Source of the DNA: Candidatus Woesearchaeota archaeon
GTDB taxonomy: Archaea; Nanobdellota; Nanobdellia; Woesearchaeales; UBA525
Length of the DNA stretch: 32,736 bases
Assembly: GCA_018221245.1 (NCBI GenBank)
Contig: JAAOYH010000061.1
Coordinates: forward strand, 1-32,736
Direction of reading: 5' to 3'
Shown here: positions 1 to 32,736 of the stretch, piece by piece
How the letters are laid out: each line of letters opens with the position of its first letter
Numbering within the stretch: the first letter of the stretch is position 1
Made by a program: the position numbers and the translations under genes
Notes under the pieces: model-generated
What the model saw: only the letters and a program-made list of their open reading frames with translations
Database searches by the model: none
Told to the model about the DNA's origin: nothing

Positions 1-1623
1 CATTATTTGAGATTCGAGTTCAGTACGAACAGCTAAATCCTCAACAACTGTTACGAAGTCTTCTCCGCCTATCTTACCCAAAGACTCAAAAAGCTTCTTG
101 AGCTCCGGTGATCTCTCGTGCATGAGTGTAGAGATCTTTCCTTCGATAGATAGACCATTCCAACCACTGAATAGATCTGCAGACTCTTGAGCCTTACGAA
201 AGCGTTCTAAATCGATCCCTTGTTCTTTAGATAGAGCCTTAAGTGCCTGATCCTTAATTGCAGACTGGGGCTTTCCTAGTCTGGATATTGCACTAAAAGC
301 TTTATCCTGACCACCAAGACGACTTAAAGCAGCCTCTTGTATGTCAACGAGTCTCTTTGTAACTCCCATTTGTTTTTTATATTCAGGAGAAGCTGTCTTA
401 AGTATGTCGTCAATCTCACCCCTTATTCCAATTAATAAACCTTGAGTCTTATTCTTAGCAAATGTTCCAGGAATTTGAAGAAACTCGGTGGACTCGTCTA
501 CAGACTTTAGAAATAGTTTAAGCGCAGGACCATCAAGTACGTCTGGCATAGTCTCAAGATCATTAAGTAACGATTTTATTTTTGTTCTAGCTTGTGATGC
601 TTGTGGACCAGCAACCCCGGTTCTGCTTAGTCGAGCTAATTGTTTCTCAAAAGGTTTTTTAATACTATTTAAACTAAACTTCAAAGATGAATCTGCTTCT
701 AATATGTCTAGAGCTACATCAGCCTCCTTAACCACTTTGTCTTTTAAGTCTCCAAGAGCAATTTGAATAGTATCAACCAGGTCAAGTTTTTTATCTCTAG
801 CAGATTTTTTTAATTTATTTACAACTACCTCAACCTTTTCAACAACATCACCTTTTGATATTCCTTCGGTCTTAAGGATTCTCTCAATGTTCGCGTTGTA
901 TTTACGAAGAGTCTCAGGTCTCTTTCCTACTGCTAGTGCTAAACCCGATACAAGAGCGTCTGGTGCTGCTCTAGCTACACCTCTTGCTGCTGCCCCTACT
1001 ACAGGAATTGCTCCACCAAGGGCTCCACCTATAGTTGCTCCGCCTTCACCGTCTTGAACGCCACCAATAATAGCTCCTTCTCCACCGAGTTGAGCTGCCC
1101 TAGTAATTACAGGTGATCCCTCTGCTAAAGCCAAACCAGCTTCACCAATACCAGGTGCTGCCTTGGCGATACCACTAGCCGCTAATCTTCCAGCTCCCCT
1201 AATTCCTGCTCCTGCTATTCCGCCACCAGCAAGTGCTCCACCAACTGTTCCAGCAAGGGATGCTTTAGGAAAGTCTTCAGAGAGTTGTGCCTGTCTTGCT
1301 ATGTTAGCTGCTTCTCGTTGTTCAAACGTTGTCCCTTGTTCTTCAGGAAACTTAAATCCTTGTGCTTCTAAATCTGCTTGTGAGGTATCTCCAAGAACAC
1401 TCTCAAGAGCTGTACGAATAGCTGGTTCTACTGCTGCTTGAATCTTAGGTAAGAATCCAAGAGTTGCTGCTTGACCAAATGATTCAACACCTGCTTGAAG
1501 TGCACTACCTTGAGGCTTCGGAACTTCTGCTTGTTGAAGTAATTGAATCTTTTGTTGACGACTTAAACCCTGAGGTTGTGCCGCTTGCAATGCTTGTAGT
1601 TTTTGCTCTCTCGTTAAAGCCAT
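1..1623 (-). CDS. Internal virion / DNA-ejection-like protein, N-terminal 541 aa, runs off left edge
   Basis: Open minus frame from ATG at 1623-1621 to the window edge (MALTREQKLQALQAAQPQGLSRQQKIQLLQQ...GEGGATIGGALGGAIPVVGAAARG...DLAVRTELESQIM). Gly/Ala-rich hydrophobic segments and coiled coil. Missing from the ORF track because it has no stop in the window. Confidence 0.75.
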   Translation of the reverse strand, partial: MALTREQKLQALQAAQPQGLSRQQKIQLLQQAEVPKPQGSALQAGVESFGQAATLGFLPKIQAAVEPAIRTALESVLGDTSQADLEAQGFKFPEEQGTTFEQREAANIARQAQLSEDFPKASLAGTVGGALAGGGIAGAGIRGAGRLAASGIAKAAPGIGEAGLALAEGSPVITRAAQLGGEGAIIGGVQDGEGGATIGGALGGAIPVVGAAARGVARAAPDALVSGLALAVGKRPETLRKYNANIERILKTEGISKGDVVEKVEVVVNKLKKSARDKKLDLVDTIQIALGDLKDKVVKEADVALDILEADSSLKFSLNSIKKPFEKQLARLSRTGVAGPQASQARTKIKSLLNDLETMPDVLDGPALKLFLKSVDESTEFLQIPGTFAKNKTQGLLIGIRGEIDDILKTASPEYKKQMGVTKRLVDIQEAALSRLGGQDKAFSAISRLGKPQSAIKDQALKALSKEQGIDLERFRKAQESADLFSGWNGLSIEGKISTLMHERSPELKKLFESLGKIGGEDFVTVVEDLAVRTELESQIM

Positions 1624-1625
1624 TT

Positions 1626-2912
1626 CTATTGTCCTATCTGACCACCGGTTTGTGGATCAATACCAGCCGCCTGTAACCTTGCATCTAACTCTTCATCCGT
1701 TAGTTCATTAAAGCTTGCTGCCTGTGCCTCACTTGTTCCAAAACCACTAAACCCAACTGGACGAATACCTGCAACAGGAGCACGTGGAGCAGCTCGACCT
1801 GCAGCAACAGCAGTTGAAACGACATCAAAAGCGTCACCTGCCTCTGCCCTTAGTCCTTGAATGGCAACCATTCGGCTTCGTCTTTTTTGTTCTAATACTT
1901 CAGCACTATCTCCAATTCGTGGAAAATATTGTTTCTCTGCTGATGCAAACTCACTTGGTGCAATGGCTGCTCCAGATTCAGGACGAAGGACTGCGTTTAC
2001 AAAGTCTCTCTCAGCTTGATCTTGTTGTTTTTGTTGATCAGACTTTAATGCTTCTGGAAAGAAACTTGATCTCTGAGTGGCAGATGTAGCAGAAGTTGGA
2101 TCAAACCCTTCACTAGCTAACCTTGTAAATACTTCCTCTGATTGCTCTAACCTTTTAGCAAATTTAGCAGCTTCAAACTGACTTGTCTTTGGGGTTGGTC
2201 TCTTAGTTATTAAGGATCTTTGATCACGAAAGTTTTGTTTTAATAGTTCTAACTCTTGAGCCTGGTCACCCTTTTGAGAGAGGATCTCTTTTTGGAATTG
2301 TTGACCCTCTCTTGTCTCACGGCTTTTTACTTCACGTTGAATAGCTTGTGCTTCTTTGTCTCTTTTGCGTTGTTCGCTAGCAGATCGTAAATCCTCTAAA
2401 TCCTGGACACCTTTAATACCTACCTTAGCTCCAATAGCTCCACCTTCTAATCCTCCAGCAGCAGAACCAAGTAAAATAGGTGCAAGGCCAATAAGGGCTA
2501 GGGCAAGCTTTTGCTGGTTATCCCTATCTTGCTCACTATCAGTATCAGGCTCTTCAGTGGCTACCTCTTTTAGTAAAGCAGGATCTTCAACAGCGGATAC
2601 ATCTAGTTTATCTGCTCCAACTGCAATCTTCTGTGCACCCTCAATATTCTTATCTGTGACTTTTGATGGAGCAATACCAGCAGTCTTTGCTAGTTGCTTC
2701 TTAAGTTGTTCCCTTTGTGGTCTTACCTTTGCTGCGATCTCAGAAGTAGATGGCGGTCCAGCTGGCTCAATAGGAGAGGGCTGTGGAGTGGGGGTAGGAC
2801 TGGGTGTTGGGCTAGGAGTTGGACTAGGTTGTGGTTTTGGCTTTGCTTTAGCAGCTTCAGCTATGGGTAAACCAGGGTTCTTCTTCTTAGTGAGTTCAGA
2901 TAATAAAGCCAT
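1626..2912 (-). CDS. Internal virion-like structural protein with Pro/Thr/Ser repeat and Gly-rich hydrophobic segment
   Basis: 428 aa; 'PKPQPSPTPSPTPSPTPTPQPSP' linker, 'LALALIGLAPILLGSAAGGLEGGAIGAKVG', then coiled coil. Located in the ejection-protein position of a podovirus late operon. Confidence 0.6.
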   Translation of the reverse strand: MALLSELTKKKNPGLPIAEAAKAKPKPQPSPTPSPTPSPTPTPQPSPIEPAGPPSTSEIAAKVRPQREQLKKQLAKTAGIAPSKVTDKNIEGAQKIAVGADKLDVSAVEDPALLKEVATEEPDTDSEQDRDNQQKLALALIGLAPILLGSAAGGLEGGAIGAKVGIKGVQDLEDLRSASEQRKRDKEAQAIQREVKSRETREGQQFQKEILSQKGDQAQELELLKQNFRDQRSLITKRPTPKTSQFEAAKFAKRLEQSEEVFTRLASEGFDPTSATSATQRSSFFPEALKSDQQKQQDQAERDFVNAVLRPESGAAIAPSEFASAEKQYFPRIGDSAEVLEQKRRSRMVAIQGLRAEAGDAFDVVSTAVAAGRAAPRAPVAGIRPVGFSGFGTSEAQAASFNELTDEELDARLQAAGIDPQTGGQIGQ

Positions 2913-3640
2913 TACTTCTTACCACCTTCTGCTTTATCAACTCGTTGTTGAGCTACATCAGCTTGCTTCTCTCCAACAAGAGCTTGTAAAGATGCTCCTC
3001 GTTCTGCAGATCCTAATGCTGCAAATCCAAACTCAGTTGAGAGTTGTCCGAACTTCTCAGCCTGTGCACGTTTTTGCTCTTCTCCAAGTGTCCTCTCAAA
3101 TTGAGACAATCCTTGCTCTCTAGCTGCTACTTGTCTTAAAAAAATATCACGTTCAGCTTCAGCCTCTTGACGCTGCGCTCCTCTTAGTAGTTGTCCTCGT
3201 TGAGCAGATGCTAATCCACCCCGAACACCAGATGATGCTTGCTCACCTCTTAGTCTGCGAAGTTGGGTCTCTGAAGCCTTCTGTGCGCCTCCCAGTACCT
3301 GTTCTCTGAATGCTTGTTGTTCTTCAGGAGTGAATCCTTCAAGCTTAGCTCGGCGTCTCTCAAGAACATCAGCGAAGTCAGTAGTTCTTGCAGACTGCTC
3401 TTCTCTTGTTCCAAAGGATCCAGCTCCAAAGAGCTCTTGTCCACGTTCTCGTCCAGCCTTTAAATCTCTTTCTCTCGCTTGACGACTTTCTTCTAAGAAC
3501 TTACGTCGCCTGTCGTCTTGGGATCTTTCTTGTGCTGCTTTTAACCTGTTCTTTTCGCCTTGAATATCGATTCCGACAGTATCAACAGCCTGTTGTTGCG
3601 GTCCACCTCCACCCATAATTAACTCCAGTCCATTTCCCAA
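2912..3640 (-). CDS. Coiled-coil internal virion-like protein
   Basis: 242 aa, Q/E/R-rich helices; overlaps the next CDS at its stop/start; position between GNAT protein and ejection-like proteins. Confidence 0.55.
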   Translation of the reverse strand: MGNGLELIMGGGGPQQQAVDTVGIDIQGEKNRLKAAQERSQDDRRRKFLEESRQARERDLKAGRERGQELFGAGSFGTREEQSARTTDFADVLERRRAKLEGFTPEEQQAFREQVLGGAQKASETQLRRLRGEQASSGVRGGLASAQRGQLLRGAQRQEAEAERDIFLRQVAAREQGLSQFERTLGEEQKRAQAEKFGQLSTEFGFAALGSAERGASLQALVGEKQADVAQQRVDKAEGGKK

Positions 3641-4104
3641 GTGATTAACTTGTCGTCTTCAGCAATCTTTTTGCCGTATTTATTCACACATGCTTTTAGA
3701 AATTGTTCAGGTGGAGAATCCCTCCTGGTCTGGAAGATCACTCTGTCGATTTTGCGTTTGTCGCTTTCGAGTGAACTTACCATTTGTTTGCCCAAACCAT
3801 TATTGAAGTACTCTGGTATTAAATACAAACAGCGCACAGCGATAATACAGTCATAGATATTATGATAAATCATAAATCCGACTATTTCATCTTTATTGTA
3901 TAGCAGTTGAACTTGGTCGCCTTTGTTTAAGTACCAATACAAATGGCTCTCAGCCTTAGACATCTTGATCTTATGTCCGTAACTTTCAAACTCATCAAAG
4001 CCAGATAAGTCCTCTCCATTTATGACAGCCCAGTATTCCCAGAAGATGGGTATCAACGAATCGATCTGCTTCATGTTGTACCTACTTAGAGGCACATACT
4101 TCAT
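3619..4104 (-). CDS. GNAT-family acetyltransferase-like protein
   Basis: Start refined to ATG 4104 (ATGA overlap with upstream stop at 4101). 'EIVGFMIYHNIYDCIIAVRCLYLIPEYFNNGLGKQMVSSL' matches GNAT motif A with acetyl-CoA-binding loop. A GNAT-like protein before ejection proteins parallels T7 gp13. Confidence 0.65.
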   Translation of the reverse strand: MKYVPLSRYNMKQIDSLIPIFWEYWAVINGEDLSGFDEFESYGHKIKMSKAESHLYWYLNKGDQVQLLYNKDEIVGFMIYHNIYDCIIAVRCLYLIPEYFNNGLGKQMVSSLESDKRKIDRVIFQTRRDSPPEQFLKACVNKYGKKIAEDDKLITWEMDWS

Positions 4105-4463
4105 CTCAGAAACAGAACTGTCGCTGTTACGCTCGATGCATTCGTGTTCTTCAGGTAAACAAACTGCTTGGTCCATTGAGTATCCCCATCAACTATATCT
4201 TGTGAACCAGATCCTCCACGTACTATAATCCTCTGCGTCGGAATGTCTTGGCTTCTTAATTTGTTTCTTATCTCAGTCTCTGCTCCTGAGGCTAAAGTCA
4301 CTTCTACCGTAAAAGATTCAAAGTTATCTTCAAAACTAATCTTAGTTAAACCTGTCGTTAACTCCCTAAGAGTACTCGTTACATCAACAGTCAGAAACTT
4401 AACGACCTCCTCAAGCTTGGGATCAAGAAGATTCCTAAACTCTCTAAAAGAAGCAAACCTCAT
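4101..4463 (-). CDS. Small virion-associated protein, unknown
   Basis: 120 aa ORF tightly coupled to both neighbours in the tail region. Confidence 0.5.
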   Translation of the reverse strand: MRFASFREFRNLLDPKLEEVVKFLTVDVTSTLRELTTGLTKISFEDNFESFTVEVTLASGAETEIRNKLRSQDIPTQRIIVRGGSGSQDIVDGDTQWTKQFVYLKNTNASSVTATVLFLR

Positions 4464-6997
4464 TTTTTGAACTCTCTTCTATAAGGTGTAGCTATCTCTA
4501 GCTCCCAACCTGTAAGAATAGTGTTTTGCTGAGCGTTGATGTTTGAATAACGTAATCTTAAGGATTTAAACCTACCCGTTGATAACTTGCTAATCACTGC
4601 GTTCTCAGCAGGATCTCCATAAGGAGTCGTACTATAAGCAGACACTCCATAACCAGAGACACCCAAAGATACAGTGAAGGTAGACTTAGCTGAGTCCTTG
4701 ATATAGTTCACTTCGGTCTTAACATCTAACGACACATCGTTGTTTTTAAGGGCTTCTAATGCAAACACACGAAGTGAGAGATACTTCTTTAAAACAGATG
4801 GTTCACCTACTGGTTCCCATTGAGAGTCATAATTCCAAGTAACTACTTCGTTATTGTCTTGGTAATCAAAAGCATCATTAAGACTATGACGCCTGTAAAG
4901 AATGTGTTCCACATTACTAGTAAAACTAGATGCTCTGCGTTCACTGAATAAAAACTCTCCATCAATAGTGGTCACACCACCAGCCATATTCATATTGTCC
5001 CATAACAACCAAGCATCCCTCGTGTAATCATAGGCAATGATCTGAGAGTCGCTGTTGGCGTACTTATCAGAGGATCCGTCTTCTGACTCAGTAGGGATAT
5101 AGATGATGTATTTTTCGTGTGTCCTATCATTAATAGCTACTGCTCTTTTAAGCATTAACTTCTGATTGTCATCTGTAACTTGAGTATTAAATAGCATCTG
5201 CTTTAAATCTTCAGTTATTTGATCTACGTCAAACATAGGCTCGATTCTATCTCCACCAACCGTCTGAGGTATTTGTGAACCCTGCATGAAGAAGGGACCA
5301 CGATCAGATAAGAAACCTAGTAATCCTCTAGCCTCTTTGATCGTTGCATGAGCAATACAACCAATATCACCAGTAAGCAGTGAGACTCTAAGGTTAACGT
5401 TTGCTATGTCTCCACTCATGATGTGGATAGACTTTTGTTTGAAGATTGCGAAGTCTTGAACAGTAGGTGAAATACCAGTGATGATATCTCCTAAGATCGT
5501 ATCTACTCTGAAGTTGTTTGATCCAGCAGGAAAGAACTCAGGACCATCTACATCTGCAAAGAACACCGTATTAGGAAACTCAATATTACCTGCGATAATT
5601 GTTTGGTTACTAAATGATGAGATGTACTTACCCTTTGGAGGAGTAGACCTATCAGTGAGTGGTTCAATGAACTGAGCACCAAGTGATGCATCTACAATGT
5701 CATCATTATAAACCTGAGTAGCAGTGAATGAGTTGTTTGGAATCTCATCAACTAAAAAGAATGATTCAGGAGTAGTCGCTGAGGACTTAGACCTAAAGAT
5801 ATTAATCTTAAGGTTGTTTGAGATGACAACGTTATCAGAAACAGTAACAGCTGCTCCATCTACAGTGATCGTTCCAGCGGCTATAGCAGTTACATTCCTA
5901 GTTACATTAGCTGCACTTACAGTATCAAAGAAGTAAGCTTTATCTCCTACTTCCATAGTATGAGACCCACCCGAACCATCATCTACAGTGATCGTGTTAA
6001 CAACAGCTTGTAGTCCAGCCACGATTGCACAATCCGTGTTAAAACCACTAGAAGCTAGAATATTCGCTACTGTTACATCAAACGATTCAGCAGTAGGGGA
6101 CAGGGGTGGATCAGTTTTTAAGAAGTTACCTTCAGTGATATTTCCGACAGCATCTACTTGTTGGTATTGGACCAGATGAACATAAGTCGTACCAGTAATA
6201 CTACCAGCAGCGACCAGAGCATTGGTGACAGTAGCTGGCTCTGGAACTCCTGATCTGTAGAGTGTTTGACCGTCGTACTTTTGTACTTCGTCGTAACCAT
6301 TAGATAAATATAAAACATTATTGATCTGGACACTTGATACATTCTCGAAGTTATCAGCGTTCTTATTCGTTTCACTACCAGCAAAGGGTGAAGCAAGTGG
6401 AGAGTTAATATCAGAGTATCCACCAGCAGTAGCAGTGAGAGTAGAGGCCGCTAAGTCATGATCCCTAACGATCTTAAAAAAGGAGGCTGAAACAGTAGTC
6501 TCTCCAGTAGTCGTTGCTGCGAATCCAGTTAAAGCATTAATGTCAGTAACAAGTGATGAGATAGCAACGGGTGATGCTTCATCAAATCCAAGACCAAGTG
6601 CTTTATCTAATACAAATACAGCACCTTCTAGAATCTGTGCTCTATATTGAGATGTTTCAACATCATAGAATATGGACATCAAACAAGTAGGATCAGAACC
6701 AGAATAGGTAACAGTCATAGTAGCGTCTACTAGCTTATGACCAATGGTAGACACAGCTACTACTTGAGGGACTTGTAATCCAGTATCAGGATCTATTCTC
6801 TCATATGTGAATAAACCAAAACCACCCTTAGAAGCTGAATGTGCTTGGAAACCTTTTCGTTTCTCAACAGCACCTGACTTCCTATATTGAGCATTCTTCA
6901 TACCTGAAGCAAATTGAATAGGTCTTGTTAAGTCAGATGATTTGAGGTCGATTCCAAAGTGATTGAGATAGGACTTCTTTAAAAGATACTCAGCCAT
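4460..6997 (-). CDS. Tail tubular B / nozzle (stabilisation) protein
   Basis: Start refined to MAEYLLKKSYLNHFGIDLKSSDL. N-terminus 'RPIQFASGMKNAQYRKSGAVEKRKGFQ' is typical of podovirus nozzle (T7 gp12 / P22 gp10-like) proteins; about 845 aa and next to the adaptor. Confidence 0.7.
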   Translation of the reverse strand: MAEYLLKKSYLNHFGIDLKSSDLTRPIQFASGMKNAQYRKSGAVEKRKGFQAHSASKGGFGLFTYERIDPDTGLQVPQVVAVSTIGHKLVDATMTVTYSGSDPTCLMSIFYDVETSQYRAQILEGAVFVLDKALGLGFDEASPVAISSLVTDINALTGFAATTTGETTVSASFFKIVRDHDLAASTLTATAGGYSDINSPLASPFAGSETNKNADNFENVSSVQINNVLYLSNGYDEVQKYDGQTLYRSGVPEPATVTNALVAAGSITGTTYVHLVQYQQVDAVGNITEGNFLKTDPPLSPTAESFDVTVANILASSGFNTDCAIVAGLQAVVNTITVDDGSGGSHTMEVGDKAYFFDTVSAANVTRNVTAIAAGTITVDGAAVTVSDNVVISNNLKINIFRSKSSATTPESFFLVDEIPNNSFTATQVYNDDIVDASLGAQFIEPLTDRSTPPKGKYISSFSNQTIIAGNIEFPNTVFFADVDGPEFFPAGSNNFRVDTILGDIITGISPTVQDFAIFKQKSIHIMSGDIANVNLRVSLLTGDIGCIAHATIKEARGLLGFLSDRGPFFMQGSQIPQTVGGDRIEPMFDVDQITEDLKQMLFNTQVTDDNQKLMLKRAVAINDRTHEKYIIYIPTESEDGSSDKYANSDSQIIAYDYTRDAWLLWDNMNMAGGVTTIDGEFLFSERRASSFTSNVEHILYRRHSLNDAFDYQDNNEVVTWNYDSQWEPVGEPSVLKKYLSLRVFALEALKNNDVSLDVKTEVNYIKDSAKSTFTVSLGVSGYGVSAYSTTPYGDPAENAVISKLSTGRFKSLRLRYSNINAQQNTILTGWELEIATPYRREFKK

Positions 6998-7931
6998 AAT
7001 CATCTCCAGACGGAAGGTATTGATCATCTAGGATGGTCACATAATCAACGTCACCGTCTGGCTCACTGAATGTCTCTATGATTTCTCTCTCTATTTCAGC
7101 TAGAAGAGGAGTCTGTGTACCTACATCATTAGATGAGTCTCTGTTTAGAATTCTATTGTTTGTATACTCAAGTAGGTATCTCTCAGTGATATCTGGAAGC
7201 TCTGAATGAGTGGTTGCATCTAAGCCTCTTACTACGAAGTCACCTACTGCAAACGTTTGTCCTGAATCAAAGGTATGTGAACCATCAAGAGTAACAACAC
7301 CTGACGTTTCGTTAATCTCAGTGAATCCAATACCATCCATTTTAACAATACCGTTCTTATCAACGATAGTTAGGAAGTTACTTTCTTCAAGAGAAGTCTT
7401 ATCGATAAGGAAGGTAGAATCTAAGGTTAAAGCAGTTAACTGAGTTGAAGTGACAGTAGACGACCCTACCTTCCCTCTTCGAATATCTAGTATCGGAAGC
7501 TTCTTAACGTATGTCATTCGAATCGTGCCAGTTAAATCATCTGACTGTGGCTGAATAAGAATGGCGCCTGAACGTCTAATGTAAAATGCTGGGGTGGATG
7601 CAACACCGGAGAACCGCTCTGGTAGCCGGCCTTGCTTTAGTTGAACATAATCTGAGTCTTGACCTGTACTTGAAAACTCTACAAGATCTAGTCTGTTACC
7701 AAGGAATGCATCACTTGGAATATCAAACGCTTCTTGTTTTTGGATAGCGTCGATAATGGCTTCAGCTTGAAATAGATCTGCGTTCACTTGAACAATAAGT
7801 GATTGCATACGATTTTGGGCATCGTTCATGTACTGAATAAACTCTTCAGTAGATATGCCTGTTGAATCAGAGAAGTCAGTATTATCTGTGGCTCTTCTCG
7901 ATTGATCTATAAGAAGCTGTAAGTATCTCAT
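6990..7931 (-). CDS. Head-to-tail adaptor-like protein (tail tubular A type)
   Basis: 313 aa; helical N-terminus 'GISTEEFIQYMNDAQNRMQSLIVQVNADLFQAEA' and placement immediately before the nozzle gene. Confidence 0.55.
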   Translation of the reverse strand: MRYLQLLIDQSRRATDNTDFSDSTGISTEEFIQYMNDAQNRMQSLIVQVNADLFQAEAIIDAIQKQEAFDIPSDAFLGNRLDLVEFSSTGQDSDYVQLKQGRLPERFSGVASTPAFYIRRSGAILIQPQSDDLTGTIRMTYVKKLPILDIRRGKVGSSTVTSTQLTALTLDSTFLIDKTSLEESNFLTIVDKNGIVKMDGIGFTEINETSGVVTLDGSHTFDSGQTFAVGDFVVRGLDATTHSELPDITERYLLEYTNNRILNRDSSNDVGTQTPLLAEIEREIIETFSEPDGDVDYVTILDDQYLPSGDDYG

Positions 7932-8206
7932 TCACCCATGCGCCTCTTCATAACTTCGATGATTAAAGCTTTCTTTTGTGATGGATCTTCTTGTCTCTTT
8001 TCACTGCTCTCTCGTTCTCCACCGAAGTGACTTACGATGAAAGCTGCTCCATCAATACCTTCTTCATCAAGCATGTTTCGAATCTGATTGAGAGACATAA
8101 TAGCTTTGTTTTTCATGTCATCAGACATCTTCATAGACTCAGCCATCTTGCCTTCTTCTTTGCCGCCACCAATAACTTCAGATATGTCTTTAAAATTTGC
8201 CATCAT
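7928..8206 (-). CDS. Small hypothetical protein
   Basis: 92 aa; ATGA-type coupling with neighbours at both ends. Confidence 0.5.
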   Translation of the reverse strand: MMANFKDISEVIGGGKEEGKMAESMKMSDDMKNKAIMSLNQIRNMLDEEGIDGAAFIVSHFGGERESSEKRQEDPSQKKALIIEVMKRRMGE

Positions 8207-8466
8207 GTTATCTCTTTACCGAATTGTTTTACAAGGCGTCCAAGAGCACCACGTGATCGCTCTTTTCTAGCTAATAGTCTACGCTGATCAGATTCGTTTT
8301 CTTGAGCTTTAGCTTGTAGGTTTTGAGCCTTCTGTCTTTGCTTCATCCTAGCTTTATCACTAAGGAGTGAGCCTAGTAATTGAGCACTAGCACCTAAAGC
8401 CACACCAATAGATTGCTGAGAGACAGCCTGGTTCATGAGTTGTTTCTTGCGATCGTCCTCTTCCAT
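8203..8466 (-). CDS. Small hypothetical protein (charged, coiled coil)
   Basis: 87 aa; coupled to both neighbours. Confidence 0.5.
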   Translation of the reverse strand: MEEDDRKKQLMNQAVSQQSIGVALGASAQLLGSLLSDKARMKQRQKAQNLQAKAQENESDQRRLLARKERSRGALGRLVKQFGKEIT

Positions 8467-8744
8467 TATCTGAGTAAAGCCTTTCCAAATCCACTAACTA
8501 GTTGTGAGAAAGCGTTTTGCTGTCCAGTCGTTAAAGCTTTTGCAGCGCCCTTTTGAGTTTCAAAGGCAGCTTGTTGTGCTTGTGCGGCCAGCTCTTCTTG
8601 CTTACGTTTTCTCTCAGCTGCTGCTTTAAGTAGTCCGCCAATTAATCCTGCTCCTGCAGTAACTCCTGCTGCAGCGATTCCGGTTCCTGCTCCTGCTGCT
8701 GATCCAGCTACTTCTTCTTCTTCTACTGCTGCTGCCAATGCCAT
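8466..8744 (-). CDS. Ala/Gly-rich small protein with hydrophobic segment
   Basis: 92 aa 'AGSAAGAGTGIAAAGVTAGAGLIGGLLKAAAERKRKQEELAAQAQQ': hydrophobic glycine zipper followed by a charged helix. Confidence 0.5.
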   Translation of the reverse strand: MALAAAVEEEEVAGSAAGAGTGIAAAGVTAGAGLIGGLLKAAAERKRKQEELAAQAQQAAFETQKGAAKALTTGQQNAFSQLVSGFGKALLR

Positions 8745-8753
8745 AATATCCCC

Positions 8754-9278
8754 TTACTTAAGATCTAAGTCCCATGCTGTGCTTAGATAATCTGTTCCGT
8801 CATAATAAAGTGTAACATAATCCTTTGCGTCATCATCAGTGCTAAGGAGTATCTTCTGACCTTGAGGCCACTTCACTGAAGCAGGCCAAACGAGGTCCCG
8901 TACTGTTGCGCCTTGAATGATAAAGATTCGGTAAAGGGATCCTTGGACAGGATTACTCAGTGTGAGTGTTACATCCCCTGTAGCTGCTCCGAGATCTATG
9001 ATCTGAACATTGCCTAGGTCAAAATCCAAAGTCTCTGTCGTTCCAGCAGGTGTGAGAGTTGAGGCTTGAGTTACTCCAATGTTCTTAGATAGCTTAATAC
9101 TAGTCACAGAGTTATCGGAGTAGGAGGAAGTAACCATTTGGTTACCATCTCCAGCCCCAGTGTGATTGTGATTGGAAATCTTAGTCCAGGTCGTATTGAA
9201 TAACGTGGTGCCCCAATTAGTACTTCCGTTGACTGGTATCGTCAGCGTTAGACCTAGATTTAATGTAGTAAAAGCCAT
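8754..9278 (-). CDS. Tail/decoration structural protein
   Basis: 174 aa; 'LTLTIPVNGSTNWGTTLFNTTWTKISNHNHTGAGDGNQM' is a recurrent phage tail-protein N-terminus; beta-rich C-terminus. Confidence 0.55.
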   Translation of the reverse strand: MAFTTLNLGLTLTIPVNGSTNWGTTLFNTTWTKISNHNHTGAGDGNQMVTSSYSDNSVTSIKLSKNIGVTQASTLTPAGTTETLDFDLGNVQIIDLGAATGDVTLTLSNPVQGSLYRIFIIQGATVRDLVWPASVKWPQGQKILLSTDDDAKDYVTLYYDGTDYLSTAWDLDLK

Positions 9279-9288
9279 CTAATTCCCT

Positions 9289-11460
9289 CTACTTTGGTCC
9301 GTGACAGATTACGAACATATCCGCATCTACCGCAGCCCCTGCATCCGTTTCACTAAGTATCTGAACGTTAGTTGATGAGATAGTACCTGTTGCAACACCA
9401 CTTATAATTCCTGCCGCTCCACCTGAAACAGTACAACTTGGTGCTGCACTAAAGACTCCTGATTTAACAGTCAATGAACAGTCTCCTGTAGCATTTTGAG
9501 CTACACTTGCTACCCAGTCACCTTCTTGTCTTGTGATCGTTGGAGTTGCATCGCAGTTAATGAGAGCACTAACTACAGATGAGACCCCACCAGTTCCCGG
9601 AGTAACTACTGAATCAACAATGACAGGCATTGGGTAATCTCCAGTTAAAGGTTTAACGATCCAATGAATGTCAGCTTGACCTGATCCGTTTCCTTCAATC
9701 TCAAGAGTACTAAAGAGTGCAGTTGTAAAAACAGTTTGCTCATAGAATAATCTTAAAGTCTTCTTACCAGAGCTAGCAAAGTCAAAGTATCCACATACAT
9801 TGAAAGGAGCACTTTTGTTGTTTGATCCGGTACTGTTCTCTCGGTACTCATGCCTAACTCTACCGTTACCTTCAGCAGAAATGGTTTGAGCTGCGTTTGG
9901 AGTTTCAACTATCTCAAAAGCGGCTTCAATCCCTGCATCACCTGCAGTTGTTGGAAGTCTAATGATGTGTGTGAATTGAGCACAAGCTTGATACTTTCCT
10001 GCTCTAGGAGCTACAAAACTAATCCCTACACTCTCGTCAGCAGTACAAGTTGTTCCACTTGATTCTTCTGTTCCAGAACATGCAATCTCTACATCAGCAC
10101 TTCCTGAGTTCTTAACAAGAGTTAAAGCTGCAGCAGTTAGACCAGTATAAGTTGCTACGTTTGCAGTACCAAGATCAGCAGTCTGACCTGAAATGTTTGC
10201 ATCAATATGGAACGGAGCTTCGTCTATTGAAAGAGCTTGAGACACAGCGTTTGGATACTTATAAATAGACATCTTCATATCTTGTGATGCTGTCTCATTA
10301 GTAATCCCGCATGATCCAATACCAGATGTCCTTATCGCTTGAACTTGAATTGTCGTGTCACCTTGTCCGGTATCGTAATCAAAATAGCCAACGATAGTTG
10401 AGAGACCTTGCTCTCCTGTTGAAGCATTTTGTCGCGTCATGTTACCGTTTGTGTTGTTTGTACCGTCGGTTAATCTCCAACCACATTGAGCATTACCAGA
10501 TCCAGAGTTAGTCGTTCTAAAGAAACCGCTAACTACGACTTTGTAATGACCAGAACCTAAACCAGTAAGAATTCTAGCACCTGGGACAACTGTCGCCGGA
10601 GCAGAGACATCGCCAACTACTGTTGTAGAACTACAATCTGAGTCTACTGAGAAGTTTGCATAAGATGCCGATGTAGATAACCACTCACAAGATACGATTC
10701 CGTTATACTGGATTGAACCAACAAACTCTGCCTGAGCAACTGTTCCGATCTCAGTGTTGTCACCAATTCTTGCGTCATCAATTCGGATGATAGCTGCTGC
10801 ACCTGTGGTTATTAGGCGAAGCGCTACTGTTCCAGAAGATGGACAAATGAAGGATAAAGAGACTTTTTTAGAAACGCTTGAAACAACAAGATCAACTTCA
10901 GATATGATATTTGTTCCGTCATACGCCTGCATTTTGTAATCAGCAGCTCCACCTTTATAGGTCATTGAAGCTAGACAATTTTGTCCTCGTAGTCCGTTAG
11001 GAATCGTAACTGCATCTGAAATAAGATTTTGTGCTCCTGATGGAGTCCATGCTGCTGAGGCATTTCCAAAGAGAACGTCTGAGGCATTGGTCTCTTGAGC
11101 GAATGTTCCACCTGATGATGTCCACTGAGCGATCCCTGCTTCAAAGTCAGGGTTCTCAACGAGGTTAAGACCAGTTACAGATCCGGTAGCTAGCTTGGTC
11201 CAGTTAGTAGTTGAACCAGCGTCATTCTTCTTAAAGATATTGCCGTTTGTAACATCCATGTACATAGAGCCCGCGGGTGCATCTTTTGCAACAGCAGTTG
11301 GATCGTCAGTCCCAGATAGGATCTTGGCGATTCCGTTTAGACTCATGTTTTGTTTAAGAGCCTTAACTTCGTCTCCACTAAAGATAACAGCTGCTGGATA
11401 AGCATTTGTACAACCCATGATTGTAACTAGTAGCGTTGATAACAGTGATCTCAATTTCAT
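9289..11460 (-). CDS. Tail fibre-like protein with N-terminal signal sequence
   Basis: Start refined to MKLRSLLSTLLVTIMGCTNAYPAAVIFSGDEVKALKQ (SD-like AAGGAGACAAGGT upstream). 'NIFKKNDAGSTTNWTKL' and beta-rich repeats typical of fibres; C-terminal 'GDCSLTVKSGVFSAAPSCTVSG...STNVQILSETDAGAAVDADMFVICHG'. Confidence 0.6.
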   Translation of the reverse strand: MKLRSLLSTLLVTIMGCTNAYPAAVIFSGDEVKALKQNMSLNGIAKILSGTDDPTAVAKDAPAGSMYMDVTNGNIFKKNDAGSTTNWTKLATGSVTGLNLVENPDFEAGIAQWTSSGGTFAQETNASDVLFGNASAAWTPSGAQNLISDAVTIPNGLRGQNCLASMTYKGGAADYKMQAYDGTNIISEVDLVVSSVSKKVSLSFICPSSGTVALRLITTGAAAIIRIDDARIGDNTEIGTVAQAEFVGSIQYNGIVSCEWLSTSASYANFSVDSDCSSTTVVGDVSAPATVVPGARILTGLGSGHYKVVVSGFFRTTNSGSGNAQCGWRLTDGTNNTNGNMTRQNASTGEQGLSTIVGYFDYDTGQGDTTIQVQAIRTSGIGSCGITNETASQDMKMSIYKYPNAVSQALSIDEAPFHIDANISGQTADLGTANVATYTGLTAAALTLVKNSGSADVEIACSGTEESSGTTCTADESVGISFVAPRAGKYQACAQFTHIIRLPTTAGDAGIEAAFEIVETPNAAQTISAEGNGRVRHEYRENSTGSNNKSAPFNVCGYFDFASSGKKTLRLFYEQTVFTTALFSTLEIEGNGSGQADIHWIVKPLTGDYPMPVIVDSVVTPGTGGVSSVVSALINCDATPTITRQEGDWVASVAQNATGDCSLTVKSGVFSAAPSCTVSGGAAGIISGVATGTISSTNVQILSETDAGAAVDADMFVICHGPK

Positions 11461-11471
11461 ACCTTGTCTCC

Positions 11472-12950
11472 TTATCCAATAAACTGGATACAAACTTCTC
11501 CTGACGATATAGCAGTTGCCGCCATCGCCCTTAAACTTACTCGTTCTGCAGATGCCATTACGACATCAATACTTCCATCTTCACCTGGTCCAACAACACA
11601 TTGCAGTACTTCTGACAATGCAGCACCTGTATAGACTCCGAAGAAAAAACCCGAGGTATCATTTATCTTTAACTTACTTACATTAGCAGCAAGTGAAGCA
11701 ATGATTTCAACTGGGTTTCCAGCACTTCCAGGAATGTTGGTACTTGAAGTGTCTAGGACTGGAGTCGTATCAATGAAGTCTACTACATCAATAGCTGAAC
11801 TAAGAGCAGTGACAGTCCCATCAACAGTAATTGAGCCACCAGCGTCATCAATTGATATAACGTTTCCACCGTCTTGAATATTAACTGCAGATGCACCAGA
11901 AGCGTTATTGATAGTTACGTCACCAATGTCTGTCCCACTCACAAGCTTAGCGTTCATGGCAGAGAGAGTCGCTTCGGTTGAAGCTCCAGTCGGTAAAGGT
12001 AAAGCAGATGCTGATACAGGAACTGTTTGATCTGATGCGATATTAACGGGTACAGATGCTGCAATAACAGCAGTTCCAAGAGCAGGTGTCTTAGCATCAA
12101 GGCTTGTAGTATCTCCAGCAATCACACCAGTGTCAGTGTCAATTGTTGCAAGAGTCGCTTCAGTAGCTGCTCCCGTTGGTAACGGTAATGCTGATGCACT
12201 AACAGCTACAGTCTGATCTGACGCTATGTTTACAGGAGTAGATGCTGCAGTAAGAGCGGCTCCTTGAGCAGGTAACTTAGTATCAAGAGAAGTGAGAGCA
12301 GTGTTTGCGTCATCATCTCTTACTTGGAACTCATTGGACGCATTTACATTAACTGTCTCAACACCGTCTCCGATTCTTTGAGAATCAAAGTTAACTCCAA
12401 TGTGTGTTGTCTGAACGTTTAGGTCACCAGCAGTAATATTGATATCACCCGTTGTTCCAGTAAGTTTAACTGGAAGAGGTGCGTTATTAGCAGGAGTTAC
12501 AGTGTCTTCAGTAACTTCTTGATCTGCTCCATCGAGTGTAAAGAGTAATGGTGCTGCAGCAAGAGTAGCACTTACAACTTGTGATCCATCGGCATTAACG
12601 AGTGGATACTTATGTCTTAGAATTTGAAAGGCATCTAATCCAGGAGCAACACTTAGATCTTCAGCCAAAGTAATGGCGTTAGTAGTGGTGCTATGAACCT
12701 TAACTTCTTGTCCAGAGAGAGTACCGGCAGTGAACCGAATGACATCTCCCTTTAAAGCAGCATGTGCTGTTGCATTTACTACAGAGATAGTTGAGCTTGC
12801 TTCTGCAGTATCTGTTCCTACTTCTCTTGCATAGGAATGAGAAAGCACGGACATTCCGTTTTGCTTTTCTCTTACTGGTTCAATGGTTGTGTTCTCCGCT
12901 TTTAAGCGGTCGTCTTTATCCTGTGTAGGATATCCTTTAGGCGATGCCAT
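11472..12950 (-). CDS. Repeat-containing tail protein
   Basis: 492 aa; 62-aa period repeat containing 'PVNIASDQTVxVSASALPLPTGAxTEATL'. Confidence 0.6.
   Translation of the reverse strand: MASPKGYPTQDKDDRLKAENTTIEPVREKQNGMSVLSHSYAREVGTDTAEASSTISVVNATAHAALKGDVIRFTAGTLSGQEVKVHSTTTNAITLAEDLSVAPGLDAFQILRHKYPLVNADGSQVVSATLAAAPLLFTLDGADQEVTEDTVTPANNAPLPVKLTGTTGDINITAGDLNVQTTHIGVNFDSQRIGDGVETVNVNASNEFQVRDDDANTALTSLDTKLPAQGAALTAASTPVNIASDQTVAVSASALPLPTGAATEATLATIDTDTGVIAGDTTSLDAKTPALGTAVIAASVPVNIASDQTVPVSASALPLPTGASTEATLSAMNAKLVSGTDIGDVTINNASGASAVNIQDGGNVISIDDAGGSITVDGTVTALSSAIDVVDFIDTTPVLDTSSTNIPGSAGNPVEIIASLAANVSKLKINDTSGFFFGVYTGAALSEVLQCVVGPGEDGSIDVVMASAERVSLRAMAATAISSGEVCIQFIG
11965..12250 (-). 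repeat. Internal coding repeat, period 186 nt (62 aa)
   Basis: 'agagtcgcttc' at 11965 and 12151 and the following approx. 90 nt (through 'gatctgatgcgatatt' / 'gatctgacgctatgtt') are similar; protein repeat ALPLPTGA...TVPVSAS. Confidence 0.7.
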
Positions 12951-13002
12951 ATGTAAGACTCTCCCCCTCGTCTCTTGTGGTTCTTAGTAGTCTTTAAATT
13001 TA

Positions 13003-13031
13003 ATTATCAATGAGAGTTTAAGTTTGTGCAA
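13003..13031 (-). promoter_or_regulatory. Candidate sigma70-like promoter upstream of repeat tail protein
   Basis: Minus strand TTGCAC (13031-13026) - 17 nt - GATAAT (13008-13003). Confidence 0.3.
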
Positions 13032-13055
13032 CCCTTTTTGATATTTGACAATGGT

Positions 13056-13220
13056 TCACTTCTTTTTTAGTTCCCTTAATATCATAACCAAAAGTAACTC
13101 TATCCTAGATGCTATCGAATCATTTTCAGACAATGCCTCTAGTAAATCGTTTGATAACTCGTCTTTAACCTTCTTAGATGAGTCGTCACCTTTAATCTTA
13201 GTCTTTTTGGCTAGCCCCAT
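13056..13220 (-). CDS. Small hypothetical protein (54 aa, unlisted)
   Basis: ATG 13220: MGLAKKTKIKGDDSSKKVKDELSNDLLEALSENDSIASRIELLLVMILRELKKK*. Overlaps the stop region of 13211..13453; below the ORF-track length cutoff. Confidence 0.45.
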   Translation of the reverse strand: MGLAKKTKIKGDDSSKKVKDELSNDLLEALSENDSIASRIELLLVMILRELKKK

Positions 13221-13453
13221 CGTGGATCCTCAAGTTCTTCAATAATCTCTTCCTTCGTATACCAAAGATATCCTACGAAGATATCAGGTATAGGTTCATC
13301 TACTTGAAACAAGACAATTCTATCAACATCAACTGGCTCATTACTTATTCTAGCGTCAATAAGTCGTCTTGAAGTGGACCTGTTAATCATCTCTTGAGTG
13401 ACAGAGAGATAAGGAATTAGAACGTATGCGGTACCATCTACAAACTTAATCAT
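13211..13453 (-). CDS. Small hypothetical protein
   Basis: 80 aa, ATGA-type coupling with upstream CDS. Confidence 0.5.
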   Translation of the reverse strand: MIKFVDGTAYVLIPYLSVTQEMINRSTSRRLIDARISNEPVDVDRIVLFQVDEPIPDIFVGYLWYTKEEIIEELEDPRWG

Positions 13454-14484
13454 GTCGGAACCGTCCCATCGATATCTCCAGATTCCATATTTGTCATGGT
13501 CCCATCAACGCTATCGTTCCCATTATCAGTAATGGTTGGGAAAGTGTCGCCATCTCCCATTCTGTACCAGCTATCATTATTTGCAAATTGACTGTGTTGA
13601 GATATATCAGTTGGCAGACCAGAGTTATAAATTTCACTTACCTCTGTAGAGTCTAGTTCTACTCCCCAAAAGGAAACCTCTTCTGTGTTTCCTACAAAGT
13701 TAAACGCTGTATTCCTAACTGCAATTCTAGAAGGATCCGTTGTTATCAATGTGTTTGCCAAGGACCCGGAGGCCCCAGTGCTATCAAGTGCTCCATTGAA
13801 ATAGACCTTAAATCCGTTCATATTGGATGCACCACTATAAGTAATACATAGATGTGTCCATGTAAGTGGAGAAAACCCAGCAGCTGTTGAGAGGTGAGAC
13901 CTAAGTGTTCCAGAACTCCTTACTTGTGCAAAAAACTTTCCACTTGTTTCTATATAGAATCCCCACCCAAAAACGTTTGCATCATTTGATACTTTCGCCC
14001 AGATAGTCTTCCTTGATGATAAGTTATTAGGCCTTACCCAAGCAGAAAAAGACCATTGCACTGTCCTTTCGTAGTTATGGTTATCTCCAAAATCTACGAA
14101 CTCGTTTACTCCATCAAATAAAAGAGAAAACTGATTAACGAAAGAGTCAGGGACTCCGCTATCTTCATTAGATAATCCAGATAAACCTCCAAAACCTTCT
14201 GACTGAACTCGGTAAAAATAGGTAACTCCATTTGTTAGTCCTGAATGAACGAAGCTCGTTACATCCCCAACTACTAACTTAGTGTCTGTGTCGGTAACTG
14301 AACCAGTAGTGTTAAAATAAACATTATAATTTGTAGTTCCAGAGACGTCATCCCAAACAATAGTGTTCGCTTGATCCGCAGGAGTTACGCTATCTAAGAC
14401 AGGTACTCCTGGTGGAGGTATACTTGCCGAACGATCAAACTCTGAAGTACCTTGAAACGGTAAAATTATAGTTCTTCTTGTCAT
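13450..14484 (-). CDS. Fibronectin type III + LamG/concanavalin A-like domain protein (tail/head surface)
   Basis: 'PVLDSVTPADQANTIVWDDVSGTTNYNVYFNTTG...SGLTNGVTYFYRVQSEG' = FnIII; 'FSLLFDGVNEFVDFGDNHNYERTVQWSFSAWVRPNN...WTHLCITYSG...FKVYFNGALDSTG...IYNSGLPTDIS' = LamG-like. Confidence 0.75.
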   Translation of the reverse strand: MTRRTIILPFQGTSEFDRSASIPPPGVPVLDSVTPADQANTIVWDDVSGTTNYNVYFNTTGSVTDTDTKLVVGDVTSFVHSGLTNGVTYFYRVQSEGFGGLSGLSNEDSGVPDSFVNQFSLLFDGVNEFVDFGDNHNYERTVQWSFSAWVRPNNLSSRKTIWAKVSNDANVFGWGFYIETSGKFFAQVRSSGTLRSHLSTAAGFSPLTWTHLCITYSGASNMNGFKVYFNGALDSTGASGSLANTLITTDPSRIAVRNTAFNFVGNTEEVSFWGVELDSTEVSEIYNSGLPTDISQHSQFANNDSWYRMGDGDTFPTITDNGNDSVDGTMTNMESGDIDGTVPT

Positions 14485-14942
14485 TTTCCAGAAACCTTTA
14501 TGGTTATGGTACCACCTGTAAAGTTGTTAGATGTATAAGCAAGTCGTATGTACGGAATAGGTAAAGAAGTAAACTCCCATATTTGATCATCATCAGTTAA
14601 AGATCTAATAATCGTTCCGCCGAAGTTTCCACCTATGTCCGACCAGTTCGATTGGTCAACAGATCCCTCTAAAATCATAGTCGCATTAAGAGTTCCAGAA
14701 GCAGTTGCAGAAGACCAAATAACTTGAAAGGACCCGCTACTAAAACCTGTTACGTCCCAAACATTAGACTCAACGTTTGCAGACATAGACAGCCCTACTT
14801 GGAACGTTAAGTCTTGTTGTGAAAACAAAACAGGAGTTACATCGAGTGCTACTTTACTAGCCGTCAAATACTCAGAACCAGTAACTAACCTTGCTTCATT
14901 AGGTTGTGACGTCGTTTGAGGGTATATGTCTATTCTAGCCAT
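14481..14942 (-). CDS. Structural protein, unknown (beta-rich)
   Basis: 153 aa; 'SFQVIWSSATASGTLNATMILEGSVDQSNWSDIGG...YIRLAYTSNNFTGGTITIKVSGK' pattern typical of phage surface proteins. Confidence 0.5.
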   Translation of the reverse strand: MARIDIYPQTTSQPNEARLVTGSEYLTASKVALDVTPVLFSQQDLTFQVGLSMSANVESNVWDVTGFSSGSFQVIWSSATASGTLNATMILEGSVDQSNWSDIGGNFGGTIIRSLTDDDQIWEFTSLPIPYIRLAYTSNNFTGGTITIKVSGK

Positions 14943-15280
14943 TACTTATCGTCATCTGACCAAAGTTGTACTTTAACTGTAGCTGATGGAGTACCCGCTA
15001 GAGTTACTACAGATCTTACATTCACGAAGATACTATCAGTAATCTGAAGAGCTTCTTGACCTGTTAAGTTAACTACTTGAGTAAATGTAGCAAGATCTAC
15101 CCAATTTGTTCCGTCAGGAGAGTGCTGGATCTTAGCGTCTACTGTAGTTGAACCATCGTTTGCACTGATGTCTAACCAACCAATGAATGCTTTTTGCCTG
15201 GGTCCAAGACTAATCTTAGCTGTAGTCTTTGATGCTGTTAATGCTTCACTTAAGAAGCTTACCAATGAAGTACTTGCCAT
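14942..15280 (-). CDS. Structural protein, unknown (beta-rich)
   Basis: Start refined to MASTSLVSFL with AAGGAAAAGACA upstream; 'DAKIQHSPDGTNWVDLATFTQV' pattern. Confidence 0.5.
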   Translation of the reverse strand: MASTSLVSFLSEALTASKTTAKISLGPRQKAFIGWLDISANDGSTTVDAKIQHSPDGTNWVDLATFTQVVNLTGQEALQITDSIFVNVRSVVTLAGTPSATVKVQLWSDDDK

Positions 15281-15293
15281 TGTCTTTTCCTTA

Positions 15294-15324
15294 TAAAAGA
15301 TAGGGGGCACGATGACCCCCCATC
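15294..15324 (-). terminator. Rho-independent-like terminator/attenuator
   Basis: Minus strand GATGGGGGG-TCATCGTG-CCCCCTATC (9-bp stem with one G.U) followed by TTTTAT. Confidence 0.55.
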
Positions 15325-15328
15325 GAAA

Positions 15329-15691
15329 TTAGATCTCGTCTGCAGCGTGAGAGACAACCATGGAAACATAGCAGTCTGCATCTTTAGCAGTAGTACCATC
15401 AGTTCCATCCCACAAAAGGATTTGAACAGAAGTAGCACTCACAGCTCCAACAGACGCAATAACGTCTCCAGCAGCGGCTTTCGGAGTAACTTGAACAGAC
15501 ATGATCCGACTAGGCGGAACACGACTGAAAGTTAAAAGGTAATCTCCAACACCAGTGTCAGTAATGGTGAAGTCTTGTCCACCAGATACAAAGATAGGAG
15601 TTCCAGAGTTCTCATCAATTTCAGCAGCCATCACTTCAACAAGTCGTTGAGAAGATTTAGCTGATCTCATTAATTTACCAATTCCCCACAT
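15329..15691 (-). CDS. Small beta-rich virion protein directly downstream of capsid gene
   Basis: 120 aa; AGAGGACGATAAT upstream of ATG; bracketed by two terminators; C-terminus resembles the tail fibre C-terminal module. Confidence 0.5.
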   Translation of the reverse strand: MWGIGKLMRSAKSSQRLVEVMAAEIDENSGTPIFVSGGQDFTITDTGVGDYLLTFSRVPPSRIMSVQVTPKAAAGDVIASVGAVSATSVQILLWDGTDGTTAKDADCYVSMVVSHAADEI

Positions 15692-15734
15692 ATTATCGTC
15701 CTCTCTCGTGTTTAAGGTACACGGTAACCTTGAT

Positions 15735-15786
15735 TAAAAAAGAGGGGAATAGGAGTCGTAAAAGCTACTCCCCTCTCTCTTTTTTT
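15735..15786 (-). terminator. Rho-independent terminator after major capsid gene
   Basis: AGAGGGGA...TCCCCTCT stem (15741-15776) with T-runs on both strands (minus TTTTTT at 15740-15735; plus TTTTTTT at 15780-15786). Confidence 0.65.
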
Positions 15787-15796
15787 AAACGCTAAC

Positions 15797-17011
15797 TTAA
15801 GTCGCTAGACCAGTTAGAACACCGTGAAAAGAAGGTACAACATATACTTGTAAGTACCCGCCGTAACGAGCGTTATAAGCATCGTCATCAGACTTACGAA
15901 GGAAAACTGTTCCATCATCTTCGAACCAACCGAAGTCAGGACGGTGATGAATAGTAATCCAGTTGTCATTCAAGAAGTACATTCTGTCATCTTCACAGAA
16001 TCGTTCTGGGAAGACACCAATTGCACCAGCTGCGGACATATATTCGATACCTTTGAAGGCTACTTTACCTTTAAGATCTTGAGATCTTGGCTCAATGACA
16101 TATTGTTTTTGATCTTCAAGAAGATTCAACAACTTACGGTATTGAGTGAAAGAAGTGATGATCATGTTAGGCACTTTTCCGGAAGCTTGTTGAACATCCA
16201 ACATAACTTCGTTCATGAGGTCAGTTGTAAGCCCAGCACCGCCGGCTGCTTTTTGTTGAGCTTGCCAACGTCGAGCGATAGGCACACTGTACTTAGAACC
16301 AGAAGTAGCGTCTAGGACACCTTTTAAACCTTCAGGATCATTGTCTTTAGAACCTTGCATGTGAAGGAAAACACTAGCAAGAACTGGTCCTACTCCGGTA
16401 AGAGCAGCTAGTCCAACAGAAGTCCCAACCAAGCTAATCGTTTTAGAAGACGGAACATAAGCAACAACCTCTAGGTTAGTAGTTTCAGCGTCATAGTTGA
16501 CGAAGTCTTTTTCTTCAATGTTTGCATCTTTAGTGTCAGAAGCAAGAACAACGATATAAGGAGATCCTGAAGTACCGAGTCCAGTTACGGTAGTTGAAGC
16601 ATCACCTGCAGCCAAAGATCCAGTTCCATCGTTGAAAAGGATACGAGACATGTTTCTCATGTAAGACTCGACAGCTTTTTTAACAACTTCTTTAGTTCCA
16701 CGAACGAATGCACCTTCATCGTTCATAGAAGCTTTGATTGCTTCACGATCGATTTCAGTAGTTGCATAAACCTTCTTGGCAAGAATGATTGCATCTTCAT
16801 AGTTAGCAACGTTAGATGCTGGAAGAGATCCAGAACCTACACCACCAGCGAAAGATTGAGGAACTGGAACAAAGAGTTGACGGCCTGTGAAGGTGAAGTC
16901 TTTCTTTACTCGTCCCAAAAGTACGTTTGCACTATTGTATGTGTTGTCAGACAACTTACCGTATTTAATCTTAAATAGGTTTGTTGCATCAGTTAGATTG
17001 AAATTAGCCAT
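15797..17011 (-). CDS. Major capsid protein
   Basis: 404 aa; order terS-terL-portal-scaffold-MCP; 'DREAIKASMNDEGAFVRGTKEVVKKAVESYMRNMSRILFNDGTG' capsid-like; followed by a strong terminator. Confidence 0.75.
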   Translation of the reverse strand: MANFNLTDATNLFKIKYGKLSDNTYNSANVLLGRVKKDFTFTGRQLFVPVPQSFAGGVGSGSLPASNVANYEDAIILAKKVYATTEIDREAIKASMNDEGAFVRGTKEVVKKAVESYMRNMSRILFNDGTGSLAAGDASTTVTGLGTSGSPYIVVLASDTKDANIEEKDFVNYDAETTNLEVVAYVPSSKTISLVGTSVGLAALTGVGPVLASVFLHMQGSKDNDPEGLKGVLDATSGSKYSVPIARRWQAQQKAAGGAGLTTDLMNEVMLDVQQASGKVPNMIITSFTQYRKLLNLLEDQKQYVIEPRSQDLKGKVAFKGIEYMSAAGAIGVFPERFCEDDRMYFLNDNWITIHHRPDFGWFEDDGTVFLRKSDDDAYNARYGGYLQVYVVPSFHGVLTGLAT

Positions 17012-17033
17012 TGTTATAGTCCTCCTAGACTAT

Positions 17034-18230
17034 TTAAATTTGATCAAATGACCAGAGATCCTCGTTAGCTACCTTTGCAGGAGCTCCACGATTCGTCTGA
17101 GCCGGCATAGATTTTTCTAGTTTCCTGGTTAAGTTTTGTGAAGCCTTAGAACCAAATACTTCAACTGCTATATCTCTCATGTCAGTCACTGTTAGATCGG
17201 AATTCCTTGGATCCAACATCACCTGTCTTAAATGATCGACTGCAGAATCCATAGCTTCCCCACCAATACCTGGACTTACTTCAGATAACATTGTTCCTAG
17301 TGAATCCCTTGCTTGGATATCTTCATGATAATACCCAATGAATTCAGGAGTAATGTCTTCTAGAGTAACGTCTCCAGAGTCAGCGAGTTCGTTATAGTAT
17401 TCAGCGAACTTCTCTTTACTTAGTCCAGAACTATCTAGAACCCCAAACGTTCTTTCCTCTAGGTCTCTTGCTTGAGCTTGGCTAGCGGTTTTCTGATTGA
17501 AGGTTTCTTCTCTCTTTTTCATGAGAGACATTTGTTGCTGCATATCCATGACCTCGATCTGTTCAGGTGACATTGCTGCCCTTTCTGAAATGATGGGTTC
17601 CATTTGCATACGAATGTCATTGATGACTTCAACAGGGTTAGCACCAAGAATTTCAGCTAGATAACCTAGGCCTGCTTCCGGATCTTTCTTAACCACTATC
17701 TTGTCATAGATGTCATTGATTGCACCTTGGAGATCACCACGATCTTGTTCGAAGGTATGCTGCTCTTGCCTTAGCTTCGATAACTCTTGTCTCAGATGCG
17801 TAGCACCGGAGTAGTTATCAACTAAATCTTGATACTTAACTGTCTGTTGTTTACCGCTTACGACGACCTCTACTTGAGTATCAGCACGTAAGGAGACTTC
17901 ATCGTCTCCAGACTTAAGTTTGTATGTTTTAATCTTTTCGGGTTTAAGGGATTCTTTTAGTTCTAACGCAGCATCTCTTGCAGCATCAGTGACTTCTTCC
18001 TTAGCTTGAAGCTCAGGCTCCTCTTTAGGATCTTGAACTTCTTCAGCCACCTTGTCATCAACGGTAGGCTTTCCTTCGATTTCTTCTTTTCTAACTGCGA
18101 GTTGTTCATCTCTGACTGCTGCTTCATGTTGTACTTCTAGATCATCGAAGGTTGTTAGAGTGTCTCCACCTGATTGCACAATAGGCTCAGGTACATCTAC
18201 TGTTTGTTCGTTTACTGGTGCTTCTGCCAT
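17034..18230 (-). CDS. Scaffolding-like protein
   Basis: 398 aa, acidic, helical/Gln-rich; between portal and MCP. Confidence 0.65.
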   Translation of the reverse strand: MAEAPVNEQTVDVPEPIVQSGGDTLTTFDDLEVQHEAAVRDEQLAVRKEEIEGKPTVDDKVAEEVQDPKEEPELQAKEEVTDAARDAALELKESLKPEKIKTYKLKSGDDEVSLRADTQVEVVVSGKQQTVKYQDLVDNYSGATHLRQELSKLRQEQHTFEQDRGDLQGAINDIYDKIVVKKDPEAGLGYLAEILGANPVEVINDIRMQMEPIISERAAMSPEQIEVMDMQQQMSLMKKREETFNQKTASQAQARDLEERTFGVLDSSGLSKEKFAEYYNELADSGDVTLEDITPEFIGYYHEDIQARDSLGTMLSEVSPGIGGEAMDSAVDHLRQVMLDPRNSDLTVTDMRDIAVEVFGSKASQNLTRKLEKSMPAQTNRGAPAKVANEDLWSFDQI

Positions 18231-18248
18231 ATAGACTCCGTATTCACT

Positions 18249-20471
18249 TTAGACGGAACTTGTTGGTTCAATAGGCCCTGGTTCAGGGATCGCTACGTCA
18301 CCAGTGGGTTCAATCGGTGGTTGTGGAACGTTTACTTCTTGTTGTTGTTCTAATCCTTCAACTGGAACTTGTTGCTCTGGAGGGAATGCCCCTGCTTGTA
18401 CGTCTATATTAACGTCAGGCTTTGGTTGATTCTCAAGCTCTTCTTCTGCTGCTTCTGCTTCAGCGGGAGCTGATTGAAAGAATACAGGGAACATCTTAAT
18501 CTCCGCTAATGCTTGTAACATTGCAGGATTCTTCTTAGCTTGTTCAACCATCATGCTCTCATGAACGAGTATGTGATCTTTTAAAGTTTGTTGCTGTTTA
18601 ACGGGAGTTTGTTCTTTGAATGAATACTCTTGAACAGCACGCATATGAATATTCCAATGCATGATGTGATCTTCATACTCAGCAGGCATAGACTCACCGG
18701 ACTCATGGATAATCATTTGGTTCTCAGCTTCAGCAGACTTAACAGCAGCAGTAGCCATATCGATGTATTTGTCTGACTGTCCGAACTCAACCATGTCAAT
18801 GACTTGTTCGTTAGTGAACATAGTTGGGAACTCTTTATTAAGATCAATGATTGTTTGGATTCTTGCAGCTTTAGACTGAGGAAGTGAAGAAGAGTTTTGT
18901 ACTCTAATGTCATAAGGCTTAGAGAGGTTATCGGAATCAAAGAAGACAGTCTTCCACTTATCGTTCTTTCCTAATAACCGAATCATTCTTCCATCAGTGA
19001 CGTCGTAGTAATCACCAGCAACAGCGAGTGTCTTAATAGCCACCCCTTTAATGAACTGATTCCACTTTAAGATTTGTTCGTTAAACCGCTCTGACTCTTG
19101 CTCTGCAAGGAATTGTAAAGCGATACCAGACTTAACACCTGCTGGTGTTTGGCCACGAGAGATATCAAAGACACCTGAGATCTGTTGGAAGTCTTGTTTA
19201 ACTAGATCTAGCATCTTAAATAATTCAGGAGATGTAGGGTTAGACTGAACCAACTGGGGTGGCACACCACCTTTGTACTGCACAATGGTGATGTCATTGC
19301 CTAAAGATGTAAGAGATGTGGACCCAGCTGGAACCATCCATTTAGGATGCGAAGTTAGATACTCATTCCTTAAGATCATATTGATGACGTTGTTATAAGT
19401 AGCGGTAAGTTGTTTAACTGTTTCAAAGAAGCTCACTCCATATGTTTGACCTGGTAGATCAATGTCAGTGAATCTTTCGAAAGGAAACTCTCCATGAGAG
19501 AAAGGATGTTCTATGTTTGTAAGGATGACTTCGTTTGTGAATTCAATGAATCGTCCTTGGGGCATTTCAGGAGTCTTCTTATGCCAGAACTCCCAGACAG
19601 CAACTTCATTGATGAGTCCGTTTAGCTCCATGTTCTCGAAGTCATAAACTTGATCTAGGTCATCAGATGTAATCTCTTCAGCTTTATCTGGATACTTAAG
19701 TCTTAGAGCTTCGACACTCATGATCTTACGTCTGAAGACATAATCCACATCATCGAACTGAGTCTTCTTTTGCATGAAGATGTCAGAGCTTAGGACTACT
19801 TCGTATTTAACGTCTCCAACTTTGAGAGGTTCTTTAATGACTACTGGTTTCCCAGTCTCATCCTTTTGAGGTTTCCCGTTAGAATCTAGTAATGGAACTT
19901 TCTCACCGTCTTTAGGAGAATCAGGATGCAGGTCACCTAAACGAGGATCCCAAGTAATCCATAGGTATGACTCACCCATGATCTGAGAGTTCCTAGCTAT
20001 CTCAGGAGTGAGCTTGCCTTCGAACTTCTTGGTGTACCAAATGTGGTCTAGTAAGGCCTTAGTGGCACTAGCAGAGGCTTCATCTTCGAACTCATTGTTA
20101 GTGGGTAAAATAGCAACTGCAGGTTTAAACTTAATGATTCTGCTTACTCTGTTTTGAGTAAGGTCATAGAGGTTATTGACTACGATCTTCTTAACTGATC
20201 TTGATCTGTCTGCAGTTCTGTCTCTGATATCCCGTCTTGTCTCTTGGGACTCAAATTGGATACCTCTGTAAAGGGCTACGTTTCTTCTTACTTGTCTAAG
20301 CCTGTCATCTACTTCAGTAGTAAGGAAGATCTTCTCTCCTCTTAACCAGTCTAAGACTTTCTTTTGATTCTCTTTGTTATCAACACCGATTGACCAGATA
20401 GGTTTAGTGGGACGAGCAAACTCAGTGTCGTCGCTCATGCTGTCAAAAAATTCAGTCCCTTGTCTTGTCAT
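18249..20471 (-). CDS. Portal protein
   Basis: Start refined to ATG 20471 (MTRQGTEFFDSMSDD) with GGGGGAA SD; large helical protein with 'TATYNNVINMILRNEYLTSHPKWMVPAGS', 'DLVKQDFQQISGVFDISRGQTP' typical of podovirus portals. Confidence 0.75.
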   Translation of the reverse strand: MTRQGTEFFDSMSDDTEFARPTKPIWSIGVDNKENQKKVLDWLRGEKIFLTTEVDDRLRQVRRNVALYRGIQFESQETRRDIRDRTADRSRSVKKIVVNNLYDLTQNRVSRIIKFKPAVAILPTNNEFEDEASASATKALLDHIWYTKKFEGKLTPEIARNSQIMGESYLWITWDPRLGDLHPDSPKDGEKVPLLDSNGKPQKDETGKPVVIKEPLKVGDVKYEVVLSSDIFMQKKTQFDDVDYVFRRKIMSVEALRLKYPDKAEEITSDDLDQVYDFENMELNGLINEVAVWEFWHKKTPEMPQGRFIEFTNEVILTNIEHPFSHGEFPFERFTDIDLPGQTYGVSFFETVKQLTATYNNVINMILRNEYLTSHPKWMVPAGSTSLTSLGNDITIVQYKGGVPPQLVQSNPTSPELFKMLDLVKQDFQQISGVFDISRGQTPAGVKSGIALQFLAEQESERFNEQILKWNQFIKGVAIKTLAVAGDYYDVTDGRMIRLLGKNDKWKTVFFDSDNLSKPYDIRVQNSSSLPQSKAARIQTIIDLNKEFPTMFTNEQVIDMVEFGQSDKYIDMATAAVKSAEAENQMIIHESGESMPAEYEDHIMHWNIHMRAVQEYSFKEQTPVKQQQTLKDHILVHESMMVEQAKKNPAMLQALAEIKMFPVFFQSAPAEAEAAEEELENQPKPDVNIDVQAGAFPPEQQVPVEGLEQQQEVNVPQPPIEPTGDVAIPEPGPIEPTSSV

Positions 20472-20489
20472 CCGTTCCCCCAAAGGTCA

Positions 20490-20720
20490 CTAGTTGATAT
20501 TATCGAATAACCTGCTAGTAAGATCTTTTTCTTGCTTCTTAGTGAGCTTTTGAAACTCGTCTTTACTCTTGTCCATAGGATTCAAATAAGTGATTTGATG
20601 CGTTGAGGCCTGCATCGCTTTTAATTCTATCCATAGCTTAACTATCGCTGTGCATAGCAGAATAATCAACAAATATGATAACCCGATTAGGAACATCACA
20701 TTTACAAAGTTAGCAGCCAT
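20490..20720 (-). CDS. Small membrane protein (76 aa)
   Basis: TAATG overlap with terminase stop; MAANFVNVMFLIGLSYLLIILLCTAIVKLWIELKAMQ: one TM segment between terL and portal. Confidence 0.55.
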   Translation of the reverse strand: MAANFVNVMFLIGLSYLLIILLCTAIVKLWIELKAMQASTHQITYLNPMDKSKDEFQKLTKKQEKDLTSRLFDNIN

Positions 20721-22129
20721 TATATCCATTGGTCGTTCTCCCATTGTTCAGGTGCTGTATCTCCTACGTCATCTAACCCAGGAAAGTCATCAGATATTCT
20801 AGATGATCTATAACCTTCATCTTCCTTTTCTTTGTATTCGAAAGAAGGATTGAGTTCGTAATAAGAAGCACCGAGTATGTATCTCAGATCGTCAATTCCA
20901 TGATCGTTTATTTTAGGTATCTTACCAGACTTGTCTTTGTAGTAGTTATCCAGCTCTTTGAAGAGTTGTACACACCTATCTGAGATGACCATATGTCCAC
21001 CAAGGAGTATGTCTTTAATGAGAGATAGACCATGATCCTTCTTGTTATGAGCCTTTGATGTAGGTTGATAATACTCTTGAAAACGATCTAGCATTTCGTT
21101 CTTAAACCAGGTAGCAGCTTCGTCGTATAGCTGCGTCCAGTCTGAGTATGCCCATAATTCGTTTCTCTTCTCAATGATCCTTCGACCTATCTGATCCACA
21201 CTCATCTTTGATTGTTCTGATTCGTAGATCTCATCTAAGATATAGATCTTCTTATCGTAAGGATTAATGGCAGCGAAGATGATTGCGAACGTTGTAGCAG
21301 CAGCGGGATCTGCTCCTAGATACCAATGGAGCTTCTTCATATCTCTTTTAATGTCGTGCATTATATCAGCATGACTCACAACAACATCTTTAGTAAGCAT
21401 TGGGAATATCTTAGATACACCGCCAGGAACGTACTTAGCTTCGTATTCTCTTTCCCATACGTCAGTTTCTCCACGTTGAATGAGAGTTCTCTTTTGTTCG
21501 TCTAACCATCTTCTATCGATGTGTGGGTTTTCATACGAGGCAGCGTGAAAGAATTCTTTATGATCTGCTTCTTTGAATTCATTAGCAACGGTTAGGAATT
21601 GACACTCTCTATCTGGAGGAGTTCCGATAATGATGATGGGACAGTTATGAGCGATCCTGTTTGGTTCGAATGCTTCATAGAACTCAGGTCTAAAGTCTTT
21701 AAACTCATCGAATACGATAAGACCTTTAGGTTTAACTCCTCGGTAAGCATCAACGTTATCTGAACCATCTAGCTTGATGAAGGCACCGTTAGTAAATGTA
21801 ACCCTCATCTCAGTATTGTTAATGGACTTAATCCAATCCTTTGGACCGAACTGTTGAAGTCTGTATGAAGCCCACAAGATCTCTCTTGATTGCTTCATGT
21901 AAGGAGAAAAGTAATAGTTCTCTGAGTCTGGATGAAGGTTAGCGTATCTCCATAGACAATAGGAAACGAGCTCAGTCTTTCCCCAGTTCCTAGCTGCTTG
22001 TACAAAGATCTCCTTACAGTTTCTACTAAAGAGCGCTTGTCCTACTCTTACTTGTCCAGCGTGAGGAGTCCAAGTTTCATGCAGGCCCTTTGTTATCGTT
22101 TGATACTTCTGGAGACTCTTGTTTTGCAT
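20720..22129 (-). CDS. terL: Terminase large subunit
   Basis: 469 aa; Walker A-like 'QAARNWGKTELVSY', Walker B-like 'GLIVFDEFKD', nuclease motif 'WYLGADPAAATTFAIIFAAI', 'HGIDDLRYIL'. Confidence 0.85.
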   Translation of the reverse strand: MQNKSLQKYQTITKGLHETWTPHAGQVRVGQALFSRNCKEIFVQAARNWGKTELVSYCLWRYANLHPDSENYYFSPYMKQSREILWASYRLQQFGPKDWIKSINNTEMRVTFTNGAFIKLDGSDNVDAYRGVKPKGLIVFDEFKDFRPEFYEAFEPNRIAHNCPIIIIGTPPDRECQFLTVANEFKEADHKEFFHAASYENPHIDRRWLDEQKRTLIQRGETDVWEREYEAKYVPGGVSKIFPMLTKDVVVSHADIMHDIKRDMKKLHWYLGADPAAATTFAIIFAAINPYDKKIYILDEIYESEQSKMSVDQIGRRIIEKRNELWAYSDWTQLYDEAATWFKNEMLDRFQEYYQPTSKAHNKKDHGLSLIKDILLGGHMVISDRCVQLFKELDNYYKDKSGKIPKINDHGIDDLRYILGASYYELNPSFEYKEKEDEGYRSSRISDDFPGLDDVGDTAPEQWENDQWI

Positions 22130-22328
22130 AGTTTGGTGCTAACTGTTTAATGACTTCTAAGAGAGTATTTCTTTCAATGAGAGCAACGTTTCTCTCGGTG
22201 AGTAGTTCGTCCATTTTACCCTTTAAAGTAGCTAGTTCTCCACCAAGTTCCATAATCTGGTCATTAGCTTCTTTAAGTTTCTTCCTCAATGAGTCTATCT
22301 CGTCTTGTTTCACTTCTATCTCTTCCAT
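22077..22328 (-). CDS. Small coiled-coil protein between terminase subunits
   Basis: Start refined to MEEIEVKQDEIDSLRKKLKEANDQIMELGGELATLKGKMDELL; overlaps both flanking genes. Confidence 0.5.
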   Translation of the reverse strand: MEEIEVKQDEIDSLRKKLKEANDQIMELGGELATLKGKMDELLTERNVALIERNTLLEVIKQLAPNYAKQESPEVSNDNKGPA

Positions 22329-22770
22329 CTTCTCCCCCTTTGATTTCAATGAATGGATCTTCCATGACTGCCTTTTTAAGTTCTTCAATACTGAACTCAT
22401 TTTTACTGTCTTGTATAATCTCAGTTGGCTTCCCAACATCTAGCCTTTGGATTTTATCGAAGGCACATAGTATATCAGTTAAATCTTTAGCTTCTTTAAG
22501 AGTAAGAGGTTCTACTCTTTCTCCTATCTTCTTTAGGCATTCAATGAGCATTGGAACACCTGATGAGAAGAGGTCAGAGATAGCCATTGTATTCTTATCT
22601 CGAATAGCATTAACGAGAGCGTTTGTTTGAGCAGCTCTTTCTTCTCTCCACTCAACCATCCATCTGTTAACAGAGCGAAAGGTTACTCCAACAGCTGTGT
22701 GTATTTCACCAGCTCCTTTGTACTCAAAGTACATTATCTTGGCTCTTAGTTTTTGTGGGCTATCATCCAT
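22273..22770 (-). CDS. terS: Terminase small subunit-like (HTH)
   Basis: 165 aa; N-terminal HTH-like 'GEIHTAVGVTFRSVNRWMVEWR'; located upstream of terL; TAATG coupling with upstream gene. Confidence 0.55.
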   Translation of the reverse strand: MDDSPQKLRAKIMYFEYKGAGEIHTAVGVTFRSVNRWMVEWREERAAQTNALVNAIRDKNTMAISDLFSSGVPMLIECLKKIGERVEPLTLKEAKDLTDILCAFDKIQRLDVGKPTEIIQDSKNEFSIEELKKAVMEDPFIEIKGGEDGRDRSETRRDRLIEEET

Positions 22771-23069
22771 TAATGAGTAGTATTACCTAAGACTGTTTTT
22801 TTAGATCTACGACTTTGTTTAGTTTTAGGCTTCTTAACTTCCATAGTTGCTTCATGCATTTGAGTGAGATCACCCGCTAATTGAATGAGAGTGTTTACGT
22901 CTAAGTCTTTGATCTGGTTATAGATATCATCGCACACTTTATCCTCAGCTATTTCCAAAGCGATCTCAGCTATTTTAGCAGGAGGGAAGTCAGCGTTATA
23001 AGTCTTTTGCATTCGGGATAATATCTGAATGGTCAATGCTCTAATTTCGTCTTGTGATTTTAACTTCAT
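22770..23069 (-). CDS. Small hypothetical protein
   Basis: 99 aa; first gene of the packaging cluster, divergent to the 386-aa plus ORF. Confidence 0.5.
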   Translation of the reverse strand: MKLKSQDEIRALTIQILSRMQKTYNADFPPAKIAEIALEIAEDKVCDDIYNQIKDLDVNTLIQLAGDLTQMHEATMEVKKPKTKQSRRSKKTVLGNTTH

Positions 23070-23087
23070 AAAGATTAAATTTAACTA

Positions 23088-24248
23088 ATGATTTACTTAA
23101 TTCAAGCTATATCGCATTTCGTGCTTATTCCCGTAAAGGTGATAGGCATCATTATTGTTGCATCATATCATAGGTTTAAGATCAGAATGAACTGGAGGAA
23201 GTATGATGTATCTGCTGGTAAGCCTACTGGATTTAAGCTTAAGCAGTCTTATGTCCATCTCAAGGAACTTTTGTATAACCATGTGTACATCGGTGATTCG
23301 AGGAGTATTAAAGGCTCCTTGTATCTAGCAAGGGCACACGAGCAAAAGCCTGTGTCTGATCATCAATGCTTAAGACACGGAACTGCAATGTGGGCACATC
23401 CTACTCAAGACCTCATTGATGGGATGGTGAATTATATTATCCAAGGAGATTTTAAGCGTGGGTTTAGCAGACTTAATCCACCGTTGTTTGATGACAAGCC
23501 GTGTCCTCCTGCAGTCCCAATGAGTATAGCTTTTGGAATAACGAGTGCAATGAGACAGGGGTTAATCATAAGTGGTCTCTTAAAGAAGAGCTATTTAAAT
23601 GGGGTGGATAAGCTAATAGAGAATGACTTTGAGTTAGCTGATAGTTCATCAAAGTGTCGTCTGATCTCTACAGGCTTTGACGCTATTTATATCTTAAGTC
23701 TTTTACATGTAGCAGATCGATTAAGTGGTGAGAGTAAGTATAGGTCTTACATTGGAAGAATCTTAATTACTCATGGTGCATTACTCATTGCTCCCATTAC
23801 CTACTTCAAGGGTAGGAATTACTATATCGATCATACTGCGATGTTTGGATTATGGACTATGTATCAGTCTACAGACAACGAATGGTTAAGAAGTCTTTAC
23901 GGTAGATCAATGAGGTTTGTGTTTAATCAATCAAAGGTATTTACGAATCCTTACTTCACAGCGTTAATGGATGAATGTGGATTAGTTAGCAGTGAACAAA
24001 GGAGATTAGTTCTTAGTGTTCATAAGAATAGTGATCCAATGAAAGCTATTATGATCCGTCATTGTGATTATCTTAAGACGTATCCATATGACTGGACTAA
24101 TTGTTATGGTGATGAGTTTTGCTTTGATGACTTAAGGGGTAAGCCTTTACCATCACAAAAGGTAATAGGAGAGCATTATTTAAATGCGATTGTACTCGCT
24201 AGGTCTTTGATTAGGCTTCTAGCTTCCGAGCCTCAATTAAAGCGTTAG
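23088..24248 (+). CDS. Membrane-anchored protein of unknown function, opposite strand to late genes
   Basis: 386 aa; N-terminal TM 'MIYLIQAISHFVLIPVKVIGIIIVASYHRF'; helical, aromatic-rich body ('GFDAIYILSLLHVADRLSG', 'NYYIDHTAMFGLWTMYQSTDNEWLRSLYGRSM'). Confidence 0.65.
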   Translation: MIYLIQAISHFVLIPVKVIGIIIVASYHRFKIRMNWRKYDVSAGKPTGFKLKQSYVHLKELLYNHVYIGDSRSIKGSLYLARAHEQKPVSDHQCLRHGTAMWAHPTQDLIDGMVNYIIQGDFKRGFSRLNPPLFDDKPCPPAVPMSIAFGITSAMRQGLIISGLLKKSYLNGVDKLIENDFELADSSSKCRLISTGFDAIYILSLLHVADRLSGESKYRSYIGRILITHGALLIAPITYFKGRNYYIDHTAMFGLWTMYQSTDNEWLRSLYGRSMRFVFNQSKVFTNPYFTALMDECGLVSSEQRRLVLSVHKNSDPMKAIMIRHCDYLKTYPYDWTNCYGDEFCFDDLRGKPLPSQKVIGEHYLNAIVLARSLIRLLASEPQLKR

Positions 24249-24384
24249 CGACAGCTTGTTTCTTATTCTTGAACTTATCACCAGCTGATAACTTAAGACG
24301 TCCTTTAAACTCTTGTAGTACTTTTCCCACCTTAGAACGTTGTAGTAACTTTACTACGTTATTTTTAGATGGATTCGAAGTCAT
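24211..24384 (-). CDS. 57-aa basic protein of the 'KVGKVLxEFKxGxLxSG..KxxxRKQAxAxAL.EA' family (I believe DUF6496)
   Basis: ATG 24384: MTSNPSKNNVVKLLQRSKVGKVLQEFKGRLKLSAGDKFKNKKQAVANALIEARKLEA*. Below the ORF-track cutoff; coupled to the upstream CDS at 24384. Confidence 0.6.
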   Translation of the reverse strand: MTSNPSKNNVVKLLQRSKVGKVLQEFKGRLKLSAGDKFKNKKQAVANALIEARKLEA

Positions 24385-24677
24385 TACTTGAGTTGCTTTA
24401 AAGCTGCGTTAATTTCTGATTTACTGACTGCAGCTCCCGATGACTTCCTTAGTTCATCCATAACGAATAACTTACGTTCTTTAGCGCTAGCTGCTCCACC
24501 AACTTTATCTCTGAACCGTTTAAGAAGAGCGTTCATTTTCTTCTTAGCTGGTCGATCAGCTACTTCTCTTTCTGAAGCACTGATTGCAGCTCCAGACTCT
24601 CCACGTAATCTTTTGTTTTTTGCACGCTTAGATGCCATTTCAGACGCAACCATTGCGGCTTCTTTTGATTTTGCCAT
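24384..24677 (-). CDS. Small basic protein with three internal repeats
   Basis: 97 aa; 'ESGAAISASERE', 'VGGAASAKERK', 'SSGAAVSKSEIN'. Confidence 0.5.
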   Translation of the reverse strand: MAKSKEAAMVASEMASKRAKNKRLRGESGAAISASEREVADRPAKKKMNALLKRFRDKVGGAASAKERKLFVMDELRKSSGAAVSKSEINAALKQLK

Positions 24678-24874
24678 TACTTGTTTGTCACTTTCGGATC
24701 TTTACCTGCTGCATTGTTCTTGTCAAAAGGGTTACGAGACATAGCTTTACCTAGTTCACTTACACCTTTTTTACTTACGTCGATCTTACCGCCACCTTTA
24801 GCATCAGTGATTTTAGATCCTTTACCAGAACCGTATCCGGAAGGAAGTGCTCCTGTATTACTTGATTCAGCCAT
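24677..24874 (-). CDS. Small Gly/Lys-rich protein
   Basis: 65 aa; coupled to downstream gene. Confidence 0.45.
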   Translation of the reverse strand: MAESSNTGALPSGYGSGKGSKITDAKGGGKIDVSKKGVSELGKAMSRNPFDKNNAAGKDPKVTNK

Positions 24875-24906
24875 AATTATTTAATCCCCTTAAAGTGTTT
24901 TAATAA

Positions 24907-25194
24907 TCATACATTGGTTAGTACGAAATCTCCAAGACCCTTCTCTAGCTTGAGAACTTGAGACTCTGATAGGTAGAGATCGTATTCTACTTCGATAGCA
25001 TGGACTACTTCATGAATGAACACGTAGAAGGTTTCTCCGTGAGTGAGTCCTTGTTTGATGTAGATGGTGTGAGTTTCAGGATCCATGAGGCCATGAGTAT
25101 CTGGGAACTGCATCTTCCTTTTAAACTTGAGTGACCACTCGTTATCCCCGATGTGAAAGGTCTTCTTATACTGCCTTGGGGTTGGTAGCTGCAT
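24907..25194 (-). CDS. HExxH putative metallopeptidase-like protein
   Basis: 95 aa; 'ETFYVFIHEVVHAIEVEYDL' zinc-binding HExxH helix. Confidence 0.55.
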   Translation of the reverse strand: MQLPTPRQYKKTFHIGDNEWSLKFKRKMQFPDTHGLMDPETHTIYIKQGLTHGETFYVFIHEVVHAIEVEYDLYLSESQVLKLEKGLGDFVLTNV

Positions 25195-25212
25195 GTCTCA
25201 ATAGTACCATGA

Positions 25213-25614
25213 CTAGCCTTTCCACTCAGCTCGCCTTGGTCTTACGTCTAGATGTACGAAGGTCTTATACTTCCCACGTCCACCCTTATTGATTCCCCAC
25301 TGCTGATCTAGGATCTTAGTTCCTACTTTATGTAGTACTGACGGAGTGAGAACACGACTAACTATGTCAAATGCTTTTCCTTTAACGTGTTGAGAGTTCT
25401 TTACTCCACCAATAGCTTTGTTGTGAGCAGGGCATCTGTAAGCAGAGGTAACGTGGATAGGTGCTCCAGTCTTATCTCTAATGCGCTGTAGTACATTAAT
25501 AGCATCAAGTGAGTAATGGAACTCATCAGGACAGTTTCCACATCTACATGCTAATTCGTTGCTTCTGAAGTTAAGAGAGACTTTGATATCTTTCTTTTTA
25601 CTAAGCTTAATCAG
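25213..25614 (-). CDS. Peptidase M15-family endolysin (VanY / L-Ala-D-Glu peptidase-like), probable CTG start
   Basis: Manual translation: (L/M)IKLSKKKDIKVSLNFRSNELACRCGNCPDEFHYSLDAINVLQRIRDKTGAPIHVTSAYRCPAHNKAIGGVKNSQHVKGKAFDIVSRVLTPSVLHKVGTKILDQQWGINKGGRGKYKTFVHLDVRPRRAEWKG*. Conserved SxYRCPxHN, HxxGxAxD, HLDV. Not in the ORF track. Confidence 0.8.
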   Translation of the reverse strand: MIKLSKKKDIKVSLNFRSNELACRCGNCPDEFHYSLDAINVLQRIRDKTGAPIHVTSAYRCPAHNKAIGGVKNSQHVKGKAFDIVSRVLTPSVLHKVGTKILDQQWGINKGGRGKYKTFVHLDVRPRRAEWKG

Positions 25615-26000
25615 AATCGACCACAGACCTTTGATACTAGAGTACCGATCTTATCTTTAACGTTTTGAGCAGAGCACTGCCATTTAGGTGGGATAGCAGT
25701 AGCTGTAGCAGAATCGATGAGAGTGTTTAGGATAGATCCACAAAGGATTCCCATGTCTAGAGAGGCTTTGAGAGAGACGGATGAGCAGACCTTTAGTTTC
25801 TCACTCAAGATAATTTTCATATCAGCCACGATCATCTCAGGAGCTTCACATTGTAGTTCTTGAGCAACAGCTCCTCCAGCTTTCCAAAGCATAGAGTGAG
25901 CTATTGGACAGAGGATAGATTCACCTATTGAAGGTTTCTTAGCATCTTCAGAACAACCGGCGATTAAGAGTAGTAGTGGAATAAGAATAAGTTTTTTCAT
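25611..26000 (-). CDS. Lipoprotein next to the endolysin (lysis-associated?)
   Basis: Start refined to MKKLILIPLLLLIAGCSEDAKKPS: signal peptide with lipobox LIAGC; several Cys; CTGA overlap with endolysin. Confidence 0.6.
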   Translation of the reverse strand: MKKLILIPLLLLIAGCSEDAKKPSIGESILCPIAHSMLWKAGGAVAQELQCEAPEMIVADMKIILSEKLKVCSSVSLKASLDMGILCGSILNTLIDSATATAIPPKWQCSAQNVKDKIGTLVSKVCGRF

Positions 26001-26110
26001 TATTGAAACATCTCGGTGATTTAGCGTCTTGTCAACTATAACGCACCACATAGACTCCTAGAGACACTTGATTGTTTAGGTTTGTCGTTATTATTATAGC
26101 CCACTGCAGC

Positions 26111-26162
26111 TGTGTCTTTTATAACACGCGTTATTAATTGACATGTGTTGTTTATAACACGC
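26111..26162. promoter_or_regulatory. Two 19-bp direct repeats in the divergent control region
   Basis: TGTGTCTTTTATAACACGC (26111-26129) and TGTGTTGTTTATAACACGC (26144-26162), 2 mismatches, 33-bp offset; each contains extended -10-like TGTTATAAA on the minus strand; perfect TTGACA at 26138-26143 on plus. Confidence 0.5.
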
Positions 26163-26197
26163 AACATAGCCTAGTGTGTCTGTGTTTGATTAGAGTT

Positions 26198-26236
26198 GGA
26201 GAGAAAAGGATATGCGCCGTGTTGCTTTATCTCTCC
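26198..26236. promoter_or_regulatory. Hairpin in the divergent region
   Basis: GGAGAGAAAAG (26198-26208) pairs with CTTTATCTCTCC (26225-26236), one bulge, 16-nt loop. Confidence 0.4.
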
Positions 26237-26291
26237 ATGTGTTTATTGCTTAAATCATGATTATGGCAATACCAGTACTTGAGTGTTTAAC

Positions 26292-26320
26292 TTGACTATT
26301 ATGACTAAGTAAGTCATACT
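26292..26320 (+). promoter_or_regulatory. Candidate early promoter with embedded palindrome
   Basis: TTGACT (26292-26297) - 17 nt - CATACT (26315-26320); palindrome TATGACT-AAGTA-AGTCATA (26300-26318) fills the spacer; ATG at 26327. Confidence 0.4.
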
Positions 26321-26326
26321 TGTTAT

Positions 26327-26608
26327 ATGAACAAGTACGATAAAGCGAAGAGGTTGTCCCAGGTAATAGAGCTCCGTAGGGAGTTGGCTGGTGAGGAAGC
26401 AAAGCTTAAGGCTTTCTTCAAATCGGAGATCACAGCTAACCGAACGTATGAACCTAAGGGCGCAGGAATCACGATTGTCTCAACCCAGAAGAGCCGGAGA
26501 TCATTGGATCGCAAGGCTTTGATCTTAGAGGTCGGTGAGGAAGCAGTTGACAAATGTAGTCGAACAACCATTTACATCGAGATCACAGTCAAAAAGCGTG
26601 CAGCCTAA
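26327..26608 (+). CDS. Small early hypothetical protein
   Basis: 93 aa; first gene of rightward block. Confidence 0.5.
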   Translation: MNKYDKAKRLSQVIELRRELAGEEAKLKAFFKSEITANRTYEPKGAGITIVSTQKSRRSLDRKALILEVGEEAVDKCSRTTIYIEITVKKRAA

Positions 26609-26630
26609 ATAGAGCTAACAATTCTTAATA

Positions 26631-26831
26631 GTGTTTAGACCCAAAGTGTTTATACTTTTTACCAACGTGGAATATGAAGACTTTGAAGGAACGAATATAT
26701 TGGCTGAACTATGTATGGGATGTGGGGACATTGTATTTCAGAGTGATGACTACGACTTAGTAGTAGATGTAGCAGGTGATCCTCATCCGAGGTGTAAGAC
26801 TTGTAATGATCTTGAGCAGAAGTACTCTTAA
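26631..26831 (+). CDS. Small Zn-ribbon-like protein
   Basis: 66 aa; 'LCMGCGD...HPRCKTCND' two CxxC. Confidence 0.5.
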   Translation: MFRPKVFILFTNVEYEDFEGTNILAELCMGCGDIVFQSDDYDLVVDVAGDPHPRCKTCNDLEQKYS

Positions 26832-26883
26832 CTTAGGACGCTGCTTATACTCACACCGTCACTTAACTCACCGTTATAAAACC

Positions 26884-26942
26884 AAAAAAGGTAGCTCCAC
26901 TAACATCTTTCCTTGCGGATTAACGGTTAATGAGGCTACCTT
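26884..26942. terminator. Nested hairpin, terminator-like on the minus strand
   Basis: AAGGTAGC (26888-26895) / GCTACCTT (26935-26942) with inner ATTAAC-G-GTTAAT (26919-26931); A-run at 26884-26889 gives a T-run on the minus strand. Confidence 0.35.
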
Positions 26943-27125
26943 CACTCTTAGATACTAAATAAGAGAGAAATCTTTTGTCTCACTCCGAGATAAAATTTCC
27001 AACCTTAAAGTTTAGTTAAAATTTAGTCTATCGGGCCGCCTGGATAACAAGATGGTGCATAGAGGTATTATCTGCATACCGCGGACTAGATTGCATTTTT
27101 GTAAGACACCGCATGCTCACAGTGA

Positions 27126-27153
27126 TTGACGCAAGTTTTTCTCTGGGCATGAT
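27126..27153 (+). promoter_or_regulatory. Candidate promoter for the Zn-ribbon/recombination genes
   Basis: TTGACG - 16 nt - CATGAT, about 45 nt before ATG 27197. Confidence 0.25.
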
Positions 27154-27196
27154 TGGTGTAGTTGCGTCGAAAACAACCCAGAAGGAGATCGTAACA

Positions 27197-27895
27197 ATGT
27201 CTTCGGTTATGGAATTTAGATTCAGAACTAATGGTAAAAAAATACCTCGAAAAGCTCGGTCAAAGGAGCCACTCAAAAACCCTCCTAAGAAATGCTCAGT
27301 CGCTTTCCAGATCTGTCTAAGATGCCAAGACGTTCGTATTAGAAAGAACGATTTGAACTACGAATTAAAGATTTGTAAGGAGTGCGTAGTTAAGGATATC
27401 CCAGCTCCACTACCTGTGATCGCCGAAAAGCACCCAGTTAAAAGAAGAACTCCACGCAAAGTTCGTACTAAAAAAACGGCTAGCACAATCGGATCCAGCC
27501 AGTGGCTCGCAGAGAACAAGCACAAGCTAAATAAGAAACCAAGAGACTCCGGCAATGACGGTGGTAGCAAGAAAGGAACAGACAAAGTCTGCCTCGGCAA
27601 GGATACATGGGGAAAGAAAATCATCCGAACAGTTAGAGTGCACCCTAATCCATCCATGCCTTTCCACTACCCTCACAAGCCTAAAGAGAAGAAGCTGGCG
27701 AAGGGTAAGAATCTGTTAGTTACTCACAACGAGATATTCAAAATAAACAAGATCTTTAATAGTAACAAATTCAGTCTCTTAGAACGAGTAGAGTTCTTAC
27801 AGTCAGTAGTCAGTGTTAAATCAGTTAAGTCTATTAGGATGAGTGACTTCGAGTTTCTTATGACGAGATTAAAGAAAGAAACAATATCTAAATAA
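27197..27895 (+). CDS. Basic Zn-ribbon protein
   Basis: Start refined to ATG 27197 (AAGGAG SD at 27182-27187): MSSVMEFRFRTNGKK...; 'ICLRCQDVRIRKNDLNYELKICKECV' CxxC...CxxC; Lys/Arg-rich. Confidence 0.55.
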   Translation: MSSVMEFRFRTNGKKIPRKARSKEPLKNPPKKCSVAFQICLRCQDVRIRKNDLNYELKICKECVVKDIPAPLPVIAEKHPVKRRTPRKVRTKKTASTIGSSQWLAENKHKLNKKPRDSGNDGGSKKGTDKVCLGKDTWGKKIIRTVRVHPNPSMPFHYPHKPKEKKLAKGKNLLVTHNEIFKINKIFNSNKFSLLERVEFLQSVVSVKSVKSIRMSDFEFLMTRLKKETISK

Positions 27896-27915
27896 CAGTC
27901 TCAGGGGGGACAACG

Positions 27916-28119
27916 ATGGAGAACTTCAACGAACAACACTACACAAGACGAGACCTAACAATTCGTCAGAGAATGAAGGTGTTCAACGCTTTTAATGAAT
28001 TAGAGTTAAGCAAGGATCAGAGAGTTAACTTCCTTAACAAGTTCGGTGTTCAAAGAATTAAGGAGCTTGATAAAGCAAACATATCCATCGTGATGGAGAA
28101 GTTGCGGGATCTGCAATGA
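27916..28119 (+). CDS. Small helical protein, paralogous to the C-terminus of 27197..27895
   Basis: 67 aa with SD-like AGGGGGGA upstream; 'VFNAFNELELSKDQRVNFLNKFGVQRIKELDKANISIVMEKLRDL'. Confidence 0.55.
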   Translation: MENFNEQHYTRRDLTIRQRMKVFNAFNELELSKDQRVNFLNKFGVQRIKELDKANISIVMEKLRDLQ

Positions 28120-28481
28120 GGTCATGTGCTTGTAACGATGGACTTGTCTTTGCAAACGCTAAAAGCTTAAACGAATGTTGTACAGTGTTCTACTGTACTG
28201 TTTGCCAAGCTGGTTCTTTCAAGAGAGAGAAGTACACCTTCGATGACAACGGATTACCTGGTGGTATTAAACCTTGGGATCTACGCGCTGAGAAGTACTA
28301 CGTCTCAGAACATCAAGACGCTTTCCTTGCAAAGTGGTGGATCATTGAACAGTTCGAGAACGACCAAACAAACTCTGACGAGTTCAAACGACGTATTGGT
28401 ATCTGGGGACGAGAGGTCTTTGAACGTGTTTGGAAGGAATACAAAAGGTTGAAAGAACTTAACAATGATAAAGCACATTAA
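28116..28481 (+). CDS. Cys-rich Zn-finger-like protein
   Basis: 121 aa; 'CACNDGLVF...NECCTVFYCTVCQAG'; ATGA coupling. Confidence 0.5.
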   Translation: MRSCACNDGLVFANAKSLNECCTVFYCTVCQAGSFKREKYTFDDNGLPGGIKPWDLRAEKYYVSEHQDAFLAKWWIIEQFENDQTNSDEFKRRIGIWGREVFERVWKEYKRLKELNNDKAH

Positions 28482-28528
28482 TAATGTTTTCCTTTTAATC
28501 TACGCTAAGCACTGCTAGTAACTGGCGC

Positions 28529-28855
28529 ATGTCATCACTACCAGAACACCCAGACCCACAAAACAGGATAGATACTCTTAAAGAGTTAATCATGGATATG
28601 GAACGAACTATTCTTACGATGGGAGGCAAGCCACAAAAGAAGAGTCGTAAGATGAAAATCCAATACTCTGTTCAAGAATTAAATCATGGGTGGACTCTCA
28701 AGATTCATGATGGTGACGAACTTCAGACATTCGAAACCAATAACTCCATCTCTCGAGCACAATCCTTTATTGAACTCTTCCATAACGTACTGCACCACTT
28801 CACACAAACCCATGACAAACTTACGAATAAGGAAGAACAAAGTGACTCCATATAA
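28529..28855 (+). CDS. Tandem paralogue A (coiled coil + NHGWTLKIHDG domain)
   Basis: 108 aa; 'QELNHGWTLKIHDGDELQTFETNNSISRAQSFIELFHNVLHHF'. Confidence 0.5.
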   Translation: MSSLPEHPDPQNRIDTLKELIMDMERTILTMGGKPQKKSRKMKIQYSVQELNHGWTLKIHDGDELQTFETNNSISRAQSFIELFHNVLHHFTQTHDKLTNKEEQSDSI

Positions 28856-29207
28856 AACTAACTTTGAAACAGGTAAAGAGATTGAAGAACTTCGAAATGT
28901 GATTACCGATCTTGAACGAGATCTAATCATCATTGAAACTAAGCTCAACAAAACTAAACCTAGTAAGTCCAAGCCCACAACAATTACCGTTGAAGAGATC
29001 ACAAATGGATGGTTGCTTACTGTCGATGACGATTCCGGATCTTATAAAGGCTGCTATCGTGGGTGTGAAAACATGTCCGAAGTTGCTGCGTTCGCTGAAA
29101 TGCTAGAGTTCATTGAAGGATCGTTCGGTCCCCTCTCGTCGAAAGAGAATAATGAATCAATCGATATCCGTGTTCTTAGACCGGAGAATGACTGTGGAGC
29201 ATATTAG
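28812..29207 (+). CDS. Tandem paralogue B (coiled coil + TNGWLLTVDDD domain)
   Basis: Start refined to MTNLRIRKNKVTPYKTNFETGKEIEEL; 'EEITNGWLLTVDDDSGSYKGCYRGCENMSEVAAFAEMLEFIEGSFGPLSS'. Confidence 0.55.
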   Translation: MTNLRIRKNKVTPYKTNFETGKEIEELRNVITDLERDLIIIETKLNKTKPSKSKPTTITVEEITNGWLLTVDDDSGSYKGCYRGCENMSEVAAFAEMLEFIEGSFGPLSSKENNESIDIRVLRPENDCGAY

Positions 29208-29598
29208 TACCTGTGTTAACCTGTTTGACATGTCATTACACAAAACGATTACTGAACTAGAACAAGAAGTAGCTGCGCTTAAGGAACAACTCGAAGAAGC
29301 TAAAGTCTACAAACCTCAACCAGTCAAAGCTTACGCAGAAAGAACTGAGAACGGGTGGACTCTTAAGGCTAATGACGGTGAGACTGAGACTAGCCTCTCA
29401 TACGGTGCTGAAGATCAATCAGAGGTACAACTATTTTGTAGTCTCCTAAATGACCTCGATTATCTCGTCGGACCCAGTACAGGAAGATACTCTCCTCAAA
29501 GAATAGTCATCAAGGTAGAATCTGGTGACAAACACAGTAGCTACGTTGAACCTCAGAACTACGACGTCGACTTTCATGATCCTAAACCAAGCCATTAA
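29188..29598 (+). CDS. Tandem paralogue C (coiled coil + ENGWTLKANDG domain)
   Basis: Start uncertain (29188 or 29230); 'ERTENGWTLKANDGETETSLSYGAEDQSEVQLFCSLLNDLDYLVGPST'. Confidence 0.55.
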   Translation: MTVEHISTCVNLFDMSLHKTITELEQEVAALKEQLEEAKVYKPQPVKAYAERTENGWTLKANDGETETSLSYGAEDQSEVQLFCSLLNDLDYLVGPSTGRYSPQRIVIKVESGDKHSSYVEPQNYDVDFHDPKPSH

Positions 29599-29689
29599 CT
29601 TCGCTTAACATTCCTAACTACTGCTGTTTATTGTTTACTTGATCGAACTTACACCTATCTATACAACGAGACTAGAAAGTGAGTAATCA

Positions 29690-30457
29690 ATGGAAACCAA
29701 CACAAATGATCTCGAACTATCCCCGAAAATAGACGCACTCTTTAGCAGCATGGCCTTAGCTCAAATTGAGTTCGAAGATGTAGACCGAGGTAAAACAAAC
29801 GACTTCTTGAATTATCGATATGCGACTCTTAAACAAATCCAAACTGCTATCCGTAAACCCTTCGCTAATAACGGACTCGTTCATACCCAACATCCAATAA
29901 GTGAAGTATCTCCGGGTGGTAAGCTAATGGTTGGTGTGACAACTCTGATCGTTCACGCCAAATCAGGTCAGTGGATGAAAAGCTCATTCAAACTACCTCT
30001 CTCAAAGATGGATCCTCAAGCTGCTGGTTCTGCACTTACTTACGCAGAGCGGTACACACTAGCCGCAATCGTTGGACTCAGTATTGCCGATGTGGATGAT
30101 GATGCTCACTCCGCCACTTACACAGCACCCGTTAAGACAGCCCCACGTCCACCACAGAACGTTTTCCCTGACCAAATGGACCAACGCCTTGATCAGATCA
30201 ACGAAACGCCTAGAGAGATGCCTAACATGGGTAATGACAGCATGCATGGTAACCCAGGTGAGTTCATGATCTCTTTTGGTAAACATAAAGGAAAACGTAT
30301 TCAAGATTGTCCAGAGATAGTCGAATACGCTAATTGGCTAGACTCTCAACCTAAGAAGAACGATAGATCTATTGAACTCATTGGTGCAGTGCAAGCTTAT
30401 CAGATCACTAAAGCATCTGGCTCTAACTCATCAGCTGAACAAAACTTCTTTAGCTGA
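29690..30457 (+). CDS. erf: ERF-family single-strand annealing protein
   Basis: 255 aa; 'NDFLNYRYATLKQIQTAIRKPFANNGL' and 'AAGSALTYAERYTLAAIVGLSIADVDDDAHSAT' are ERF hallmarks; C-terminal 'ISFGKHKGKRIQDCPEIVEYANWL'. Confidence 0.85.
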   Translation: METNTNDLELSPKIDALFSSMALAQIEFEDVDRGKTNDFLNYRYATLKQIQTAIRKPFANNGLVHTQHPISEVSPGGKLMVGVTTLIVHAKSGQWMKSSFKLPLSKMDPQAAGSALTYAERYTLAAIVGLSIADVDDDAHSATYTAPVKTAPRPPQNVFPDQMDQRLDQINETPREMPNMGNDSMHGNPGEFMISFGKHKGKRIQDCPEIVEYANWLDSQPKKNDRSIELIGAVQAYQITKASGSNSSAEQNFFS

Positions 30458-30594
30458 TGAATAAGAAAAAAAGAAAGAAACAGCTTAAAGAACTTAGGGA
30501 AATGAGAGAATCCGATAAGATCAAACATCCGGAACTATTTGTTAAACAAGAGATCTTAGACAAAAGAGATCCCAGGAAGAAACACAATGACTGA
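30457..30594 (+). CDS. 45-aa very basic protein (unlisted)
   Basis: TGATG coupling with ERF; MNKKKRKKQLKELREMRESDKIKHPELFVKQEILDKRDPRKKHND*; ends within the next CDS start. Confidence 0.45.
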   Translation: MNKKKRKKQLKELREMRESDKIKHPELFVKQEILDKRDPRKKHND

Positions 30595-30802
30595 ACGTTG
30601 GGGATCTTGTAGACACTGCAAAGGATCTGGAACCATTAAGAGTTTCAAATTCAGTCCTAAGCTCATCACCCAAATAGAATGTATTAAACAATGTCCTCAC
30701 TGCCTCGGTGAAGGTTATGACGGGACAATAGAAACCTACCTAGATAAGAACTACGGTAAGGAATGGGCAGACATTAATATGCCTAAAGATGAAGAGTTTT
30801 AA
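30587..30802 (+). CDS. DnaJ-type Zn-finger small protein
   Basis: 71 aa; 'CRHCKGSGTI...CPHCLGEGYDG' (CxxCxGxG repeats). Confidence 0.6.
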   Translation: MTERWGSCRHCKGSGTIKSFKFSPKLITQIECIKQCPHCLGEGYDGTIETYLDKNYGKEWADINMPKDEEF

Positions 30803-30874
30803 CAGGTGGCATCCCACAGTGTGTGTTGGTGAACTATCATTGAGTGTCACTTGTTAAGTGGGGGGTTGTTGGTT

Positions 30875-30937
30875 GCAGTCAGGAGATCGTAATCTAGTGA
30901 AGTCTTAACCAGCCTCGACTAGGTTTCTTCTGACTGC
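30875..30937. terminator. Inverted repeat at convergent gene junction
   Basis: GCAGTCAGGAGA (30875-30886) / TCTTCTGACTGC (30926-30937): 12-bp stem with one G.U, loop has inner CTAGT...ACTAG. No clear T-run, so terminator call is tentative. Confidence 0.35.
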
Positions 30938-31287
30938 TCTAAAAACTTGTTAAGTAACTTCTCTGCATCCTTAACGCTTCGACACATCCCAGAAAAAGCT
31001 CCCAAGCTATTAGCATTCTCTATAAAGTTCCGCTGTTCAGGAGTAAGTGATCCAGTCTTAGACTTAACTTCAATCGCTAACATCCGACCTCCCTGCATCA
31101 CTCCCAAGATATCAGGGATACCCTTCATAGTCGTGTTCCTACGAAACGTACGCTTGGCTACATCATAAGTACCCTGTGTCTTGTTCACCCAACAAAAGAT
31201 ACCTCTACACTTGAAGTACTGAACGATAGCCTTTTGGATATCAGATTCTTTTTCTTTCTTAATTAGCGAGCTTGACACTGAGGACAT
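30919..31287 (-). CDS. VRR-NUC domain nuclease
   Basis: 122 aa; 'KGIPDILGVMQGGRMLAIEVKSKTGSLTPEQRNFIENANSLGAFSGMCRSVKDAEKLL'. Confidence 0.8.
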   Translation of the reverse strand: MSSVSSSLIKKEKESDIQKAIVQYFKCRGIFCWVNKTQGTYDVAKRTFRRNTTMKGIPDILGVMQGGRMLAIEVKSKTGSLTPEQRNFIENANSLGAFSGMCRSVKDAEKLLNKFLEQSEET

Positions 31288-31432
31288 CTAGCTTCTCCTC
31301 TATTCGAATCAACCGGTGCTCTAATCGCTCATACTCTCTTATTGTTACAAACGTTCCATTCGCATAAACCATCAATGAAAACACTGATGCTATTGCACTA
31401 GTTAGTATGATTAAGATTGGAGTTATTCGCAC
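31259..31432 (-). CDS. 57-aa TM + coiled-coil protein, GTG start (holin or i-spanin-like; unlisted)
   Basis: GTG 31432 with AGGAGGAAGAA SD: (M)RITPILIILTSAIASVFSLMVYANGTFVTIREYERLEHRLIRIEEKLDVLSVKLAN*. Overlaps both neighbours. Confidence 0.55.
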   Translation of the reverse strand: MRITPILIILTSAIASVFSLMVYANGTFVTIREYERLEHRLIRIEEKLDVLSVKLAN

Positions 31433-31694
31433 TCTTCTTCCTCCTACACCACTTCAACAACTTCTCTGCGTCATGTGAGTTGGTAGAAAAATAGTTCTCC
31501 AATTCTTGAGCCTGCCGAGTATATTCAGCGTCATCAGCCCCAATACACTCAGCAGTCCCATCCCCACTTAGAATACAAACTTCAATATCAGGTCCGTTCT
31601 TGCAACCTAAAAATAATGTGCTTAAAAGACTAACTAGAAATAGCGTCTTTAAGTAATTTAGCTGCTGCACGTCGTTCCTCTTTCGTCTTCGCAC
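31398..31694 (-). CDS. Small lipoprotein (possible o-spanin-like)
   Basis: 'YLKTLFLVSLLSTLFLGCKNGPDIEVC' lipobox-like; true start may be GTG 31670. Confidence 0.5.
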   Translation of the reverse strand: MRRRKRNDVQQLNYLKTLFLVSLLSTLFLGCKNGPDIEVCILSGDGTAECIGADDAEYTRQAQELENYFSTNSHDAEKLLKWCRRKKSANNSNLNHTN

Positions 31695-31833
31695 TTCTCA
31701 CTGCAATAGATGCATCCTCAATCTTCTTAACCTTACCGCGCTCAACCATCTCACCAATAAAGGCCATCAGCTGAGTGATAAGCTTTCCGATCTTTGGAAT
31801 AGCTATGAGAGCTTGTAAAATCTTTAAGATCAT
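31630..31833 (-). CDS. Small hydrophobic/amphipathic protein (holin-like candidate)
   Basis: 67 aa 'MILKILQALIAIPKIGKLITQLMAFIGEMVERGK...'; starts immediately after stop of upstream gene. Confidence 0.45.
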   Translation of the reverse strand: MILKILQALIAIPKIGKLITQLMAFIGEMVERGKVKKIEDASIAVRSAKTKEERRAAAKLLKDAISS

Positions 31834-32019
31834 TTACTTCTTTCTCTTCTTTTCAATAGAGATCGGTCCAGATCTTCCAACAAGAAGATTCTTAGCTCCC
31901 TTTAAAACATTCATTACCATTTGAAAAATCGAGTTACTCGCAAGTGCTGGAATTAAAGCAAGACCCTCAGACACAGCAAGTAGTACAGATACGATCATTA
32001 GAATTGATTCAAGATTCAT
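31834..32019 (-). CDS. Small membrane protein (holin-like candidate)
   Basis: Start refined to MNLESILMIVSVLLAVSEGLALIPALAS with GGGGGA SD; Lys/Arg C-terminus. Confidence 0.5.
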   Translation of the reverse strand: MNLESILMIVSVLLAVSEGLALIPALASNSIFQMVMNVLKGAKNLLVGRSGPISIEKKRKK

Positions 32020-32131
32020 TTTTATTTCCCCCAAAGAAATGTGGCCACTAAAAGTGGGAGTAAGGAAGTACGTCTACTAACCTCTCATTAACCCGTAGTT
32101 CATCCATGAACCCAGTCTCTCCCATAACTAA

Positions 32132-32140
32132 ATTATATCA
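32132..32140 (-). promoter_or_regulatory. Candidate extended -10 promoter before the lysis-like cassette
   Basis: Minus strand TGATATAAT (perfect TGnTATAAT), no good -35. Confidence 0.4.
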
Positions 32141-32197
32141 TGACTTGAAGGTATGTATAAAATGTGAATGTTTTATTTGAACGTTTAATGACGCTAT

Positions 32198-32736
32198 TTA
32201 AAACTCAGACGATCTTCTTCTTCTAATTACTTCCGCTGCATCGTTTGCTGACCTTGATGGTACTGGAGTTTTCTTAGGAGTAGGAGTCGGCATAGGCTTG
32301 TCTACATACTTCTTTCCACCTGAAATAAACTTTTGCATGTGTACCATCTCACCGTTCTTATTAAGTGCTGTTATAGCTTGAGCTCTCTCAAGAGGTGTCA
32401 TGTAATTAGCTGATCTTATGTCGTCACGCATTCTAGGTCTTTGAGCTACTGGGATATGAACAGGGTCAGCTGAAGTAGATCCAACGAGAATACTAGACTT
32501 AAAACTATTCACAAGATCTCGCTTAACACTCTCTGACAGATCCATCTGCATGATCTTTGGAACTGTAATAGCTCCTTTAATTTTAGCTGTATTAATAAGA
32601 ATTCGTTGAGCCATCTTTGGACCATATTTAGTCATAAGACCACCTATGGCAGCACCTGCCATTGCTCCAACAGCACCACCTAAAAGAAGGCCACCACCAC
32701 CAGCACCAAGGACGGTCCAGACAGATACTTCCTTAC
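32198..32736 (-). CDS. C-terminal part of Gly-rich ejection/internal virion-like protein, runs off right edge
   Basis: Open to the edge above ATG 32662: '...KEVSVWTVLGAGGGGLLLGGAVGAMAGAAIGGLMTKYGPKMAQRIL...PMPTPTPKKTPVPSRSANDAAEVIRRRRSSEF*'. Confidence 0.65.
   Translation of the reverse strand, partial: KEVSVWTVLGAGGGGLLLGGAVGAMAGAAIGGLMTKYGPKMAQRILINTAKIKGAITVPKIMQMDLSESVKRDLVNSFKSSILVGSTSADPVHIPVAQRPRMRDDIRSANYMTPLERAQAITALNKNGEMVHMQKFISGGKKYVDKPMPTPTPKKTPVPSRSANDAAEVIRRRRSSEF

Follow-up and report, generated by a model that had tools for sequence, protein, structure and literature searches.

An M15 endolysin frame without a standard start codon in a tailed-phage contig, and a candidate CTG start at the stop codon of the preceding lipoprotein gene

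The window analysed here, a stretch of 32,736 nucleotides, carries on its minus strand a phage M15 endolysin frame from which the codons ATG, GTG and TTG are entirely absent. The frame is open for 145 codons, from 25650 to a TAG at 25215-25213, and is bounded upstream by a TAA at 25653-25651. The original prediction had noted the absence of these codons between the domain and the upstream TAA, which holds, and there are none in the domain either. The stop codon of the preceding lipoprotein gene, TGA 25613-25611, is overlapped by CTG 25614-25612 in a 4-nt CTGA, and 133 codons lie between this CTG and the TAG (Table 1). We consider it probable, though well short of certain, that this is an ordinary endolysin gene translated from a near-cognate start by termination-coupled reinitiation, most likely at the CTG and less likely at one of the flanking ATT codons. 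Ribosomes would finish the lipoprotein at its TGA and reinitiate on the overlapping CTG (or, less likely, on a flanking ATT), and the product would be a Met-initiated enzyme of 133 residues. If so, a lysis gene is run from a near-cognate start through translational coupling, and ORF callers that accept only ATG, GTG and TTG miss the sole endolysin recognised in the phage contig. The relevance of this would be chiefly to the annotation of phage lysins.

Table 1. Features of the endolysin region (all on the minus strand) and the evidence for them
Feature	Position	Strand	Evidence or remark
Lipoprotein with signal peptide and lipobox (MKKLILIPLLLLIAGC), upstream gene	25611..26051	-	weak spanin-like match, E 0.007
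ATT-CTG-ATT, three successive in-frame near-cognate codons at the stop of the upstream gene	25609..25617	-	
CTGA, proposed CTG start overlapping the lipoprotein TGA	25611..25614	-	same geometry as six ATGA junctions
M15 (PF08291) endolysin gene, 133 codons from the proposed CTG	25213..25614	-	profile matches, homolog alignment
ATC (I10), rival start, aligned with the ATG of the short-form homologs P12024S and FGH and an internal Met of D478	25585..25587	-	
Small HExxH protein (HEVVH, zincin motif), downstream gene	24907..25194	-	phrog_1233, E 4e-10; sub-threshold DUF6782 metallopeptidase

In sequence terms this is a phage M15 endolysin gene of the ordinary kind, whose product is predicted to cleave peptidoglycan. 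It matches PF08291 with an E-value of 1.8e-20 (73.5 bits against a curated cut-off of 23.2), the single match to this family in the assembly, and the PHROG endolysin family phrog_894 with an E-value of 1.7e-35 (123.7 bits). The metal-site motifs SxHxxGxAxD and the C-terminal HxD are intact. Six phage endolysins with 39-43% identity to the product align with it without variation at S74, H76, G79, A81, D83, H121 and D123. The profile matches and the invariant motif residues bear out the earlier description of the product as a complete-looking M15 peptidase. In its whole domain, its length and its metal-binding motifs it is like the phage M15_3 endolysins (PF08291; phrog_894), among them those of Nonlabens phage P12024S, Escherichia phage K1-5 and Vibrio phage FGH. 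However, these use ATG starts that mostly fall near I10, whereas the window endolysin has no standard start. The family profile matches a single solved structure, PDB 1lbu (E 2e-8), a muramoyl-pentapeptide (D-Ala-D-Ala) carboxypeptidase; this is a 213-residue chain matched across just 46 profile positions, and not a short stand-alone phage enzyme. No close relative of the endolysin was found in phage, plasmid or genome-contig collections, the last of which yielded distant relatives only, and a DNA search against phages gave no match.

With not one ATG, GTG or TTG in the whole frame, a standard start internal to it is impossible, and this candidate was ruled out. Within the bodies of the other genes of the window these three codons make up 3.5% of codons, a frequency at which a frame of 145 codons would be free of them with p ~0.006. 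Codon usage scores +28 bits in this frame and is negative in the five other frames. All of the ~50 other M15 frames examined in phages, plasmids and genomes had a standard start codon located at or ahead of the domain. TTG had been said to serve as a start elsewhere in this DNA. Such starts do appear in the ORF list, but 4-11 codons after most of them comes an ATG, probably the true start, and TTG use in this phage is thus probably rarer than the list suggests. The TTG starts at 20483, 32034, 11493 and 3640 (minus strand) are each followed by an ATG at such a distance, and the ATGs at 20471 and 32019 are preceded by a GGGGGA-like Shine-Dalgarno (SD) sequence that overlaps the TTG.

Four in-frame near-cognate codons lie near the domain, namely ATT 25617, CTG 25614, ATT 25611 and ATC 25587; further upstream, within the lipoprotein gene, ATC 25635 and CTG 25626 are also in frame. 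Codon log-odds in the endolysin frame are negative across 25650-25615, and the highest-scoring coding start by codon usage is the codon directly after CTG 25614-25612. The geometry of the overlap recurs in the window. As had been claimed, other genes use ATGA at such overlaps, and six junctions of this kind were counted. The coincidence of CTGA is a modest one because any C-ending codon before TGA yields CTG in that frame. The codon signal, the recurring ATGA geometry and the relative L040, discussed below, leave CTG 25614-25612 the best candidate for the start, as originally proposed. At one of the ATGA junctions, that at 13453, the TGATTAAG after the start is identical to that after CTG 25614. 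The starts at 13453-13445 and 25614-25606 (minus strand) have TGATTAAG in common (ATGATTAAG and CTGATTAAG), and both encode M-I-K if the CTG is a start. The SD energy before the CTG is -3.4 kcal/mol, from a weak match, AAAGG, 13 nt upstream. Several points weigh against the CTG start: no close homolog was found that could show the CTG to be conserved, the SD is weak, the closest homologs start at I10, and the contig is a single metagenomic consensus.

An alternative is that the real or typical gene has a standard start codon and that the contig departs from it, through a single-base assembly error or because it records a minority or damaged form; either a base differs at one of the near-cognate codons, or an indel would join an upstream start that is now out of frame. 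We regard this as unlikely, while giving it some weight. The window is one metagenome-derived contig, no other M15 frame among the ~50 lacks a standard start, and CTG and ATC are each one base away from ATG. However, the rest of the frame is undamaged and its codon usage normal, so that it has no sign of decay, and errors in short-read consensus sequences are rare per base. Initiation at ATC 25587-25585, giving (M)KVSLNF, is a less probable reading. The Met of P12024S and FGH and an internal Met of D478 align with I10, a purine-rich stretch lies immediately upstream, and the closest homologs, which begin at I10, do not share the residues that precede it here. But ATC is a very poor start codon, its SD energy is just -0.9 kcal/mol, and both the codon signal and the PHROG signal reach upstream of it. 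The comparison of SD energies between CTG and ATC is a weak one because many genes of the window have weak SDs and the AAAGG lies 13 nt from the CTG. In the relative L040, I-K-V-S stands at this position although the protein starts from an ATG three codons upstream, so that I10 is not necessarily the trace of a lost Met. The original prediction had also called the N-terminus read from the CTG family-typical. This was overstated: residues 5-8 do contribute ~3 bits to the PHROG match, but the closest homologs start at I10, and by the alignment the residues before it may be called family-typical with weak support at most.

Two further readings concern the surroundings of the lipoprotein stop. A start at an adjacent ATT (25617 or 25611) in place of the CTG seems improbable to a greater degree than one at ATC. 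Both ATTs lie in the endolysin frame at the stop codon, and rare use of AUU as a start is known from infC (cited in PMC2268962), but nothing favours the ATTs over the CTG, and the NTGA overlap geometry is unique to the CTG. Least credible is a lipoprotein-endolysin fusion, made by a -1 frameshift close to the lipoprotein TGA, which would be carried across the membrane. The two frames do overlap for 13 codons (25650-25611). However, the overlap shows no codon signal in the endolysin frame, the whole lipoprotein frame is without an X XXY YYZ slippery heptamer, and RNA folding downstream is no stronger than that of shuffled sequences (z 0.47, with folding equally good in 131 of 200 shuffles). A programmed -1 frameshift, which had been listed earlier among the alternatives, was rejected for want of both a slippery site and a stimulatory structure.

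Starts at near-cognate codons have precedents in bacteria and predicted examples in phages, and CTG is among them. In Salmonella, Ribo-RET detected initiation at CUG and AUU (PMC11005335), and in phage phiB124-14 a CTG start is predicted for ORF10 (PMC3338817). These codons and the AUU of infC are, like the CTG and ATTs considered here, one base away from AUG; the start proposed in the window would differ from those precedents in serving a lysis gene. A search of the available papers on endolysins and CTG start codons returned the phiB124-14 paper alone, in the available part of which the CTG ORF is not called an endolysin (PMC3338817). Reinitiation at start codons overlapping a stop is established in E. 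coli, and lysis in phage MS2 is a classic case (PMC2268962). A paper on reinitiation at non-canonical codons (PMC4648390) deals with scanning in eukaryotes and is not counted as support here. The ATGA gene pairs of phages and bacterial operons, which work by termination and reinitiation, have a similar 4-nt stop/start overlap, but the window gene has CTGA instead. An endolysin started from a rare CTG would be a minor twist on a known mode of translation start.

Reinitiation at the CTG, if it occurs, would be expected to give a low yield. It is doubtful, however, that the CTG has been selectively kept as a dose limiter, such that endolysin would come only from ribosomes that finish the lipoprotein, in low yield, and the timing of lysis would be tied to translation of the lipoprotein. 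That a weak start limits the lysin dose, as had been suggested, is pure conjecture; were it selected, it would constitute a simple translational lysis clock.

The endolysin gene is second in a leftward run, after the lipoprotein gene and before the HExxH gene. No phage homolog of the lipoprotein was found by tblastn. The window is a tailed-phage contig, with terminase, portal and major head protein genes, and has been binned with a fragmented 844-kb genome; it has no tRNA genes. A search of 381 other genomes of the same class gave no relative of the terminase, and therefore no syntenic phage was found. By tblastn, the major head protein matched none of 50,697 phage records. In ctEqG8 and ctLwi270, phages related through the portal, no M15 gene is annotated within the stretches inspected. 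At 31259-32034 (minus strand) lie four short overlapping or adjacent genes, for which a PHROG search gave nothing above noise. They have apparent transmembrane or lipoprotein signals and could be a holin/spanin cassette distant from the endolysin.
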